From Parachryseolinea silvisoli (GTDB taxonomy: Bacteria; Bacteroidota; Bacteroidia; Cytophagales; Cyclobacteriaceae): a DNA stretch of 64,000 bases. The notes under the pieces were generated by a model. The model ran no database searches and was not told the DNA's origin. It was given only the letters and a program-made list of their open reading frames with translations. This document shows positions 1 to 64,000 of the stretch, one piece after another. The stretch spans positions 806,001-870,000 of the forward strand of contig NZ_JAIOAO010000001.1 of the NCBI RefSeq assembly GCF_021190955.1, read 5' to 3'. The translations under genes and the position numbers were made by a program. Each line of letters starts with the position of its first letter. The first letter of the stretch is position 1.

Positions 1-353
1 AACAACTGGAAGTGACCGAAGGCTTTTTTAAAGCCTATTTCGTAGAGGGTGTGGACCTGTCGAAGGACGAAAACCTGGTCTCCGTAGCCGTGCAGGCCGG
101 GCTGCCCAAGGCCCTGGCAGAAGAGGCGCTGGCCGATGAAAGCGCACCCGTACAGGTGTCGCTGGCCGAACAGGAAATGTATAAGCTCGGCATTACGGGC
201 GTACCCTTTTATATTATCAACAACCGCTACGGCGTGTCCGGCGCCCAGGCTGCCGAAACCTTTGTCGAAGCCTTCCGCGAGGTTGTCCAGTCACAAGCGG
301 CCGACATTACCAGTGGCGGCGAAGCCTGCGACGTCGACGGTAAGAATTGTTAG
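1..353 (+). CDS. DsbA/FrnE-family thiol oxidoreductase, C-terminal part
   Basis: The reading frame is open from the left edge of the window, so the N-terminus, including the CxxC active site, lies outside. The visible part has the C-terminal end of the DsbA-like thioredoxin fold found in FrnE and 2-hydroxychromene-2-carboxylate isomerase relatives. The key signature is GVPFYIINNRYGVSGAQ, which carries the cis-Pro (V-P) that faces the active site, followed by the final helix. The tail ends in a Cys-rich stretch (GGEACDVDGKNC) that is unusual for the family and might be a second redox pair or a metal site. The gene converges on the next one with no spacer. Family assignment is solid; the substrate is unknown. 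Confidence 0.85.
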   Translation, partial: QLEVTEGFFKAYFVEGVDLSKDENLVSVAVQAGLPKALAEEALADESAPVQVSLAEQEMYKLGITGVPFYIINNRYGVSGAQAAETFVEAFREVVQSQAADITSGGEACDVDGKNC

Positions 354-1598
354 TTATTTCGTGGCGATTTGTTTAACGCCCAGGGAATCCTGGGTCGTGG
401 TGGCCGTGAATACAGCCGACTTTCCGCCCAGGTCTTGTACCCATACGGCCGCAACGATCCCTTTGTATGCAGCCAGGCCTGTGTAACCACGCTCTGGTAA
501 GGTTGCCTCGCCTATAAAAGATTCCGTACTGATTTTCTTATTATGGAAGTTATTGCCCCCATCGTCTGACCAGGCCAGGTATACCGCTGTCGCAAGCCCC
601 TCTCCTTCCGATTCACGCCGATCAAAATAAAGCACGTAGATGATACCTGTCGTGGGATCTACCGCCATGGCGGGTTGGTATTGCTGGCCGGCAGCGTCGT
701 CGTTGATGCGCTGCGGTGAGGTCCAGTTGTCACCGTAGTTGGTGGACCGTATAAACCAGATGTCCGCATCGTCCTTCCCGCCGCGCGCGTCGGCCCATGA
801 CATGTACAGGCTGCCCGTGCGGGGGCCTTTGGCGCGATCTACCAACAGCGTTGGCTCGCTGTAGCTTGGCTCGGCTTTCAGGCGGGTGATCGAAATATCA
901 TTGGAGAGCCACATCGAACCATCAAAAGACCGGTCCATAAAAATGGTTTGCCCGGTAAGCCACGCCACATAGGACTTGCCGTCGGCGGCAATGGCTGCCA
1001 ACGAGCCGCTCGCAGCATGCCGCACGTCGTTGCATCGGCCCGGAGTCTGCGATATTTCCCTGGGCGTACTCCATTTTTTTCCGTTGGAAGATTTTGTCAT
1101 CCAGATACTGGAGCGACAAGCGTCATCTTCACTCGGGTACGCATCAAATTGTGTATACGTCAGGTATAGTGACCCTTTAGCATCCGCTGTCACACCTATC
1201 CGCTCATTTCGTTTGTTTACACCCATGGGTACGGGTGTACCCGGCTCCCAGATCTGACCATCGCGGGACGCGAAGCAGCTGGTAATACCGGGGCCGTTGG
1301 TTTGAAAGTAATAAAAGGTACCGTGACCGTCGGATAGCAACTGTGTGTCGCCTTGCTCACCCACCGCCGGTACGCCGTCAGTCTGTTTCCAGGTGTTCCC
1401 GCCGTCCATAGTATAGTAGACAGAGCCTGGCGATGTGGCCACGACGATGTTTTGTGTGTTCTTCGGGTGAATGGCCACCGACGCTTGCCAGGAGGCCGCG
1501 GGGGCGGTCGTCAGGGGAAGGGCGGCAGGCTTTTGCTGACCGGCAGCAGGAAGGCTTACACTGGCCAGCAGCAGTAAACCGAAGAAATGGGCGCGCAT
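354..1598 (-). CDS. Secreted BNR/Asp-box repeat protein (sialidase-like propeller)
   Basis: A 414-residue protein with a clear signal peptide (cleavage likely after AAG at about residue 20). Several Asp-box-like motifs (S/T-x-D-x-G-x-T-W) are visible: TMDGGNTW at 63-70, STNYGDNW in the C-terminal half and SDDGGNNF near the end. These mark a six-bladed BNR propeller as in sialidases and related exo-glycosidases. I cannot identify a full sialidase catalytic set (Arg triad, FRIP motif), so enzymatic activity is uncertain. It may bind glycans or act as an extracellular scaffold. It is a single gene, divergent from 1727 and convergent with the DsbA-like gene. Confidence 0.7.
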   Translation of the reverse strand: MRAHFFGLLLLASVSLPAAGQQKPAALPLTTAPAASWQASVAIHPKNTQNIVVATSPGSVYYTMDGGNTWKQTDGVPAVGEQGDTQLLSDGHGTFYYFQTNGPGITSCFASRDGQIWEPGTPVPMGVNKRNERIGVTADAKGSLYLTYTQFDAYPSEDDACRSSIWMTKSSNGKKWSTPREISQTPGRCNDVRHAASGSLAAIAADGKSYVAWLTGQTIFMDRSFDGSMWLSNDISITRLKAEPSYSEPTLLVDRAKGPRTGSLYMSWADARGGKDDADIWFIRSTNYGDNWTSPQRINDDAAGQQYQPAMAVDPTTGIIYVLYFDRRESEGEGLATAVYLAWSDDGGNNFHNKKISTESFIGEATLPERGYTGLAAYKGIVAAVWVQDLGGKSAVFTATTTQDSLGVKQIATK

Positions 1599-1726
1599 GG
1601 TCTATCAGGTCTGTTACGCAATACGCGCTAAAATACGACAATGACGCAAAACACACACAAACATGTAGTAACTTGGTCTTTCTAAATCCGTTCTTTCTTC
1701 GAAACCTCTAATTCACCAAAACCAAC

Positions 1727-2323
1727 ATGATTAAAAAAACACTCACCGCAGTGCTGCTGGCAGCATCCATTGCGGGCTATGCCCAAAAGATCAAAATAGT
1801 AGAAGGCAGCTTAGCACCCCTCAAAGGTCAGAAATCGATTATGACCGAGTTTACCTACGACAACATGACGATCGGCAAAGACGGGCTGCCCGAGCAAGAT
1901 TATGTCACCAAGCGCAAGAACGAGATTAATGCAAAAGAGGCCGGAAAGGGTGACATCTTTGCCAAAAAGTGGGTGGACGATCGCCAGGAACGTTTTGCAC
2001 CGCAGTTCCGCGAGCTGTTCACCAAACATGCCGCCCTTACTACCAGCATCGATGAGAAGGCCACGTATACACTGATCTTTCACACCACCCGTACCGAGCC
2101 GGGCTGGAATGTTGGCATCATGCGCGTGCCGGCGTTTATTGATGGCGAAGCCATCCTGGTGGAAACCGCGCATAAAGATAAGGTGCTCGCGCGCGTCACC
2201 GTAGTGAAATCTCCCGGCCGCGATGCCTGGGGCTTTGACTTTGAAACCGGTGCGCGTTTACAGGAAGCCTACGCCAAAGCCGGCAAGGAACTGGGCCAGC
2301 TGGTGGTCAAACAGACGAAGTAG
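1727..2323 (+). CDS. Secreted protein of unknown function
   Basis: 198 residues starting with a signal peptide (Lys-rich start, hydrophobic core, cleavage near GYAQ at about 19). The mature part is mixed alpha/beta with no motif I recognise. It contains a stretch reading DEKATYTLIFHTTRTEPGWNVG and ends in a helical segment. The pattern resembles small periplasmic Bacteroidota proteins with a TPM- or lipocalin-like core, but I would not name a function. A strong rho-independent terminator follows at 2371-2400, so it is probably monocistronic. Confidence 0.6.
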   Translation: MIKKTLTAVLLAASIAGYAQKIKIVEGSLAPLKGQKSIMTEFTYDNMTIGKDGLPEQDYVTKRKNEINAKEAGKGDIFAKKWVDDRQERFAPQFRELFTKHAALTTSIDEKATYTLIFHTTRTEPGWNVGIMRVPAFIDGEAILVETAHKDKVLARVTVVKSPGRDAWGFDFETGARLQEAYAKAGKELGQLVVKQTK

Positions 2324-2370
2324 AGACACATCCGTGTTATAACCCGCAATTCTTCGATAACAACACACAA

Positions 2371-2400
2371 GGTCAGGCCGTTAGCCTGGCCTTCTTTTTT
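2371..2400 (+). terminator. Rho-independent terminator
   Basis: The hairpin GGTCAGGC-cgtta-GCCTGGCC (one G-T pair in the stem) is followed by a T-rich run ending at 2400. It lies 48 bases after the stop of the 1727-2323 gene. Confidence 0.85.
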
Positions 2401-2584
2401 CACATCCTACCCCAACGTGAGGAGTTTTTCCCCAAGAATCAGAAATTTGGCAATTGACACTTCCATCCGTTTACAGCCATTAACATCACCATAACGCCCT
2501 TTTTAGCACCTAGACCCCACTTTGCCGCTTCCCCGCCAAAGCTCAGCACGAGTTTGTATATACCCAGTCAGAACTTAAACAATT

Positions 2585-3328
2585 ATGGCTATGATCAAAA
2601 GATTAATTTTCGCGCTGCCCATCATCGGCATGCTCTGGAGCTGTGATACAAAAGAGAAGCAGGCTTTACGCTCAGAAGTAGATTCGCTCCGTACTGAGCT
2701 TCAAATGAGCCAGCAAACCGCACAAACACTGGAAGAAGTGGGTGTGCTGATCGACTCCATCGATGCCAATCGGCAGTTGCTCCGTACAGATGTAATTGAA
2801 GGCACATCGTACAAAGACTATAAAGGTCGCCTTCAAAGCATCAACCAACACATTCAGGAAACACAGAACAAGATTGCTGAGTTGGAAAAAACAGTAAAGA
2901 CCAACAAAGCGTCAGCCGCAACCATCAAGCGTCTGAGAGTTGATCTGGAAAAGAGCACACAGCAAATTGCTGCTCTTGAGCAAGAAGTGGAAAGAATGCG
3001 TGGTGAAAACCAGGATCTGGCAATGACCGTCAGCAAACGTGACTCGACCCTGGCAACGCGTGATGAAACCATCAAGATGCGTGAGCAGGATGTCACGAAC
3101 CTGGAAACGAAGGTCGTAGAGATCAACACCCAGGCGAACAAGACGCAGGCCGACATGTACTATGCACAAGCCTCCGCTCTGGAGACTGCAGCACAACGTA
3201 CCAAGTTCGCTCCTCGCAAGAAAAAAGAAACACAACGCGAAGCACTGGAGTTGTACAAACTCTCCTTATCGCTTGGCAAAGTAGAAGCACAAAATAAGAT
3301 CGACGAGCTTGAAAAAGCCGTAGGTTAA
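2585..3328 (+). CDS. Coiled-coil lipoprotein of unknown function
   Basis: 247 residues. The N-terminus is a lipoprotein signal (hydrophobic segment, lipobox LWSC, Cys at about residue 20), so the protein is probably lipid-anchored. From about residue 25 to 200 the sequence is a heptad-rich coiled coil (many E, K, Q, L at regular spacing; LEKTVKTNK, LEQEVERMRGENQDL, LETKVVEINTQ). The last 50 residues are helical and could form a TPR-like hairpin. There is no enzymatic motif. A structural or tethering role in the periplasm is an inference. The preceding 261 bases carry only the terminator at 2371. Start chosen at the first ATG (MAMIKR); the second Met two codons later is equally possible. Confidence 0.65.
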   Translation: MAMIKRLIFALPIIGMLWSCDTKEKQALRSEVDSLRTELQMSQQTAQTLEEVGVLIDSIDANRQLLRTDVIEGTSYKDYKGRLQSINQHIQETQNKIAELEKTVKTNKASAATIKRLRVDLEKSTQQIAALEQEVERMRGENQDLAMTVSKRDSTLATRDETIKMREQDVTNLETKVVEINTQANKTQADMYYAQASALETAAQRTKFAPRKKKETQREALELYKLSLSLGKVEAQNKIDELEKAVG

Positions 3329-3362
3329 TAAAAGTACCAACTCAGGTAGGTTAGATAGAGTT

Positions 3363-3400
3363 AAGGTGATGCCCGGACGGGGTGTCACCTTTTCCTTTTT
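3363..3400 (+). terminator. Rho-independent terminator
   Basis: Long imperfect hairpin AAGGTGA-tgcccg-gacg-gggtg-TCACCTT followed by TTTTCCTTTTTT. It ends the coiled-coil lipoprotein gene, and its T-run touches the stop codon of the last pigment gene on the other strand. Confidence 0.8.
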
Positions 3401-4707
3401 TAGTCCGATCCGCTTCGGTGATCCAGGAAGCGACGCACTTTGCGATCCAGCTTACCAAACTGCAGTTGCTCCAATTCCCCGGCGGTCACAAACCTGATCT
3501 CGGGTACTACCCGTAACGTTGCCTGAAACATCGCCGGCAATCGTTGCATCGTCTCCTCTCGCTGCGCCTCTTTTACCAGCACATGCAGCCGCAGCTCATC
3601 GGTATTAAGCGCACCCGTGACGGCCTCCACTACATAGTCTTGAACCGCGGGGACCTGATTCAGTAATTCAAAGATTCCGGGAGGATAAATGGTTGTTCCC
3701 TTCAGTTTGATCATCTGTTGTCGGCGGCCCACAATGGGCCCCAGCCGCAACGTTGTACGTCCACAGGAACAGGGCGTTGTATGGGCCGCTGCGAGATCAC
3801 CCGTGCGATAACGCACCAGCGGCATACCCTCCACACCCAACGTAGTGATCGTTACTTCTCCCGGCGTACCTGGGGGAACAGGCTGCCCGGCGTCGTCGAG
3901 GATTTCAACCATGAGCAATTCCGGATGATGGTGCCCTCCCTGCCCGGCACCGCACTCGGTAAAGGCCGTTTGCATTTCCGTCGAGGCATACGTACTGTAC
4001 AGGGCTACGTCCCACACGTTCCTGATCTTTTGTCCGATCACACCCAATTCAAAAGAGGCAGTACGCAGGCTTTCGCCGATGCAGATAACCTTCCTGACGG
4101 ATGTCTTCGCCGGGTCAATGCCATGGGCTTGCGCGTACTCCAACAGTTTAACGACGAACGACGGCACGCCCACCAATACCGTGGGGCGTATGCGTTCGAT
4201 CGTTTCCCATTGCATCGCGGGCAGTCCGGGGCCGACGCGCACAACGGCGGCGCCAAGCTGGCGAATGCCTTCGTAGTAGGCCATGCCCGCCATGAACTGA
4301 CGGTCGAGTGTCAGCATCAGTTGATAGGTATCCCCGGCTGTGCCGTCGGCACAGCAAAACGATATATACTCGTTGTACGCCAGGCGTGTGCGGTCCGCCG
4401 CCGTCAGTGCCAGTGTGACCGGTTTTCCCAGTGTACCGGAGGTGCTGGTATATTCGGCAATGGCACTGCGGGGCACGCAGAGAAAGTCCCAGTTGTGTTG
4501 TTGCAGATCGTCTTTCGATGTGCGCGGCAGGCGTACCAAATCTTCTATCCGCTGAATGCTGCCGGCGTCTATACCGTGCGTGGCAAACAGCCGCTGGTAG
4601 AACGGCGAATACTGCGCCACATAGGCCAGCAGCTGTTGCAGCCGCATTTCTTGTACCGCGCGGATTTCCTGCGCGGAACGAAATTCGATTTCCGGTATCT
4701 GGCTCAT
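3400..4707 (-). CDS. PaaK-like aromatic acyl adenylate/CoA ligase of the pigment cluster
   Basis: A 435-residue ANL-superfamily ligase of the phenylacetate-CoA ligase branch. Visible motifs are the P-loop-like YTSTSGTLGKPV (about 85-96), the YASTE motif that binds adenylate, and the YRTGD motif whose Asp binds the ribose, followed by a CxCGR element typical of PaaK relatives. In this pathway it most likely activates 4-coumarate made by the ammonia-lyase and passes it to CoA or directly to an ACP. The start is set at the ATG at 4707, which overlaps the acpS stop by four bases (ATGA); the longer frame from 4731 would bury itself in acpS. It is the last gene of the cluster. Confidence 0.8.
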   Translation of the reverse strand: MSQIPEIEFRSAQEIRAVQEMRLQQLLAYVAQYSPFYQRLFATHGIDAGSIQRIEDLVRLPRTSKDDLQQHNWDFLCVPRSAIAEYTSTSGTLGKPVTLALTAADRTRLAYNEYISFCCADGTAGDTYQLMLTLDRQFMAGMAYYEGIRQLGAAVVRVGPGLPAMQWETIERIRPTVLVGVPSFVVKLLEYAQAHGIDPAKTSVRKVICIGESLRTASFELGVIGQKIRNVWDVALYSTYASTEMQTAFTECGAGQGGHHHPELLMVEILDDAGQPVPPGTPGEVTITTLGVEGMPLVRYRTGDLAAAHTTPCSCGRTTLRLGPIVGRRQQMIKLKGTTIYPPGIFELLNQVPAVQDYVVEAVTGALNTDELRLHVLVKEAQREETMQRLPAMFQATLRVVPEIRFVTAGELEQLQFGKLDRKVRRFLDHRSGSD

Positions 4708-5078
4708 TGTTCGAGTATAACCATGGCGCACGCCATTGCCCCGACGTGCGAAAGGGATACATGTATCTTACTCCAGCCGTACTCCTCCGCCTGCCGCCGG
4801 AAGTCACCCTGCAGCTGTACGGCGGGCTTGCCCGACGGCTCTTGTACAATCTCGATGTCGCACAAATCCAACCCCGCCTGCAGTCCGCGACCGGTGGCTT
4901 TCAGGAATGCCTCCTTGGCCGCAAAGCGCGCAGCATAGTGCTGATATTTGTGATGTTGCGCTTCGCAGAAAGCACGTTCGGCCGGCGAGAATACCTTTTC
5001 TGTAAAGCCGTTATTACGCGCCACCTTCTCTTCTACCCGCGCTACTTCGATGATGTCGATGCCGGTGCCGAGAATCAT
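4704..5078 (-). CDS. acpS: Holo-ACP synthase (4'-phosphopantetheinyl transferase)
   Basis: 124 residues, the usual AcpS length. It transfers 4'-phosphopantetheine from CoA to the serine of acyl carrier proteins. The Mg-binding residues are present: Asp8 in the GIDII motif and Glu56 in the RFAAKEAF motif, plus the HVSLSH segment near the C-terminus. It overlaps both neighbours by four bases (ATGA), so it is co-translated with the pigment genes and presumably primes the cluster ACPs at 17996 and 24684. It could also be the only AcpS of the genome, which the window cannot show. Confidence 0.93.
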   Translation of the reverse strand: MILGTGIDIIEVARVEEKVARNNGFTEKVFSPAERAFCEAQHHKYQHYAARFAAKEAFLKATGRGLQAGLDLCDIEIVQEPSGKPAVQLQGDFRRQAEEYGWSKIHVSLSHVGAMACAMVILEQ

Positions 5079-6739
5079 AGCATCTTTTCTTTACACCGTT
5101 GCAGGTTCTTTTCCATGTGCTCCCGCTCCTGTACCGTAGCGGTTTCCAGCGTCAGCCCCTTTTCATAAAAGTGCGCCGCCTGCTCATATTGCTCCCGCTC
5201 GAGACATTGATCGCCGGCCAGCATATAGGCATGATACGACAGCGGATTCCAGCGTACCACGCTGTCCGGATCTAAGTCGGTGCGGGGTGCAAAGGGGAAA
5301 CGGTAGCGATGAAACTTTACATAGTCCCGGTAGTCCTGCGTCAGCAGGAAGGAGTCTGCGGGAATCGTCAGCCCCTCCTCGTAAAGCTCTTCATTACGCG
5401 TGGGGCGCTGCGCAAAGATCTTCTTCAGATCATAACACACAAACTTGCCAAGCTGCCACGGCGCCGTGGAGATCCACACGCGCTGCTGCGCGGGTTCGAA
5501 GATAACCGCGTGGTGCGCCACCAGTTGGTTGACGAGTTTTTCATTGCCCATCCCGATGGATTTATTGTCCAGTCCGCGTTGGTCCCGCAGGATGGCCGCG
5601 GTGCGTTGTACAGTATTAGGCCCGGAAGCCTTTTGTACTAACAATTCCTCTACACGCGAGAAGCGGTAGGGCGACGCGCTGGTGCGCATGTGTTCTTCGT
5701 TCAGCTCGGTACGGCCGAGCTTCCCGCCGAGAAAATGGTTGGTGCTGATGATATACTCGCGGTCGGGCTCGTACAGGTCCATGGCATCGGGCGTCTTTTC
5801 AATGAGGGCTGCACGATTATCTTGTGCCGAACCGATCAGGAAAGACTCTGATACAAACATCTTGCGGCGCGCAGCCAGTGAATACGCCTCGGCTATCGTA
5901 GATGCATACTGCAAAATCTCGCGCGCCACCAGCGATACCGGTGTGGCGGCGGCGCCGGGTACGTCGGACTTTGCCGCGTTGATCGTCACCGTCAGGCCGG
6001 CATCGTTCATGCCCGATACAACGCCCGTCATACCGCCGAAGGTCAACATCATAAACTTGTGGCCTTTCTCGGGGGCATAGAACGCCACGATCTTGTCACG
6101 CGCAAATTCATCGCCGACATAAAAGTCAAAATTGCGGCCGACGATCAGTGTGCTATCGGCCGACTGGCGCCCCCAGGTAGCAAACGCCGTACATCCTACC
6201 AGCGACATGTTTTGCAACGCGTGGCCAATGTCATGCGCCCCGTGATAGTTCAGAATACGTTGGTACGCCGGTGCTATAGCGTCGTGCGCAGAAGACGCTG
6301 CCTGCGATACACCATAAATTTCTTGTTGATATTCTTCGGGCACAAAGCGCTCGAGGTCGCGGTTAAACCAGCCCACCATGTATTTTAACATGCCGAGGTA
6401 AAAACCGTTGGGCACAAACTTGTTGATCTGCCCGGTAAAGACGTCCTCCTGGTATTGCACCAGGGCTTGTGTGAGCCGGCCGTTGGCGACACCGCGCTCA
6501 TACGGCGTCCCTTCTACATACAGCTCGTATAACCCACTCTCGCTTTGGCGGAACCAGTTCTTGCCCAGGGTATACAACCCCGGGTCGGGTTGCTGGATGG
6601 GCGCTGTGGAGAGCGGCGTGGGCACGACTACCGGTGGCTCCGTACGCGCCACCTGCCGCACATACAGCAGCAATCCGGCCAGCAGCAGCAGCAGGATGCC
6701 AAACGTCCACGCCAGAAACTTGAGAATGCGTTTAAGCAT
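5075..6739 (-). CDS. C45-type Ntn hydrolase/acyltransferase with membrane anchor and TPR-like tail
   Basis: 554 residues. An N-terminal membrane helix (about 8-28) is followed by a periplasmic domain like the C45 (acyl-CoA:6-aminopenicillanate acyltransferase, phospholipase-B-like) Ntn family. The likely autocatalytic nucleophile is Cys183 in VGCTAFATWG, followed by the NFDF segment expected in the family. The last 60 residues (SYHAYMLAGDQCLEREQYEQAAHFYEKG) look like a TPR. These enzymes cut or form amide and ester bonds. In flexirubin, the polyene acid is esterified to a resorcinol, so an ester-forming role outside the inner membrane is a reasonable but unproven idea. Overlaps acpS by four bases and the next gene by eight. 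Confidence 0.75.
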   Translation of the reverse strand: MLKRILKFLAWTFGILLLLLAGLLLYVRQVARTEPPVVVPTPLSTAPIQQPDPGLYTLGKNWFRQSESGLYELYVEGTPYERGVANGRLTQALVQYQEDVFTGQINKFVPNGFYLGMLKYMVGWFNRDLERFVPEEYQQEIYGVSQAASSAHDAIAPAYQRILNYHGAHDIGHALQNMSLVGCTAFATWGRQSADSTLIVGRNFDFYVGDEFARDKIVAFYAPEKGHKFMMLTFGGMTGVVSGMNDAGLTVTINAAKSDVPGAAATPVSLVAREILQYASTIAEAYSLAARRKMFVSESFLIGSAQDNRAALIEKTPDAMDLYEPDREYIISTNHFLGGKLGRTELNEEHMRTSASPYRFSRVEELLVQKASGPNTVQRTAAILRDQRGLDNKSIGMGNEKLVNQLVAHHAVIFEPAQQRVWISTAPWQLGKFVCYDLKKIFAQRPTRNEELYEEGLTIPADSFLLTQDYRDYVKFHRYRFPFAPRTDLDPDSVVRWNPLSYHAYMLAGDQCLEREQYEQAAHFYEKGLTLETATVQEREHMEKNLQRCKEKML

Positions 6740-8231
6740 GTTTGATCTTGTCTATCATGTAATCCATTCCGAGCACCTCCGAACACGTTACTACCGCACT
6801 GACCGTCACGCCCAGCACGCCATGCAGGTTCAGGTTCTGGCCCGTCAACAGCAGGTTGGGAATTTTCGTTCGCGGCGAGATAAACGTGCGCATAGGCTCA
6901 CGATAATCCTTTACGATGCCGTACAGTGAACCATCGTCCGTGCCGATATAGTCGCGCACCGACAACGGTGTGGCGACATAGTAAGACTGCACGCAGTCAC
7001 GGAAGCCTGGGAATTTGCGCTCCACGCATTCAAACAGCTTCTCGGCTTTCTCACGCTTAAAGGCTTCGTAGTCTTCGCCCCGGCTTACTTCGTTCGCGAC
7101 CGTATTGAAGGTATGCTCCCACTTCTTTACTTCGTCAAAGCGCATATAGGTCATCAGGCTCAGTCCCTCGGCCCACTCTTCGCTTCTGGAAGAGGCGGCC
7201 ACGAACATGGCATAGCCGCGAGGCCAGTTATCTTCATTGTAATCCTGTACCGCCCATGTGTCGTTTTCATGGAAGTAATAGTAGTTGTGGTTCATGTACG
7301 GAAACGTATTTTTCTTGAGCACCACGTTCAGGTAAAACACCGAGATGGAGTTCTCCAGACCTTTGAGACGCGTCTTATACGCCTTCTTGATCATGTCGCT
7401 TTCGGTCATCTCGATGGTTTTTACCGGGTGCACGTTGGAGATGAACAGGTTGCCGTAGTACTTCTCGCCTTCGCTGGTTTCGGCATACCGCAAGCTCCCA
7501 CCTTCCTCCTTCAGCCTGATAACCTGTTGACGTTTTTTTATCACGCCACCGCGGGAGATGATCTCGTGCGCCAGGTGTTTGCCAATTTGCGAGCCACCAT
7601 CCACAAACCGCCAGGAGCTTTCAATGTAGCTGTTCAGCACAAGCGCGTGCACATACAGCGGCGTTTTATCAGGCTCGCCGGCGTAGAGCAGGCTGGTACC
7701 CGCCAGCACGTTTTGCAACCGTATATTTTTTGTGATGGATTGTAAAAATGTCTGTGTATCAATTTCCAGCACACTTACTTTCTCGAAATAATCGCCGTTG
7801 CGCAGGTTATACATCGGAAACTTGCTGCAGATGTCCTTGATCGCATCACAGTATTTTCGCAGGGCCTCCTCTTCTTCCGGAAAGTCTTTTGCCAGTGTCT
7901 GAATAAAGTTTTCATACCCTTGCGCGTATTTATATACCTTGGGGTCGTCCCCAAACACCACATTGTCGAATTCCGTGTCCATCTTCCGCATCTTGAGCTT
8001 GTCAAGAATGCCCAGGTATTGAAAAAGCTGGTATAGGTTCTGGCCTTTGTCAAGGCCGCCGACGTAATGCACACCCGAATCGAAGATCACGCGCTCGCGC
8101 ACAAAGGTCTGCAGCGTGCCGCCGATCTGTTTATTCTTTTCGAGGATGCACACCTTGTAGCCTTCCTTGGCCAGGATGGCGCCGCAGGCAAGTCCGCCCA
8201 ATCCGCTTCCGATGATCACTACGTCGTACAT
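6732..8231 (-). CDS. CrtI/RetSat-like FAD-dependent oxidoreductase
   Basis: 499 residues. An N-terminal dinucleotide-binding motif VVIIGSGLGGLACGAILAKEG (about 4-24) and the C-terminal FAD-binding segment (NLLLTGQNLNLHGVLGVTVSAV) place it in the phytoene desaturase, carotenoid isomerase and retinol saturase superfamily. Substrates of that group are conjugated polyenes, so a desaturation or cis/trans isomerisation step on the aryl-polyene chain fits. No carotenoid genes are nearby, so the pigment is the better substrate guess. Translationally overlapped with the C45 gene. Confidence 0.8.
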   Translation of the reverse strand: MYDVVIIGSGLGGLACGAILAKEGYKVCILEKNKQIGGTLQTFVRERVIFDSGVHYVGGLDKGQNLYQLFQYLGILDKLKMRKMDTEFDNVVFGDDPKVYKYAQGYENFIQTLAKDFPEEEEALRKYCDAIKDICSKFPMYNLRNGDYFEKVSVLEIDTQTFLQSITKNIRLQNVLAGTSLLYAGEPDKTPLYVHALVLNSYIESSWRFVDGGSQIGKHLAHEIISRGGVIKKRQQVIRLKEEGGSLRYAETSEGEKYYGNLFISNVHPVKTIEMTESDMIKKAYKTRLKGLENSISVFYLNVVLKKNTFPYMNHNYYYFHENDTWAVQDYNEDNWPRGYAMFVAASSRSEEWAEGLSLMTYMRFDEVKKWEHTFNTVANEVSRGEDYEAFKREKAEKLFECVERKFPGFRDCVQSYYVATPLSVRDYIGTDDGSLYGIVKDYREPMRTFISPRTKIPNLLLTGQNLNLHGVLGVTVSAVVTCSEVLGMDYMIDKIKHA

Positions 8232-8256
8232 CTATCTTTGAGGGTCAAAAGTTGCA

Positions 8257-11200
8257 CTATACTGTTGCCACGGCCACGCCGGGCTTTTCGAAAACAAAAA
8301 TAACATTCGAAGTAAACCGCGTCTCGTCCTGTACCACCACGCGCAGTCCATACCGCTCGGCCAGGGCCGTCAGCGCTTTGCCGGATACAAAGTTAAGCGC
8401 TTGCTCGGCTTTATTGAATTTCAGCAACCGTACGGAAAAGAACTCCGTGAGCTTCGTGCCCCGGTGGCGCTCGGCCAGGTCGGCGTTGCCATCGCGCACG
8501 ATCAACCTTCCGCCGGGCTGTAACGCAGCAAAACACCGCACCAGCAAGATCTCCTGCGCCTCGGCGCTCAGGTAGTGCAATACATCGCTGATGATGATGA
8601 CATCGTAGGTCGCCAGATCGTATTGCATCACATCGGCCCGGTAAAACTGCAGCCGGTCCGTGCGCAAAAATCCATGCTGGGCCACCGCGATCTTTTCCGC
8701 GTCATAATCTACACCGGTAATCGTCCGACCGGACGACATGAATTGCAGCATGTAACACAAAAATCCATAGCCACAACCCAGGTCGAGCACCGTGGCCTGG
8801 CGCGGCACCAGCGCTTCAAAGGGCGCATAGTTCTTTTCCAGGCGCAGCTTAATCCGCATATACCACTCCAACACCGGCCCCTTGTACAGGTAGTTCAGGA
8901 TAAGCTTGTAGCGGTAATAATCGGGTGTCTCTTCGGCCGCCGCAAGACGTTTATATTCTTCCTTGAAATAGCGGCCGATCTTCTTGGTACGCTCGGCGTA
9001 CCCCGTGCCGAAGCGCGGGTCGTCGATCTCGATCGGCGGCAGGAACTCCAGCGCCACATGGCAGTCGTTGAGATAATGCTCGCCTTTCGGAATGGCCACG
9101 CCTACCCCGTGCATCAGCAAGGGCTGTACCGGCAGACGCAACGCCTCGGCCATGTAAAACGCACCTTTGTGAAAACGGCCGAGGGTACCATCCGCGGAGC
9201 GTGTCCCTTCGGGGAACACCACGACAGAGTATCCTTCGTTAATGCGATCTTGTAAACGCGCCACGCTATCACCTGCGCCGTCCATAACAGGGTAATAATC
9301 TGCCAGGCGCACCACCGCGCCAAAGACAGGCGAGTTCCACACCCACTTGTTGGTGAGCAGCACCAGTTTGGGGTGCAGCATGGTCGTCAGGAGTATATCG
9401 AGGATCGAGCTGTGGTTGCACACGATCATGCTGGCGCGGGAGAATGTAGCCGGTGTACGACCGATCACCTTGCGGTGAAAGCGCGGTGCCAGGGATACCA
9501 GCGAGCCGGTAAAGAAACCCAGCATGGCATGGTATAGCACACGAATCTGTTTACGCCCGAAAGGCACCAGCTTCAGTAATCCCCCCGTTACCGTCAGGAA
9601 CACCGCGCCAAAGAGAAAAAAGCTATAGGTAAAGAGCGTTTTGGCCAGGCCCAGGAAGGTCATCGGCGTGCGCCCGCGCTGCGTGCGCCGGGTAATCAAT
9701 GTACGGAACAAGAAGGGCTCCAGTGTCTGTGCCATGACAAACACACAAACAATGCCGATGATGGAGATCGCCGCAATGGAACGCAAGGCAGGGTGTTTGG
9801 CGAAGATCAAGACGCCCAGGCCGCAGATAGTCGTCACTGCCGACAGGAAAATAGACGTGCGCACGACGGGCATCAGCTTGCGCCCCGTGCGATACTCCTG
9901 TTGCAAGCCGTCCATGATAAAGATACTATAGTCGTCGCCCAAACCGAAAATGAACGTCGACACCATCACGTTGATGATGTTAAACTCGATGCCTGCCAGG
10001 GCCATGATGCCCAGAATCCAGATCCAGGTGACGAGCATCGGCACAAACGTAATCAGCGTAAGCTCGATGCGGCCATACAGGATCAGCAATGTTACAAACA
10101 CCAGCACCGACGTAAAGGTGATGATGAAATTAAAGTCGGCGTGTATATACTCGACAAACAGGTTCGTCAGCATCTGGCGGTCCACGGCGTGCGCCGGTGT
10201 ACCGGCCAGTGCCTGATATACTTCAGGTTTCTTTTCAGGCGCCACCTGCGCCAGTGTGATGATGGTGGCTTTGCCATCCTTCTCGATGATATAATCGTCG
10301 AAGAACGCGGCGCGAAACGGTTGCCAGGCGTCGGCTGTGAGGGGCGTATAGGCACGGGTCAGCAGCGAGTCAAACCGTTGCACTACCAGAGGCGAGAATC
10401 GCAGCGCCGCCGCCTCGGCATGTACTGCCTCCTGTACCCTTGCGACGCGCCCGGCGTTCCAGAATGAATGCCAACGCTGGATCCGGATACGCTGCAACGA
10501 GTCGGACACCATCAGCAGCGATACCGACGCAACCTTGCCAACCTGACCCGTACGCCGCAAGGCTTCCAGCGGCGGTAGAGCCTGTTCATTGCGTCGCAGG
10601 GCGGCTTCCAGGTTGTCGCCCTCGGCCACGACATAGAGCGAACTGAGCGATGCCTGGTTTAACGACTCCAGCCGCTGCTGCGCCTCCCGCGTTTCGGGGC
10701 GCATAAAGTTCAGCCCGCTCATGTCGCTGTTGAATTTTACCTGACCGGCAAAATAAAAGAACAGCGGCGTGAGCAACAGGATGGCGTAGACGACATAGCG
10801 GTTGGACTCAAAGTCAAAGGAAATGATACGCTGCACAGCGTTGGGACGCGACGATGCCAGCAAGTCTTCGCGCAGCAGGTGTGGCAGGAAAATAAGGGAG
10901 CACAACGCAGCGCCGATCAGGCTAAAGCCTGCAAACAATCCAACGTCGCGCAGTACGACCGCGTTGGTGAACTGGAGGCAGAAGAACGCCAGCACCGTCG
11001 TGGTACTGCCGATCGTGAGCGGATGGGCGAGCTCGCGAATTACTTCCTCGGCATTGTGCGTATGCTTGAGCGCCACCATGTAGTGCAGCGAATAGTTTAC
11101 GGCAATCCCCAGAATGACGGCGCCCACCGCCAGCGCCAAGACCGACAGCGTGCCGTGTAGTAACGCAATACAAGAAAGTGAAAAGAGCGCGCCAAAGGCG

Positions 11201-12108
11201 ACCGGTATCATCATCAGGAACGGCACGCGCTTCTTGCGAAAGAAACCCAGGATGACAAGGATGAGCAGCCCCAGCATCAGCCCGACGGTGAGCATCGTGT
11301 CGGCCCGCAGCTGTCGCGCATTGCCGACAGCCACCACGGGGGCGCCAAAGCAAGAGGCCATCAGCCCCGGATGCTCCTGCGCGGTCTTGTCCATCAGGTC
11401 TTGCAGCTGGGCAAGAAACTCGGCATTGTGCCGGGTCTCCGACGGCGGGTATACCGGCTGTAGAAAGAACAGGATGTGCCGGTGGTCGCGTGTCATGATA
11501 AAATTGTCGTACAGCTCGTAGTTTTCGTCGTACTGCAGGCGCTGCAGTTTCTTCAGCACCAGGAACGAAAAACCCAGCGGATCCTGCTGAATGACTTGCT
11601 TCGTCACGATACCCGACGGCGAGATCAGCTGGCGGTAGTTATTTCGTAACACCTGGCGCGCGACGTCAGGTTGCGAGATCGAGTCGAGATGACGGTAGTC
11701 GGCATCTTCCAGGAAGATGGGCAACGCTTGGGGTATAGCATGGAACAGCTCCAGGATGCGACTGTCGTCCACGCGTGCCGACACGTGTTTCACAAACGGA
11801 GCAAGCGTTGTTTCAATGCGGCTCGCCAACGTGTCGGCAAAGACCACGAGGCTGTCGGGCTGGGCCTGGGTGGCACTGTCGCGCACCGAGACCATCACCA
11901 CGATGCGTTCGACAAACTTCGAATGTTGGAAGATGTAGTTGATCTTTTCCACGCGGGGGTCATCGGGCAGAAATTGCGTGATGTCCTCCTCCAGCTCCAG
12001 GCGCAGGGCGCCTGCGCCGAGCAGGGCAATGGTGCCTGCGAAGACTAACCAGAACGCCGTACGGCGAGGCTTGAAAAACCGGTAAAGCGATAAGAAAAGC
12101 TGCTCCAT
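8257..12108 (-). CDS. Three-domain fusion: MMPL exporter, PlsC-like acyltransferase, SAM methyltransferase
   Basis: 1283 residues from the ATG at 12108 (MEQLFLSLYRFF); the frame is open up to 12171 but that part lies inside the DUF2062 gene. Residues 1 to about 815 are an RND/MMPL transporter: a TM helix, a large extracytoplasmic loop, a TM bundle (VGLMLGLLILVILGFF onward), then a second copy of the same plan. Residues about 860-1065 are a 1-acyl-glycerol-3-phosphate acyltransferase domain with NHSSILD (HX4D) at about 896 and FPEGTRS. Residues about 1090-1283 are a class I methyltransferase with VLDLGCGYG at about 1107. In Gram-negative aryl-polyene clusters these activities are separate genes. 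Likely role: move the lipid-linked polyene across the inner membrane, with acyl transfer and methylation coupled. Confidence 0.85.
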   Translation of the reverse strand: MEQLFLSLYRFFKPRRTAFWLVFAGTIALLGAGALRLELEEDITQFLPDDPRVEKINYIFQHSKFVERIVVMVSVRDSATQAQPDSLVVFADTLASRIETTLAPFVKHVSARVDDSRILELFHAIPQALPIFLEDADYRHLDSISQPDVARQVLRNNYRQLISPSGIVTKQVIQQDPLGFSFLVLKKLQRLQYDENYELYDNFIMTRDHRHILFFLQPVYPPSETRHNAEFLAQLQDLMDKTAQEHPGLMASCFGAPVVAVGNARQLRADTMLTVGLMLGLLILVILGFFRKKRVPFLMMIPVAFGALFSLSCIALLHGTLSVLALAVGAVILGIAVNYSLHYMVALKHTHNAEEVIRELAHPLTIGSTTTVLAFFCLQFTNAVVLRDVGLFAGFSLIGAALCSLIFLPHLLREDLLASSRPNAVQRIISFDFESNRYVVYAILLLTPLFFYFAGQVKFNSDMSGLNFMRPETREAQQRLESLNQASLSSLYVVAEGDNLEAALRRNEQALPPLEALRRTGQVGKVASVSLLMVSDSLQRIRIQRWHSFWNAGRVARVQEAVHAEAAALRFSPLVVQRFDSLLTRAYTPLTADAWQPFRAAFFDDYIIEKDGKATIITLAQVAPEKKPEVYQALAGTPAHAVDRQMLTNLFVEYIHADFNFIITFTSVLVFVTLLILYGRIELTLITFVPMLVTWIWILGIMALAGIEFNIINVMVSTFIFGLGDDYSIFIMDGLQQEYRTGRKLMPVVRTSIFLSAVTTICGLGVLIFAKHPALRSIAAISIIGIVCVFVMAQTLEPFLFRTLITRRTQRGRTPMTFLGLAKTLFTYSFFLFGAVFLTVTGGLLKLVPFGRKQIRVLYHAMLGFFTGSLVSLAPRFHRKVIGRTPATFSRASMIVCNHSSILDILLTTMLHPKLVLLTNKWVWNSPVFGAVVRLADYYPVMDGAGDSVARLQDRINEGYSVVVFPEGTRSADGTLGRFHKGAFYMAEALRLPVQPLLMHGVGVAIPKGEHYLNDCHVALEFLPPIEIDDPRFGTGYAERTKKIGRYFKEEYKRLAAAEETPDYYRYKLILNYLYKGPVLEWYMRIKLRLEKNYAPFEALVPRQATVLDLGCGYGFLCYMLQFMSSGRTITGVDYDAEKIAVAQHGFLRTDRLQFYRADVMQYDLATYDVIIISDVLHYLSAEAQEILLVRCFAALQPGGRLIVRDGNADLAERHRGTKLTEFFSVRLLKFNKAEQALNFVSGKALTALAERYGLRVVVQDETRFTSNVIFVFEKPGVAVATV

Positions 12109-12127
12109 CTGAACCGGCAAATATACC

Positions 12128-12493
12128 TTATTTCTCAGACCGGCGCATGCGAAGTACCTTAACCAGCACAAACGTTAATAATCCAGAAACAAGGCCAGCT
12201 GCGACGGCGAGCGTGGTCGCACCCAACACGTATTGCAGAAAGCTATCCTGTAGTTGCGCGAAATCGATGTCGCGGCTAAAGCGAATGTACTGCGCGCGGT
12301 CGCCCATCCAGATGCGCCCCGTAAGGTGACTGAGAAACAGAATCAGCGGGATCATGGGCGGTATGCTGATGTTGGCCGTCAGGATCACCAGCGCTTTATT
12401 CAGCCGCAAGGCAAACGCCAGCGCGATGGCCAGGATAAGCTGAAAGCCCCATAGTGGCACAATGCCCATAAAAATCCCAACCCCCACCGACAC
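12128..12493 (-). CDS. DUF2062 membrane domain, probable C-terminal half of the glycosyltransferase
   Basis: From the GTG at 12493 this gives 121 residues, with the DUF2062 core MGIVPLWGFQ, several membrane helices and NISIPPMIP. The start is doubtful. The same frame stays open upstream to about 12570, and the peptide there (FRQVLREVRTQLFDPRES, then AGVKAVSVGVGIF) is what one expects of the normal DUF2062 N-terminus, but it holds no ATG, GTG or TTG. The upstream GT2 gene enters this frame by a -1 shift at a run of ten A. I therefore think this is the second half of a GT2-DUF2062 protein made by slippage, or a gene split by a real or sequencing indel. Confidence 0.7.
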   Translation of the reverse strand: MSVGVGIFMGIVPLWGFQLILAIALAFALRLNKALVILTANISIPPMIPLILFLSHLTGRIWMGDRAQYIRFSRDIDFAQLQDSFLQYVLGATTLAVAAGLVSGLLTFVLVKVLRMRRSEK

Positions 12494-12498
12494 GGCTT

Positions 12499-13317
12499 TT
12501 ACGCCGGCCGATTCCCGGGGGTCAAAGAGCTGGGTGCGGACTTCCCGGAGGACTTGCCTGAAGTTTTTTTTTTAAGTCCCCGGAAGAGATCGCGGGGTTT
12601 GATATACAGCAGGGTGATGGTCACCAGGACTGTATTAAGTACACTGATCCGCGAGAAATCGCGGAAGGGTCGAAAATGCGTAATGCGTTTTTCCTTCTCC
12701 GGATAAAACACTTTTACCGGTACCTCCGTCACTTCAATTCCCGCCCAGGCGGCCCGTACCAATACTTCAATCTCAAATTCGTATTTGCGGGTAAAGAATG
12801 TAAAGTCGCGCAACGCCTTTACGGGGTACAGCCGGTATCCGCTTTGCGTGTCACGCATCGTCAGGCCCGTTTCAAACTTATACCAGAAGTTAGAGAACTT
12901 GTTGCCAAAGCTGCTTTTGCCGGGCACGCTGGCCTGGTCCATGTTACGCGCGCCGATGATAATGGCGTTGGGTGACGTCTTCAGTTTTTCCAGGAACACC
13001 GGCAGGTCGTCGGCATAGTGCTGCCCGTCGGAGTCGATGGTAATGGCATAGTCGTACCCTAATGCCACGGCCTTTGCAAAGCCCTGGCGCAGCGCATAAC
13101 CCTTGCCGCGGTTCTGTGTATAATCCACCAGGGCTACCTGTGGGTACCGTTCGGCCAGCATCTCGCGCGTGCCGTCGGTGGCGCCGTCATTCACCACCAC
13201 CACGTGCCGCGTATACTGCAGCACGTCGTGCAACACGCTTGCCAACGGTACAGCGTTGTTATAGGTGGGGATCAGCACGCATACGTTGCGCTGCTCGAAT
13301 GCGGCGTCCATCGTCAT
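12499..13317 (-). CDS. Family 2 glycosyltransferase (dolichyl-phosphate-sugar synthase type)
   Basis: 272 residues. GT-A fold motifs are plain: VLIPTYNN near the N-terminus, VVVNDGATDGT, and the DXD-like DSDGQHYADD where the metal and nucleotide sugar bind; the RDTQSGYRLYP segment is typical of DPM/UGT-like GT2 enzymes. It would transfer a sugar to a lipid or polyene head group on the inner membrane. The zero-frame C-terminus after the A10 tract (TSGKSSGKSAPSSLTPGNRPA) is low-complexity and looks like an out-of-frame tail, while the -1 frame continues into DUF2062. Starts with an ATGA overlap on the dehydratase stop. Confidence 0.85.
   Translation of the reverse strand: MTMDAAFEQRNVCVLIPTYNNAVPLASVLHDVLQYTRHVVVVNDGATDGTREMLAERYPQVALVDYTQNRGKGYALRQGFAKAVALGYDYAITIDSDGQHYADDLPVFLEKLKTSPNAIIIGARNMDQASVPGKSSFGNKFSNFWYKFETGLTMRDTQSGYRLYPVKALRDFTFFTRKYEFEIEVLVRAAWAGIEVTEVPVKVFYPEKEKRITHFRPFRDFSRISVLNTVLVTITLLYIKPRDLFRGLKKKTSGKSSGKSAPSSLTPGNRPA
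12564..12573 (-). promoter_or_regulatory. A10 slippage/frameshift site joining GT2 to DUF2062
   Basis: On the coding (minus) strand the sequence is CTT, ten A, then CTT. In the GT2 frame it reads L-K-K-K-T; a -1 shift gives K-K-K-N-F-R-Q and then the complete DUF2062 domain. A TAA in the -1 frame sits directly before the A run and the next stop in the zero frame comes 21 codons after it, so the two frames meet only here. Such A runs are classic sites of transcriptional slippage; a homopolymer sequencing error would look the same. Confidence 0.6.
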
Positions 13318-13682
13318 GCGGCCGGGGATAAAGTGCCTTTGAATTTAAAGAAGATCACTGCGTCCGCCGACAAGCTACCGTCAACAGTATAACGACCGCC
13401 GGCCAGGGTATAGGATACCGTCACCACGACTTCGCTATGCTCGGTGGGATTCAGGATCGAGAGAAATTTCATGTTATCGGCCGTCGTAATCTGCAGCGGC
13501 GCACCGACACTTTGCTCGACAAGCTCGCGCACGATCTGCATCATACATACGCCCGGCACGACGGGCTGCCCGGGAAAGTGCCCGTTAAAAATGCGGTGGC
13601 CGGCATCGAGGGTAATCACCGCACGCGCCGAGGCCGGCGCCAGGTCCTTTGTTACAATATGGTAAAAGTTATCCAGGAGCAT
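13314..13682 (-). CDS. FabZ-like 3-hydroxyacyl-ACP dehydratase, His-bearing subunit
   Basis: 122-residue single hotdog domain. The FabZ signature is present as NGHFPGQPVVPGV with the catalytic His at 35. By FabZ spacing, the partner Glu should be at position 49, where this protein has Gln (VCMMQIV). The second hotdog protein of the cluster (23366-23797) shows the reverse: a Glu but no His. The two therefore look like complementary halves of one heterodimeric dehydratase, as described for ApeI/ApeP in aryl-polyene synthesis. It would dehydrate the 3-hydroxyacyl-ACP after each elongation round. Confidence 0.82.
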   Translation of the reverse strand: MLLDNFYHIVTKDLAPASARAVITLDAGHRIFNGHFPGQPVVPGVCMMQIVRELVEQSVGAPLQITTADNMKFLSILNPTEHSEVVVTVSYTLAGGRYTVDGSLSADAVIFFKFKGTLSPAA

Positions 13683-14303
13683 TCAGGGGCGTTCTAGTTT
13701 CCGGAGGCTGATCGTCATGGCAAACGTATGGTGGCGAACAATGATGGTGTCGGGTAGCAAGGCATTGTTTCCTGTCTGCTCGACCGTCACCTTGCGCTTA
13801 CGCCGCGAGCCGGTTTCCAGCCTCCGCAAAGAAGCACAATCCGGCCCGGTTATAAAATATGCGGTTTCCTTTTTTTGAGCCACGCCGTAATAAACCTCGT
13901 CTCCCTCCTGCCAGGCTTGCCACGCCCCGTTTCGGAACGGCAGCCCCAGCACCAGGGCGAAGTCTTTGCGCAGCGTTTCGATGACCGGCTTTTTGTTGAG
14001 TTGTTTGATGACCTGCCGGGCACTAAAGCTGCCGTCGGCCGCAAAAGCAAAGTCAAAAAAGGTGACACCCGCCTCGTTGGTAAATACCACCCGCGTAGAC
14101 GAATCCGGCATTTGCTTCACCAACAATAACCCGCTGATGTGTTTGCCGATGACATCGACAGAGGTGGTGTACCACGCCGTACCCAACCCCTGCGGCGCCA
14201 TACGCGCCGCGCACGACGGGTCGACGGCAACCGGGCGCAGTCCCTTGTAGGCCGATGCGCAGGCCCCCAGTAGCAATAGCAGACTATAACGCAAATACCT
14301 CAT
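13683..14303 (-). CDS. LolB-like/DUF3261-type lipoprotein of the pigment cluster
   Basis: 206 residues with a lipoprotein signal (LLLLLGAC, Cys at about 15). The mature domain is beta-rich with segments such as GKHISGLLLVKQMPDSSTRVVFTNEAGVTFFDFAFAADGSF that resemble the half-barrel of LolA/LolB-type lipid carriers. A lipoprotein of this kind next to LolA is a standard part of aryl-polyene clusters. Likely outer-membrane-anchored receptor for the pigment lipid. Overlaps the lolA-like gene by 20 bases. The family name is inferred from context and the fold pattern. Confidence 0.65.
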   Translation of the reverse strand: MRYLRYSLLLLLGACASAYKGLRPVAVDPSCAARMAPQGLGTAWYTTSVDVIGKHISGLLLVKQMPDSSTRVVFTNEAGVTFFDFAFAADGSFSARQVIKQLNKKPVIETLRKDFALVLGLPFRNGAWQAWQEGDEVYYGVAQKKETAYFITGPDCASLRRLETGSRRKRKVTVEQTGNNALLPDTIIVRHHTFAMTISLRKLERP

Positions 14304-14934
14304 CGGCTACCGCTGCGTTAAGCGTTTTGTTTGAGAACAGGATCGTCGTCACATCGCCCGCAGGCTCATTCATTTCAATGGACTTTACCGAATAGTCCTT
14401 CTTGTCTACCACCAGCACGATGGTTTTAAAAAACTCTTTGAGGGACTTGCTGGCCGGCGTCATTTCCAGCAGGTATTGTTTGTCGTTCTCAAAAACGCGT
14501 GACGTGAAATCTTTACTATCGAGAATGGTGCCCTGCACACAGTCGATCATAATACGGTTTACCTGCTGGAAGAGCTTGTTCGAGCGCACGTTGATGCGGT
14601 TCTCTTTTTGTTCGTCGCGTACCAGCATTTTGTCGCCGTTCATCACCATGCGGTACGTGAACGGCTTGGTATAATCAATGCGCACGCGGTTGCTGCGTTT
14701 GAACCAGAACTTGCCGTACGACGTGATCTTCTCGGTAAGCGCGGTCAGTACTTTTTCCTGGGTGAAATCCGCCGTGATGGTTTGCACCTTTTGCGACTCG
14801 GTGGCAAACCGCTGTTTAAACGCGGGCAGGTCGGCCACGGGTTTGTAACCGGTGTATTGTTGTGCCCGTGCGGCACCCGCGATCAGGATGAGGAACATCC
14901 AAACGGGTACGCCAGGTTTTCGATTGCTATTCAT
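14284..14934 (-). CDS. LolA-like outer-membrane lipid carrier
   Basis: 216 residues from the ATG at 14934, with a signal peptide (cleavage near AARAQ). The mature part matches the LolA fold: FKQRFATESQKVQTITADFTQEKVLTALTEKITSYGKFWFKRSNRVRIDYTKPF is the family N-terminal beta-sheet that forms the hydrophobic cradle. In the pathway it would carry the hydrophobic polyene lipid across the periplasm to the lipoprotein encoded next door. The longer frame start at 14958 adds residues inside the deacetylase gene and spoils the signal peptide, so I prefer 14934. It is a paralogue dedicated to the cluster rather than the general lipoprotein carrier, judged by context. Confidence 0.85.
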   Translation of the reverse strand: MNSNRKPGVPVWMFLILIAGAARAQQYTGYKPVADLPAFKQRFATESQKVQTITADFTQEKVLTALTEKITSYGKFWFKRSNRVRIDYTKPFTYRMVMNGDKMLVRDEQKENRINVRSNKLFQQVNRIMIDCVQGTILDSKDFTSRVFENDKQYLLEMTPASKSLKEFFKTIVLVVDKKDYSVKSIEMNEPAGDVTTILFSNKTLNAAVADEVFAL

Positions 14935-15697
14935 AGGCTTTTTCTTGCAGTAATTCATCTACCCGTACAACTTTCAAACCAAGTTTGGCTACATGATCCA
15001 GGAACGCCGGCAGCACGTCCAGCATGCTGTCGCTGTAGTCATGAAACAACACAATGTCGCCGCCTTTCAACGAACGCGTGACGCGTTGGAGCAACTTGTC
15101 GCGGTCTTTTATAACCGTATCAAACGACCGCACACTCCATCCTACCACGATATAATTGCCACGCCGCACAGCCCGGGCCACCATCGGGTTCGTTACGCCA
15201 TACGGCGGCCGGAAGAACCGCGGGGTGCGCCCGAGAACGGAAGCCAATGCTGAGTCTGTCTGTTGCAGCTCGGTGGTGACTGCCCCCGCGGTCTGCAAGT
15301 CAAAGGTCTTGCCGTGCCAATAGCTGTGATTGCCCAGCAAATGCCCGCCGGCGTGGATGGCCGTCACCACCTGGGGACTAGCCGCCACGCGATGCCCAAT
15401 GCAAAAGAACGCAGCCGCTATACCTCGTTCTTCTAACAGTGCCAGGATCTTTTCAGTCTTCCCCGGAATGGGGCCATCGTCAAACGTCAGTGCAATAGCA
15501 TCGGTGCGGACACCGCGCGAACGAGCCGGCACGAAGTATTGCAACGACAGCACCGTGGCGCCCAGGGCGCTGACCGATAAATATACTACCACGACAAACA
15601 CATACCACCAGATCGATACCGGCTGTTGTATATTCAACAGGGCCAGTCCCAGCAGGGTCAAAACAGCGAGCAGATCAACTATGCGGTAGCGTGGCAT
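14927..15697 (-). CDS. Polysaccharide deacetylase-like (NodB) membrane protein
   Basis: 256 residues: two N-terminal membrane helices (about 8-22 and 30-52), then a NodB-homology domain. Catalytic motifs are all present: TFDDGP (Asp73, Asp74), GNHSYWH (His124 and His128 for metal), RPPYG, and LFHDY near the end. These enzymes remove acetyl groups from N- or O-acetyl sugars. Together with the GT2 it suggests a sugar or amino-sugar step in building or tailoring the pigment anchor. It overlaps the ketosynthase-like gene by 19 bases and lolA by 8. Confidence 0.85.
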   Translation of the reverse strand: MPRYRIVDLLAVLTLLGLALLNIQQPVSIWWYVFVVVVYLSVSALGATVLSLQYFVPARSRGVRTDAIALTFDDGPIPGKTEKILALLEERGIAAAFFCIGHRVAASPQVVTAIHAGGHLLGNHSYWHGKTFDLQTAGAVTTELQQTDSALASVLGRTPRFFRPPYGVTNPMVARAVRRGNYIVVGWSVRSFDTVIKDRDKLLQRVTRSLKGGDIVLFHDYSDSMLDVLPAFLDHVAKLGLKVVRVDELLQEKAYE

Positions 15698-16755
15698 GAC
15701 CGGAGTAGTACAAGGCTATAATGCGTACCAAAATACTGGTTAAACACCAGCACGTACCGCGGGGTGCGCCCGGCATCCACCTGTAACACACCTTGCGGCA
15801 CACGGCCTGCGCGGAGTATGTCGGCTCCGAGCCAACAAGCGAACGCTGTGGCGACAGGGTACTCACCGCACAGGTGTTTATAAAACCCCCGCGAGCTACC
15901 GCCAAACGATGTACGGCAAAGCTCTACCAGCAAAGCATCGTCTTGTGATGCGCCGCCAGCACCGGCCAGCACTACATCCACATCCGCCGCCGTTATACCG
16001 GCGGACGCGAGAAATTGCTCTACGCGACGCTGCAATACCCCCTGCGACGGTTTATATAATGTTTCTATACCTTCTACGGTGGCCACATCCGTGGCCGAAG
16101 GTGCACCGGTCAACAGGAAGCACGCAGCGCCTTCGCCGTGTAACACACCACTCCCTTCTTTAAACATACCCAGGCTGCGCACACCGTCTTCGCGGAATAC
16201 ACCAAAACGTTTCCAAAGGGCGTGACTGATGTCGGTGATCTCGTCCACACCACCGGCCAGCAGCGTGCGCGATGGATCTTCCTTTACGTGCAGCACAGCG
16301 TCGAGCAGCGCATGCTCAAACGAGAATGCGCCTTGAGTAAAGGTCTGGTTGTAGGCCTGGCAGCCGAGCAACAGAGCGAGCTGCGAGCCAATCGTGTTGT
16401 GGGTCGATTGAATGAACGGCGTGGGGTTCAGTGCCTCTTCGCGAAGTGTAACCATCTTCGTCATAAAGCTGCCGGTATCTTCCATACAGCCATAGCCGGT
16501 ACCCATCACGATACCGCCCGGCATAGGTACCTGCGCTTCGCGCAAAGCCATCATGCCCGCCGTAACACCGAGGCGAATAACGCGGCTCATGCGGCGCAAC
16601 TGCCGCGCGTCGATCCACTCCTCATATACCGGCTCCTGGCACACCAGACGCGCGCCGGCCGGTGCCGTCGCCAGGTCCTCCGCAGAGCGCCAGGGGGCAA
16701 TCGAGCCCATGCCGCGGATGTACACGCGCGGGGTGTTGTTTCCGGTGGTCGTCAT
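15679..16755 (-). CDS. Cys-less ketosynthase-like protein (chain-length-factor type)
   Basis: 358-residue thiolase-fold ketosynthase relative. The nucleophile region reads TFTQGAFSFEHALLDAV where an active KS has TACSSS, so the catalytic Cys is missing, and the usual HGTGT and GHTLG histidine motifs are not kept. This is the pattern of a chain-length factor or structural partner. It overlaps the intact ketosynthase gene at 16752 by four bases (ATGA), which argues that the two form a KS-CLF heterodimer building the polyene chain. A decarboxylase role as in KSQ is less likely because the His residues are also gone. Confidence 0.8.
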   Translation of the reverse strand: MTTTGNNTPRVYIRGMGSIAPWRSAEDLATAPAGARLVCQEPVYEEWIDARQLRRMSRVIRLGVTAGMMALREAQVPMPGGIVMGTGYGCMEDTGSFMTKMVTLREEALNPTPFIQSTHNTIGSQLALLLGCQAYNQTFTQGAFSFEHALLDAVLHVKEDPSRTLLAGGVDEITDISHALWKRFGVFREDGVRSLGMFKEGSGVLHGEGAACFLLTGAPSATDVATVEGIETLYKPSQGVLQRRVEQFLASAGITAADVDVVLAGAGGASQDDALLVELCRTSFGGSSRGFYKHLCGEYPVATAFACWLGADILRAGRVPQGVLQVDAGRTPRYVLVFNQYFGTHYSLVLLRSCHATA

Positions 16756-17993
16756 GGATGGTCGGGGGAGATGGAAAAGATGATGGAAGAACAGTTGCCA
16801 CCAAAGCCAAACGAGTTGCTCATGACGTGGCGCACCGCGGCCGGGGCAAAGGTGCGCTGTGGCGTGATACCCGTTTCGGGCATGGCCTGCTCAAAGCGCA
16901 GGTTGGGAAATATACATTGCCCGGTTAGCGCCAGGACGGAGAAAACGGCTTCGATGCCGCCACTCGCACCCAACGTGTGGCCGGTAAAAGCCTTGGTCGA
17001 GCTTACGGCCGGCACATGCTCGCCGAACAAACGCTGAATGGCAGTGCTTTCCGAAAGATCGTTGTTGACCGTACCGGTACCGTGCAGGTTGATATAGTCA
17101 ATCGCTTCCACCGACAGCCCCGCCATGGAGAGCGCTTCCGTCATGGCGGCGTACGAGCCGCGTCCCTCGGGGGAAGATGCCGTTTGGTGATACGCGTCGT
17201 TGGTGTTGCCAAAACCCGCCACCGTAGCCAGCATAGGCCCCTGCAACTGCTGGCGTACACGCTCGCCGACGAGTACGACGTAGCCTGCGCCTTCCCCCAG
17301 GTTGAGGCCGTTGCGGTGCGCATCGAAGGGGCGACAGGGTGCCGTGTCTAATATCTTGAGACTGTTAAAACCGTTCAGGGTAAATTTAGTCAGCGCGTCT
17401 GCGCCACCCGCCACCACCACATCCAGCATGCCCTGCGCCAACAGTCGCGCTCCATACATGATGGCATTGACGGAGGACGAGCACGCCGTATTGATGGTCG
17501 AGATAAAATTGCTGATCTGCAGATCCTCCGCCATCAGCTCCGTGATGTCACCACAAGCGTGGTGCACAACGTCGCGCAAATGACCGGCAGCAGGATTTTC
17601 TAAAAAAGCAGGAAAGAAGTTCTCGGTCCGGTCCATGCCGCCGACAGTAGTAGCCGAGATCAGCCCACACCGCCAGGCGGCCAGATCGATTCCCGCGTGG
17701 TCTACCGCTTGCCGTGCCGCAGCCATCCCCAACAAGGCCGTACGAGAAACAGCGTGACCCGATAGCCATCGGGTGTGAGAGCGAGAGCGAAGATTGAGGC
17801 GCTCTGTGAGCGCTTCATTCGAAAGCGACACTTCGCCTACGGGCAATACATCCTGGTAGAGAGAGGGGAATAACGTCAGGGGGCCAATGCCGGAAATGCC
17901 TTGCTGCAGCGCGCGCAGCGTCTCGCCGGTGTCGTGCCCGATTGCCGAGATCACCCCTACGCCCGCCACGTACACCTGCTGGCCCTGTACCAT
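16752..17993 (-). CDS. Beta-ketoacyl-ACP synthase (KAS II type), pigment elongation
   Basis: 413 residues, full-length FabF-type enzyme with an intact triad: Cys171 in NTACSSS, His304 in HGTGTVNND and His339 in FTGHTLGASGG. It condenses malonyl-ACP with the growing aryl-polyenoyl-ACP. It is coupled downstream to the Cys-less KS by an ATGA overlap and preceded by the ACP gene with two bases between, so the three are almost certainly made together. It is the best candidate for the main iterative elongating KS (ApeO-like). Confidence 0.88.
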   Translation of the reverse strand: MVQGQQVYVAGVGVISAIGHDTGETLRALQQGISGIGPLTLFPSLYQDVLPVGEVSLSNEALTERLNLRSRSHTRWLSGHAVSRTALLGMAAARQAVDHAGIDLAAWRCGLISATTVGGMDRTENFFPAFLENPAAGHLRDVVHHACGDITELMAEDLQISNFISTINTACSSSVNAIMYGARLLAQGMLDVVVAGGADALTKFTLNGFNSLKILDTAPCRPFDAHRNGLNLGEGAGYVVLVGERVRQQLQGPMLATVAGFGNTNDAYHQTASSPEGRGSYAAMTEALSMAGLSVEAIDYINLHGTGTVNNDLSESTAIQRLFGEHVPAVSSTKAFTGHTLGASGGIEAVFSVLALTGQCIFPNLRFEQAMPETGITPQRTFAPAAVRHVMSNSFGFGGNCSSIIFSISPDHP

Positions 17994-17995
17994 GG

Positions 17996-18253
17996 CTACG
18001 CCGGTTTGTGGGCCGTAATAAATTCGGCGATGGTACGCACCGAGCGAAAGATTTTGGGACCGTCTTGCGGGTTGTCGATCTTTACTTTGTATTGCTGCTG
18101 CAGCAACACGATCAGCTCGAGTGCGTCAATAGAGTCCAACCCCAGGCCCTCGCCGAACAGCGGCTGATCGTCGCCAATCTCTGCCGGCGTCAGATGCTTC
18201 AGGTTCAACGCTTCAATGATCTGTCTCTTCAGATCGGCCATCAATTGTTCCAT
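17996..18253 (-). CDS. Acyl carrier protein 1 of the pigment cluster
   Basis: 85 residues from the ATG at 18253 (MEQLMADLKR); a second ATG at 18241 forms a TGATG overlap with the upstream stop and would give 81 residues. The phosphopantetheine serine is Ser41 in GLGLDSIDALEL, the typical ACP motif of this pathway. Helix 2 then reads ELIVLLQQQYKVKI. It would carry the aryl-polyene intermediates for the ketosynthases beside it. The longer open frame to 18382 is an artefact of the overlap with the truncated KS gene. Confidence 0.88.
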   Translation of the reverse strand: MEQLMADLKRQIIEALNLKHLTPAEIGDDQPLFGEGLGLDSIDALELIVLLQQQYKVKIDNPQDGPKIFRSVRTIAEFITAHKPA

Positions 18254-18858
18254 AGTCCTGTATAAAGGGTGTTTAATTGCTCTGCTGTATGCGCCCGGGC
18301 AAGACCCCGATGCGAATTTTCCGCCAAATATAAGAAAACATCGTGGTGCTCGCCCATGACATCTACCCAACCGGCCACACACCCCTGTGCGCCGGGTTGC
18401 GCCAGCACCAGGTCGACATAGCTTGCCACCTGCGCGGCGTCAAACGCAGGCGTCACAAAGAAGGCATTCTCGCCTTTCAGTCCATGCCGGATGCACAGCT
18501 CGCCCGCCACAATGTTAGGCAGCGTGTATACAAACAACGCCGGACTGGGCACCGTACGGCTGGCCGCCAGGTACTGCGTATCGGTGTCAAGGCTCGCATG
18601 CGCGTTGGACAACACCAGCGACACAGCTTCGGGCGGATATGCGGCCAGTGGCCTGTCCGCCAGCAACACTTCTGCCGCCAGGAATCCAAGCTTTGACAAG
18701 GGATCCATTTTGTAAAACTTCGGGTAGTCGCTTTTTAAGGCCGCATAGGCTTGCAGTAAAAACTCCGGCAACACCAGCGACGCATCCTGGTACTGTATAG
18801 TACCGTTGCGTGTCAGGGTCTTCCCTCGTATGCTGGCCGTGGCGGTGATGAAAGCCAT
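18241..18858 (-). CDS. Half-length ketosynthase-like protein (Ketoacyl-synt_2 type)
   Basis: 205 residues, about half the length of a ketosynthase. It resembles the N-terminal half of the thiolase fold as seen in small KS-like proteins of aryl-polyene clusters: MDPLSKLGFLAAEVLL, then LVLSNAHASLDTD, then LPNIVAGELCIRHGLKGENAFFV. The region where the nucleophile Cys should lie (VTPAFDAAQVAS) has none, so it is not an active condensing enzyme. It may be a partner or scaffold of a full-length KS, as ApeC is for ApeO. The gene sits directly upstream of the ACP with TGATG coupling. Confidence 0.72.
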   Translation of the reverse strand: MAFITATASIRGKTLTRNGTIQYQDASLVLPEFLLQAYAALKSDYPKFYKMDPLSKLGFLAAEVLLADRPLAAYPPEAVSLVLSNAHASLDTDTQYLAASRTVPSPALFVYTLPNIVAGELCIRHGLKGENAFFVTPAFDAAQVASYVDLVLAQPGAQGCVAGWVDVMGEHHDVFLYLAENSHRGLARAHTAEQLNTLYTGLWNN

Positions 18859-18862
18859 TGGG

Positions 18863-20113
18863 TTAGTTAAGCGACATAAGCTTTTGTTGCAGATCGATCA
18901 GCTTCACGAGCCGCTCCAGCGAACCGCGGTGGTCGCGTACAAAGGGGTTCTCTTCATCCCATACGTATCCGGCCAGTACGGAACAGATCTGCCGTTTGAT
19001 CATAGGATCCGGGTTCTTCGAAAAGAAGATCTTTTCGAGCGTGCCGTCGTACCACGCCATGACGTATGTGCGGAAGGTATCGACGCCTTGCTGCAATACA
19101 CTCGTATACTCCTTCTCCCAGTCTACCGCCTCACCTTTCAGCTTGCGAATGGCGAGTGTTGCCGCACGATGGCTGGACACTGTCGCGAACATGACGCCCG
19201 ACGAAAAGATAGGGTCGAGGAACTCCGTGACATTGCCGGTCAGTACATACCCCTTGCCAAAGAACGACGTGGTCGTGCCCGACCAGGCCTCGAGCTTACG
19301 CGGCTCAAACACCCAGGGAGAATCGCCAAAGCGTTTCTGCAAATAGGGATGTGCCTGGATCAACGTTTTATATTGGGCACCCAGATCACCCGGAATGGAA
19401 TCAAAGAAATCAAAACTGCCGACAAAGCCCATCGATGTAACCGTGGGCGATACGGGTATGATCCACACCCATACACCCGGCGCATACATTACCACGACGA
19501 TGCGGTTGGGCTCGTCGAACTCGTGGCGGTGTATATCTTGTACGTGCGCGAAAACCGCTTTGCGCGGATCGAGCGATGAGGGTTTGTCGAGGTTAAACAA
19601 CCGCGGAATGACGCGGCCGTAACCGCTGGCGTCAATCACAAAGCGGGCGTCGAGCTGTTCGGTGGAACCGTCGGTATGGGTCACCGTCGTCACGCTGCTT
19701 TCGTCGTCACGGAAGGTAATGCCCGTGACGGTAGTCTCAAACGAAACGGGTACACCGCGGCGTTGTACTTCCTGAATAAGAGTTTGGTCAAAGTCTGCGC
19801 GCGGTACCTGCCAGGTCCAGGTCCAGCCTTGCGTAAATTGTTCGGTAAAGTTAAAGTCGAAGATGTCTTCACCACGCATAAACTTGGCGCCAAACTTCTC
19901 CTGGAAGTTTTTTGCCTTGACGGCTTCCAGTAATCCGGCATCTTCCAATACTTCCATGCAGCGCGGCAGCAGGCTTTCGCCGATCACAAACCGTGGAAAC
20001 TTCTCTCGTTCCACTACGCGCACCGAAAGGCCCGCCTTCTGCACCATGGCCGCAGCGATACTCCCCGCCGGGCCGGCGCCAATGACCAATACATCAATTT
20101 GCTCTGTATTCAT
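18863..20113 (-). CDS. Flavin-dependent halogenase-like oxidoreductase
   Basis: About 416 residues from the ATG at 20113 (the open frame begins three codons earlier with a TTG). The FAD-binding motif VLVIGAGPAGSIAAAM is at the N-terminus, followed by GESLLPRCMEVLE. The segment FQEKFGAKF holds a Lys (about residue 73 from this start) at the place of the conserved halogenase Lys in the KxGAxF context, and VWVWIIP fits the WxWxIP halogenase motif. These two marks distinguish halogenases from plain monooxygenases. A free phenol ring on the aryl polyene would be the substrate; chlorinated flexirubins are known. Hydroxylation instead of halogenation cannot be excluded. Confidence 0.75.
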   Translation of the reverse strand: MNTEQIDVLVIGAGPAGSIAAAMVQKAGLSVRVVEREKFPRFVIGESLLPRCMEVLEDAGLLEAVKAKNFQEKFGAKFMRGEDIFDFNFTEQFTQGWTWTWQVPRADFDQTLIQEVQRRGVPVSFETTVTGITFRDDESSVTTVTHTDGSTEQLDARFVIDASGYGRVIPRLFNLDKPSSLDPRKAVFAHVQDIHRHEFDEPNRIVVVMYAPGVWVWIIPVSPTVTSMGFVGSFDFFDSIPGDLGAQYKTLIQAHPYLQKRFGDSPWVFEPRKLEAWSGTTTSFFGKGYVLTGNVTEFLDPIFSSGVMFATVSSHRAATLAIRKLKGEAVDWEKEYTSVLQQGVDTFRTYVMAWYDGTLEKIFFSKNPDPMIKRQICSVLAGYVWDEENPFVRDHRGSLERLVKLIDLQQKLMSLN

Positions 20114-20131
20114 GACGATCAAAAATACTTT

Positions 20132-21196
20132 TTATACAGCCTCGCAGGTGAGCAGCGTATGGCTTACGCCGATCAGGTTCTCATGGGTCGTAACACGAAA
20201 GCCGGCATCTTCTATGCAGCGGGTAAATATACCGGAGTGATACATCTGGCTGTTGCCGTTGGCAATGGCCGTAAAATAAAGCGACGTTTGTTGCAGCGAG
20301 AACGCCGACGCCTGAAAGCGCTGGTTGTTCCAGAACGGCTCGAGGATAAACACCTTGCCCGTCGGCGACAATGCCTGTCGGCAGCGCCGTAGGATGGACC
20401 GGATCTGGTCTTCCGAAAAACAGTCGAGGAACTGGCTCATCCAGATCACATCGAACTGCCCTGCTATCTGCTGTTGTTCATCGAGGATATTCGCCTCCTG
20501 AAACCGTACACGGTCGGCAAAACCTTTGGCCGCGATGTTTGTACGCGCCATCTCTACCTGCCCGGGCAGGTCCATGATCGTGACCGTGACGTTGGGATCG
20601 TATTCAAAACACGCCGTGGCCCACTTGCCCGTATTACCGCCGATGTCGAGCAGCGTTTTGGGCTGATGCTGGAATACCGTGGCCTGTACTTCGGGAAATG
20701 CAAAATCCGAGTAAAAGTGGTCGAAGGCAAACCAGCTCTTCTTCGCCTTGGGCGGCAGCTTGGAAAGGCCTTCATAGATCGTTGACCAATTCCCTAATAC
20801 CTGTAACCCCGCGGGCCGCTCCTCGCGAATGCTTTCTTCCAGAAAAAACATGGCATTGTAACACACGTCATGGGTAAAATCCATATTCACGCGTGTCAAC
20901 GTATCGTGCAGAATGAATGACGTTGTTTTGGTCGTGCGATAGCGGCCGTCGCGAAACGTTACCAATCCGATGCCCAGTCCAGCTTCCAGCAGCACGCGCA
21001 CGCCATATACAGGCAGTTGTACGCGGGCCACCACCTCGTCCTGCGTCATGCCGTCGGCGCTATCTTCAATGGCCTGAAGTATTCCGGTGTCACGCAGCAC
21101 GCGCGTGGCCTGAAATACAACGGGCGCAAAAGCGATCCACTGGGCCTTCTCGATGGCTTGCAACGCCGTGAGCTTGTCGGTCTCAAAAAAATTCAT
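20132..21196 (-). CDS. SAM-dependent methyltransferase (COMT-like)
   Basis: 354 residues with the layout of plant-type O-methyltransferases: an N-terminal helical dimerisation and winged-helix part (about 20-110) and a C-terminal Rossmann domain with motif I TLLDIGGNTGKWA at about 181-193 and an acidic ribose-binding end TVTIMDLPGQ. Likely methylates the aromatic head (ring or hydroxyl) of the polyene; aryl-polyene and flexirubin heads often carry a methyl group next to the hydroxyl. Stop codon overlap ATGA links it to the downstream ketosynthase. Confidence 0.8.
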   Translation of the reverse strand: MNFFETDKLTALQAIEKAQWIAFAPVVFQATRVLRDTGILQAIEDSADGMTQDEVVARVQLPVYGVRVLLEAGLGIGLVTFRDGRYRTTKTTSFILHDTLTRVNMDFTHDVCYNAMFFLEESIREERPAGLQVLGNWSTIYEGLSKLPPKAKKSWFAFDHFYSDFAFPEVQATVFQHQPKTLLDIGGNTGKWATACFEYDPNVTVTIMDLPGQVEMARTNIAAKGFADRVRFQEANILDEQQQIAGQFDVIWMSQFLDCFSEDQIRSILRRCRQALSPTGKVFILEPFWNNQRFQASAFSLQQTSLYFTAIANGNSQMYHSGIFTRCIEDAGFRVTTHENLIGVSHTLLTCEAV

Positions 21197-22302
21197 GATG
21201 GGTTGGTTTCTTTTTCTAATACCAGGGCCGCATTGCAGCCACCGAAGCCGGAGGCTGTCTTGAGAATGCGCTTACCTGAAAGGTTCTGCAGCCTCGCGCT
21301 GAGGTTGAGGGGCCGCGATACACCCAGCGTTTCAAAGCCGCGCGTGGGTAGCATCTCGCCGTGGTGCAGGCTTTGCGCCGCCACGATTGTTTCCAGCACA
21401 CCCGCCGCCCCGAGGGTGTGGCCGTAATATCCTTTGAGACTGTTGACCGGCACAGCCGCAAGGCCCGCCAGGTCAAAGGCCTTCGCTTCCATTTCGTCGT
21501 TGTAGACCGTGGCCGTACCGTGCGCATAGACGGCGTCGATGTCGCCGGGCGTCAGGGTAGACGCTTGCAGCGCCTGCCCGATGGCTTGTGCCAACTCCTG
21601 CCCCGTACGCGACGGTCCCGAGATGTGGTTGGCGTCGTTGCTGACGCCGGCGCCGCGCAGTCGTATCCGTTTCCCTTTCGCCAGGCCCGGGTCTGTTGTC
21701 AATACCATGACCGCGGCGGCTTCGCCCAGGTTAATGCCGGTGCGGTGCGCGTCAAACGGCCGGCAGGGCGCTGCACTCAGGGCATGCAGGCTACGAAAGC
21801 CTGACACCACAAAACGGCTCAGCACATCCGCACCCAAAACAACGGCATGGTCGTACGTGCCGGCTTCTAAATACCGCTTCGCTACAATCAGTGCCAGTAC
21901 ACCCGAGATACACGCATTCGATACCACCAGCGAGTGGTGCAGGCCGGCAGCATGCGCCAGGTACGTGGCCGTTTCATGCAACGACAGCCGCGGCAGATCC
22001 TGCCCCAGCTGGTCGATGTTGCCTTTGGTAGTCGAAAGTATAAATACTGTTTTTTCCGATGGCAGTGTTTTATCCGCCAGTGCCTGCCGTAAGGCCAGCA
22101 AGCTCATGCGCTCGAAGCGACTTTGGCCGGGGGCAGCCGGCAGCGAGTTGACAGCCGCAGCATACACCGCTTCGTCCCACCACACACCCGCTTCCTGTAA
22201 GCGCACACCAGATACGCCCTGGCGCAGGTGGCTATAGTTCTCCGCCGTGGTGACCCCCAGCGGCGATACGATGTTATCGGCGATCGACCACACGGCGCGC
22301 AT
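21193..22302 (-). CDS. Beta-ketoacyl-ACP synthase 2 of the pigment cluster
   Basis: 369 residues from the ATG at 22302; an in-frame GTG at 22317 would overlap the thioesterase stop. The triad is present: Cys131 in VSNACISG, His in AHGTATVYND and His in GYYGHTLGAAG. It is shorter than FabF (about 410), with less sequence before the nucleophile. Similar KS enzymes in aryl-polyene clusters (ApeR-like) are thought to make the first condensation or a side chain. It lies between thioesterase and methyltransferase genes with tight coupling. Confidence 0.83.
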   Translation of the reverse strand: MRAVWSIADNIVSPLGVTTAENYSHLRQGVSGVRLQEAGVWWDEAVYAAAVNSLPAAPGQSRFERMSLLALRQALADKTLPSEKTVFILSTTKGNIDQLGQDLPRLSLHETATYLAHAAGLHHSLVVSNACISGVLALIVAKRYLEAGTYDHAVVLGADVLSRFVVSGFRSLHALSAAPCRPFDAHRTGINLGEAAAVMVLTTDPGLAKGKRIRLRGAGVSNDANHISGPSRTGQELAQAIGQALQASTLTPGDIDAVYAHGTATVYNDEMEAKAFDLAGLAAVPVNSLKGYYGHTLGAAGVLETIVAAQSLHHGEMLPTRGFETLGVSRPLNLSARLQNLSGKRILKTASGFGGCNAALVLEKETNPS

Positions 22303-22304
22303 AC

Positions 22305-22715
22305 CTATACATTCCACCGGTTACGCCACGACTCGAAGAACGATGGCATGACGTACTGCAAAGCGAACGTCTTTACATCCACAAATACTTGTACCGTCGA
22401 GCCAACCGCCACCACGTCGCGGCTAATCGTCTCAAACATTTTATAGGAGAAATGAAGCTTGGCCGCAGCGCCCGGTACATAGGTGGTCTCTACGATCACC
22501 GTGTTGCCATAGCGCAGCGGCTTTTTATAGTCACACTGTACGGACACTACCGGCACGGCCAGGCCCTGATGGAAGAAGTCGAGGTACGATATACCATACT
22601 TCTTACCAAACGCCTCGCGGCCATCTTCAAAATAGCGCAGGTAGTGGCCATGCCAGACAATGCCCAGCGGATCGGCCTCGTTAAACCGTACGGTGACTTC
22701 GGTTTCGTGGGTCAT
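22305..22715 (-). CDS. 4HBT-type acyl thioesterase (hotdog)
   Basis: 136 residues of the 4-hydroxybenzoyl-CoA thioesterase/YbgC family. The family motif is RFNEADPLGIVWHGHYLRYFEDGREAFG, in which Asp15 is the catalytic acid and the HGHY segment binds the thioester. It would release or proofread acyl-ACP or acyl-CoA intermediates. In this cluster it may free the finished aryl-polyene acid before transfer to its lipid anchor. Two bases separate it from the ketosynthase start. Confidence 0.88.
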   Translation of the reverse strand: MTHETEVTVRFNEADPLGIVWHGHYLRYFEDGREAFGKKYGISYLDFFHQGLAVPVVSVQCDYKKPLRYGNTVIVETTYVPGAAAKLHFSYKMFETISRDVVAVGSTVQVFVDVKTFALQYVMPSFFESWRNRWNV

Positions 22716-22724
22716 TTTTTTATA

Positions 22725-23369
22725 TCAGGCGCGGAAATATTTTTTACGCCACATCTCGAATTCCTTCTTCTTGATTTTCTCCATCACAGCGTAAATGGCG
22801 CCGGCCCAATAGTTGCGCATACCAAAGCCTTTCGGCGCGGCCGTCATGCGTTCGGTAAACAAGATCTGCCGGCTTTTCATGTCAATAAAGGTCACCCACA
22901 TGGATGCCTCACCGTTCAGCTTGCTGAAGCTTTCGATGTTAAACATCAGGCCGATGCCGGTGTTCTTTTTATAGTTGTACTTCGAGACGATACTACCCAC
23001 CTGCTCGCGCGAAAGGTGAAGGTAATCTTTCTCGGCGTTGGAGTACATCGCCAGCACATCCAGCTCCTGATTATGATCTTTTGTTACATCGGATGCGGTC
23101 TCTATGGCGTCGCGGCCTATCATACCAGGAAGATCATATTTATCCTTCTCCGTAATGACCAGGTCGTTCCAGGCTTCCAGCAGGTGGCGTATGTCGGACT
23201 CCGACCCGAGCTTCTCGCGATCGCCGATAAATTTCGCTTGTGAAAAATCAAAGCCCAGCCAGGTAATCTTTACCTCGGGACGAAAAACATCGCTGCGGTC
23301 CTGGGCGCACAGGGTGCCCGTTGCCAGCAGAAATACAAACAGGAATGAAAGGGGGTTGCGTTGTTTCAT
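22725..23369 (-). CDS. Secreted protein of unknown function in the pigment cluster
   Basis: 214 residues with a signal peptide (FLFVFLLATGTLCAQ). No motif recognised. The mature domain is mixed: RPEVKITWLGFDFSQAKFIGDREKLGSES, a central alpha/beta part and a strongly basic C-terminus (KIKKKEFEMWRKKYFRA). Overlap with the dehydratase stop (ATGA) shows it is part of the operon, so it probably acts in the periplasm on transport or anchoring of the pigment. Function is not known from sequence. Confidence 0.65.
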   Translation of the reverse strand: MKQRNPLSFLFVFLLATGTLCAQDRSDVFRPEVKITWLGFDFSQAKFIGDREKLGSESDIRHLLEAWNDLVITEKDKYDLPGMIGRDAIETASDVTKDHNQELDVLAMYSNAEKDYLHLSREQVGSIVSKYNYKKNTGIGLMFNIESFSKLNGEASMWVTFIDMKSRQILFTERMTAAPKGFGMRNYWAGAIYAVMEKIKKKEFEMWRKKYFRA

Positions 23370-23797
23370 AATCGTGTTTCTAGTTTAGCCAGTATTTTCA
23401 TTTCGCAGGAGCATAACACCCGGTCTCCTTGCGTGATCTCGCCGCGGGCCACGGTAAAGTCCATTACTTTATGCAGTATACGAACGGATGTAGTGACCTG
23501 AGAGTTTTGCAGCGGCAGCGCCGTTATCTGCAAATCTTTGACCGCTGCAATATAACCCACCGGCACAGGAATGTTGTTTTGTGCGCAGTAATAGCCGATT
23601 TGCGCGGCCGCTGTTTGGGCAATATTCTCCACCAGCCCCGGCGCCTCCAGTCGTCCCCCCCACACAAAGATGTTGTCGGGCTCGACCTGCAAGCGTGTTA
23701 CAACCCGGTCGGCATCAGCCTCCACCAGGTCGTGGATCATCACGATCGGCGCGCGCTGCGGTATATACCGGGTTATATCTTCTTTGGTGGCCAGCAT
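23366..23797 (-). CDS. Hotdog 3-hydroxyacyl-ACP dehydratase, Glu-bearing subunit
   Basis: 143 residues from the ATG at 23797. The frame is open to 24172, but that part is antisense-like nonsense inside the acyltransferase gene, and a one-base gap after the upstream stop (TGACATG) supports 23797. The hotdog helix reads LEAPGLVENIAQTAAAQIGYYC, with Glu57 at the place of the FabZ/FabA catalytic Glu. The HFPG histidine is absent: the preceding segment is FVWGGRLEAPG. With the His-bearing partner at 13314-13682 it would give one complete active site, as for ApeP with ApeI. Confidence 0.8.
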   Translation of the reverse strand: MLATKEDITRYIPQRAPIVMIHDLVEADADRVVTRLQVEPDNIFVWGGRLEAPGLVENIAQTAAAQIGYYCAQNNIPVPVGYIAAVKDLQITALPLQNSQVTTSVRILHKVMDFTVARGEITQGDRVLCSCEMKILAKLETRL

Positions 23798-23798
23798 G

Positions 23799-24680
23799 TC
23801 ATTTATACCAAAAGTTATAATAATTAAACCACTGTTCAGGGTACTGCCGCAGCTTTTGTTCCACGTCGCCGACAAAAGCACGCATGAGCCGCTCGGTAAA
23901 TTCTTCCTTCGGCTCCCCACCGCGTTGGTACAGCGGACTGCCAAAGAAATGATAATGCCGTGCGCTTTCTTTAAAAGCAAACACGAGCGACACGGGCACG
24001 CGAAAGCCCGCTGCCAGCTGAAACGGGCCCAGTGGAAACAAGGCCTCCCCCTCCAGGAAAGGCAATCCCAGGGTTTTGTTCCCTTCCAGAAAACGGTCGG
24101 CATGTAGGCACACCAGCTCGTTCTTTTGCAAGGCCTCGCCGATGGCGTACACATGCGACATGTCTTCGCCAATAATGATTACGCGAAAATTGTGCCCACC
24201 CGTAACAGACTCCAAATATTGTTTGATCTGCTGGTGCTCGCCATCGTACATCACCACGTTGACACGTGTTTGCAGGCGCCGCAGCAAATGACCGGCAGCT
24301 TCCCAGTTGCCGACGTGGGCGCTCAGCAAAATCCCACCCCTGCCCTGGGCCACGATGGCCCGCAGATTGTCTTCGCCGTCGAAATCGTAGGTAAAGGTAT
24401 CGCGGTCTATACCGGCCATAACCATGACCTTATCCAACAAGGTCTGGCCAAACACATAGTAATTGCGATAAATGCGAAAAAAGGATGACACGCGCCCGAT
24501 CCCCAGGCGACGGAAATAGCGGTATATATGCCCTGAAGAGGTCCAGGAAAACAAGAAGTAATAACCCGCCACAAACCGCAGAATGAAATATGCAGGATAG
24601 ATGCCCAGGTGGCGGCAAACAAAAACGAAGATTCTGTACCCCAGCGTAGTGCCGCGGGACTTACCCTGCCATTGCGGCAT
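23799..24680 (-). CDS. LpxL/HtrB-like lysophospholipid acyltransferase
   Basis: 293 residues. The catalytic HX4E motif is His122-VGNW-Glu127 in LLSAHVGNWEAAG, typical of the LpxL/LpxM late acyltransferase family. There is a membrane-associated N-terminus (IYPAYFILRFVAGYYFLF). In the pigment context it probably attaches the polyenoyl chain from ACP to a lipid or sugar acceptor in the inner membrane, rather than acylating lipid A. Four bases separate it from the second ACP gene. Confidence 0.85.
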   Translation of the reverse strand: MPQWQGKSRGTTLGYRIFVFVCRHLGIYPAYFILRFVAGYYFLFSWTSSGHIYRYFRRLGIGRVSSFFRIYRNYYVFGQTLLDKVMVMAGIDRDTFTYDFDGEDNLRAIVAQGRGGILLSAHVGNWEAAGHLLRRLQTRVNVVMYDGEHQQIKQYLESVTGGHNFRVIIIGEDMSHVYAIGEALQKNELVCLHADRFLEGNKTLGLPFLEGEALFPLGPFQLAAGFRVPVSLVFAFKESARHYHFFGSPLYQRGGEPKEEFTERLMRAFVGDVEQKLRQYPEQWFNYYNFWYK

Positions 24681-24683
24681 AGA

Positions 24684-24941
24684 TTACGATGTTACCTTCT
24701 GCGCTACGCGGTTGGTCACGTAGTCGTAAAAGTTCTGGAAGGTAACAATCGATACAAAGTCCTCTGGTTTTACTTTAAAGCCAAAGTTACTTTCTATCAC
24801 CACTACCAGGTCGATGTAATCAAGGCTGTCCAGCTCCAGGGTCTCGCGCAGGTTTGCTTCCGGCGAGATCTTTACAGGGTCTACCTCAAATTCCTCTACC
24901 AGAAAACCGTTAATCTTCTCAATAATAGCTGCCGTGTTCAT
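24684..24941 (-). CDS. Acyl carrier protein 2 of the pigment cluster
   Basis: 85 residues from the ATG at 24941; the five-codon extension to a GTG at 24956 would overlap the ketosynthase end. The phosphopantetheine site is Ser39 in TLELDSLDYIDLV. The protein is acidic, four-helical by pattern, and ends with a basic tail (YVTNRVAQKVTS). It differs in sequence from ACP 1, which suggests a different partner set: this one is flanked by the FabB-like KS and the acyltransferase, perhaps loading the starter or delivering the product. Confidence 0.87.
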   Translation of the reverse strand: MNTAAIIEKINGFLVEEFEVDPVKISPEANLRETLELDSLDYIDLVVVIESNFGFKVKPEDFVSIVTFQNFYDYVTNRVAQKVTS

Positions 24942-24946
24942 TGCGG

Positions 24947-26167
24947 TTACTTCCACTTTTTAACAATCAAAGTCGAGTTTGTTCCTCCAAAGCCGAAAGA
25001 ATTAGACAAAAATACGTCAATATTTTTATCCATGGTCTTCGCGATAATATTCAGACGCGCAGAATCTTCATCTGGCGTTTCAAAGTTGATATTGGGTGCG
25101 ATAAAGGAGTTTTCCATCATCTGCATGCAGTACACAATCTCGCTGGCGCCCGCCATCCAGCACTCATGGCCGGTCATCGACTTGGTGGAGCTCACCGGCG
25201 TGTGCTCGGCGCCAAATACATCGAAGATCGCCTTCGCCTCGCTGGCATCGCCTGCGGGTGTGGACGTAGCGTGAGCATTAATATAGTCAATCTCAGCAGC
25301 ACGCAACCCCGAACTCTTCATGGCCATCGTCAGCGAGCGGGCCGGGCCCTGTACTGTAGGATTGGAAATATGCTCGCCGTTAGACGAGAACCCATATCCA
25401 ATGACTTCGCCGAGGATCTTGGCGCCGCGCTTTTGCGCCGACTCCAGGCTCTCAAGTATCACGGTAGCCGCACCACCACTCGGTACAAGGCCGTCGCGGT
25501 GGCGGTCAAAAGGCCGTGATGCTGTCGCCGGACTGTCTTCACGTATCGAAAAAGCTCCCAGGGCATCAAAATTACCCATGGAGTAAACATTCATCTCTTG
25601 TGCACCGCCGCAGACAATGCAGTCCTGCATGCCATTGCGAATAAACATGGCCGCCAGCCCGATGGCATGCGAGCCGCTGGCACACGCCGCGCTCACGGTA
25701 AAGTTGATGCCCTTCAGGCGAAAAATGGTAGCCAGGTTCATGTTGACCGTCGAGTTCAGCGACTGAAACACCGACCCCGAGCCCACCAGCATGGTGTCTT
25801 TCTTCTCACGGATGATGTCGGTCGCTTCAACAACCGCCTGTGCCGAGCTATCGTTGCCATAGATCACACCCACTTCGTGCCGATCGATATAGTCCTGTGC
25901 CAGGCCGGCGTGCTGCAGCGCCTCCACAGTAGCCATATAGGCATATTCGCCCTGCTCGGGCAGCATAATGCGGGCGCGTCGGTCAAGCACTCCCTTCAGC
26001 ACCGGACGTTCTACAAATCCGGTCAGTCCCGAACGGTATCCCATCTCCTTGCGCTTGGGGTCGAGCACAATGCCCGATTTGCCCTGGAACAGCGAATCCC
26101 GGACTTCGTCCAGGCTTTTGCCGATACAGGAATAAACACCTAATCCGGTTATAACAACTCTGCTCAT
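24947..26167 (-). CDS. FabB/FabF-type beta-ketoacyl-ACP synthase
   Basis: 406 residues, full-length with Cys162 in VSAACASGSHAIG, the His of NAHATSTPAGD and the His of KSMTGHECWMAGASE. HATSTPAGD is the KAS I/II signature. Sequence around the second His (GHECWMAG) is typical of FabB, the unsaturated-chain type. It probably elongates in the polyene pathway with ACP 2, whose gene follows six bases after the stop. A 154-base gap on its 5' side separates it from fabG; no clear promoter or terminator was found in it. Confidence 0.87.
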   Translation of the reverse strand: MSRVVITGLGVYSCIGKSLDEVRDSLFQGKSGIVLDPKRKEMGYRSGLTGFVERPVLKGVLDRRARIMLPEQGEYAYMATVEALQHAGLAQDYIDRHEVGVIYGNDSSAQAVVEATDIIREKKDTMLVGSGSVFQSLNSTVNMNLATIFRLKGINFTVSAACASGSHAIGLAAMFIRNGMQDCIVCGGAQEMNVYSMGNFDALGAFSIREDSPATASRPFDRHRDGLVPSGGAATVILESLESAQKRGAKILGEVIGYGFSSNGEHISNPTVQGPARSLTMAMKSSGLRAAEIDYINAHATSTPAGDASEAKAIFDVFGAEHTPVSSTKSMTGHECWMAGASEIVYCMQMMENSFIAPNINFETPDEDSARLNIIAKTMDKNIDVFLSNSFGFGGTNSTLIVKKWK

Positions 26168-26321
26168 GTAATGTTAAAAATCGTGCGTTTTGGCGCCTTT
26201 CGTCGCCGTCGCGTACCAATCAATCCGCAAAAATAAGGTTTTAATCTTGAATAGCACGGACCTGTAACCCAGGCACGTAAGATTTCGAAACGAACAGTTT
26301 CTTTTCGCTGGGATACACTTG

Positions 26322-27071
26322 TCAGGAATACAGCCCGCCGTTGATGGACAGCACCGTTCCCGTGATGTACGAAGCCCCCGGCGACGCCAGAAAAGCCACT
26401 GCATGGGCCACTTCTTCCGGCTCGCCAAACCGCTGCATGGGAATGAGCTTTTTCAACTCGGCCTCCGGCAGGTCTTGTGTCATGTCAGTTTTGATAAAAC
26501 CGGGCGCCACGGCATTCACCGTAACATTGCGCCGCGCCGTTTCCTGCGCCAGCGCCTTGGTCGCGCCGATCACGCCGGCCTTGGCCGCCGAGTAATTGGT
26601 TTGTCCCGGCATGCCCTTGATGCCCGACAGCGATACAACGTTTACAATCCGTCCATAACGCTTGGCGAGCATACTGGTGAGCACCTGGCGCGTCACCTGA
26701 AAAAAGCCGCCCAGGCTTGAGCCCAACACACCATCCCACTGCTCCTGTGTCATCCAGATCATCATCGCATCCTGGCGGATACCCGCATTGTTGACAAGCA
26801 CCTCGACTGCCTTGTCGGGGTTCTTCTCCACCCAGCCGCCAAACACCTGCTCGACGGCAGTTTTATCGGACACGTCGAACTTCATAAGCTCGGCGCGTAC
26901 ATTTTTAGCTTCGACCAGCGCGCGCGTATTCTCGGCCTCCGCGTCGTTGCTTTTATAATTGATCAGGATATTATACCCTTGCTCGGCGAGTCGTACGCAG
27001 ATCGCCCGGCCAATGCCGCGCGAGCCGCCCGTCACCATAGCATACTTGGATGTAGAGGGGGGGGTGGACAT
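26322..27071 (-). CDS. fabG: 3-oxoacyl-ACP reductase (FabG-type SDR)
   Basis: 249 residues, classical short-chain dehydrogenase. NADP(H)-binding motif MVTGGSRGIGRA near residue 13, the NNAG motif, and the catalytic Ser, Tyr and Lys in VVSLSG and NYSAAKAG. It reduces the 3-keto group after each condensation in polyene synthesis. Eleven bases separate it from the ammonia-lyase stop, so it belongs to the same transcript. A second housekeeping FabG must exist elsewhere; this copy is cluster-specific by location. Confidence 0.9.
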   Translation of the reverse strand: MSTPPSTSKYAMVTGGSRGIGRAICVRLAEQGYNILINYKSNDAEAENTRALVEAKNVRAELMKFDVSDKTAVEQVFGGWVEKNPDKAVEVLVNNAGIRQDAMMIWMTQEQWDGVLGSSLGGFFQVTRQVLTSMLAKRYGRIVNVVSLSGIKGMPGQTNYSAAKAGVIGATKALAQETARRNVTVNAVAPGFIKTDMTQDLPEAELKKLIPMQRFGEPEEVAHAVAFLASPGASYITGTVLSINGGLYS

Positions 27072-27082
27072 ACTGTGAGAGG

Positions 27083-28624
27083 TTATAGGTTAAACGAAGC
27101 GCCGAGTCCCAGCAGGTAACGACGCACCGTGCGGATATCTTCGTAGCGCGGTTTATCTTCCAGGATCGCCGGTACCAGCGCCCGGAGCTCGGTATATAGT
27201 TTCAGGGTAAACGACGACAGTCGCGGCTGGCACTGCAGGTAATCCACCGCTTGTGCCAACGCCAGCGCTTGCACCACCAGCACGTCGGCGCTGTTGTCCA
27301 GCACCCGCCGGGTCATGAGCGCCGCATTGCAGCCCATGCTGACGATGTCCTGGTTGTCGTTGTTGTTGGATATACTATGTAAATACATTGGGAACGACAA
27401 TGTCTGATTCTCCGCCGTGCTCGAAGTAGCCATAAACTGCATGCCCTGCAAACCAAAATTCAGGCCCAGCGTGCCCAGGTTGATAAACGGCGGGAGCTTT
27501 TGGTTGAGCTTGTCGTTGAGCAAATAGTTCAGTTGCCGCTCGGCGAGCATCGTCAGCTTGGTCGTAACAATTTTGAGCTTGTCCATGGCCAGCGACACGT
27601 AGTCGCCGTGGAAATTGCCGCCGTGGTATACCATCTCGCGGTGGTGGTCCACCACCGGATTGTCGTTCGCGGAATTTACTTCGTCTTCCAGCACGCGCTG
27701 TACTTCCAGGAACGTGTCGTATATCGGTCCGAGAATCTGGGGCACGCAGCGCAGCGAATAATATTCCTGCACCTTGTCGGTGAACACCGCCTCTTCAATC
27801 TTGCGATGATACAAATGCTCAGGGCGCTTACGGATCAACTTGCTGTCACTTAATACGTGTCGCATACGTTCGGCAATATGCGCCTGGCCGGGGTGGTGTT
27901 TGACATGGTTCAGCTCGAGCGAGAAGTGGTCGTCAAAAGACTTCATCAGCTCGTTGGTCATGGCCGATAAAATGATTGACAAGCTCAGCACCTGACGGGC
28001 CTGAACCAGGTTGACCATACCGACGCCTGTCATGGCCGAGGTTCCATTCATGAGTGCCAACCCCTCGCGCAAGTGAATGGAAATGGGCGTTATCCCACGG
28101 GAGCCCAATACCACCCGGGTCGGCCGCCACGCCTGGTCTGCATACATTTCGCCCTCTCCGATGAGGTTCAGCGCCAGGTGCGCCAGTTGCACCAGGTCGC
28201 CGCTGGCGCCCACTCCCCCACGCTCCGGGATGTAGGGACTTACCCCTGAATTCAGTACATCGCGCAGCAGCTCCACCACCGACGGGTGGATACCCGACGT
28301 GGCCTGCATCAGGCTGTTGAGGCGTGCCAGCATCGTGGCCCGCGCCAGCTCTTCGGCAAACGGTTGTCCCGCCCCGGCGCTGTGGCTGCGGATGAGATTA
28401 TATTGCAGCTGGCGCTGGTCGTCCTCGCTGATCTTATACTGTGCCATCGGGCCCAGACCGGTGTTGATGCCATAGATCACCTTGTGTTGCGCATAGGCCT
28501 GCAGGAAGGTGTAATTGGCGCTGACGTTCTGCTGCGCACCCTCCTCCAGCCCTACCTGCTCGCCGTGGTAGAGAACTTTCTCAAAATCTGTGACGGTCAA
28601 TCTGCGGCTCCCGACGTTGATCAT
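27083..28624 (-). CDS. Tyrosine ammonia-lyase (aromatic amino acid lyase, MIO enzyme)
   Basis: 513 residues of the HAL/PAL/TAL family. The MIO cofactor forms from Ala140-Ser141-Gly142 in GGVGASGDLVQL, and the catalytic Tyr51 is in IYGINTGLGPMAQY. The segment LQYNLIRSHSAGAGQP closely matches the Flavobacterium johnsoniae flexirubin-cluster TAL as I recall it (LQYNLIRSHSSGTG), as do KVQEYYSLRCVPQILGP and VYHGGNFHGDY. It deaminates L-tyrosine to 4-coumarate, the starter unit of flexirubins and many aryl polyenes. It is the first gene of the block and may set its promoter. A histidine ammonia-lyase is the alternative, less likely by context. Confidence 0.9.
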   Translation of the reverse strand: MINVGSRRLTVTDFEKVLYHGEQVGLEEGAQQNVSANYTFLQAYAQHKVIYGINTGLGPMAQYKISEDDQRQLQYNLIRSHSAGAGQPFAEELARATMLARLNSLMQATSGIHPSVVELLRDVLNSGVSPYIPERGGVGASGDLVQLAHLALNLIGEGEMYADQAWRPTRVVLGSRGITPISIHLREGLALMNGTSAMTGVGMVNLVQARQVLSLSIILSAMTNELMKSFDDHFSLELNHVKHHPGQAHIAERMRHVLSDSKLIRKRPEHLYHRKIEEAVFTDKVQEYYSLRCVPQILGPIYDTFLEVQRVLEDEVNSANDNPVVDHHREMVYHGGNFHGDYVSLAMDKLKIVTTKLTMLAERQLNYLLNDKLNQKLPPFINLGTLGLNFGLQGMQFMATSSTAENQTLSFPMYLHSISNNNDNQDIVSMGCNAALMTRRVLDNSADVLVVQALALAQAVDYLQCQPRLSSFTLKLYTELRALVPAILEDKPRYEDIRTVRRYLLGLGASFNL

Positions 28625-28732
28625 ACAAGCGTTGTTATTTCTGTGTGGCTCTTAAACAAGCGCGCAAATTAACAACGTTTTTCTTAACAATACGACAACA
28701 TCTTTGGGCGGGATCATACATGGGCCGGTCTG

Positions 28733-28740
28733 TACTTTTG
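28733..28740 (+). promoter_or_regulatory. Candidate -7 box for the patatin gene
   Basis: TACTTTTG matches the Bacteroidota -7 consensus TAnnTTTG and lies about 90 bases before the patatin start. No well-spaced -33 TTG was found (nearest TTTG is 26 bases away), so the call is weak. The same 204-base gap must also hold the promoter of the pigment operon on the other strand; the best minus-strand match (28665-28672, TTAATTTG) has one mismatch. A hairpin CCTTT-cgc-AAAGG sits at 28768-28780. Confidence 0.35.
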
Positions 28741-28829
28741 GCGCAGCCCGCTCCAGGACTTCGCCCGCCTTTCGCAAAGGCTCAGTCGGGCAAAGACGAG
28801 CGAGTGTTTTTGCGTATTTTGAGCCCGGA

Positions 28830-31061
28830 ATGAGATCTCAGTTGTTATTTGTGTTCGCCCTGCTGCTCGTGGCCTTCGCGACGGCAGCCCAGCCCCCCAG
28901 GGTCGGCCTGACCCTGAGTGGCGGCGGCGCAAAGGGGTTGGCCCACATCGGCATTCTCGAGGCGATCGACAGCGCCGGCCTGCGCGTCGACTGCATTACC
29001 GGCACCAGCATGGGCAGCATCATCGGGTCGCTCTATGCGGCAGGCTATTCCGGCAAGGAGATCGAAAAGATTGCGCGCGACATCGATTGGAACGTGCTCT
29101 TCTCGGGCAAGCCCTCCATGCGCAACGTGAACATCGACGAGAAAACGGAGTTCGACAATTATGCGCTGGAAGTCCCCTTTGACAAGGGAAAGTTCCGTAT
29201 CAATGCGGGCATTATCGAAGGCCAGGAGCTGTGGCTCAAGTTCCAGGAATTGTTTTTACCGATCTACGACATCAAAGACTTTTCGAAGTTCAGCATCCCC
29301 TTCAAGTGCATAGCCACCGACGTCAGCACAGGCAAAGCTGTTGTGCTGGACCAGGGCGAGCTCGTGACCGCCATTCGCGCCAGCATGGCCATTCCCTCGG
29401 TCTTCACTCCCATCGACTACGAAAACACCAAGCTCGTCGATGGCGGTATAGTACGCAATTTTCCGGTAAGCGACGTAAAGGCTATGGGCGCCGATTATAT
29501 CATCGGCGTGAACCTCTCGCAGGGGCTACTGGCCGCCAGCGAGCTGACCTCCCCGCTCGATATCCTCTACCAGATCGGCTTCTACAAAGATGCCGAAGAC
29601 TTCCAGACCGAGCGCAAGCTCTGCAACGTGCTGATCGAGCCACCGGTGCGTAAGTATACGGCTGCCAGCTTTACCAGCGTGGACAGCATCATCGCCGTGG
29701 GCAAACGCACCGGCAACGAATATTATCCAATTTTCAAAAAATTAGCGGACTCACTCCGGCAGCGCTATCCGAACTACGCTCCCATACAGAATCGCCTGCC
29801 CCAGACCCGCTCGGTAACCGTCGACAGCATTTATATCCAGGGCCTGCACCAAACCACGCGCACGTCGTTCCGTAACCGCCTAAATCTGACGTTGGGCAAG
29901 ACCTACGACGGCACGCACGTGGCGGAAGCCATTCGCCGTGTGTATGGCTCCCGCAACTACAGCCGCATTGCCTACACCTGGCAACCCGCGCGCGAGCGCG
30001 GCCACGCCAACCTGCGCTTCAACGTAGTGGAAAGCCCACTGACATATGTCAAAGCCGGGCTGCATTATCATACCTTCAGCAACATCGCCCTGATCTTAGG
30101 CGCCGAGAGCCGCAACCTGCTCTTCGACCGGTCCAAATCGATGGTAAAGCTCAACGTCAGCGAAAACTTTCGTTTTCTGGCAGAGCACAACCAGGCCTTC
30201 GGCACGAACGCCGACAACAACAACCTCATCCTGTCATTCTACTATGAGAACTTCCAGCTGCCCTTCTACGAAAACTTCGAGCAGGTATACCTCTACCGGG
30301 GCCGTACGTACCAGACAGACGTTCGCTTCCAGCGTACATTCGGCTTCGCTTCGGCCATCGGCCTGGGCACGACCTTCGAAAGCTTTGGCCTGCGGCCCAA
30401 GATCGCCGCGGACACATCGTTCGAAGGTGGCAACTCGTTTATCCAGACCTATCTATACTATAAATACAACACCCTCAACAAACGCAGCTTCTCCACCCGC
30501 GGCTGGCGTATCGACGCCCGCATGGGCATCGTGTACGCACAAAACCCCTCGGCCGTCACCCTGCGCGCAAACGGGCAGGCTGTACGACGCGATACGGCAG
30601 AAGTGGGCCATTATAACCGCTTCATGCTAAAGGCCGAAAATTTCACACCCCTCTCTTCGCGGCTGACCTTGCTGACACAGTTTAATACAGCCATCAACTT
30701 CAGCACGGTAGCACCGTATTTGAACTATTTTAACGTCGGTGGCATTAACGACTTCGTCCGAAACCAGGTTCCGTTCACCGGATTGCAAGAATACTCCCTC
30801 AACACAAACAGTGTAAGTGTATTGATGCTGGGATTGCAATACCAGTTTACGCGAAGACTATACACCACGCTCCGCGTAAACGGCGCCGTATACGATTATT
30901 TGAACCGCGACAAAGAGCTCAGCTTTACTAACCGCCTTTCGGGTATCGGGTTATCGTTTGGCTACGACTCCGGCATCGGCCCGATCAGCATGACGTTTAT
31001 GTACAGTGGGGAAGCTGACCATATCTCAGGGTATGTTAATATAGGCTTTCCATTCCGGTGA
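28830..31061 (+). CDS. Patatin-like phospholipase with POTRA and outer-membrane barrel (type Vd)
   Basis: 744 residues from the ATG at 28830. Signal peptide, then a patatin domain: GGGAKGL oxyanion loop, GTSMG with nucleophile Ser60, and the catalytic Asp in LVDGGIVRNFP at about 205. A linker and one POTRA-like domain follow (VTVDSIYIQGLHQTTRTSFRNRLNL, about residue 330-420). The rest is beta-rich and ends in an amphipathic strand with a C-terminal aromatic-like signature (YVNIGFPFR), as in BamA-type 16-strand barrels. This is the type Vd PlpD architecture, an outer-membrane phospholipase whose passenger may reach the surface. It is next to, but divergent from, the pigment operon. Confidence 0.88.
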   Translation: MRSQLLFVFALLLVAFATAAQPPRVGLTLSGGGAKGLAHIGILEAIDSAGLRVDCITGTSMGSIIGSLYAAGYSGKEIEKIARDIDWNVLFSGKPSMRNVNIDEKTEFDNYALEVPFDKGKFRINAGIIEGQELWLKFQELFLPIYDIKDFSKFSIPFKCIATDVSTGKAVVLDQGELVTAIRASMAIPSVFTPIDYENTKLVDGGIVRNFPVSDVKAMGADYIIGVNLSQGLLAASELTSPLDILYQIGFYKDAEDFQTERKLCNVLIEPPVRKYTAASFTSVDSIIAVGKRTGNEYYPIFKKLADSLRQRYPNYAPIQNRLPQTRSVTVDSIYIQGLHQTTRTSFRNRLNLTLGKTYDGTHVAEAIRRVYGSRNYSRIAYTWQPARERGHANLRFNVVESPLTYVKAGLHYHTFSNIALILGAESRNLLFDRSKSMVKLNVSENFRFLAEHNQAFGTNADNNNLILSFYYENFQLPFYENFEQVYLYRGRTYQTDVRFQRTFGFASAIGLGTTFESFGLRPKIAADTSFEGGNSFIQTYLYYKYNTLNKRSFSTRGWRIDARMGIVYAQNPSAVTLRANGQAVRRDTAEVGHYNRFMLKAENFTPLSSRLTLLTQFNTAINFSTVAPYLNYFNVGGINDFVRNQVPFTGLQEYSLNTNSVSVLMLGLQYQFTRRLYTTLRVNGAVYDYLNRDKELSFTNRLSGIGLSFGYDSGIGPISMTFMYSGEADHISGYVNIGFPFR

Positions 31062-31106
31062 TACCAGGTTGCACATATACCCTTCAGAAAAAAAACAATA
31101 CACTAT

Positions 31107-31487
31107 ATGATTCCCGCTCCCGCTATTGAAATACTGGCCGACCTGACACGACCCGAGCACCAGGGGCAGCAATATGATCTGCACGGCATGCTCCACTTCG
31201 AGCGTATTTCACTCGACAACAATACACTGACGTTAAAGTTTCAGGACAACTCGGCAACAAACCTCGTATCCCTCATTTTTCACCAGGCAACACCTACACG
31301 CTTTACATTCATGAATACGATGGATGAGTTTACATGGACGCTCGACCTGCTCTATCGCGGACGTGTGGAGGTAAGCGGAAAATTGATTGAACTATCGGAG
31401 GATGGCCGCGGATATTTTTATATTGATTTCCTGGAAGGACAAACAATAGAGTTTTGGGCGGCGGGAATGGAGGTTAAGGTTGGCTGA
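31107..31487 (+). CDS. Small protein of unknown function
   Basis: 126 residues, no signal peptide. The sequence alternates short hydrophobic and polar strands (DNNTLTLKFQDNSATNLVSLIF, TFMNTMDEFTWTLDLLYRGRVEV), like a small all-beta domain. I recognise no family. It ends 138 bases before the NACHT gene; the gap is AT-rich without terminator or clear promoter box. Base composition is between that of the flanking GC-rich core and the AT-rich NACHT gene, so it may belong to the accessory stretch. Confidence 0.55.
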   Translation: MIPAPAIEILADLTRPEHQGQQYDLHGMLHFERISLDNNTLTLKFQDNSATNLVSLIFHQATPTRFTFMNTMDEFTWTLDLLYRGRVEVSGKLIELSEDGRGYFYIDFLEGQTIEFWAAGMEVKVG

Positions 31488-31625
31488 GATCAACTCCTGT
31501 CAAAAAATAAAACAAGAAAAACCTTATACCAGCACCACAATTTATGACACCACTACTTTAGACGCTTGTAACGCATTTATCCGCAAAACATCCTATTTTA
31601 ATGAAATCATTAAGATAGACGAGTC

Positions 31626-34600
31626 ATGCTTAGTGAGTCAAAGCTGGTACGCTATGTAAGCAGCATTAAAATTGTACTGCCTGATACCACTACGTACTTT
31701 TCGCACGACTTACTATCAAAAATTCCGCAGGCGGTAACCATACTTTATAAAGTCGCCGAATTAGAAACCCCACGCGAGCTATCGCGATTTCGGGCCGACT
31801 TCCATACCTATCTCCAGGAAGCCATAGAGTTGGATGATTTCGAACGAATTGACCAGACCATTGAAAATCTCGCAGCCAAGTTTGAATCATTTCTAAAAAT
31901 AATTGGCTTCGTATTCTATCAAAACAACGCCTATTTCAGCGGCGACGTTAACAGCAAGGGAATTATCGGAACAACCCTCAACGGGTTATATACCGGTACG
32001 CTTGACCCGACTAACGCAGGCAGAAAAAATCAAGCCCCCGCCACGAAGCTCCCCCGCAAGCTCATCACGTACAAAGGCCGGAACCAAAAGATTTTCGACT
32101 GTGTCCGCGACATCAGAAACAAAGTACATTATTCCATTGAGCATCCGCGCGAAGACCTGATCAATTCGATCAATCTGTTGATAGTTTCCTTTCTAATGGT
32201 TATCGAAGAGCATCAACTTGCCCTCGCGGAGATATTGCTGGATGAATTCAAGTATGCTGACAAAATATTAAAAGAACATTCCAACGAATCGGTGGAGCGA
32301 TTATATGTCGACTTGTTCGGAAAAGCAAACATCGACATCGATGTATCCAGAAAGGAAATACCAGACCCGTACTATCTGTTAAAAGAACTGGAATCCTACG
32401 ATCTCAACGACATCGAAGTATCCGAGGAGCCCGAACAAGATCTATACCATGAAGATCTCTCCAATCAGGCTGATGCGCATAGGATCACGGATCTCACGAG
32501 TAATGAAAAAATATTTTATTTGATTGGCCCCCCGGGATCCGGCAAATCGACATCGCTGGCGAGGATACAAAGCATGGCATGCGAAGAAATTCTGTGCAAC
32601 GGTGAAGGCAAAATACCGGTTATTGTTCAAGGCAAAGAACTGTCACCCAGTCATGACATCTGTCAGGCAGCAGAGAAAATACTGGGAACAGATCTTTTTA
32701 ACGCTGGTCTAAAGGAGCAAAATATTCTATTCATTATTGATGGCGTTAATGAAATACCGACGTTTATAAAAAACGCCACGATAAGACAAATTAAAGGCCT
32801 AATCGAGTCCTATCCGGATTGTTCCTTTATATTCAGCGATCGAAAATACAATTTCATCAACCATTTTAATATTCCGGTCTATGAAATAAATCCGCTTAAA
32901 GAGGTTCAAATACATGATTTTATCCAAAAACATTTAGGGCAAAGTGGGAATACGCTATTCGAACAATTAAAATCAAAAGACGAGTTATATGAGTTGGCCA
33001 AAAATCCCATGATGCTTAAAATGATCACAGCCATCAGCAAAACATCGGGTTGTATTCCCAACAACAAGGCCAAATTGTATGATCTGTTCCTCAAAACGTT
33101 CTTCTTACGTGAAGATCAAAAAAAACAACAGATCAATTCCACGACAAAACTTAGCCTGTTGTCTATTACCTGTTTCAAGCTCAGGAGTCTCGGGATGTTA
33201 GGTACCCATAAGCTGCATTTTAAAGACATCGTCCGGGAAGCGATTTCCGAGCATGCGTCAATAGTAGACATTGACCAGTTGATCTATGAATTACATGATA
33301 ATTCGATCTTGACAGAATCAAAGGACATAATATCCGTTGCGCACGAATCATACTTTGAATACTTCACAGGACTTCAATTAATGACACTGTTCAAATCGAA
33401 TAAAATCATTGACACCATACAACATGCTGAATTTAATTCAAACGCCGAGGCTTGGGCCGAATCATTAAAATTTTGCATCGACTTACTGGACAACGACCTG
33501 GATTGCGCTTCGCTGACACAACTCATGTTATCTGGAACAGACAAAAGGTCGACAAAGAAACTGGCGAAAAACAAACTTGAGATCACCGCCGAAGATTTTA
33601 GCGAGCACCTTCACATTATCGCCAAAGCCCTGGCTCCGTTTGAGAGCGAGTACCCGATAGCCTATTCTACCTTTGAAAGGTCCCTGCAAAATCACCTGTA
33701 TTTCTGGAAAAAGATGTATTTGGCAAGTGGACGCGAGCCCTGCTCTTTACAGTATTTGATTAAATCTGTTTCCCTCTTTGGATCCAGAAAGATCCTGAAA
33801 GCAATTTTTGAAAATGAACAATGGCTCCAAATCTGGCTTGATGAAGAGGCCCCGGAGCAAGATGACAAAAGTAACAAAAAACATCCGAATGATTTCGACT
33901 CCATCTCATCTACCTTAGTCAGCAACACATCAAATATTCAAGACTTCCTCACGGTCCTTAATGTCTGCTGTGAAAATTTCTATACCCTACGATCCATTCG
34001 GTATAAAATATCAAAGATCAAAAACTTACTCTTGCTAAATCTATCCTACGAAAAATTAAAAGAGTTATACATAAACACGGATCAAAAAGAAAAGATCGTT
34101 TTGCTAAATATGATCCGTCACAATTTTGAAGATATCCGACTGCATGAATTTGGAGACGATCTAAGCTTAAACAGCAAAGTAATATCCATACTATATACCT
34201 ATCATGCAAAAAATCCACTGGCAGCAGAGATAATTTATGAACAGCTAGCATCGCTGCAATACAAACGTCCCTTGATAAAAAAAGCTGCCTTTGCACTGAT
34301 GAAAGCGGGCCAAACCACAAGAACAGTCGACATCCTGGAGTCAACGGTATCACTGTTAGATAGACGTGATTACATCGTTATTGATATCCTATCACAAGTA
34401 GAATGGAGCACAATACCCGTCAAACTTCAAGAATATATACTTTTGCCCTTTAAGAGAGACCTTTCTGCGAAAAGCATTATTAATAAGATTCTAACTGGAA
34501 AATATCCAAATGTTAGATTTCATAAAGGGCATTTATTTTCCGTCAAAAATTTCACGACGGAATTAAGTAGAGCCTGCAAAAGCCGACCTACACGTAACCT

Positions 34601-35186
34601 GGTCTCATTCTTATGCAGGAATGGAATGATCCAGCAGTTTCACTTACTTATATCCAATTTGCGCTATGGCATAGTAATAGAGTACCGGAAAGACGAATAT
34701 TGTAAAGTCTTTTTTAACGAGCAGGAGCCCGTTGTAGAAGCCTCCTACAAAAAGAATGTACATTTCGGAAATATTGTCGTTGTCAACTACAAAACTGTCT
34801 ACCCCATTCCATTAACACCCTCGTTGATTGAAAAACTGGATTTTATACAGGGCAAGATCGTCAGCATGAGTGGCAATTTCGGTTTTGTCAGATCGGATGT
34901 ACGAAAGGGTAACGGAGACTATTTTTTTTCCTTCGCAGCATGCAGCTTTACTCCTGCCATCGGCAAATCCGTCTCGTTCTTACCAATCACTAACAACAAA
35001 TCCGGACACGAACGAAGATATGTGGCCACGAACATCCAACCCATACCCCAGGAAGAACCCGCAGCCGATGTCCACACCTACCGGCCCATTGTCTCAATTC
35101 CCCCTGAACATTGGCGTATTCTCCCCACGCCAGGTGGCAATAATGTTAGTAGGTTCGTGATCAGAAACAACCCATTAACATTATGA
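31626..35186 (+). CDS. NACHT-domain STAND NTPase with HEPN-like N-terminus and cold-shock-like C-terminus
   Basis: 1186 residues. Residues about 1-220 are helical and hold R161-DIRNKV-H168, which fits the Rx4-6H motif of HEPN RNase domains. A NACHT NTPase follows: Walker A GPPGSGKST at 302-309, Walker B ILFIIDGVNE at about 367-376, and helical winged-helix parts. A long helical repeat region runs from about 560 to 1010. The last 150 residues look like one or two OB/cold-shock folds: QGKIVSMSGNFGFVRSD and DYFFSFAACSFTPAIGKSVSFLP. This effector-NTPase-sensor plan resembles bacterial NLR-like anti-phage proteins. The DNA is clearly AT-richer than its neighbours, which suggests horizontal transfer. 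HEPN and CSD calls are mine by eye. Confidence 0.72.
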   Translation: MLSESKLVRYVSSIKIVLPDTTTYFSHDLLSKIPQAVTILYKVAELETPRELSRFRADFHTYLQEAIELDDFERIDQTIENLAAKFESFLKIIGFVFYQNNAYFSGDVNSKGIIGTTLNGLYTGTLDPTNAGRKNQAPATKLPRKLITYKGRNQKIFDCVRDIRNKVHYSIEHPREDLINSINLLIVSFLMVIEEHQLALAEILLDEFKYADKILKEHSNESVERLYVDLFGKANIDIDVSRKEIPDPYYLLKELESYDLNDIEVSEEPEQDLYHEDLSNQADAHRITDLTSNEKIFYLIGPPGSGKSTSLARIQSMACEEILCNGEGKIPVIVQGKELSPSHDICQAAEKILGTDLFNAGLKEQNILFIIDGVNEIPTFIKNATIRQIKGLIESYPDCSFIFSDRKYNFINHFNIPVYEINPLKEVQIHDFIQKHLGQSGNTLFEQLKSKDELYELAKNPMMLKMITAISKTSGCIPNNKAKLYDLFLKTFFLREDQKKQQINSTTKLSLLSITCFKLRSLGMLGTHKLHFKDIVREAISEHASIVDIDQLIYELHDNSILTESKDIISVAHESYFEYFTGLQLMTLFKSNKIIDTIQHAEFNSNAEAWAESLKFCIDLLDNDLDCASLTQLMLSGTDKRSTKKLAKNKLEITAEDFSEHLHIIAKALAPFESEYPIAYSTFERSLQNHLYFWKKMYLASGREPCSLQYLIKSVSLFGSRKILKAIFENEQWLQIWLDEEAPEQDDKSNKKHPNDFDSISSTLVSNTSNIQDFLTVLNVCCENFYTLRSIRYKISKIKNLLLLNLSYEKLKELYINTDQKEKIVLLNMIRHNFEDIRLHEFGDDLSLNSKVISILYTYHAKNPLAAEIIYEQLASLQYKRPLIKKAAFALMKAGQTTRTVDILESTVSLLDRRDYIVIDILSQVEWSTIPVKLQEYILLPFKRDLSAKSIINKILTGKYPNVRFHKGHLFSVKNFTTELSRACKSRPTRNLVSFLCRNGMIQQFHLLISNLRYGIVIEYRKDEYCKVFFNEQEPVVEASYKKNVHFGNIVVVNYKTVYPIPLTPSLIEKLDFIQGKIVSMSGNFGFVRSDVRKGNGDYFFSFAACSFTPAIGKSVSFLPITNNKSGHERRYVATNIQPIPQEEPAADVHTYRPIVSIPPEHWRILPTPGGNNVSRFVIRNNPLTL

Positions 35187-35470
35187 TTATCGTACAAGAC
35201 ACATTTGTTTGCAAGCCGGGCAACGCGTCGAAGCTTGCAAAGCTATTTAAAGAAGTCATGGACGGCCGCCCCGAGGTAGTCAACATCATGAGTGACATGA
35301 CAGGCCCCTTCAACCGTGTGGTTGTCGTTACACGTCACGACAGCCTGACAGCATATGAAAAAAGCTGGGAGAATATGAGCCAGGAGGAATCGCAGAAAAT
35401 GCAGGAGAAAATGAAAGGGTATACAGAAATGTACCAGAGCGGTTCGCGGGAAATCTTTCAGGTTTGGTAA
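35183..35470 (+). CDS. Small ABM/NIPSNAP-like protein
   Basis: 95 residues with a ferredoxin-like alpha/beta pattern: MIIVQDTFVCKPGNASKLAKLFKEVM, then VVNIMSDMTGPFNRVVVVTRHDSL, then a C-terminal helix. This resembles antibiotic-biosynthesis-monooxygenase or NIPSNAP dimeric barrels, whose role here is unknown. Its ATG overlaps the NACHT stop by four bases (ATGA), so the two may be translationally coupled. But its composition is like the core genome, so the overlap could be an accident of the insertion. Terminator at 35484-35520. Confidence 0.6.
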   Translation: MIIVQDTFVCKPGNASKLAKLFKEVMDGRPEVVNIMSDMTGPFNRVVVVTRHDSLTAYEKSWENMSQEESQKMQEKMKGYTEMYQSGSREIFQVW

Positions 35471-35483
35471 AAGAAACAAAGAT

Positions 35484-35520
35484 CTGCAAACGATGTAACG
35501 CACATCGTTGCAGGTTTTTA
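35484..35520 (+). terminator. Rho-independent terminator
   Basis: Near-perfect hairpin CTGCAAACGATGT-aacgc-ACATCGTTGCAG (one bulged base) followed by GTTTTTA. It closes the NACHT and ABM-like gene pair. Confidence 0.85.
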
Positions 35521-35530
35521 TAAAATAAGA

Positions 35531-35552
35531 ATGAACAGACTTGTCTGTTCAT
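35531..35552. promoter_or_regulatory. Palindromic operator of the TetR gene
   Basis: Perfect inverted repeat: arms ATGAACAGAC and GTCTGTTCAT separated by TT. The right arm begins within the likely -33 element of the TetR promoter, and the site is 37 bases before its ATG. This fits autorepression by the TetR-family protein. Confidence 0.8.
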
Positions 35553-35571
35553 AATCCCTGCCCTACTTTTG
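35541..35571 (+). promoter_or_regulatory. Bacteroidota-type promoter of the TetR gene
   Basis: -33 TTG at 35541-35543 and -7 TACTTTTG at 35564-35571, separated by 20 bases. The -33 element lies inside the palindromic operator, so repressor binding would block RNA polymerase. Confidence 0.65.
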
Positions 35572-35588
35572 CCGGCGATTCTTATTTT

Positions 35589-36143
35589 ATGACCCCGTAC
35601 GATGTTTCTGCGCTGTCGCCGCGCGACCGGATTTTAAAGACCACCTTTCGCTTATTTCACGGGCAAGGGTACAATGCCACCGGCATCAACCAGATTATCG
35701 CAGAAGCCGATGTCTCAAAAGCCAGCCTCTACCAGCACTTTCGCTCGAAGGAAGAGCTCTGCGTGGAGTTCTTAAACCAGCGTCACGCCTTTTGGTTTGC
35801 TGCTTTACACGGCTTTACGGACAAGGCCAAGACGCCCAGGACCAAAATAGCCGCCGCGTTCAAGTTCCTCCACGACATGAACACACGCGAGAACTTTCGC
35901 GGCTGCGCCTTTCTGAATATCGTATCCGAAATCACAGAAGACGCCGTTTCCATCCGGAAAGTCATTCAACGCCATAAGGAAGACCTGCGCCTATTTTTTC
36001 AGGACATCCTGCGCGCCGACTATCCAGCGTTACCAGACCATATATACCTCTTATTTGAAAGCGCCCTGGTCGAAAGCCAGGTCTTTCGCGATCCCTGGCC
36101 GGTAGACCGCGCCAACACCATCGCAGACCGGCTCTTTGCCTGA
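35589..36143 (+). CDS. TetR/AcrR-family transcriptional repressor
   Basis: 184 residues from the ATG at 35589. The N-terminal helix-turn-helix is typical: RDRILKTTFRLFHGQGYNATGINQIIAEADVSKASLYQHFRSKEEL (about 12-57). The C-terminal part is helical and includes NFRGCAFLNIVSEI, as in the YxaF/LmrA group that often binds aromatic or hydrophobic drugs. A Cys pair is near GCAF. It probably controls itself through the palindrome at 35531-35552 and perhaps the following HPP gene. The frame start at 35541 is rejected because it lies in the operator. Confidence 0.9.
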   Translation: MTPYDVSALSPRDRILKTTFRLFHGQGYNATGINQIIAEADVSKASLYQHFRSKEELCVEFLNQRHAFWFAALHGFTDKAKTPRTKIAAAFKFLHDMNTRENFRGCAFLNIVSEITEDAVSIRKVIQRHKEDLRLFFQDILRADYPALPDHIYLLFESALVESQVFRDPWPVDRANTIADRLFA

Positions 36144-36184
36144 TCGCTCATTTCACAGACGCCAAATTTCTATACTATACAACC

Positions 36185-36693
36185 ATGAAACGCTATATCG
36201 TTAAATTCAGAACCCGGGAGCAAGTCCCAGGCTCGCCGCCTCCATCACACATCCTTTCTTCGGCCCTTGGCGCGCTCATCGCCATCTCCGCCGTGACACT
36301 GCTGACGCAGACCACCGACATTCCCTTTATGATGGCCCCTTCGGCGCCACCTGCGTATTGGCCTTCGGTGTGATCGATAGCCCCTTAGCCCAGCCCCGCA
36401 ACATTATTGGCGGGCACATGGTCGCCGCCATCATCGCTGTACTTTGCGCATACCTCCTGGGTAACACCTGGTATTCGCTGGCCATTGGCGTAAGCGCTTC
36501 CATCGCCGCCATGCAAATCACCAAAACGGTGCACCCCCCTGCGGGCGCCACGCCATTGGTAATAATTTTCGCGCAGCCGCACTGGACCTTCATCTTCTAC
36601 CCAGTGCTCACGGGTTCGCTGGTGATCGTGATCATTGCGCTGCTGTTTAATAACATGTTCAGAACACGTAGATATCCACGGTATTGGAGGTAA
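36185..36693 (+). pseudogene. HPP-family membrane protein broken by a frameshift
   Basis: Two overlapping frames encode one HPP family protein. Frame 1 (from 36185) reads up to TTDIPFMMAP and then runs out of register to a stop at 36373. The expected next residues FGATCVLAFGVIDSPLAQPRN are in the -1 register and continue as an intact domain to 36693, with the HPPAGATP signature and several membrane helices. One missing C in the C4 run at 36336-36339 explains both. HPP proteins are four-helix inner-membrane proteins, implicated in nitrite transport in some organisms. The gene is either recently inactivated or has a sequencing error. Confidence 0.8.
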
Positions 36694-36702
36694 GTCGTAA
36701 AG

Positions 36703-36729
36703 TTGCTGGCGCACAACCTGCGCCAGCAA
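36703..36729 (+). terminator. Rho-independent terminator-like hairpin
   Basis: Perfect 11-bp stem TTGCTGGCGCA-caacc-TGCGCCAGCAA, ten bases after the HPP stop. It is followed by ACCTTT, a weak T-tail. The rest of the 36730-36981 gap shows no gene and only a run of short AT-rich repeats. Confidence 0.65.
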
Positions 36730-36981
36730 ACCTTTAACCAATAACACCCGCCAGATCACCCGTATCAACTCCCCACATTATCCGTATCAAAGCCCTACTT
36801 AAAGCGTACCAAAGCCGTACGAAAGGTATAAACACGCCATCCCTTGCACACCATTTAATGGTGTCACCCTTCCATTCATGGATAACCGAAGGCAATGCCA
36901 AATTCCCTAATGGCAACTCACAGGATTCCAGTAGCATTCCCGCGCAAGGAAAGCGATCTTGTGTTACACTAACGGTAGGGC

Positions 36982-38016
36982 ATGGCAAAACAAAAAGGCA
37001 TTATCAAGCTGATCGGCAAGATCGGCGACTGGGTATATTACTACGACAGGGTCCGCGGATACCTCGTGCGAAAGGTTACATCAGTAGATGCAGAACGTAT
37101 CCGTACCGACCCCGCGTTCGCCCGGGTGCGGGAGAATAACGCCGAATTCGGCCACTGCGCGTGGATGGTAAAACTGCTCCGGGCAGCATTTAAACCGCTC
37201 TTCGCCGGTATAGCCGATACCCGCATGACCGCCCGATTGACAAAAGTCACTATGGCGGTGATGCGGTCGGACCTCACCAGCAGTGCAGGCCAGCGGAAAC
37301 CAGAGCACGGCGATGCGCAGCTACTTCGGGGATTTGAGTTCAACAAAGACGCCACCCTGAAAAACGTTTTGCAGGCCGATTATCACACAGGATTCGACCA
37401 GGAAGAAGAGACGTGCACGATTACCATTACACCCCAGGCCGGCAAAAAAATGATAAAAGCCCCGAAGGGAGCCACACACTTCCGCTTTATTACCGGCATC
37501 GCCACAATAGATTTTAAGACAGGAAACTATATACTGGACACGATACGCTCAGAAGAAATACCGGTACAAAAAATCACCGAAGCACCGGTGATGCTCACAA
37601 CACCCTTGACACCCAAGCATGAAGAAGGGCTTTTCATAACACTGGGAGTCGAGCTCCTGCAACTCGTAAATGGAGTATACAATCCACTACAAAGTAGTCA
37701 GTATAACGCCATGACGTTAGTACACGCAGAAAAGATACTACAACCCGTCGAGCCACCGGCGCGTCTCAGCAGCGAGTATACTGATAACATCCTTCTTCCC
37801 CGCGGCAAACGCATGATCTGCACCCTCGATCTTCACGAGCGTGGCCGTGGGCAACGTCTTGCAAACTGCTTCGATCAACGGCCACTCCGCCAGCGCATCG
37901 CGCGTACCCTGCAGGAACAACATCGGCAACGTAATCGCAGGCAAATGGTCAGCCCGGCTCGTATCAGGCTTCTTGGGCGGATGCAACGGAAACCCATAGA
38001 ACACAATACCGCGTAA
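36982..38016 (+). CDS. Conserved Bacteroidota protein with an antisense-overlap tail
   Basis: 344 residues as read. The first 250 follow a known Bacteroidota hypothetical family: MAKQKGIIKLIGKIGDWVYYYDRVRGYLVRK, then RVRENNAEFGHCAWMVKLLRAAF. The natural end is likely near YNAMTLVHAEKI at about 37735, where the convergent hydrolase gene ends (37738). No stop follows there, and the frame runs 279 bases into the antisense of the hydrolase, giving a basic, Arg-rich tail without pattern. The stop was probably lost. Function unknown; no catalytic motif seen. Confidence 0.55.
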   Translation: MAKQKGIIKLIGKIGDWVYYYDRVRGYLVRKVTSVDAERIRTDPAFARVRENNAEFGHCAWMVKLLRAAFKPLFAGIADTRMTARLTKVTMAVMRSDLTSSAGQRKPEHGDAQLLRGFEFNKDATLKNVLQADYHTGFDQEEETCTITITPQAGKKMIKAPKGATHFRFITGIATIDFKTGNYILDTIRSEEIPVQKITEAPVMLTTPLTPKHEEGLFITLGVELLQLVNGVYNPLQSSQYNAMTLVHAEKILQPVEPPARLSSEYTDNILLPRGKRMICTLDLHERGRGQRLANCFDQRPLRQRIARTLQEQHRQRNRRQMVSPARIRLLGRMQRKPIEHNTA

Positions 38017-38403
38017 AAACGTCGGCGCTTCTGCAGCAGCATAGTGCGATGTCATGCGCCCGCCAAAGGATTTGCCCCCGGTCAACAACGGCACACCTGG
38101 ATACTGCTGATACGCATAATCCACCACGCGAGCAACAGTTTCCGTTGCCACGGGCGCTTTGTCCGGCAGCTTGCGCCCCTGCTCCATATACGGAAAGTTA
38201 TACCGTACCGTACCGATACCCTGGTCCGCAAGCGCCTGTGCGAGCGACTCCATAAAGCTATGGAGCATGCCGGCCCCGGCACCGTGACCGAGGACCAGGA
38301 GAGCAACCATGTCGGGTGGGATAATGGTCCGCACCGAAACAGCACCGGCACCGGGTGAGATCACCACAGTGCCGGTAACAGGCGTATACACGCGTGAGGC
38401 CAT
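37738..38403 (-). CDS. KANL3/TEX30-like alpha/beta hydrolase
   Basis: 221 residues. The pattern GHGAGAGMLHSFMESLAQALADQGIGTVRYNFPYMEQGRK is the family mark of the dienelactone-hydrolase-like KANL3/TEX30 group. Nucleophile Ser112 is in GGKSFGGRMTS, the Asp is probably in LQGTRDALAE, and the His in EGADHAF. Substrate unknown; a small ester hydrolase. Its last 279 bases overlap the antisense tail of the gene on the other strand. It sits three bases upstream of the OsmC gene start side (38407), so the two may share a transcript. Confidence 0.83.
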   Translation of the reverse strand: MASRVYTPVTGTVVISPGAGAVSVRTIIPPDMVALLVLGHGAGAGMLHSFMESLAQALADQGIGTVRYNFPYMEQGRKLPDKAPVATETVARVVDYAYQQYPGVPLLTGGKSFGGRMTSHYAAAEAPTFLRGIVFYGFPLHPPKKPDTSRADHLPAITLPMLFLQGTRDALAEWPLIEAVCKTLPTATLVKIEGADHAFAAGKKDVISILAAETRRWLDGL

Positions 38404-38406
38404 GGG

Positions 38407-38817
38407 TTATACCAGTGAAGCCTCGAGCGTGATGTTGGTCTTCAGCAGCTGCGAAATGGGACAGTTCGCTTTAGCATCCGCTGTAGCGGCGTCGAATTTC
38501 TCCTGGCTGATGCCGGGCACTTTGGCTTTCAGCACGAGGTGCGACTCGGTAATGGAGCCGTTCTCGAAGGTGATAACACACTCGGTGGTGAGCTCTTCGG
38601 GAGTAAAGCCTGCTTCGCCCAGGACAAAGCTCAGCTTCATAGTGAAACAGCCGGCATGTGCCGCCGCCACCAGTTCTTCTGGATTGGTACCTACGCCTTC
38701 CGCAAAACGAGAGTTAAACGAATATTGTGTCTTGTTCAACACTGTGCTTTGCGTGGACAGGTTGCCATTGCCTTCTTTTCCGGAGCCATTCCAAACGGCT
38801 GTTGCTCTTCTTTTCAT
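38407..38817 (-). CDS. osmC: OsmC-family thiol peroxidase
   Basis: 136 residues, the length of OsmC/Ohr proteins. The two redox cysteines are in place: Cys57 (HAGCFTMKL) and Cys119 (ANCPIS). The N-terminus KRRATAVWNGSGKEGNGNLSTQS is typical of OsmC rather than Ohr. It reduces organic hydroperoxides in the cytosol. The next gene downstream on the same strand is the hydrolase, three bases away. Confidence 0.9.
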   Translation of the reverse strand: MKRRATAVWNGSGKEGNGNLSTQSTVLNKTQYSFNSRFAEGVGTNPEELVAAAHAGCFTMKLSFVLGEAGFTPEELTTECVITFENGSITESHLVLKAKVPGISQEKFDAATADAKANCPISQLLKTNITLEASLV

Positions 38818-38854
38818 AGTATATATAGGGGTTGATTTGAAAATAACGTCACAT

Positions 38855-39298
38855 TTACTTACTCACCACGGCAGCCTCTTTTAAAATAAAATTCACGTGA
38901 TCCATATCGTCGGGATTCAGCACGAGCTTACCCTTGACCGTAATCACGTCGTCTACCTTGAACCGCGACGGCGATTTGGTAAAATTCACCTCGATCACCG
39001 ACTCGGGTCCGCCACCACCGCAGAAGAAACACTGGCTCTGCGGATATTTCGACAGAATGATGTACTGACTGTCCTCGGGAGCAAAGGGCACATAAAATCC
39101 TTCTACCGTAATTTCCTTTCCAGCCAGGGCCTTAAGCTCGGCAGGAAAGTTGGGGAAGAAAATGTATTCTCCCAGCTTTTCGTTGTATTTAGGCTCGAAT
39201 TTCGTTTTGGCAAATTCATGCCAGGCATCAAATTTTGCCTGCGCCAACACGTTGCCCGCCAGCAATAACAAAACACCGAACATACTCCACTTTTTCAT
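38855..39298 (-). CDS. Secreted DUF3299-like protein of the metal-ABC operon
   Basis: 147 residues with a signal peptide (LLLLAGNVLAQA). The mature domain is an OB-like beta fold: GKEITVEGFYVPF, then QSQCFFCGGGGPESVIEV, then ITVKGKLVLNPDDMDHVNFILKEA. The CFFCGGGG motif is a plausible metal or redox site. It follows an ABC permease and ATPase. In Pseudomonas aeruginosa a DUF3299 protein accompanies a comparable ABC exporter in a Zur-controlled operon (PA4063-PA4066), so a zinc-linked periplasmic role is a fair guess. Confidence 0.65.
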   Translation of the reverse strand: MKKWSMFGVLLLLAGNVLAQAKFDAWHEFAKTKFEPKYNEKLGEYIFFPNFPAELKALAGKEITVEGFYVPFAPEDSQYIILSKYPQSQCFFCGGGGPESVIEVNFTKSPSRFKVDDVITVKGKLVLNPDDMDHVNFILKEAAVVSK

Positions 39299-39335
39299 GT
39301 CTATGAATTTACAGTTTTCAATTAAACATCCATGC

Positions 39336-40601
39336 CTAGTGCCCGGCCAATACCTTTGATATATCGGTGCGATAGGCCTGCACCGCCGGGATCACCGCAC
39401 ATACCAGCCCCAACAACAAACTTCCGACCAGAATGATCCACTCCTGTGGATAAAACACCAGTCCACTAATACCCGTGCGTTGCGCCTGTTCGGCCATGCC
39501 GGCCAGCAACATCACCGCGCCATGTCCGGCCAATAGTCCCAGCACACTGCCCGCCAGCGTCAGGAAGCCACCCTCCAGTAAAATCGAAATAAACACCTTG
39601 GTGCGGGTGGCACCCATCGACCGCATAATGGCCAGGTCGTAGCGACGTTCTTTCAGCGAGTTATATAAGGCTATAAAGATGCTTAAGCCCGATATGACAA
39701 TCAATACATACGCGAAGCCCATCAGGATGTCTACCCCCACCCCGAGGATTGAGAACAGACGGGCTGTTTCAAAGGCGGGGGATGCAGCCTGCAGACTGCT
39801 TTGTGCATTGACGATGCGGGGCAGTTGGATCGCTCCCATTGGCGAGCGGTATTGCAACAGCATCGCCGTAATCTCTTTCGTAGAATCGCCCTTTGCCACG
39901 GAGGGGATAAGCGGCGACGGTACGAAGGTGGAATCGCGCACAGGCGCTTCCTCCGCGTGTTCATCGTGCTCCTCTTCCTCGCCATGTTCTTCGTGTACTC
40001 TCCAAACACTTTCCACATTGGTCAGGATGACGTTATCCAATACACTGTTGGAAGGTTTAAGGATCCCCACGACTACATATTGATGTTCTTCATGTGCATG
40101 ACCACCATCCGATAAGCCGTGCGCGCTGGCAAAGTGATCACCGGGCTTGAGTTTGGTGAGTTCTGCAACCTTCGCACCCAACGTCACCTGTAAGTCATCC
40201 TTCCACCATGCGCCGGTCGCGAGCTCGCCGTGGTAGAGATCGGCATAGGCCCGGTTGGTGCCGATGATGCGGTAGGTGCTGTAGCTATCGCCCAACGCAA
40301 GGGGTATGGCTTTTTTAACGAGACGATTTTTGGCAATCCGCTCGGCTTCGAAAAGCTTGATGTTGCCGGTGGGGAAGTCGATATGAAAGATATTGCAAAG
40401 GATGATTTGCAACGGACTGCCCTTCGCCCCTACCACCAGGTCGATGCCTTTGGCATTCTCGGTAATCTTCTTTTCAAGCTGCTGACTGAAGAGCAGCAGG
40501 ATGGTAATAACGGCAATGCCCAGCGACAGCAACAGAATATTGATGGCCGTGTTCAGCGGCCGGGCTTTGAGGTAATTCCAGACAAGTGTCAATAAGCTCA
40601 T
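39336..40601 (-). CDS. ABC transporter permease (MacB/FtsX type) with His-rich loop
   Basis: 421 residues. N-terminal TM helix (INILLLSLGIAVITILLLF), a large periplasmic domain, and three C-terminal TM helices (IFIALYNSLKERRYDLAIMRSMGATR, the FtsX signature). The periplasmic domain contains a short acidic and His-rich loop, EEHGEEEEHDEHAEE at about residue 205-220, that could bind divalent metal. Together with the ATPase downstream in the list (40619) it forms an MacB-like unit that acts on a periplasmic or lipid substrate. The His loop and neighbour suggest metal homeostasis. Confidence 0.85.
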   Translation of the reverse strand: MSLLTLVWNYLKARPLNTAINILLLSLGIAVITILLLFSQQLEKKITENAKGIDLVVGAKGSPLQIILCNIFHIDFPTGNIKLFEAERIAKNRLVKKAIPLALGDSYSTYRIIGTNRAYADLYHGELATGAWWKDDLQVTLGAKVAELTKLKPGDHFASAHGLSDGGHAHEEHQYVVVGILKPSNSVLDNVILTNVESVWRVHEEHGEEEEHDEHAEEAPVRDSTFVPSPLIPSVAKGDSTKEITAMLLQYRSPMGAIQLPRIVNAQSSLQAASPAFETARLFSILGVGVDILMGFAYVLIVISGLSIFIALYNSLKERRYDLAIMRSMGATRTKVFISILLEGGFLTLAGSVLGLLAGHGAVMLLAGMAEQAQRTGISGLVFYPQEWIILVGSLLLGLVCAVIPAVQAYRTDISKVLAGH

Positions 40602-40618
40602 GGGTGTGGTATCGCGGG

Positions 40619-41260
40619 TTACGGAGCTGTAGTAAGGTCGATGCGGTTGCTGATACGGTCTTTGAGACGCTGGTCGTGTGTAGCGACCAGGAGTGTGGCG
40701 CCGTTCTGGCGGGCAACGTCGGTCAGCAATGTGATGACACGCTCACAGTTTTTATCGTCGAGTGCCGATGTGGGCTCATCGGCCAGAATGATGGATGGCT
40801 TGTTGAGCACGGCCCGTGCTATCGCTACCCGCTGGGCCTGACCGTGACTGAGTTCGCTGATACGGCTCTTCTTCTTCTCTTGCAGCCCCAGACTGGCCAG
40901 TACCTGATCGATGCGCGCGGCGTCTATGGGCAGTCCTGCCAGGTAAGGCGATAGCGCGAGGTTCTTTTCCACCGTCAGGGCGCTGATAAGATGATTGCGC
41001 TGGAAGATGAAACCGATGTGGCGGCCACGGAAACCGTCGAGGGCCGCTTCCGATAAAGCGTTCAGCGCGGTGTCTTGAATGGACACCGTGCCGCTATACT
41101 TGCGCAACAGTCCGCCGATGACGTGCAGCAGCGTGGTCTTGCCACTGCCCGACTCACCCAGCAGCAGGCCGTGCTCGCCCTGGGGAATAGAAAAATCCTG
41201 GAATTGTATGGCCCGGGACGTTCCGTCATATTGATAAGAAAGGTTGCGCACGGAGATCAT
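40619..41260 (-). CDS. ABC transporter ATP-binding protein (LolD/MacB type)
   Basis: 213 residues, standard ABC ATPase. Walker A is GESGSGKTT, signature LSHGQAQR, Walker B ILADEPTSALD, and H-loop ATHD. It is the energy source for the permease at 39336, 17 bases away, and the first gene of the three-gene operon (ATPase, permease, secreted DUF3299-like protein). Family members of this size work in lipoprotein release or MacB-type export, not in import. Confidence 0.88.
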   Translation of the reverse strand: MISVRNLSYQYDGTSRAIQFQDFSIPQGEHGLLLGESGSGKTTLLHVIGGLLRKYSGTVSIQDTALNALSEAALDGFRGRHIGFIFQRNHLISALTVEKNLALSPYLAGLPIDAARIDQVLASLGLQEKKKSRISELSHGQAQRVAIARAVLNKPSIILADEPTSALDDKNCERVITLLTDVARQNGATLLVATHDQRLKDRISNRIDLTTAP

Positions 41261-41349
41261 ACCGATGAATTTGTTAAGATCCGTAAGGTAAACGGAGCCC
41301 GCAAATTAAAAAAACCACCGGGGATAAGCGGAAAGATTTTGTTAAGCTT

Positions 41350-42552
41350 TCACGAAGCCGGCGTTTCTTCACTCTCGCTCTCACTCTCACTCTTTTTTTG
41401 CCGGGTGCCTGCATACAGCTCGTATTCCAACAACCGACAGTCCAGCTTGGCCGTGTAAAACTCGATGCGACGGCTGGCGCGCAAGCCGATCTTTTTGGCC
41501 AGGTCGAGGTTGCCGGTAAAGATGTAGCCGGTGTAGCCCTTGCATTGCTGCTTGAGAAAATCGCCGATGCGGCCGTATGTTTCTTCCAGCGCCTGCACGT
41601 CACCCAAACGCTCGCCGTACTCGGGGTTGAAATATACCACCCCCGGCGCCGGCGGCACAGTCGTTTTCGCAAAGTCGCCACGCTCGAAACGAATCAGGTT
41701 AGCAACACCCGCCATGCCGGCATTGGACTGTGCAACGTTCACGGCATCGTCGCTGATGTCGCTGGCAATAATCTGCAAGCCGGGCACATCGTGTACCCGG
41801 GCATCGAGCTGCTCGCGCTCGTCGCGGTAAAAGCTCTCGTCATACCCCAGCAAGTGCATAAAAGCATAATTGTCGCGGTACAAACCCGGGCGACGATCGG
41901 TCGCCAACAAAGCCGCCTCGATGGCCAGCGTGCCGGAACCACACATAGGATTAACAAACGGCGACTGCCGGTCCCACTTGCCCGCCAGCAATGTCGCGGC
42001 GGCCAGCGCCTCCAACATGGGCGCCTTACCGGGCACCTTGCGATAGCCGTGCTTGGCAAGCGTGTAGCCCGACGTATCGGCAAACAGCTCGCCACGATCT
42101 TCCTTCCAATATAAGTGCACCACCGTCTTGTCGAGGTCGGGACCCGAGTTCGGGCGACGGGCCGTATTGCGGCGGAAGCGATCGGCAATGGCGTCTTTTA
42201 CCTTTACGTTAGCAAAGAGAGGTGTATTGATAGTGAAGTGGTCGACATTGCTGGTGACCGAGAAGTAGCCTTCGCCTGCCATGATGTCTTCCCACGGAAA
42301 TTTAAACACCACATCGTACAGCTCCTGGGGGCTGTTGACACGAAACTCGTGCAAGGAATAAAGTATCTGACTGGCGCAACGCAGGTTAAGGTTCAACCGA
42401 ATGCAATCGCGTACAGTACCCAGCAGCTCCACGCCTGTCTGGAATACCCGCTCCGGTTCATACCCCAGCTCTTGAACCTCTTTTTCAAGATACGGCGACA
42501 AGCGCTTGTTACAGGTAATAATGATGCGGCGGGATTCCTGAAATACGTTCAT
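41350..42552 (-). CDS. THUMP-domain 23S rRNA methyltransferase (RlmL-type)
   Basis: 400 residues: an N-terminal ferredoxin-like/THUMP region (LEKEVQELGYEPERVFQTGVELLG, about 20-110) and a Rossmann methyltransferase with FVNPMCGSGTLAIEAALLA. The catalytic motif is FNPEYGERLG, with Glu in place of the second Pro of NPPY. This matches the N-terminal half of RlmL (YcbY), which makes m2G2445 in 23S rRNA, and in Bacteroidota it is a stand-alone gene. The C-terminus ends in a Ser/Glu repeat (SESESESEE), caused by a short tandem DNA repeat at about 41366-41395. Confidence 0.88.
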   Translation of the reverse strand: MNVFQESRRIIITCNKRLSPYLEKEVQELGYEPERVFQTGVELLGTVRDCIRLNLNLRCASQILYSLHEFRVNSPQELYDVVFKFPWEDIMAGEGYFSVTSNVDHFTINTPLFANVKVKDAIADRFRRNTARRPNSGPDLDKTVVHLYWKEDRGELFADTSGYTLAKHGYRKVPGKAPMLEALAAATLLAGKWDRQSPFVNPMCGSGTLAIEAALLATDRRPGLYRDNYAFMHLLGYDESFYRDEREQLDARVHDVPGLQIIASDISDDAVNVAQSNAGMAGVANLIRFERGDFAKTTVPPAPGVVYFNPEYGERLGDVQALEETYGRIGDFLKQQCKGYTGYIFTGNLDLAKKIGLRASRRIEFYTAKLDCRLLEYELYAGTRQKKSESESESEETPAS

Positions 42553-42596
42553 AAGGGGCCAAAATTACAGGATTTATCGACACCAGGCACGCCCGG

Positions 42597-42690
42597 CTGG
42601 CGCAAGTCTTCCGACCGAAGGGAGGGCGTTCCGATAGCTATCGGAATGTGCCTACCCCAATGCCAGTCTTCAGACTGGCGAGACACATTG
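42597..42690. repeat. Cluster of extragenic palindromes
   Basis: The 153-base gap between the rRNA methyltransferase and birA holds nested palindromes: TTCCGATAGCTATCGGAA (42630-42647, perfect), CCAGTCT-tc-AGACTGG (about 42663-42678), and flanking CTGGCG at both sides (42597 and 42675). The arrangement looks like a REP or small MITE-type element, not a simple terminator. Confidence 0.55.
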
Positions 42691-42705
42691 GCCGCCTTCC
42701 GTTCA

Positions 42706-43464
42706 CTAATAAACAAACTCAATCTCTTTCAAGGCAAACACCCTTACTCCCTCAACCGTCTCCAGCAACAACCTCCCCGCCTCATCAATTCCCTTCACTC
42801 TCCCTTCAAACTCCTCCCCCCCCGTTTTAAACGGCCTGGGCTCGTTCAACCCAAAAAGCACTTGTTCATAATCGTGCTTCAGTTGTACGGTTTTGCCCTG
42901 CCGGAGCGACAAATAGCGTTGCTCAAGCGCCACTAAAAGGACGTCGAGCACCTCCTGAAGCCCATGCGATTGGCCGCTAACCGTCCGCAGCGAGCCCGCG
43001 CGGGGGGAACTGAAAGTAGCCTGGTTTACGTTTAAACCTATGCCCACTACAGCATGCGCTAATGTCGAACCTTGAATGCTGTTCTCGATCAGAATCCCAC
43101 ACACTTTCCGGTTGTCTGCCAGCAAATCGTTGGGCCACTTGATGTGGACCGGTTGTTGCAGAAAAGCGGATAGGAAATCGTATAAACCCAGCGAAATTGC
43201 CATATTGAGTGAATATTGCTCGTGTGGGCGCAGGAACGTGGGCTTCAGGATGAACGAAAAAGTGAGGTTCTGACCGGCGTGCGCTTCCCAGGTATTGCCC
43301 ATCTGGCCGCGGCCGGCGGTTTGGTTATCCGTGATCACCAGTGTACCTTCCGGGGTTGACGGCTCCTGGCAAAGTTGCAGGGCATGGGTGTTGGTGGAGT
43401 GACATTCCGGCATAAAAACAAGGTTCTTGCCGATGAAAAGCGTATTGGTAGGGATTTTATACAA
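42706..43464 (-). CDS. birA: Biotin-[acetyl-CoA-carboxylase] ligase
   Basis: 252 residues with no N-terminal repressor domain. The biotin-adenylate motif is GRGQMGNTWEA and the KWPNDL segment is intact, followed by GILIEN and GIGLNVN. It attaches biotin to the AccB subunit of acetyl-CoA carboxylase. The start is a TTG at 43464 (MYKIPTNTLFIGKNLVFMPECHSTNTHALQL); the N-terminus matches relatives in the phylum, so I prefer it to the internal ATG at 43413. Confidence 0.9.
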   Translation of the reverse strand: MYKIPTNTLFIGKNLVFMPECHSTNTHALQLCQEPSTPEGTLVITDNQTAGRGQMGNTWEAHAGQNLTFSFILKPTFLRPHEQYSLNMAISLGLYDFLSAFLQQPVHIKWPNDLLADNRKVCGILIENSIQGSTLAHAVVGIGLNVNQATFSSPRAGSLRTVSGQSHGLQEVLDVLLVALEQRYLSLRQGKTVQLKHDYEQVLFGLNEPRPFKTGGEEFEGRVKGIDEAGRLLLETVEGVRVFALKEIEFVY

Positions 43465-43475
43465 GGTATTTTGTT

Positions 43476-43483
43476 TAGTTTTG
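43476..43483 (+). promoter_or_regulatory. Candidate -7 box for rsfS
   Basis: TAGTTTTG fits the Bacteroidota -7 consensus TAnnTTTG, 30 bases before the rsfS ATG. No good -33 TTG at proper distance was seen. Confidence 0.45.
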
Positions 43484-43512
43484 AGGGTTAATCCAAAAAC
43501 GAAGATAGTTTA

Positions 43513-43884
43513 ATGGTAAAAAAACGGAAGGGGGCCAGTTCGGAAAAGCTGAGTGAGGTGATCGTGAAGGGCATGCAGGAAAAAAAGGGGGTGGACATCG
43601 TTGTGATGGACCTCCGCAAAGTAAAGAATGCCGTCGCAGATTTCTTCATCGTTTGTTCCGGTAACTCCGATAAACAGATAGATGCCATTGCTGACTCTAT
43701 TGACGAAGAAGTCTCCAAAACGCTGAAAGAAAATCCCTGGCACATCGAAGGAAAAAACAATAAAGAGTGGATGCTCCTCGACTATATTGATGTGGTAGCA
43801 CACGTCTTTAAAAAGGACCGGCGTGAGTTCTATGCGCTGGAGCGCTTATGGGGCGATGCCGATATTACGGAAATCGAGGACTAA
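43513..43884 (+). CDS. rsfS: Ribosomal silencing factor RsfS
   Basis: 123 residues of the RsfS/Iojap family. It binds ribosomal protein uL14 on the large subunit and blocks subunit joining in slow growth. Family marks are DIVVMDLRKVKNAVADFFIVCSGNSDKQIDAIADSIDEEV and the C-terminal YIDVVAHVFKKDRREFYALERLWGDA. It precedes ftsH by 63 bases, a usual order in the phylum. Confidence 0.94.
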   Translation: MVKKRKGASSEKLSEVIVKGMQEKKGVDIVVMDLRKVKNAVADFFIVCSGNSDKQIDAIADSIDEEVSKTLKENPWHIEGKNNKEWMLLDYIDVVAHVFKKDRREFYALERLWGDADITEIED

Positions 43885-43947
43885 AGAACTAAATGTCCTG
43901 CACCACGTTATTGAGTAGATATTTGAAAACACTGATCGTAAATAGAA

Positions 43948-46014
43948 ATGGCCGACAAACAAAAAGAGAATAAACCGCTGTTACCTACTAAACCACCGCG
44001 TGGTAATTACCAGATCTGGGTGATCCTGGCTACCATCGCTGTCATCTTCGGCGTGATGTATTTCAACTCCACGAATGGTTTAAAGGAGGTCGACTACGAC
44101 GTCTTCAAGCAGATGGTAAAAGCGGGGGATGTACGGAAAGTCATCCTCGTACAGAATCAAAAATTCGTAGAAGTAACACTTACTTCGGATGCATTGCAAA
44201 ATGCGAAATATAAACAAGACCTTAACAGCAACCCGATCGGTGGCTCCAGCGCCTCGGGCCCGCACTTTATTGTGCGCGTGGTAGATGCCGGCAACTTCGA
44301 TCAGGAGTTCCGGGTCTTTAAAGACAAGCTGCCTGATAGCGCCAAGCCCGAATATAAGTCGGAAGACCGTGGCGACTACGTCGGTCAACTGTTCCAGTGG
44401 GGCTTGTTGTTCCTCCTGCTCTTCGGTTTCTGGATGCTGATGCGCCGCATGACCGGTGGTGCCGGTCCCGGTGGACAGATCTTCAACATCGGCAAATCGA
44501 AGGCTGCCCTGTTCGATGCTGAGAACAAAGTAAAGATCACGTTCTCGGACGTCGCCGGCCTGGACGAAGCCAAAGAAGAAGTAAAAGAAATTGTAGACTT
44601 CCTGAAGACACCGAGCAAGTTCACCAAGCTCGGTGGCAAGATTCCGAAAGGTGCGTTGCTGGTAGGCCCTCCGGGTACCGGTAAGACCTTGCTCGCGAAA
44701 GCTGTCGCCGGTGAAGCCGCTGTGCCCTTCTTCTCGCTGTCGGGTTCCGACTTCGTGGAAATGTTTGTGGGTGTGGGCGCTGCACGCGTACGCGATCTGT
44801 TCAAACAAGCCAAAGAGAAAGCTCCTTGTATCATATTCATCGACGAGATCGACGCCATCGGCCGTTCACGCGGTCGCGGTCAGTTGCCCGGTGCGAACGA
44901 CGAGCGTGAGAATACGCTGAACTCGCTGCTGGTGGAAATGGACGGTTTTGCTACCGACTCGGGTGTGATCATCCTGGCTGCCACCAACCGCCCCGACGTG
45001 CTCGACTCGGCGCTGCTGCGTCCGGGCCGCTTCGACCGCCAGATCAGCATTGACAAACCCGATATCGTAGGCCGTGAGGCAATCTTTAAAGTACACCTCA
45101 AGCCTATCAAACTGGATCCGACCGTAGATCCGAAAAAGCTTTCGGCGCAAACGCCAGGCTTTGCGGGCGCGGAGATCGCCAACGTATGTAACGAAGCCGC
45201 GCTGATTGCCGCCCGTCGCGATAAGAAAGCCGTCGAAATGATAGACTTCCAGGACGCCATTGACCGTGTGATCGGTGGCCTCGAGAAAAAGAACAAGATC
45301 ATTTCGCCGGAAGAGAAAAAGATCGTGGCCTTTCACGAAGCGGGTCACGCAGTAGCAGGCTGGTTCCTGGAGCACGCCGATCCGCTGGTGAAGGTCAGCA
45401 TCGTACCGCGCGGAGTCGCGGCACTGGGATATGCGCAATACCTGCCCAAGGAGCAGTTCCTGTACCAGACCGAGCAACTGCTGGATGAAATGTGCATGGC
45501 ATTTGGTGGCCGTGCGGCAGAAGATCTCGTATTCGGCAAGATCTCCACAGGTGCCCTAAGCGACCTGGAACGCATCACCAAATTGGCTTACAGCATTGTG
45601 ACAGTCTATGGCATGAATAAACAGATCGGCAACATGTCGTTCTACGATTCAAAAGCCAATGACTATTCCTTCCAAAAACCGTATTCGGAAGCTACTTCGG
45701 AGAAGATCGACGTGGAAGTGAAGGGTATCATCGACCAGGCCTATGAGCGCACGAAGGCCCTGCTGAGCCAGCATCGTATCTACCTGGATGTAATCGCGAA
45801 AGAGCTGCTGGAGAAAGAAATCCTCTTCCAGGCGGACCTGGAAAGGCTGATCGGCAAACGTCCGTTTGAAAAACAGACGACCTACCAGCAATTTACCAAC
45901 GGCACAGGCAAGTATGAAAAACATGCTCAGGAAAACGAGCAGCCCGGTGTAGACCCTACACCGACGCTGGAAGGCGACAAGCCCGACGAGTTGCGCGCTT
46001 CACCACTGTCGTAA
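43948..46014 (+). CDS. ftsH: ATP-dependent zinc metalloprotease FtsH
   Basis: 688 residues. One TM helix at about 24-41, a periplasmic domain, a second TM helix ([21 protein letters not shown]), then an AAA domain with Walker A GPPGTGKT at about 240, Walker [12 protein letters not shown], and the arginine finger region RPGRFDR. The protease motif His463-EAGH-467 binds zinc. It degrades membrane and short-lived cytosolic proteins. The C-terminal tail past 640 is acidic and poorly conserved. Strong terminator follows. Confidence 0.96.
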
Positions 46015-46046
46015 ATAAGAAACTAAAATAATCCGCTTATTTTTGA

Positions 46047-46076
46047 ACTCAGGACCCCGCAGGTCCTGAGTTTTTT
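46047..46076 (+). terminator. Rho-independent terminator of ftsH
   Basis: Hairpin CTCAGGACC-ccgca-GGTCCTGAG followed by six T, about 35 bases after the ftsH stop. Confidence 0.92.
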
Positions 46077-46115
46077 ATTTATTGTAACGGAAAGCATTCC
46101 CCCAGATCCCCGCAG

Positions 46116-46892
46116 ATGCCCGAGAAGATTGCCTCGCTCCACAACAAGAAGATTTTCTTCGCCTCCGACTTTCACCTGGGCGCTCCTACCCGGGAAGATA
46201 GCCTGCAGCGCGAGCGGCGCATCGTCCGCTGGCTGGATTCCATCAAGGACGAGGCCCACAGCATTTACCTGCTCGGCGACATCTTCGACTTCTGGTTCGA
46301 GTACCGCCACGCAATACCCAGAGGCTTCATCCGCCTGCAAGGCAAACTGGCCGAGCTGCGCGACGCGGGCATCCCCATTATCTTCTTCACCGGCAACCAT
46401 GACATGTGGATGTTCGATTATTTCACAGAAGAGCTGGGCATCCCGATTTACCGCGATCCACAAGTATTAACGGTCGGCACACAACGGCTGATGATCGGCC
46501 ACGGCGATGGCCTGGGGCCTGGTGACCACACCTATAAGTTCCTCAAAAAGTTCTTTAACAGCCGTTTGTGTCAGTGGCTGTTCGCGCGCATTCACCCCAA
46601 CTTCGGCATCGGCCTCGCCAACTACTGGTCGCGCAAGAGCCGCATCAGCAACATCAAGAAGCAGGAAGACAAATTCGAAAAAGCCGAGAACGAATACCTC
46701 TGGGTATACTGCACCGAAGTCGAGCAAAAGACCCATCACGATTTCTACATCTTCGGCCACCGGCATTTGCCATTGGATCTGCCGGTCGGTGAGCACGCCC
46801 GGTATATTAACATCGGCGAGTGGGTGAACTTTAATACGTATGGGGTATACGACGGAGAGACGATGGTGCTGAAGACTTTCCCAAGAGATTAA
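46116..46892 (+). CDS. lpxH: UDP-2,3-diacylglucosamine diphosphatase
   Basis: 258 residues of the calcineurin-like metallophosphoesterase family. Metal-binding motifs in order: SDFHLG, GDIFDFW, GNHD, GHGDG and GHRH. It hydrolyses UDP-2,3-diacylglucosamine to lipid X in lipid A synthesis, which supports a Gram-negative outer membrane. The length and motif spacing fit LpxH; LpxI is unrelated. Confidence 0.88.
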   Translation: MPEKIASLHNKKIFFASDFHLGAPTREDSLQRERRIVRWLDSIKDEAHSIYLLGDIFDFWFEYRHAIPRGFIRLQGKLAELRDAGIPIIFFTGNHDMWMFDYFTEELGIPIYRDPQVLTVGTQRLMIGHGDGLGPGDHTYKFLKKFFNSRLCQWLFARIHPNFGIGLANYWSRKSRISNIKKQEDKFEKAENEYLWVYCTEVEQKTHHDFYIFGHRHLPLDLPVGEHARYINIGEWVNFNTYGVYDGETMVLKTFPRD

Positions 46893-46894
46893 TA

Positions 46895-46930
46895 AAAAAA
46901 ACGCCAGCCTCCCGACTGGCGTTTTTATTT
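46895..46930. terminator. Bidirectional terminator between convergent genes
   Basis: Hairpin ACGCCAG-cctcccga-CTGGCGT with A8 on the left and T5ATTT on the right. It serves lpxH on the plus strand and the 46932 gene on the minus strand; both stops are within three bases of it. Confidence 0.9.
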
Positions 46931-46931
46931 C

Positions 46932-47801
46932 TTACAACAATTTATTGTCGACCAGGTACTGCGCGATCTCCTGCTCAGCCTTATTAGGAACAGCTACTTT
47001 AATCTCATAGTCCTTCTCCGACACGTTCGAGTGAATTGTTACCGGGAAGCTATTTCCGACAGGATAACTAAATACCGACGAAGCCACCAGACCAAACGCC
47101 ACCGGCGCCTCTTCCAGCTTCTCGTCACCGTATACAAATGGTTTGTCATTCTTACGCTGCAGCGTATAGATAGCCTCACCTGTCAGGCGTGTAACAATGG
47201 TTACCAGGTATACATCAGCCTGATAAGCATCTTGCGTACGCGTAATGGAGCCATCTTTCTCTTTAACTTCCTTTACATTCTTCAGCATCACTTTCGCTTC
47301 AGTTGTGCGGGGAATTGGGTAATAAGCCTTCAGATAATCAGCCATGCTTTTCTCGTATTCCGCTGCTTTCGCAATGGTGGGAGCACCGTCAAGTTTGAGA
47401 AACTCTGCTTCAGCCGCTGGGTTAATGGCATTGTTTACTACCAGGTCTTGCGTGAAGCCCTTTACCACCAGGTTATAGATCTTGTCTTTGCGCGTCGGCG
47501 GATAGGCCTCGTCGTGTAAACGGACCATTGACTTACCGCTGCCAACGAACCGAACCGTGTAGCCAAACAGGTTTCTGAACTTGGGATTGGCGTTGGTGTA
47601 TTTCCAGGTCTTGATGGTAAACAGCGAGTCACCATTGAGAGAGCTTACCGCCAGGTTAGCGGGCTCCATAAACTTGGAGGTACCCGTGATCTGCGCATAG
47701 GGCTGTTTGTCCTTTAACAGGACGTCTTTTTTGATGTCGAATTGGCTAAAGCCTTTTACACTGGCTGCCAGTACGAATGAGAGGATAAGAATTTTTCGCA
47801 T
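46932..47801 (-). CDS. Secreted protein of unknown function
   Basis: 289 residues from the ATG at 47801 (MRKILILSFVLAASVKGFSQ is a clean signal peptide); the frame is open eight codons further. The mature protein is mixed with many beta segments: DVLLKDKQPYAQITGTSKFM, SSLNGDSLFTIKTWKYTNANPKF, and a C-terminal VPNKAEQEIAQYLVDNKLL. No motif recognised. Lys-rich, periplasmic or outer membrane linked by signal only. Confidence 0.6.
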   Translation of the reverse strand: MRKILILSFVLAASVKGFSQFDIKKDVLLKDKQPYAQITGTSKFMEPANLAVSSLNGDSLFTIKTWKYTNANPKFRNLFGYTVRFVGSGKSMVRLHDEAYPPTRKDKIYNLVVKGFTQDLVVNNAINPAAEAEFLKLDGAPTIAKAAEYEKSMADYLKAYYPIPRTTEAKVMLKNVKEVKEKDGSITRTQDAYQADVYLVTIVTRLTGEAIYTLQRKNDKPFVYGDEKLEEAPVAFGLVASSVFSYPVGNSFPVTIHSNVSEKDYEIKVAVPNKAEQEIAQYLVDNKLL

Positions 47802-48000
47802 GATAGTGTGGAGTTTATCGTGCATTAAAGTAACGCACTTTGGTTTAATAGTCCCGTGAGAAGCGGACGGAGATTAACGCCATGTAAGAAACTTTAAGTT
47901 ATTACATGATATGCTCTTTCTGTATAAAACAGAGTATAAAATTTTCGCTGATTTGTACAATTCTACATACCCGGGCGCGAGTCGCAGCATAATTTTTGCG

Positions 48001-48008
48001 TAGGTTTG
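48001..48008 (+). promoter_or_regulatory. Candidate -7 box for the 48033 gene
   Basis: TAGGTTTG matches TAnnTTTG, 25 bases before the start at 48033. No matching -33 was found at 19-21 bases. The 200 bases upstream hold nothing else that I can name. Confidence 0.45.
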
Positions 48009-48032
48009 TGTGTACCTGATGATCTTGAAAGA

Positions 48033-48830
48033 ATGCGCCTTTTAACCCTATATGTAACCATGCTGCTGCTGGCGTGCACGCCCCTTCTGGCCCAGACGCC
48101 CAAGCCGATAGCTGTCACGTTACCGGATAGTGTCACGGCAGCATTCATTGATCGTCCCGGCGAGCTTTACCTTCAGCTCCGCAGTGGCCTGCTGCTACGC
48201 TACGACAAAGACGGCAACCTGCGCGCAACCGCGCAGGTGACTACACCGCCCACACTCTTCGACCCACGCGACGGCGCGCGCCTGTTTGCGTATTACCGCG
48301 CCACCCAACAGTATACATATCTCAATCCTTCGTTTGAAGCAGGCATTCTCCACCCCATCGACGCCGCCTTTGCCGCCGAACCCTGGCTGGTCTGCGCCTC
48401 CGGCGATTACAACGTATGGATACTGGATGTCGCCGACTGGAGCCTGAAGAAGATCGATACACAGAAAGGCATAGTACTGGTAGAAACACCCGTGGCAGGA
48501 ATCGCTGCGGACAAACACGAAGCGATCACCTATATGCGCGAATACCAGGGCTTCCTTTTCTTACTCGAACACGGCAAGGCACTACACATGTACAGCAGCA
48601 TGGGCAAGCATCTGCGCACACTGGCAGCACCGGGCATTCGGTATTTTAACTTCCTGGGAGAAGAAGTGTATTTCGACACCAACGGCCGGCGCCAGCTGTT
48701 CAACCTGTTCGGCGCCAAATCCTATTATGCCGAAGGCCCGGTATCCCAGAATTTTGTACTCCAGAGCGATGAGCGCCTGTACATCATTGACGGCAAGACC
48801 CTGGAAGTTCACCCCGTGCAGAAACCCTGA
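48033..48830 (+). CDS. Secreted beta-propeller-like protein
   Basis: 265 residues from the ATG at 48033; the nine codons before are excluded because they precede the signal peptide. Signal peptide up to LLAQT. The mature part has repeats of about 40 residues with the pattern of a WD/YWTD-like propeller (LYLQLRSGLLLRYDKDGNLRA, WLVCASGDYNVWILDVADWSLKKI, LYIIDGKTLEVHPVQ). Cys is near absent. No active site visible. Function unknown. Confidence 0.62.
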   Translation: MRLLTLYVTMLLLACTPLLAQTPKPIAVTLPDSVTAAFIDRPGELYLQLRSGLLLRYDKDGNLRATAQVTTPPTLFDPRDGARLFAYYRATQQYTYLNPSFEAGILHPIDAAFAAEPWLVCASGDYNVWILDVADWSLKKIDTQKGIVLVETPVAGIAADKHEAITYMREYQGFLFLLEHGKALHMYSSMGKHLRTLAAPGIRYFNFLGEEVYFDTNGRRQLFNLFGAKSYYAEGPVSQNFVLQSDERLYIIDGKTLEVHPVQKP

Positions 48831-48927
48831 CCGCCGTCATAACATCCGTTGTGACCGAATCCGGACTGTATCTCATTCACGTAAGGTTACCCCCCCATTT
48901 CGCCCGCGCAGCGTAATGCTGATGCGG

Positions 48928-48935
48928 TAGTTTTG
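48928..48935 (+). promoter_or_regulatory. Candidate -7 box for the NHL lipoprotein gene
   Basis: TAGTTTTG fits TAnnTTTG; 18 bases from its end to the ATG at 48954. No clear -33 element. Confidence 0.5.
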
Positions 48936-48953
48936 TAATCATTTAAAATCCTT

Positions 48954-50345
48954 ATGAAACACTATTTAAAGATTACCTTCTATGCAGCATGCCTGGCCCT
49001 TGTGTGGAGCGCCTGCTCGGAAGATGAAAATGACAAAGAGGATAATAACCCGGTTCCCGGCCAGGTCTCGTTTGTAACGACCGAGACGGTCTCTGGCGGT
49101 GCGAACGACTACATTACCGTTACCATTGATGGGTACCAGGACGTGATTGTCGACAACCGCCTGTTTCACACCCTCTATATCAATGGCAAGAACGTTCCCG
49201 CCAAGGTGGTGCCAGGCTCTCAATCGGGCACGGTGGTAGACGTTACCCTGCAGGTACCGTTCGCCGTAGGCTCCGGGCGGATCGAGCTCCAGGAAGGCAC
49301 GGAAAAGATCCAGGGCCCTATGTTCGAGTATACACCCCGGTATGTTCGGTTCTCCTTTCCGCAAAGTATCGGCGCATCACTCACCCGCTTCACAGACAGC
49401 ACGGTAATCGCCTGGGATCCGCTGTTTTTTGACCGGTTCAACATCATCGAATTCGCCGGCGTCGGCGACGATCCGAACAATCCCAGCGTTCCGGCCGCAA
49501 GACTTCTCCGGCAAAGCCGGCCGCTGACCATTCCGGATAAAAGCGAGGGGATGTATAAGATGATCCCTAACATCGGCATGGCCACGGCGCCTAACCAGGA
49601 CGTATTTTTTGCGCAGCGATATTCAATCGCCGGCAGCCAGGACATCCGCAATGAACTGATCTCAACGGCAAGCGACTTCGAGCATGCCCTGTATGTCGAA
49701 GGGTATGGAACAGCAGACTTCAATACCATCATCGATGTAGAGATCGACAGCAAAGGGATCATGTATACAATTGAATCCGGAAAGACCTTTATCCGCAAGA
49801 ACGATACCGGCAGCATCAGCACATTTGCCGGCGCTACCACTACCGGACACGTAGACGGCACGGGCGCCGCCGCGCAATTCACCAGGATCTCGGCACTGGC
49901 GATCGACAAAGCCGATAACCTGTACGTGGCAGACGGCCCATACATCCGGAAAATCACGCCCGCCGGTGTCGTGACCACGCTCGCCGGCAGTGCCCAGGCC
50001 GGCAACGTCGACGGTAAGGTGTCGGAGGCCCGTTTCAGCAACGTAACAGGGTTGTTCATGGCCGCCGATGGCAAGCTTTATATCGCCGATACCGGAAACG
50101 GAAAGATCCGCGTGCTCGACACCGCCGGTAATGTTAGAACGCTGCGTGGAACAACCGCGCTCCTGGAGGAGACGGCAGAAACGTTTCACCTCTTCGCAGA
50201 CACCAAAGGCAATATCTACACCATATCGCCGAACAAAACCTACGAAATGACGGTATCCGTTCCCGAAAATAATATGTTGCGGACACAGTTCGAACGGACG
50301 CAGGAAAATGGCATTTACGCATTTACACTAGAAGAGCAGGACTAA
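48954..50345 (+). CDS. NHL-repeat lipoprotein
   Basis: 463 residues. Lipoprotein signal with lipobox VWSAC (Cys at 21). After an acidic linker comes an Ig/IPT-like domain (FVTTETVSGGANDYITVTIDG, about 40-125) and then an NHL propeller from about 160 on: repeats of the type ISALAIDKADNLYVADGPYIRKITPAGVVTTLAG and VTGLFMAADGKLYIADTGNGKIRVLDTAGNV. The role is probably surface-exposed binding or a scaffold; Bacteroidota lipoproteins of this build are often outer-membrane-anchored. A terminator follows. Confidence 0.8.
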   Translation: MKHYLKITFYAACLALVWSACSEDENDKEDNNPVPGQVSFVTTETVSGGANDYITVTIDGYQDVIVDNRLFHTLYINGKNVPAKVVPGSQSGTVVDVTLQVPFAVGSGRIELQEGTEKIQGPMFEYTPRYVRFSFPQSIGASLTRFTDSTVIAWDPLFFDRFNIIEFAGVGDDPNNPSVPAARLLRQSRPLTIPDKSEGMYKMIPNIGMATAPNQDVFFAQRYSIAGSQDIRNELISTASDFEHALYVEGYGTADFNTIIDVEIDSKGIMYTIESGKTFIRKNDTGSISTFAGATTTGHVDGTGAAAQFTRISALAIDKADNLYVADGPYIRKITPAGVVTTLAGSAQAGNVDGKVSEARFSNVTGLFMAADGKLYIADTGNGKIRVLDTAGNVRTLRGTTALLEETAETFHLFADTKGNIYTISPNKTYEMTVSVPENNMLRTQFERTQENGIYAFTLEEQD

Positions 50346-50368
50346 CAGAACGGCACCCGCCTCCTTTT

Positions 50369-50413
50369 ACCGGCCTCTGCGGCGCTTTAGAGCGTGGCAG
50401 AGGCCGGTTTTAT
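50369..50413 (+). terminator. Rho-independent terminator
   Basis: 12-bp stem ACCGGCCTCTGC with its match GCAGAGGCCGGT and a 16-base loop, followed by TTTTATT. A small palindrome TGTTCA-tttt-TGAACA lies at 50463-50478 in the same gap, upstream of the sigma-54 regulator gene. Confidence 0.85.
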
Positions 50414-50592
50414 TGTACGACGTCCAATTCCGATCGTCAGTGCCCGGAATGGCTTTTTTAACTGTTCATTTTTGAACATATTTGTGCATCACAGAACACC
50501 TGTACAGGCTTAAAACACCCCAAATGGCGGTTTTTGTTACTGGCATAGATTTTCTTACAAGCATTATCCACACCTAAATCATCCTTACTCAC

Positions 50593-51960
50593 GTGAATGA
50601 AGGCGGCAAAATTTTAATGATCGATGACGATGAAGATGTACTCCTGGCGGCGAAGATGTTGCTTAAAAAGCAGGGGCATCATGTGATTATCGAAAAGAAC
50701 CCGAAGAAGATCCCTTTTCTACTCAACAACGATACGTATGATGTCATTCTGCTGGACATGAACTTCAGCAAGGACATCACCAGCGGTAAGGAAGGTTTTT
50801 ATTGGCTCGAGCAGATCCTGGCGCACGACCCCTCGTCGGTAGTGATCATGATCACAGCCTTTGGCGATGTAGAGATGGCCGTGCGGGCGCTGAAAGCCGG
50901 TGCCACCGACTTTATTCTCAAGCCGTGGCAGAACGAGAAGCTCATTGCTACGATCTCGACAGCCATCCGCCTGAAACAATCCTATAAAGAAGTAGACAAG
51001 CTGAAGAAGGCAAAAGAGATGCTGGAAGAGCAGATCAGCCGCCCCTTCGCGGAGATCATCGGCCAGAGCAAGGCCATCCAGGATGTATTCCAGCTGATTG
51101 ACAAAGTTGCCAAGACCGACGCCAACGTGCTTATCCTGGGTGAAAACGGTACGGGAAAAGAACTGATCGCCCGCGCGATCCACCAGCGCTCCCTGCGCAA
51201 AGACAACAGCTTTGTGTCGGTGGACATGGGTGCGATCACCGAGACGCTCTTCGAAAGCGAGCTGTTCGGTCATAAGAAAGGTGCTTTCACCGACGCCCGC
51301 GAGGACCGCCCCGGCCGCTTCGAGCTCGCCAACGGGGGTACATTGTTCCTGGACGAGATCGGCAACCTCAGCATGGCCCTGCAAAGCAAGTTGCTCAGCG
51401 CGCTGCAATCACGTCAGGTAACGCGCGTCGGTGCCAACCAGGCGTTGCCGGTAGACATCCGGTTGATCTGTGCGACCAACATGCCGCTGCACAAGATGGT
51501 CCAGGAGGGCACATTCCGGCAAGACCTGCTGTACCGCATCAACACCGTGGAAGTCCAGGTACCACCGCTGGCCGATCGCGTGGAAGACATCCCGATGCTG
51601 GCACAACACTATTTGAACTACTACGCCAAAAAATATCACAAGCCCGTGAACACCATCGCCCCCGACGCCCTGGACAAGCTCAAGCGCTACGCGTGGCCGG
51701 GTAACATCCGCGAGCTGCAGCACGCCATCGAACGTGCCGTGATCATGACCGACCTGACCAGCTTACAGGATAGCGACTTCCTATTGAGCCGTGCGCTGTC
51801 TACCGGCCCCGCCAACAATACCCTGAACCTGGACGAGGTGGAGAAAACAGCAATTGTAAAAGCACTCAACATGCACAACGGAAATATATCCAAAGCAGCA
51901 GACGAGCTTGGGCTGACGCGTGCCTCGCTATACCGGAGAATGGAGAAGTATGGAATTTAA
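50593..51960 (+). CDS. NtrC-family sigma-54-dependent response regulator
   Basis: 455 residues, GTG start. Receiver domain with the phospho-acceptor Asp55 (LLDMN), an AAA+ domain with Walker A GENGTGKE at about 183, the sigma-54 contact GAFTDA at about 231, Walker B GGTLFLDEIG, and an FIS-type HTH at the C-terminus (ISKAADELGLTRASLYRRMEKYGI). It activates sigma-54 promoters after phosphorylation by the kinase whose gene overlaps its end by 11 bases. Target genes are not known from the window. Confidence 0.93.
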   Translation: MNEGGKILMIDDDEDVLLAAKMLLKKQGHHVIIEKNPKKIPFLLNNDTYDVILLDMNFSKDITSGKEGFYWLEQILAHDPSSVVIMITAFGDVEMAVRALKAGATDFILKPWQNEKLIATISTAIRLKQSYKEVDKLKKAKEMLEEQISRPFAEIIGQSKAIQDVFQLIDKVAKTDANVLILGENGTGKELIARAIHQRSLRKDNSFVSVDMGAITETLFESELFGHKKGAFTDAREDRPGRFELANGGTLFLDEIGNLSMALQSKLLSALQSRQVTRVGANQALPVDIRLICATNMPLHKMVQEGTFRQDLLYRINTVEVQVPPLADRVEDIPMLAQHYLNYYAKKYHKPVNTIAPDALDKLKRYAWPGNIRELQHAIERAVIMTDLTSLQDSDFLLSRALSTGPANNTLNLDEVEKTAIVKALNMHNGNISKAADELGLTRASLYRRMEKYGI

Positions 51961-53311
51961 CTGGCGATCGGCAGTAATTCCCCGGGTAGCCTTTCTGGCC
52001 GCCTCGCTATTCCTGAGCTGTGTTTTTATACTCAACGACACCAACTGGCTGTACGCCGTGGTGTTTGTCGGAATCAGCCTGGTGCAGATCAAGCTCCTGG
52101 TAGAATACCTCGATCGTACGCGAACCAGCATGACGTCGTTTTTCGACTCCATCCAGTTCGACGACCTCTCTTATTCTTTCAAAACCTCCAGCGAAGACCC
52201 TGACGTACGGCGCCTGCACCAGGAGCTGAACCAGGCCATGCTGCGCATGCGCAGCGCGCGCCGCGAGAAGGACTCCGAATTTCTCTTCTTCAAGAACATC
52301 GTCATGCACGTCGGGATCGGGCTCATGGTGTTTCGCGAAGACGGCACCGTCGAGATCTTTAACAGCGCGGCCCGCAAGCTACTGCGCGTCAACCGCATCA
52401 CACACCTGCGCGACCTCAACAGCGTCAGTGAAGTGTTGGTCAATGTCTTCACCCGCCTCAAGACCGGTGGCCGTGAGCTGACGCGCCTCAAGATCGGCGA
52501 AGAGATTGTGCAGCTTTCTATCTACGCCATCGAGTTGACATTGCGCGGTGAGAACGTCAAGCTTATTTCTCTCCAGAACATCCAGAACGAATTGGAAGAG
52601 AAAGAAATGGAAGCGTGGCAAAACCTGGTGCGTGTATTGACGCACGAGATCATGAACTCGGTAACACCCATTTCGTCGCTGGCCGGCGTGGTGGAAGAAG
52701 AGCTGAAGCCATACATCATCCTCGAGGGTGAAGAGAACACTGCTCCACCGCTCTCCAAAGACCAGCTCAGTGATATTCACCTGTCACTCCAGACCATCAG
52801 CAAGCGCAGCGAGGGTCTCATACACTTCGTAAAAGAATTCCGCAGCCTGACGGCTATACCGAAGCCGCGCCCTTCGCAGATCGACGTGCGCACCATGCTG
52901 GAAGAGCTCACGATGCTCCACCGCAGGGAGTTGAGCGACCGTGGCATCCAGCTGAGCATATCCGTCTACCCGGAGGACCTCACCATTACCGCCGACAAGA
53001 ACATGATCGAGCAGGTTGCCATCAACCTGTTGAAGAATGCCATTCAATCCTTCGAAGACCAGGAGCATAAGACGATTGCCCTGCGCGCGTACCTGAACGA
53101 CAAGTCGCGGGCCGTGATCGCCGTCAAAGACAACGGCACCGGCATTGATCCGGAGGCGTTGGAGAAGATCTTCATACCGTTCTTTACCACGAAAAAGACC
53201 GGTTCGGGCATTGGGCTCAGCCTGTCGCGCCAGATCATGCGCCAGCACCAGGGAACGTTAAGCGTAAAGTCGACTGTCGGCCAGGGCACCGAGTTCTTTA
53301 TGCGTTTCTGA
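51950..53311 (+). CDS. NtrY-like sensor histidine kinase
   Basis: 453 residues from the ATG at 51950. Two N-terminal TM helices (VAFLAASLFLSCVFIL, WLYAVVFVGISLVQIKLL), a PAS-like domain (VGIGLMVFREDGTVEIFNSAARKLLRV, about 120-150), an H-box with the phosphorylated His in VLTHEIMNSVTP at about 233, and an HATPase_c domain with N-box NLLKNAIQSF, G1 DNGTGID and G2 GSGIGLSLS. It probably phosphorylates the regulator encoded just upstream. The signal is unknown; the periplasmic loop is very short, so sensing may be intramembrane or cytosolic. Confidence 0.9.
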   Translation: MEFNWRSAVIPRVAFLAASLFLSCVFILNDTNWLYAVVFVGISLVQIKLLVEYLDRTRTSMTSFFDSIQFDDLSYSFKTSSEDPDVRRLHQELNQAMLRMRSARREKDSEFLFFKNIVMHVGIGLMVFREDGTVEIFNSAARKLLRVNRITHLRDLNSVSEVLVNVFTRLKTGGRELTRLKIGEEIVQLSIYAIELTLRGENVKLISLQNIQNELEEKEMEAWQNLVRVLTHEIMNSVTPISSLAGVVEEELKPYIILEGEENTAPPLSKDQLSDIHLSLQTISKRSEGLIHFVKEFRSLTAIPKPRPSQIDVRTMLEELTMLHRRELSDRGIQLSISVYPEDLTITADKNMIEQVAINLLKNAIQSFEDQEHKTIALRAYLNDKSRAVIAVKDNGTGIDPEALEKIFIPFFTTKKTGSGIGLSLSRQIMRQHQGTLSVKSTVGQGTEFFMRF

Positions 53312-53348
53312 CCTCCTCAGCCGGGTTCCAGGGTGCCTCCCATAAAGA

Positions 53349-53380
53349 TTTGTAGGCAAAATCCGTATTTAATACATTTG
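53349..53380 (+). promoter_or_regulatory. Consensus Bacteroidota promoter of acpP
   Basis: -33 TTTG at 53349-53352, exactly 20 bases, then -7 TACATTTG at 53373-53380. The acpP start is 20 bases further. This is the best match to the TTTG-N19-21-TAnnTTTG consensus in the window. Confidence 0.75.
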
Positions 53381-53400
53381 CCAAACATTTGGAATCCGCT

Positions 53401-53643
53401 ATGCAAGACATCCCCCAGAAAGTCACCAAGATATTGACGGAAAAACTCGGCATCGCAGCGTCGGAAATTACCCCCGAAGCAAACTTTGTAAAAGACCTGG
53501 GCATCGACTCCCTGGACTATGCCGAGATCGTGATGGAGTTCGAGCAAACGTTCGACATCCGCATCCCGGACGACGACGCCGAAAAGCTCCAGACCTATGG
53601 ACAGGCGGTAAACTACATCCAGGACAAGGTCAGCAAAAAATAA
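53401..53643 (+). CDS. Acyl carrier protein (AcpP-like)
   Basis: 80 residues. Phosphopantetheine Ser37 in LGIDSLDYAEIVMEFEQTF, followed by IRIPDDDAEKLQTYGQAVNYIQ, close to the housekeeping AcpP consensus. It is separate from the pigment cluster and carries its own strong promoter. Because fabF/fabD are not near, I cannot tell whether it is the main fatty-acid ACP or a second copy. A third ACP in one window with the two pigment ones is worth noting. Confidence 0.88.
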   Translation: MQDIPQKVTKILTEKLGIAASEITPEANFVKDLGIDSLDYAEIVMEFEQTFDIRIPDDDAEKLQTYGQAVNYIQDKVSKK

Positions 53644-53697
53644 TCTCCCTTCATTCCCGTCTTGGGGAATATAGCAAACGGTCCTACCCTGCTGCGC

Positions 53698-54606
53698 GTG
53701 AACACTCCAGGTAAGAAGGTACTCTTCATCGTCAACAAGTACGCCGGCACGGGCTACCAGCCCGCGGTGGAAGGACGCATCATCGACGCCTGCGAGCGTG
53801 CCGATGCCGAGTGCACCATCGAGTTCACGCGCGCCCCCGGCCACGCCGTCGAGCTGGCCGAGCAAGCCCGCCAACAAGGTTTCGACTTCGTCGTCGCCGT
53901 CGGCGGCGATGGCACCATCAACGAAGTAGCTCGCGGCGCACTAAAAGCCAACATCCCCATGGGGTTGATCCCCCGCGGCTCCGGCAACGGCCTCTCGCGC
54001 CATTTGGGCATACCGTTGGGTGTAGCCGACGCCGCGCAGTCACTCTTTCAAAGCACCATCGTGCCGATGGATGCTTTTACTGTTAATGGCAAGCTCTCAC
54101 TCAATGTATCCGGCATTGGCTTCGACGGGCATATCGCGAACCTCTTTGGTGGTACCAGTAAACGCGGCCTGGCAGGCTATGCCAGGCTTACCATGCAGGA
54201 GTTCTTTGCCTTTCGCGAGTTCGAAGCAGAGATTGAGATTGCAGGTAAGCGAAATACAGTGAATGCCTTTATCATTGCGATTGCTAATTCTTCACAATAC
54301 GGCAACAATGCACGCATCGCTCCGCGTGCGTCCGTAACGGACGGACTACTGCATATTAATACCATGAAGAAGGTGCCGGTATACCGTTTAGATTTTATCT
54401 ATAACATGTTTGCGGGAGACGTTGGTAAGACATCGTTCTGCGATGTGCGGGAGGCTCCTTCATTGGTGATTCGTACATCGAAGCCAGTGGCATATCACGT
54501 GGACGGCGAGCCGAGTGGACACAATACTGAGTTTAAGATTGAAGTACTGCCGGGGGCGATTCAGATTCTGGCACCGGCTGTTGGAAAGCGAGTAGCTAAA
54601 CGGTGA
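53698..54606 (+). CDS. Diacylglycerol kinase-family lipid kinase (YegS/DagK-like)
   Basis: 302 residues from a GTG at 53698 (MNTPGKKVLFIVNKYAG), which I prefer to the TTG at 53662. The DAGK catalytic motif GGDGTINEV is at about 69-77, followed by IPRGSGNGLSRHLG and the C-terminal YHVDGEP beta-domain. It phosphorylates diacylglycerol, sphingoid base or a related lipid. Next to an ACP gene, a lipid role fits. Confidence 0.88.
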   Translation: MNTPGKKVLFIVNKYAGTGYQPAVEGRIIDACERADAECTIEFTRAPGHAVELAEQARQQGFDFVVAVGGDGTINEVARGALKANIPMGLIPRGSGNGLSRHLGIPLGVADAAQSLFQSTIVPMDAFTVNGKLSLNVSGIGFDGHIANLFGGTSKRGLAGYARLTMQEFFAFREFEAEIEIAGKRNTVNAFIIAIANSSQYGNNARIAPRASVTDGLLHINTMKKVPVYRLDFIYNMFAGDVGKTSFCDVREAPSLVIRTSKPVAYHVDGEPSGHNTEFKIEVLPGAIQILAPAVGKRVAKR

Positions 54607-54610
54607 TGTT

Positions 54611-55078
54611 ATGGCGAGTGCAAAGTATGAAGCCGAAGTGCAAGCCCTGATCAGAATGGCCGAAATCGCCATTGACGCCTTTAAAAAATTCCCGCACAAA
54701 GATTGGCCAGATAAGGATGTAAAACAATTCATACATGTTTACACCGAAGAGAGAGAGGGACTCTTAAACCGGCCGCTCCAGTATCGAAACCTGAAGAGCT
54801 TATGCTACACAAGACAAGATATGCTCATATATTTTCAGGAGGGAGCTGGAGAAGCTGTCAACTATTTCTGGGAACAGGTAAAACTTGAGAACCTGGGAAT
54901 CAAAAGAGAAAACAAGATGGCCAAGATTCTAAAACGCGGCAGGATTAAAGATCAGATCGAGTATGACTTTGTGATCGATGTTCTTGTCCCCTACCAACAA
55001 GAAGGATTGATCACAGAAAGTGGTGTGGTTAAGATCAATGAAATGATTGCTGCTTTCGAGAAAAAGCGGACGACATAA
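54611..55078 (+). CDS. Helical protein of unknown function
   Basis: 155 residues, almost fully helical by pattern, rich in Lys and Glu, no signal peptide or Cys motif (one Cys in YCYT-like LCYTRQDM). Segments such as YEAEVQALIRMAEIAIDAFKKFPHKDWPDKDVKQFIHVYTEEREGLL suggest a four-helix bundle. No family recognised. Four bases after the lipid kinase stop, so possibly cotranscribed with it. Confidence 0.55.
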   Translation: MASAKYEAEVQALIRMAEIAIDAFKKFPHKDWPDKDVKQFIHVYTEEREGLLNRPLQYRNLKSLCYTRQDMLIYFQEGAGEAVNYFWEQVKLENLGIKRENKMAKILKRGRIKDQIEYDFVIDVLVPYQQEGLITESGVVKINEMIAAFEKKRTT

Positions 55079-55086
55079 AACATCGA

Positions 55087-55612
55087 TCAGCGTAAATCGA
55101 CAACTCCCACCAGCGGGCGATTGCCTTCATCACATTTTACCTCATGGGCATCTGACGTAGTCGTCTCCCAGATCCCTCCCTTTTTCTCCAGCATACAGAT
55201 AGCATGCGCACAGGGATAAGCACCTTTTATAATCGGCGACGCCAGCAGCTCCAACTCAACAATATTGCCCTGCGCGCCAATCTCCAGGCGCTCAAGCGTG
55301 GTGATAACATCAGCTTCACCATAGATCAAGCCATCATACACAACGTAGATTCCGGCTTTTTTTCGAAGCGGGCCGAGCGACAGTTCACTTGTTTTTTCGC
55401 TATCATATCGGCCAAGAAAATAGCGCAAGAAAAGATCGTTGGCGTAAATAGTTGCTTTGCGTACACCATCAGTTGGTGTGGCGTACACGTAACGCTATCG
55501 CCGGTTCTTGAAATGCCGCCTCAATGGCATTCAGTAGGTCTTCACGGTCGGACTGTGAGAAGGCCGAGTACCCGACCAGCGTCAGAAGGAACAGGGTTAA
55601 AATCTTATTCAT
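55087..55612 (-). pseudogene. Secreted protein gene split by a frameshift
   Basis: The 5' part (from the ATG at 55612) encodes a signal peptide (MNKILTLFLLTLVGYSAFSQ) and then DREDLLNAIEAAFQEPAIALRVRHTN before a stop at 55469. The other frame (55087-55488) has no ATG start and continues with an intact-looking beta-rich domain (ATIYANDLFLRYFLGRYDSE, then AGIYVVYDGLIYGEADVITTLERLEIG). Joining them needs a +1 shift between 55469 and 55497. Both ends look like one small secreted protein. A true indel or sequencing error is likely; two independent genes are less likely. Confidence 0.5.
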
Positions 55613-55638
55613 ACACGTTGAATTGTTACGAGGGATGT

Positions 55639-55660
55639 CGTGAATTGTCAACAATTCACG
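55639..55660. promoter_or_regulatory. 22-bp palindrome, possible operator
   Basis: Perfect arms CGTGAATTGT and ACAATTCACG around CA, 27 bases upstream of the split secreted-protein gene. It has no T-run, so it is not a terminator. It could bind a dimeric regulator, but none is adjacent. Confidence 0.45.
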
Positions 55661-55727
55661 TGCCAGTGTAATTCATCAATCGATATATATGTTATCCATT
55701 TCAGCTTTTACCATCTTCGAAAACAAA

Positions 55728-55753
55728 AAGCCACGGATAAAAATCCGTGGCTT
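55728..55753 (-). terminator. Rho-independent terminator of the 55782 gene
   Basis: Perfect 11-bp stem AAGCCACGGAT-aaaa-ATCCGTGGCTT; on the minus strand it is followed by TTTTGTTTT. It lies 30 bases past the stop. Confidence 0.88.
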
Positions 55754-55781
55754 CAGTATAACTTATGATACTATTCTATGA

Positions 55782-56465
55782 CTACTTCGCCGACCCTTCG
55801 TTCGCAAAGCGGATAATCCTCGCGAGATCGTCTTTCTTTTTATACGAAAGGTGATTGTCTTTAACATACTTTTCAATGTCCGCCTCACGTCCCTGGAATT
55901 GACCAACGACCTTTTTCCCGGCCCGGGTTACGTCGGTGGCTTTTCCGTCTTTTACCAGGAATAAATCTTCTTTCTTTATGGCTTTATCACCACGGCTCCC
56001 GACGTCCAGTGCAGCGTTGTAATTGCCCGCAATAATCTCTACGGACGGTTTTGCATAAAGGGAAGTATTACCTTTGGCCAATACTTCCACCAGCCCTGTG
56101 AGACCTGGCACCTGCTGGCGGTTGGCGTTTAAAAAGAGTTGTTTGCGCGGCATCACAGCGAGTTCGAAGCCTTTGATCTTAGAGAGGCTGGCTACCTTGA
56201 TACCGGCGGGAGTATTGATCTCGAGAAGGCTGTTTTTGATATCGTATTTTAACGACAGGTCCGCGAGCGTATCCCCGGATAGCAGCATAAGGGTGCCATT
56301 GACCCAATCGTCGTGCAGGTAGACGCTTTCAATTTTCTCGGGCTTGGGTTGGAACTCGTTATAGCGACCGGAGGTACGGTCTACTATTTGATCAACGCGC
56401 ATGTCGCCTTGGGCAACGGTTGCGAGGGAGAGAACGGTTAAGAAAATAGTTATTACTAAACGCAT
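55782..56465 (-). CDS. Secreted protein of unknown function
   Basis: 227 residues, signal peptide to about residue 19 (SLATVAQG). Mature part is basic and beta-rich with the phrase YLHDDWVNGTLMLLSGDTLADLSLKYDIKNSLLEI, and PRKQLFLNANRQQVPG; the C-terminus is Lys-rich (NHLSYKKKDDLARIIRF). This general type (periplasmic, SPxxGxL) occurs often in Bacteroidota without a known role. No catalytic motif seen. It is flanked by two strong terminators, so it is expressed alone. Confidence 0.6.
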   Translation of the reverse strand: MRLVITIFLTVLSLATVAQGDMRVDQIVDRTSGRYNEFQPKPEKIESVYLHDDWVNGTLMLLSGDTLADLSLKYDIKNSLLEINTPAGIKVASLSKIKGFELAVMPRKQLFLNANRQQVPGLTGLVEVLAKGNTSLYAKPSVEIIAGNYNAALDVGSRGDKAIKKEDLFLVKDGKATDVTRAGKKVVGQFQGREADIEKYVKDNHLSYKKKDDLARIIRFANEGSAK

Positions 56466-56477
56466 ACTTCAAATGTA

Positions 56478-56510
56478 TTAAAAAAAGGGGCTACCGAAAT
56501 AGCCCCTTTC
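56478..56510 (-). terminator. Terminator of the SusC/SusD operon
   Basis: 10-bp stem AAAGGGGCTA-ccgaaa-TAGCCCCTTT; the minus strand continues with a T7 run. It stands after the last gene of the SusC/SusD locus (56541), on the side towards 56465. Confidence 0.85.
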
Positions 56511-56540
56511 CCACATAATAATGGAGTGATTTTAAATCAA

Positions 56541-57074
56541 CTAAAAATCGTCTTCAGTAAAGCCCGTACGTCTGTGGCCGTGTACGACATACGTTGTACC
56601 GAACGGCGTAGAATCGTCTTCGAACTGAATCTCAAAGTAAATGCTGTCCGTCACAACACCGGTTTTCGACTTTCCTCCCTTGAGGAAGATCTGGCCTTCC
56701 GGTATGCTAACTTTGATGTCATACGGCGTACCACGAACCGCACCTGTGCTGGTCACTTCATCTGCTGAAAACTTCTTGTCCGTAGGATCAAGCTGAGCTT
56801 TAATCTTGTACGTCCAAAAATTTCCGGATGCTGCCGTCGCCGTCACAATATCAGAAATCAGCATTTCTGTATTGACGTTAGCGGCCGTATTAGATGTAAT
56901 GATTTCGGAGTAGCCGCCCCCAACATCTTCACCATCAACGGAATACGTCACCCACCACTCTCCGGCTATTTCCTGCCCGGCGGTATGTCCAATCGTCGGA
57001 TCATCAGAGTCACAACTTAGCAAAACCAGGCCCCCGAAAGCGACGAGGAAAGCTCCTGTTATTATCTTTTTCAT
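56541..57074 (-). CDS. Lipid-binding (Lipid_bd/lipocalin-like) lipoprotein
   Basis: 177 residues with lipobox LLSC (Cys21). The mature part starts with a beta-barrel motif, AGQEIAGEWWVTYSVDGEDVGGGYSEIITSNT, as in the Lipid_bd family of SusCD-associated Bacteroidota lipoproteins. It is the last gene of the SusC-SusD-DUF5012-type-lipoprotein series and is followed by a terminator. Probably surface-exposed and helps to bind the substrate of the system; it is not an enzyme. Confidence 0.72.
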   Translation of the reverse strand: MKKIITGAFLVAFGGLVLLSCDSDDPTIGHTAGQEIAGEWWVTYSVDGEDVGGGYSEIITSNTAANVNTEMLISDIVTATAASGNFWTYKIKAQLDPTDKKFSADEVTSTGAVRGTPYDIKVSIPEGQIFLKGGKSKTGVVTDSIYFEIQFEDDSTPFGTTYVVHGHRRTGFTEDDF

Positions 57075-57094
57075 ATCGTTTATGAATTGAATGT

Positions 57095-57748
57095 CTATTG
57101 TTTAGTAAATAATCTGGGTGCATTGCCGTATCCACCATTGATCACAGTCCAGGTAAATGCGCTGCCATCCTCTTCTACCGTAGCATCAACACCGTAAAAG
57201 GGACTTCCCTGTACGAGTTGGTACGGAAATCCCAGGAGCCCAGGAGCATAGTGGTAGAACCGAACCATTGTACCAGGGCCAACATCATCCGGTGCTACGC
57301 CACCTACGTTGTTGGAAGTATACAGATTCATTTTACCAGGCACCTTTGCGATAGTCGCAAAACCAAATACACCACCCTGACGCTGATATACACCCGTCAA
57401 GTCATCATCCACCACGTCGGGAGAGATCACGCCTACATAACGATATTCAGTAGCTGGAAAACCATCTCTATTGATAGCTGTATATTCGATAGTATACACA
57501 CCAGGTACATTCGGATTGACTACGTCTCCGCCGGTCTGTACTTCGATCTCTTCACCTTCTTCTGTTGCTTTCACGCCGGGTTCTGCCCAGGTTCCTCCCT
57601 GAGGAATGCTATTCCATTGCTCTCCTGTCAAAGTGATTTCGGCATAATACGTAATCTTTGATACGCCTTCTGTTTCTGCTTCATCGCATCCATACAGGAG
57701 CGCCACCGCCAGAAATAAGGCCGAAACTATATAGAATCTATGTTTCAT
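57095..57748 (-). CDS. SusCD-associated lipoprotein with Ig-like domain
   Basis: 217 residues from the ATG at 57748; the lipobox is LLYGC (Cys21 in that frame). The next 80 residues contain an Ig-like repeat (GVKATEEGEEIEVQTGGDVVNPNVPGVYTIEYTAINRDGFPATEYRYVGVI) as in the BT_2262/DUF5012 lipoproteins that follow SusD genes. The C-terminal half is a separate beta domain with GTMVRFYHYAPG. Role probably surface binding of the imported glycan or peptide. Confidence 0.72.
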   Translation of the reverse strand: MKHRFYIVSALFLAVALLYGCDEAETEGVSKITYYAEITLTGEQWNSIPQGGTWAEPGVKATEEGEEIEVQTGGDVVNPNVPGVYTIEYTAINRDGFPATEYRYVGVISPDVVDDDLTGVYQRQGGVFGFATIAKVPGKMNLYTSNNVGGVAPDDVGPGTMVRFYHYAPGLLGFPYQLVQGSPFYGVDATVEEDGSAFTWTVINGGYGNAPRLFTKQ

Positions 57749-57774
57749 TGTTATTCTCATTAATTGTGATTCCA

Positions 57775-59253
57775 CTATTTCTTATCCCACCAAACTTTTG
57801 TTGTAATCGGCACCTGGTCCGGTGTGTTGGGATTTCTGTTCCGTTCTGTTTCCGGGAACAACAGGCGTTTAGGGCGATTGCCTAAACCGGTTACACCACC
57901 AATCGGGTATACCAGATCGCCAGGCACATACTCTGCGTCGTCATAGCTAAAATCGGTGAACTCCGGATAGCCGAGGCGATTACGTTCAAAGAACGCTTCC
58001 AGACCCTCGATACCGGCCAGTGCAATCCACTTTTGTACGGCAATAGCTTTCAGATTCTCCTCCTCTGTACCGTTGGGATATTCATAAGGGCCACCCGCTT
58101 CATAGTAATCTTCTGCCCCTGTAGCAATGCCCAGCCGGGCAAAGGCTGCTTGAATAGCGGCCTCATACAATCCCTGAGCGGCACCGGTGCCGGGACCCAT
58201 ACCACGGGCAGCTACTTCCGCCTGTAAGAAGAGTATCTCCGGTACGGACATGAAGTACAGTGTATCGGTAGCCCCAATAATAGCCGTAGAAATATCATTC
58301 GGAACAATTTCAACCGTAGAGGCGCCAAAGTTACCTTGCTCGATGCCTCTGAAGCCTTTTTTCGGCTCGGTGAATAGCTTCGCGCGCCGCAGGGTGTCGT
58401 CGTTAGCTTCCAGGAAGTCCATAAACGTTTTGCTTGCCTTGATATTTTCTCCCGTATTCAACTTGCGACGATCCGCTTCGTACAGCGGGTTGCTTTTGTT
58501 CTCGACGTTATCAAATTGCGACATGTTCGCGCTTGTTGTCAGGAAATTAGCACCACCGGCATACAGCGCTGCGATGCCACTTTGCGCTACCGCGGGGCGA
58601 GCATAGATCTGGCGCAGGTATATTTTTAATTTCAAGGTGTTGGCAAATTGAACCCACCGATCTACGTCTCCATGGAACAACAAGTCTTGTTTGCCCGGAT
58701 CCGTATTGGTAGTTGCGTCAAAGTCCCTGCCCAACGCCTCGTCAATACGCACAATGAGTGAATCGTATACCTCTTGGCCAGGCCGGAAATGTGGATGCTG
58801 AACAAGATTTCCCTGAAGGGCCTCATCGAAGGGAATTTCGTCATAAATATCGACCAGCATTTGATACACATAGCTCTGCATCACCGTGCTCATGAGGTAC
58901 AGATTCCAATCGCCTTGCTTTTTAGATTCATTCCGGGCGAATTGCAGATCTTGCAGGGAACCACTATAAAGTTCGTTGAAATCAGGGTTCAGCGTGGACT
59001 GTTGTACGATGTAGGCATCAAAGTTCTTGTATTGGTTCGAACCGTTGTTCTGTGCCCAATACTGTACCCACATGCCACCCATAATGTTATAGTTTGTCAC
59101 CAGGCGGGCACCAGCTGACGCAATCCCAGCAGGCAATGCCAACGCCGGGGTGTTGGTCGGTGCGTTGTTCGGATCTTTATTCACGTCCAGGAAATCGCTG
59201 CAGGACGCAAACACGACGGCAAATGTCGTTAAGAATATCGCTATCTTTTTCAT
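57775..59253 (-). CDS. SusD/RagB-family nutrient-binding lipoprotein
   Basis: 492 residues with lipoprotein signal (VVFASC, Cys18). The SusD-like_2 signature is present: SDFLDVNKDPNNAPTNTPALALPAG and QYWAQNNGSNQYKNFDAY, then TPR-like helices over the middle. SusD caps the SusC barrel at the cell surface and binds the substrate. No glycoside hydrolase gene is near, so the substrate is not a simple glycan deduced from the locus. Confidence 0.92.
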   Translation of the reverse strand: MKKIAIFLTTFAVVFASCSDFLDVNKDPNNAPTNTPALALPAGIASAGARLVTNYNIMGGMWVQYWAQNNGSNQYKNFDAYIVQQSTLNPDFNELYSGSLQDLQFARNESKKQGDWNLYLMSTVMQSYVYQMLVDIYDEIPFDEALQGNLVQHPHFRPGQEVYDSLIVRIDEALGRDFDATTNTDPGKQDLLFHGDVDRWVQFANTLKLKIYLRQIYARPAVAQSGIAALYAGGANFLTTSANMSQFDNVENKSNPLYEADRRKLNTGENIKASKTFMDFLEANDDTLRRAKLFTEPKKGFRGIEQGNFGASTVEIVPNDISTAIIGATDTLYFMSVPEILFLQAEVAARGMGPGTGAAQGLYEAAIQAAFARLGIATGAEDYYEAGGPYEYPNGTEEENLKAIAVQKWIALAGIEGLEAFFERNRLGYPEFTDFSYDDAEYVPGDLVYPIGGVTGLGNRPKRLLFPETERNRNPNTPDQVPITTKVWWDKK

Positions 59254-59274
59254 GATCTTAATCTTTCTAATGGT

Positions 59275-62200
59275 TTAGAATCCGGCTTTCAGGCTGATAC
59301 CATAGCTTCTTACAGTGGGACCTACGGCAAACTCACCTGAAAATGCGCTCACCTGAGAACCGTTGTAACCGGTGATCTCCGGATCGACGATGTTATTGGA
59401 CGAGGGTGTCCACAAGAACAAGTTTCTACCGACCAGGCTCACGTTGAGGCTGGAGATCGGCGTGCTCTGCAGCAGCGACGACGGAAGGTTGTAGCTCAAC
59501 ACCACTTCGCGCAGTTTAACAAAGGTTCTGTCAAGTACGTGGCCACGCTCCTGGTACAGGTTCGTCGACGAGTTCATGTATTCAGAGAAGTTGTTGACGT
59601 TTACCGGAATGTCGTTTTCGACATATACCGGCGCATCATCGGTACCTACTTGCTTCACCGAGTTCGGTACGATGAACGGTTTGCGATCATTGTACAGCGT
59701 GTTGGTCGAGTTACCCACGAATTCCATCAGGCGCTTGGTGTATGAATACATGTCACCACCACGACGGTAGTCAAAGGTGAATGCCAGGCTTAGGCCTTTG
59801 TAGGTAAACTGGTTGCTCAGACCGGTCACGAAGTCGGGCTGCATGTTTCCAATGAACTCTTTCTCAGCAGATGCTGTCGGAATACCTTGTGCGTTTACGA
59901 TGATGTGTCCATCAGGATCGCGTGCATAATCAACAGCCTTGTAAGCACCTACCGGGTGGCCTTTGGCGGCGACGAAGTCGATACCATAGATGCTGTTGAT
60001 GAGGAACTCGTCGAGACCATCGGCCAGGGCGATTACCTTGCTGCGGTTGAATGTCCAGTTGCTTGACAATGTCCAACTGAAATCACCTACTTCAATCGGC
60101 GTCACGGTTACTAACAACTCGAGGCCTTTGTTCTGCACTTTGCCCAGGTTGTTGAAGAACGTGGTATAGCCGGTCGAGTTGGGCAACTGTACCGGCAGAA
60201 TCTGGTCTTTGGTGTTTTTGTTGTAGAGGGTCAGGTCGATGCCGAGACGGTTCTGAAAAAACTTCAGCTCAGTCCCCACTTCAACTTCGGTCGTGATCTC
60301 TGGCTTCAGATTGGGGTTACCCAACTGGTTCGCTACCTCGAACGCATTGATACCTTTGATCGGGAAGTCCAGCTCACCGAATGACAGCTGTACATTCCCC
60401 GGTACAAATACATTGTATACCCCGTACGGATCGGCGTCACGGCCTGTCTGTCCTACGGCTACACGCACCTTGCCAAAAGAGAGCGGACCGGAGATGGACG
60501 GGAACATGTCTGAGAACACGAGGCTGGCATTTGCCCCGCCGTAGAAATATGAGTTGTTGCCTTTGGGCAGTGTCGAAGACCAGTCGTTACGCGCGGATGC
60601 ACTGAAATACAGGTAATCCTTATAGGAAAAAGAAGCTTGCGCATATACACCTACAAGTCTACGCAGCGATTCGAATGTGTTTACTGTCGGTGGATTGGCG
60701 CTGTTAGCTAAGGAGTAGAAGCGTGGAACGCTAAGGTTACTGGCATAAGCATCGTACTCATCCAGGCTGCGTTGGTTCACGTTATGCCCGATGAAACCAT
60801 CAAAGTTTATATCGGAAGAAATCTTCTTATTGAACGAAATAATGAGGTCACTGTTCACCTCGCGTGAATAACGTGAACGGTTAAACACAGTACCCGGCAC
60901 ATCGATCTCGCTCGCATTGTATCCTGCATCGTTGAAGTTCGCAATCGCGATCCAGTCCTTTACCTGCGAGTTAGCAACATCCGTACCGATACGCCATTTT
61001 GCAGTCAACCAGTCGGTCAGCTTATAGTCAAAGTTTAAGTTACCCTGTATACGGTTTTCGATAAAGTCGTTGCCATTTTCTTTCAGTACAAACCAGGGAT
61101 TCTGGTTGTACGGCGTATAGAAATTGTCCAGGTTGTAAAACTTATTATTGTAATCCTTCATATCCACCACGCTCAGGTCGTTGGGGATCTGGATCATCTC
61201 CTGGAACAGTGTTGCACCGTTCGAGCCCTGCCCCACCGTTACCGCTTTGGCATTTTTGAGGAAATAGTTAATCGAAGACGATACGCTCAGCCTCTTTCCG
61301 GTGTAAGAACCGCGGAAGGAAAACGTATTACGTTTGTACGAATCGGCATCTGTGGGAATGATACCGTCTTCCGAAGTATTACCGTACGAAAAGTAGTACG
61401 TCAGCTTGTCTGTACCACCGCTCACCGAGATGGTGTTCATAAAGGCTGTGCCGACATCATAGAAGTCGCGGACGTTATCTTCGAGGGCCACGTATGGTTT
61501 GATCAATTGAGTGTTGTCTACGACGTTACCCCAAATGCGCGTGCGACCGTCGAATTTAGGTCCCCAGCTTCCGTTCTGTGTGTAATCGTTGATACCATTC
61601 CAGCCCTGACCGAACTCTTGTTGTACTTCGGGCAAGCGCAGCGGCGTGCTGAAAGTAGCCGAGCTGCTTAGGCTTACGCGCAGGCGGTCACCTGTTTTGC
61701 CTTTCTTCGTAGTAATAACAATGACACCGTTGGCTGCACGTGAACCATAAAGGGCGGTAGCCGACGCGCTCTTCAACACCGTAACCGACTCGATATCGTC
61801 GGGGTTAATGTCGTTGGCGCGGTTACCAAAGTCCTGCTGCCGGTTGGCGTTGTTATTGTCGGACGTAAAGTTGTTAAAGCCGTTGTTGATCGGCACACCG
61901 TCTATTACGTACAGCGGGTTGTTATTACCACCGATGGAGTTTACACCACGAATAGTAACGAACGTCGCTGCACCGGGCTGACCTGAAGACGAGTTAACAA
62001 TCACACCGGCAACTTTACCTTGCAGCGCATTGATGGGGCTGAAGGAACGTCCTTGCGATACTTCTTTGCTGCTGACAGTAGACGCAGAATAACCGAGCGC
62101 TGCCTGGCTGCGTTCCACCCCGAGGGCAGTAACCACCACTTCGCTCAGTTGCGTCATGTCTTGTTGCATGGGTACGTCGATAACCGAACGCTGCCCCACT

Positions 62201-62451
62201 TCGATCTCTTGTGTAACCAGGCCGATGAACGAGAATGTTAGTGTACCCCCCGTCGCGGGGATGGACAGCGTATAGCCTCCATTTACGTCAGTCGTGGTAC
62301 CGTTTGTCGTACCCTTCAGTAAGACGTTCACGCCGGGTAGGCCGGAACCGTCTTCTGCTGCTGTTACCTTGCCGGTAACGGTTCGTTCCTGTGCCCAGGC
62401 TACACTTATATGCAGCAGGCAAAGGAATCCAATTTGTAGAAATTTCCTCAT
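59275..62451 (-). CDS. SusC/RagA-family TonB-dependent outer-membrane receptor
   Basis: 1058 residues: signal peptide, a carboxypeptidase-D-like plug extension (GKVTAAEDGSGLPGVNVLLKGTTNGTTTDVNGGYTL), the TonB box region (LSEVVVTALGVERSQAALGYS), a plug domain (LQGKVAGVIVNSSSGQPGAATFVTIRG), and a 22-strand barrel to the C-terminal aromatic (VRSYGISLKAGF). It imports a substrate bound by the SusD partner 21 bases downstream. Regulation may involve the NarL-type pair upstream on the same strand, since an attenuator-like hairpin is in the gap. Confidence 0.95.
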   Translation of the reverse strand: MRKFLQIGFLCLLHISVAWAQERTVTGKVTAAEDGSGLPGVNVLLKGTTNGTTTDVNGGYTLSIPATGGTLTFSFIGLVTQEIEVGQRSVIDVPMQQDMTQLSEVVVTALGVERSQAALGYSASTVSSKEVSQGRSFSPINALQGKVAGVIVNSSSGQPGAATFVTIRGVNSIGGNNNPLYVIDGVPINNGFNNFTSDNNNANRQQDFGNRANDINPDDIESVTVLKSASATALYGSRAANGVIVITTKKGKTGDRLRVSLSSSATFSTPLRLPEVQQEFGQGWNGINDYTQNGSWGPKFDGRTRIWGNVVDNTQLIKPYVALEDNVRDFYDVGTAFMNTISVSGGTDKLTYYFSYGNTSEDGIIPTDADSYKRNTFSFRGSYTGKRLSVSSSINYFLKNAKAVTVGQGSNGATLFQEMIQIPNDLSVVDMKDYNNKFYNLDNFYTPYNQNPWFVLKENGNDFIENRIQGNLNFDYKLTDWLTAKWRIGTDVANSQVKDWIAIANFNDAGYNASEIDVPGTVFNRSRYSREVNSDLIISFNKKISSDINFDGFIGHNVNQRSLDEYDAYASNLSVPRFYSLANSANPPTVNTFESLRRLVGVYAQASFSYKDYLYFSASARNDWSSTLPKGNNSYFYGGANASLVFSDMFPSISGPLSFGKVRVAVGQTGRDADPYGVYNVFVPGNVQLSFGELDFPIKGINAFEVANQLGNPNLKPEITTEVEVGTELKFFQNRLGIDLTLYNKNTKDQILPVQLPNSTGYTTFFNNLGKVQNKGLELLVTVTPIEVGDFSWTLSSNWTFNRSKVIALADGLDEFLINSIYGIDFVAAKGHPVGAYKAVDYARDPDGHIIVNAQGIPTASAEKEFIGNMQPDFVTGLSNQFTYKGLSLAFTFDYRRGGDMYSYTKRLMEFVGNSTNTLYNDRKPFIVPNSVKQVGTDDAPVYVENDIPVNVNNFSEYMNSSTNLYQERGHVLDRTFVKLREVVLSYNLPSSLLQSTPISSLNVSLVGRNLFLWTPSSNNIVDPEITGYNGSQVSAFSGEFAVGPTVRSYGISLKAGF

Positions 62452-62888
62452 ACTTGTTAGGTTAATGATTTTGAAATTGACCCCACGCCGGTAAATCGTT
62501 ATGCAGGGATTACCGGTATGTTACTTTTTCAAAACTCCCAAAAGCACGGGCTAAAAGAATGACGAAGGAGAGGGTATATTACATGTCTTGTTATACCACT
62601 ATTTGGGGTAATTATAAATCTCCTTTACCTATGGGCAAAAAAAAAGCCCCTCCATCTGAGGGGCCGATCCTGCCGAAATTTTCTCCATTAACCTAAACTT
62701 ATGAATAAATTTCTCTTTCGTGACGAGGTAGGATCATGCAGCAAAATTGGTATGTGCCGTACTAAATTCCATCCCCCGTATAGGTTGATTTTAAAAAGCG
62801 CGCTTTCTTCCCACATAAATCGGTAGGTGTCACTATTCTCACGACACCGACATTTGGAAACGTTAGCGATCAAAAAAATTATTATTTG
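62452..62888 (-). other. Intergenic region in front of the SusC gene (437 bases)
   Basis: AT-rich; holds no convincing gene. A small open frame (62688-62873, 61 codons from a TTG) has no support. I see a strong hairpin with a T9 run on the minus strand at 62637-62665, and an inverted repeat CCGGTAA (62488-62494) with TTACCGG (62510-62516). No TAnnTTTG box was found for SusC. Confidence 0.5.
62637..62665 (-). terminator. Terminator or attenuator between the response regulator and SusC
   Basis: Stem GCCCCTC-catct-GAGGGGC followed by T9 on the minus strand. It could end the regulator operon or attenuate transcription that reads into the SusC gene. Confidence 0.85.
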
Positions 62889-63521
62889 CTAAATCAGTTT
62901 TTCGAGGTTTGCCTTGGCAATTGCCTCCGACTTACTGTTGACCTGCAGTTTGGAGTAGATATTTTTTATGTGTGTCTTTGCTGTTTCCTTCGAGATAAAC
63001 AGCTCTTCGGAGATCTGTGTATACGTCTTACCTTCTGAGATCAGTTGCAATATTTCAGTCTCGCGACGCGTGAGCGGCGAGTTGGGGTTCACGTGAAAGT
63101 TGTCGATTACCATCCGCGCAATGCGGCTGCTCATCGGTGCACCGCCCTTGACAATTTCTTCCAGCGCCGCGAGCAACTCCATGTAATTAGCGCTTTTGGT
63201 GATGTACCCGGAAGCACCGGCCTTCAACGCCTCAAACACCAGCTCGCTGTCTTCGTACACCGTTACCATCACGATATCAATGTGCGGGAATTTCTCTTTA
63301 ATGATCTTGGCTCCCTGTATACCATTGATGCCCGGAAGCTCGATGTCCATGAGGACAATCTCGGGTTTGTCGCGATTGATGTTGTCGATGGCGTCTTCGC
63401 AGTTGCCATAGGCATTGACGACCATAAACTTCTGCGAGCTGTTGACTATCAGGTTGAAGCTGTTCCGGATCTCCTGATCATCTTCGATCAGCAGAACGCG
63501 TTTTTTAAAGGGTAATGCCAT
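62889..63521 (-). CDS. NarL/LuxR-family response regulator
   Basis: 210 residues. Receiver domain with Asp59 (VLMDIELPG), the conserved Lys in ITKS, and a C-terminal LuxR-type helix-turn-helix: TRRETEILQLISEGKTYTQISEELFISKETAKTHIKNIYSKL. It overlaps the kinase gene by 17 bases and is co-transcribed with it. The genes it controls are unknown, but the SusC/SusD operon begins 437 bases downstream on the same strand. Confidence 0.92.
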   Translation of the reverse strand: MALPFKKRVLLIEDDQEIRNSFNLIVNSSQKFMVVNAYGNCEDAIDNINRDKPEIVLMDIELPGINGIQGAKIIKEKFPHIDIVMVTVYEDSELVFEALKAGASGYITKSANYMELLAALEEIVKGGAPMSSRIARMVIDNFHVNPNSPLTRRETEILQLISEGKTYTQISEELFISKETAKTHIKNIYSKLQVNSKSEAIAKANLEKLI

Positions 63522-64000
63522 AATGCGGTTTTTTGGTGATTTTGAAGGTTAGCGATACGCGGGTGCCTTGCTCCGGTACGCTGTGTATACGCAAAACAGA
63601 CCCGAGCTTATCGGCTCTGTCGCGAATATTTTGCAGGCCATTGGTTTTTTGTGCTTCTGCGGCCTTAAAGCCGACGCCGTCATCCTCCACACTGAGCTCA
63701 AACCCATCTTCACCGGCACGCGTCAGCGAAAGCTTGACGTTCCTGGCCTCTGAATATTTGAAGGCGTTGGTCATCACTTCTTTGAAAATGAGGTTGGCGT
63801 CGCGGCTAAAGCCGTAGGGCAGTTTGATCTTTTCGCGCACGTCGTTGAAGGCCCGAAACTGGATAGATTTTTCTTCAAACAGCTTTTCGCCAAAGTCGCG
63901 AATGTGAAGGAAGAGCTTGGACAGCTCGTCATTTACAGGGTCAATGGACCAAATGAAGTCGCGGGTGCCGGTATACAGATATTTGGCAGAATTCTCGACC
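63505..64000 (-). CDS. Sensor histidine kinase, C-terminal part (NarX/DesK type)
   Basis: The frame is open to the right edge, so the N-terminal part is outside. The visible 165 residues contain the ATP-binding domain: FIWSIDPVNDELSKLFLHIRDFGEKLFEEKS, N-box FKEVMTNAFKYSEA, G1-like VEDDGVGF and G2 NGLQNIRDRADKLG. It has the HATPase layout of HisKA_3 kinases, partners of NarL regulators. A signal-input domain must precede it. Confidence 0.88.
   Translation of the reverse strand, partial: VENSAKYLYTGTRDFIWSIDPVNDELSKLFLHIRDFGEKLFEEKSIQFRAFNDVREKIKLPYGFSRDANLIFKEVMTNAFKYSEARNVKLSLTRAGEDGFELSVEDDGVGFKAAEAQKTNGLQNIRDRADKLGSVLRIHSVPEQGTRVSLTFKITKKPHYGITL

Follow-up and report, generated by a model that had tools for sequence, protein, structure and literature searches.

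Short and long products from a single gene with a run of A in its sense strand are known for dnaX, which gives tau and gamma; the run consists of nine A in Thermus thermophilus and of ten A in a form of the gene that is divided into two ORFs. In T. thermophilus, the full-length protein is the unslipped product (PMC3711429, PMC1088944). For the two-ORF dnaX genes with 10 A, which are known from GeneTack clusters, transcriptional realignment was proposed by analogy with Thermus (PMC3711429). In Citrobacter rodentium, the interrupted gene tssM1 gives two length variants, at about 20%, by polymerase slippage on an 11-A run, and both variants are needed (PMC4256274). Among the users of such slippage surveyed in PMC1088944, IS elements formed the largest group.

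The arrangement described here, in which a GT2 glycosyltransferase and a DUF2062 membrane domain are joined across a run of A, resembles dnaX in the length of the sense-strand run and in its putative short and long products; the two-ORF dnaX has the same geometry, with a -1 offset, and is present in these very genomes. However, gene and function differ, and the long product of GT2-DUF2062 would need a slip, whereas that of T. thermophilus dnaX is made without one. The arrangement is likewise comparable to tssM1 as an interrupted gene with two putative length variants, except that tssM1 encodes a T6SS protein of one species, whereas GT2-DUF2062 is a glycosyltransferase arrangement that is old and extends across a clade. 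A literature search that included the main texts of PMC3711429 and PMC5009743 (the first 300,000 characters of the latter) revealed no case of slippage in GT2-DUF2062 or in topoisomerase IV subunit A; a corresponding cluster in the GeneTack database may exist.

The window, that is, the whole stretch of DNA that was analysed (64,000 nucleotides of Parachryseolinea silvisoli), contains the following features at and around the junction:

12499..13317, minus strand: GT2 glycosyltransferase, 0-frame ORF of 272 aa, matching PF00535 (Glycos_transf_2) with E 5e-23
12564..12573, minus strand: candidate A10 slippage run (T10 on the plus strand), 0-frame codons AAA AAA AAA A..
12572..12574, minus strand: TAA in the -1 frame, directly 5' of the A run, present in 17/19 species
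12128..12571, minus strand: DUF2062 membrane domain in the -1 frame, matching PF09835 with E 2.5e-19
13314..13682, minus strand: FabA-like dehydratase, overlapping the GT2 start by 4 bases
8257..12171, minus strand: MMPL exporter/acyltransferase/methyltransferase ORF in its longest reading, with the first ATG downstream of the DUF2062 stop

The sequence-only reading of this DNA had proposed that the GT2 frame meets ten A and soon stops, that DUF2062 is encoded only in the -1 frame beginning at the run, and that this frame has no usable start. All of this was confirmed. The GT2 frame of the minus strand reads CTT AAA AAA AAA ACT TCA across the run (12573-12564) and stops 24 codons past the run start. 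The -1 frame reads TAA AAA AAA AAC TTC AGG; after the TAA (12574-12572), it contains 147 open codons (12571-12131) and ends with a stop at 12130-12128. Both domains were assigned by Pfam with a wide margin, PF00535 scoring 82.3 bits against a curated cut-off of 23.3 and PF09835 scoring 70.1 bits against a cut-off of 27.4. In the DUF2062 frame, 26 codons precede the earliest ATG, GTG or TTG, a GTG that lies inside the conserved part of the domain. The run is the sole single-base run of at least ten in the 64 kb and one of 8 distinct runs of at least ten A (9 overlapping hits) in the 7.95-Mb genome.

To place this junction among relatives, a genus sample of 7 genomes, including that of the window, and a family sample of 295 genomes were used; the figures 295 and 390 both denote samples of a larger family group. 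The GT2-DUF2062 gene was found in 7/7 genus genomes. A DUF2062 match was found in 60 of the 295 family-sample genomes, a good part of these matches being distant, short stand-alone proteins. Junctions were read at 31 genus and family loci (two of them from the same genome) and at 80 GTDB loci, which were the best 80 of 402 relatives. Five of these 80, all from Mucilaginibacter (L109, L110, L120, L130 and L131), had no GT2 in the fetched stretch. The remaining 75 comprised 16 loci with a -1 offset at 10-11 A and 59 single-frame fusions. Together with the window genome and the genomes G166 and G030, the 16 GTDB loci gave a set of 19 species from Dawidia, Chryseolinea, Ohtaekwangia, Chryseosolibacter and their relatives (Cytophagales, by the taxonomy of two of the genera). 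Species are the counting unit here and do not represent independent events; a few of them are closely paired, for example Ohtaekwangia koreensis with nbed49b3. The identity between the window protein and its Dawidia soli counterpart is 93%.

In all 19 species the run was 10 or 11 A long, the 0 frame had the reading AAA AAA AAA A, and the domain lay in the -1 frame, with 0/19 in frame. Even in the four species with A11, where the adjacent base is also A, the frame was still off. A run within one continuous frame, which the sequence-only reading had named as evidence against recoding, was thus seen in no run-bearing clade member. The TAA that was said to make the junction exact is present in the window and most of the other species and is not required, since it is replaced by CTA or CTC in two of them. 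The flanks and the codon before the run also varied, and the GT2 stop lay 4 to 43 codons from the run start, depending on the species. Two clade members, Pseudochryseolinea flava (L073) and Cytophagales UWPOB_CYTO2 (L076), have no run and encode GT2-DUF2062 in one frame. Separate, normally started DUF2062 genes, which had also been regarded as contrary evidence, do occur outside the clade: all five stand-alone frames of Mucilaginibacter, which are members of the same close family, have an ATG upstream of the domain. Because no GT2 neighbours these genes, they have no bearing on the junction.

The single-frame fusions of Chitinophagaceae and Sphingobacteriaceae consist of the same two domains and belong to the same protein family by tree, and they differ from the window gene in having one continuous frame. 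Among the 59 such fusions in the best 80 of 402 relatives, 12 (L090, L115, L082, L116 and others) have 9-10 A in frame near the linker; these may slip the other way, in which case slippage would yield the short form as a by-product. In another lineage, GT2-DUF2062 of L053 (G200) was found with A11 at the junction and an earlier frame break. The gene may be decaying, may contain errors of the draft assembly or may have a slip site of independent origin, and it was left out of the count.

Whether the offset could have been preserved by chance was judged from the divergence of the 19 species. Synonymous sites were near saturation, with a median pS of 0.82 in GT2 and 0.76 in DUF2062 over 171 pairs. 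The longest invariant nucleotide stretch in the 19-species alignment was the A10 itself; elsewhere, such stretches did not exceed 4 nucleotides in GT2 or 8 in DUF2062. AAA accounted for 56% of the Lys codons of these two genes in 21 clade members. Over the DUF2062 bases, the -1 frame contained 0 stops in 19/19 species, the 0 frame 4-16 and the +1 frame 2-9. The median pN/pS was 0.32 in the -1 frame and 0.25 in GT2. Because pN/pS was 0.35 in the part of DUF2062 that precedes the conserved ATG, this part is very likely translated. The run and the frame offset are therefore conserved across species beyond neutral expectation, and it is very likely that the change of frame is genuine and under selection, whether it comes about by transcriptional or by ribosomal means.

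The sequence-only reading had left the choice between recoding and a homopolymer error, and recoding was supported both by the off-frame A10/A11 in 19 species and by the one-frame fusion of the two run-less members. What speaks for a homopolymer sequencing error or a decaying pseudogene is that the run consists of ten A. However, the same -1 offset is shared by isolates, metagenome-assembled genomes and the one-contig genome G166, even at A11, with none of the 19 species in frame, and the -1 frame is under selection; an error or a decaying pseudogene is a practically negligible explanation.

The history of the arrangement was studied with a tree of 46 rows, consisting of 21 clade members and 25 hand-picked in-frame outgroup rows, from a quick search with SH-aLRT support only. 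The Dawidia/Chryseolinea/Ohtaekwangia clade formed one starred group. The arrangement label needed a minimum of three changes on the tree, two of which are forced by the starred branches alone. This history is best read as one gain followed by two losses. Since both run-less losses carry GT2 and DUF2062 in one frame, it may be concluded from the sequences that the fusion is a wanted product. In the simplest scenario, the arrangement would have arisen through an indel within a Lys-rich run of A that was in frame, and would then have been retained.

Four things were observed directly: how the sequence is arranged, that this arrangement is conserved, that selection acts on the -1 frame, and that relatives carry in-frame fusions. 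Slippage at the RNA level and its efficiency are what we infer from here on. The A10 run is probably a programmed transcriptional slippage site. RNA polymerase would stutter at the run and generate a mixed mRNA pool. Molecules with 10 A (or 10+3n) would give a short GT2, ending 4-43 codons from the run start with an unconserved tail, and molecules with one extra A (or two fewer) would give the GT2-DUF2062 fusion, in which the DUF2062 helices would form a C-terminal membrane domain as in enzymes of the ArnC/GtrB/DPMS type. A run length sufficient for slippage, about 9 A or more, was present in 19/19 species.

The main rival to transcriptional slippage is programmed -1 ribosomal frameshifting on A_AAA_AAA within the run, with a uniform mRNA. 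This heptamer (X_XXY_YYZ) occurs in a usable phase in all 19 species, is counted among the PRF motifs (PMC3711429), and could act alone or in addition to slippage. Frameshifting of 63%, 40% and 10% was reported for cassettes with 11, 9 and 7 A, respectively (PMC3711429), so in that assay longer runs also help whatever the route. However, seven A would be sufficient for the ribosomal route and A_AAA_AAG would also serve, yet 10-11 A are kept in 19/19 species; this retention of a run longer than the heptamer favours slippage. Slippage is also favoured because no downstream RNA structure is conserved: the RNAalifold consensus fold, which is pseudoknot-free, contained 0 conserved pairs, and single pseudoknot-free folds of 70 nt gave a mean z of +0.22 (range -1.82 to +1.65) in the 19 species, with no sign of a downstream stimulator. 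Stimulatory structures of this type are common, though not universal, at -1 ribosomal frameshift sites. A stretch able to pair with the anti-SD (-4.8 kcal/mol or lower) precedes the run in 15/19 species, which speaks for the ribosome, although the signal is modest and absent in 4/19. When it was compared with background positions of the same GT2, only Dawidia soli was extreme (fraction 0.00) and the other 14 lay at 0.05-0.28. Two further points favour slippage, namely, that the flanks and the GT2 stop drift while the run stays, and that dnaX and topoisomerase IV subunit A in the same genomes keep A10/A11, with the same-length runs sitting in other codon phases. Considering this, ribosomal frameshifting as the cause is unlikely.

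Two other explanations dispense with recoding. Glycosyltransferase genes with homopolymer runs are a classic type of contingency locus, and the run could gain or lose A by replication slippage in the DNA, so that DUF2062 would be switched ON or OFF between cells or strains. The dsbD gene, with A11 off frame in one relative and A10 in frame in two, suggests that such indels may occur in the clade. Nevertheless, the ON state was found in 0/19 run-bearing species (one genome per species), an outcome that would have a probability of (2/3)^19 = 4.5e-4 on the assumptions that one third are ON and that species are independent, the second of which does not hold; moreover, the replication gene dnaX has the same fixed offset. 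Phase variation is thus highly improbable. As for DUF2062 being a separate gene, started by reinitiation or at an unusual codon after GT2 termination, the overlap of the two frames is like that of translationally coupled genes, and stand-alone DUF2062 without a GT2 neighbour exists at the five Mucilaginibacter loci. Against this, the first ATG, GTG or TTG comes after at least 20 codons in 16/17 loci read (the remaining one has a TTG after 8), the residues before the first start are under the purifying selection described above, the GT2 stop moves between +4 and +43 codons, and 59 of the 75 loci with an adjacent GT2 (best 80 of 402 relatives) are single-frame fusions. A separate gene is therefore extremely improbable.

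Other genes with such runs were studied in the same genomes. In 20/21 genomes (L161-L181; L142 in the window genome), dnaX is divided into two ORFs, and A10 links them through a -1 shift; the exception is dnaX of G223, in which the run is lost and the frame is single. Topoisomerase IV subunit A has A10/A11 before its C-tail in 19/19 clade genomes (L191-L209; near 171925 of G000:C11 in the window genome) and also in G071, which belongs to the same family. When 61 genomes of the phylum were sampled, a match to this gene was found in 19, including the window genome and G071, and none was found in 42; the other 17 matched genes had no run of ten, one of them having A8. The codon phase of the run in dnaX and in topoisomerase IV subunit A differs from that in GT2, which indicates that length rather than phase is kept.

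The tails of topoisomerase IV subunit A differed between species. In ten clade genomes, the 0-frame tail ends in a GVGETIELEL-like motif and has a net charge of -15 to +2 (nine measured). In the nine others, the 0-frame tail is basic (+20 to +37), and the acidic tail that ends in the motif (-7 to -16) lies in the -1 frame. By its reading frames, the gene in these nine species needs a shift to make the conserved end. Shuffling of synonymous codons gave P values of 0.198 to 1.0 for the +1 neighbour of the motif-ending frame (18 loci). At loci with a long neighbour on the other side, the values for that neighbour were 0.0 to 0.136 (8 loci) and, for the window genome, 0.318. Because the openness of the neighbouring frames arises mostly from the composition of the motif tail, the claim is limited to nine species in which a shift is required and does not extend to selection acting on each basic tail. 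The gene looks like a source of alternative tails from overlapping frames.

The one-contig genome G166 contains 21 distinct runs of at least ten A (26 hits). When the frames were read, dnaX, topoisomerase IV subunit A, GT2-DUF2062 and dsbD were found to have the run in the sense CDS at a frame change, and two further genes carried it in frame. The dsbD run (L276-L278) is A11 and off frame in G166 and an in-frame A10 in the near relatives G184 and G140. Rescue by slippage, phase change and error are alternative explanations for the G166 gene, and dsbD is not claimed as a recoding case.

The products of GT2-DUF2062 were predicted from a structure model of the P. flava protein, a fusion that is naturally in frame; the model was built from a 44-row alignment (pLDDT 86.3, pTM 0.66). 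The model has a catalytic part of alternating strands and helices, a long helix at 216-246 and then the DUF2062 helices. Its best structural matches were ArnC, GtrB and dolichyl-phosphate mannose synthase, with TM-scores by query of 0.45-0.49 in the first eight matches. The window GT2 sequence matched chondroitin synthase 2z87 (E 1.1e-8) and dolichol-phosphate mannose synthase 5mlz (E 5.8e-8) in a phmmer search, and DUF2062 itself had no profile match to any solved chain at E 1. From the model and the sequence matches, the long form is probably a lipid-linked-sugar glycosyltransferase whose membrane domain is complete. The short form probably consists of the catalytic part and one hydrophobic helix; both products would have roles. 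ArnC, GtrB and dolichyl-phosphate mannose synthase, like the P. flava fusion, combine GT2 with C-terminal membrane helices. They are ordinary single-frame genes, unlike the off-frame GT2-DUF2062.

The overlapping FabA-like dehydratase and GT2 likely share one operon. On the other side, the domains of an MMPL exporter, an acyltransferase and a methyltransferase follow one another in the single ORF at 8257-12171. The other neighbours encode LolA, a polysaccharide deacetylase, two ketosynthases and a carrier protein. This gene content resembles the flexirubin export block of Chitinophaga pinensis, in which a comparable gene set was named flxP-flxU and a role in pigment export was suggested (PMC3992019). 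The sequence-only reading had called the window locus a pigment cluster, and by gene content this is supported. However, Dawidia soli and Chryseosolibacter histidini, both of which carry the off-frame arrangement, were negative in the flexirubin test, whereas the reference strains were positive (PMC9296434). Because of these flexirubin-negative species, the label is used here by gene content only.

These results concern a biosynthetic gene of the chromosome for which one gain is inferred, which kept the arrangement in 19 species and twice reverted to a plain fusion, and for which dnaX serves as a control in the same genomes. In these genomes, routine gene calling would presumably miss the DUF2062 part or cut it short. 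The gene set makes slippage on A10 by the RNA polymerase of this phylum directly testable, as well as the importance of a fixed ratio between a fully anchored and a truncated glycosyltransferase. Tentatively, and with slightly more doubt than confidence, we suggest that the clade may keep a small set of A10 slippage genes consisting of dnaX, topoisomerase IV subunit A and the aryl-polyene/flexirubin-type GT2-DUF2062, each with two C-termini, and that a tail swap in the topoisomerase and a change of polarity in GT2 form part of this. If this is true, topoisomerase IV subunit A would be made as an acidic-tail and a strongly basic-tail enzyme from overlapping frames, the default tail being swapped between species, and the polarity of GT2 would have been flipped from slip-to-short, as with the in-frame A9/A10 linkers of relatives, to slip-to-long.
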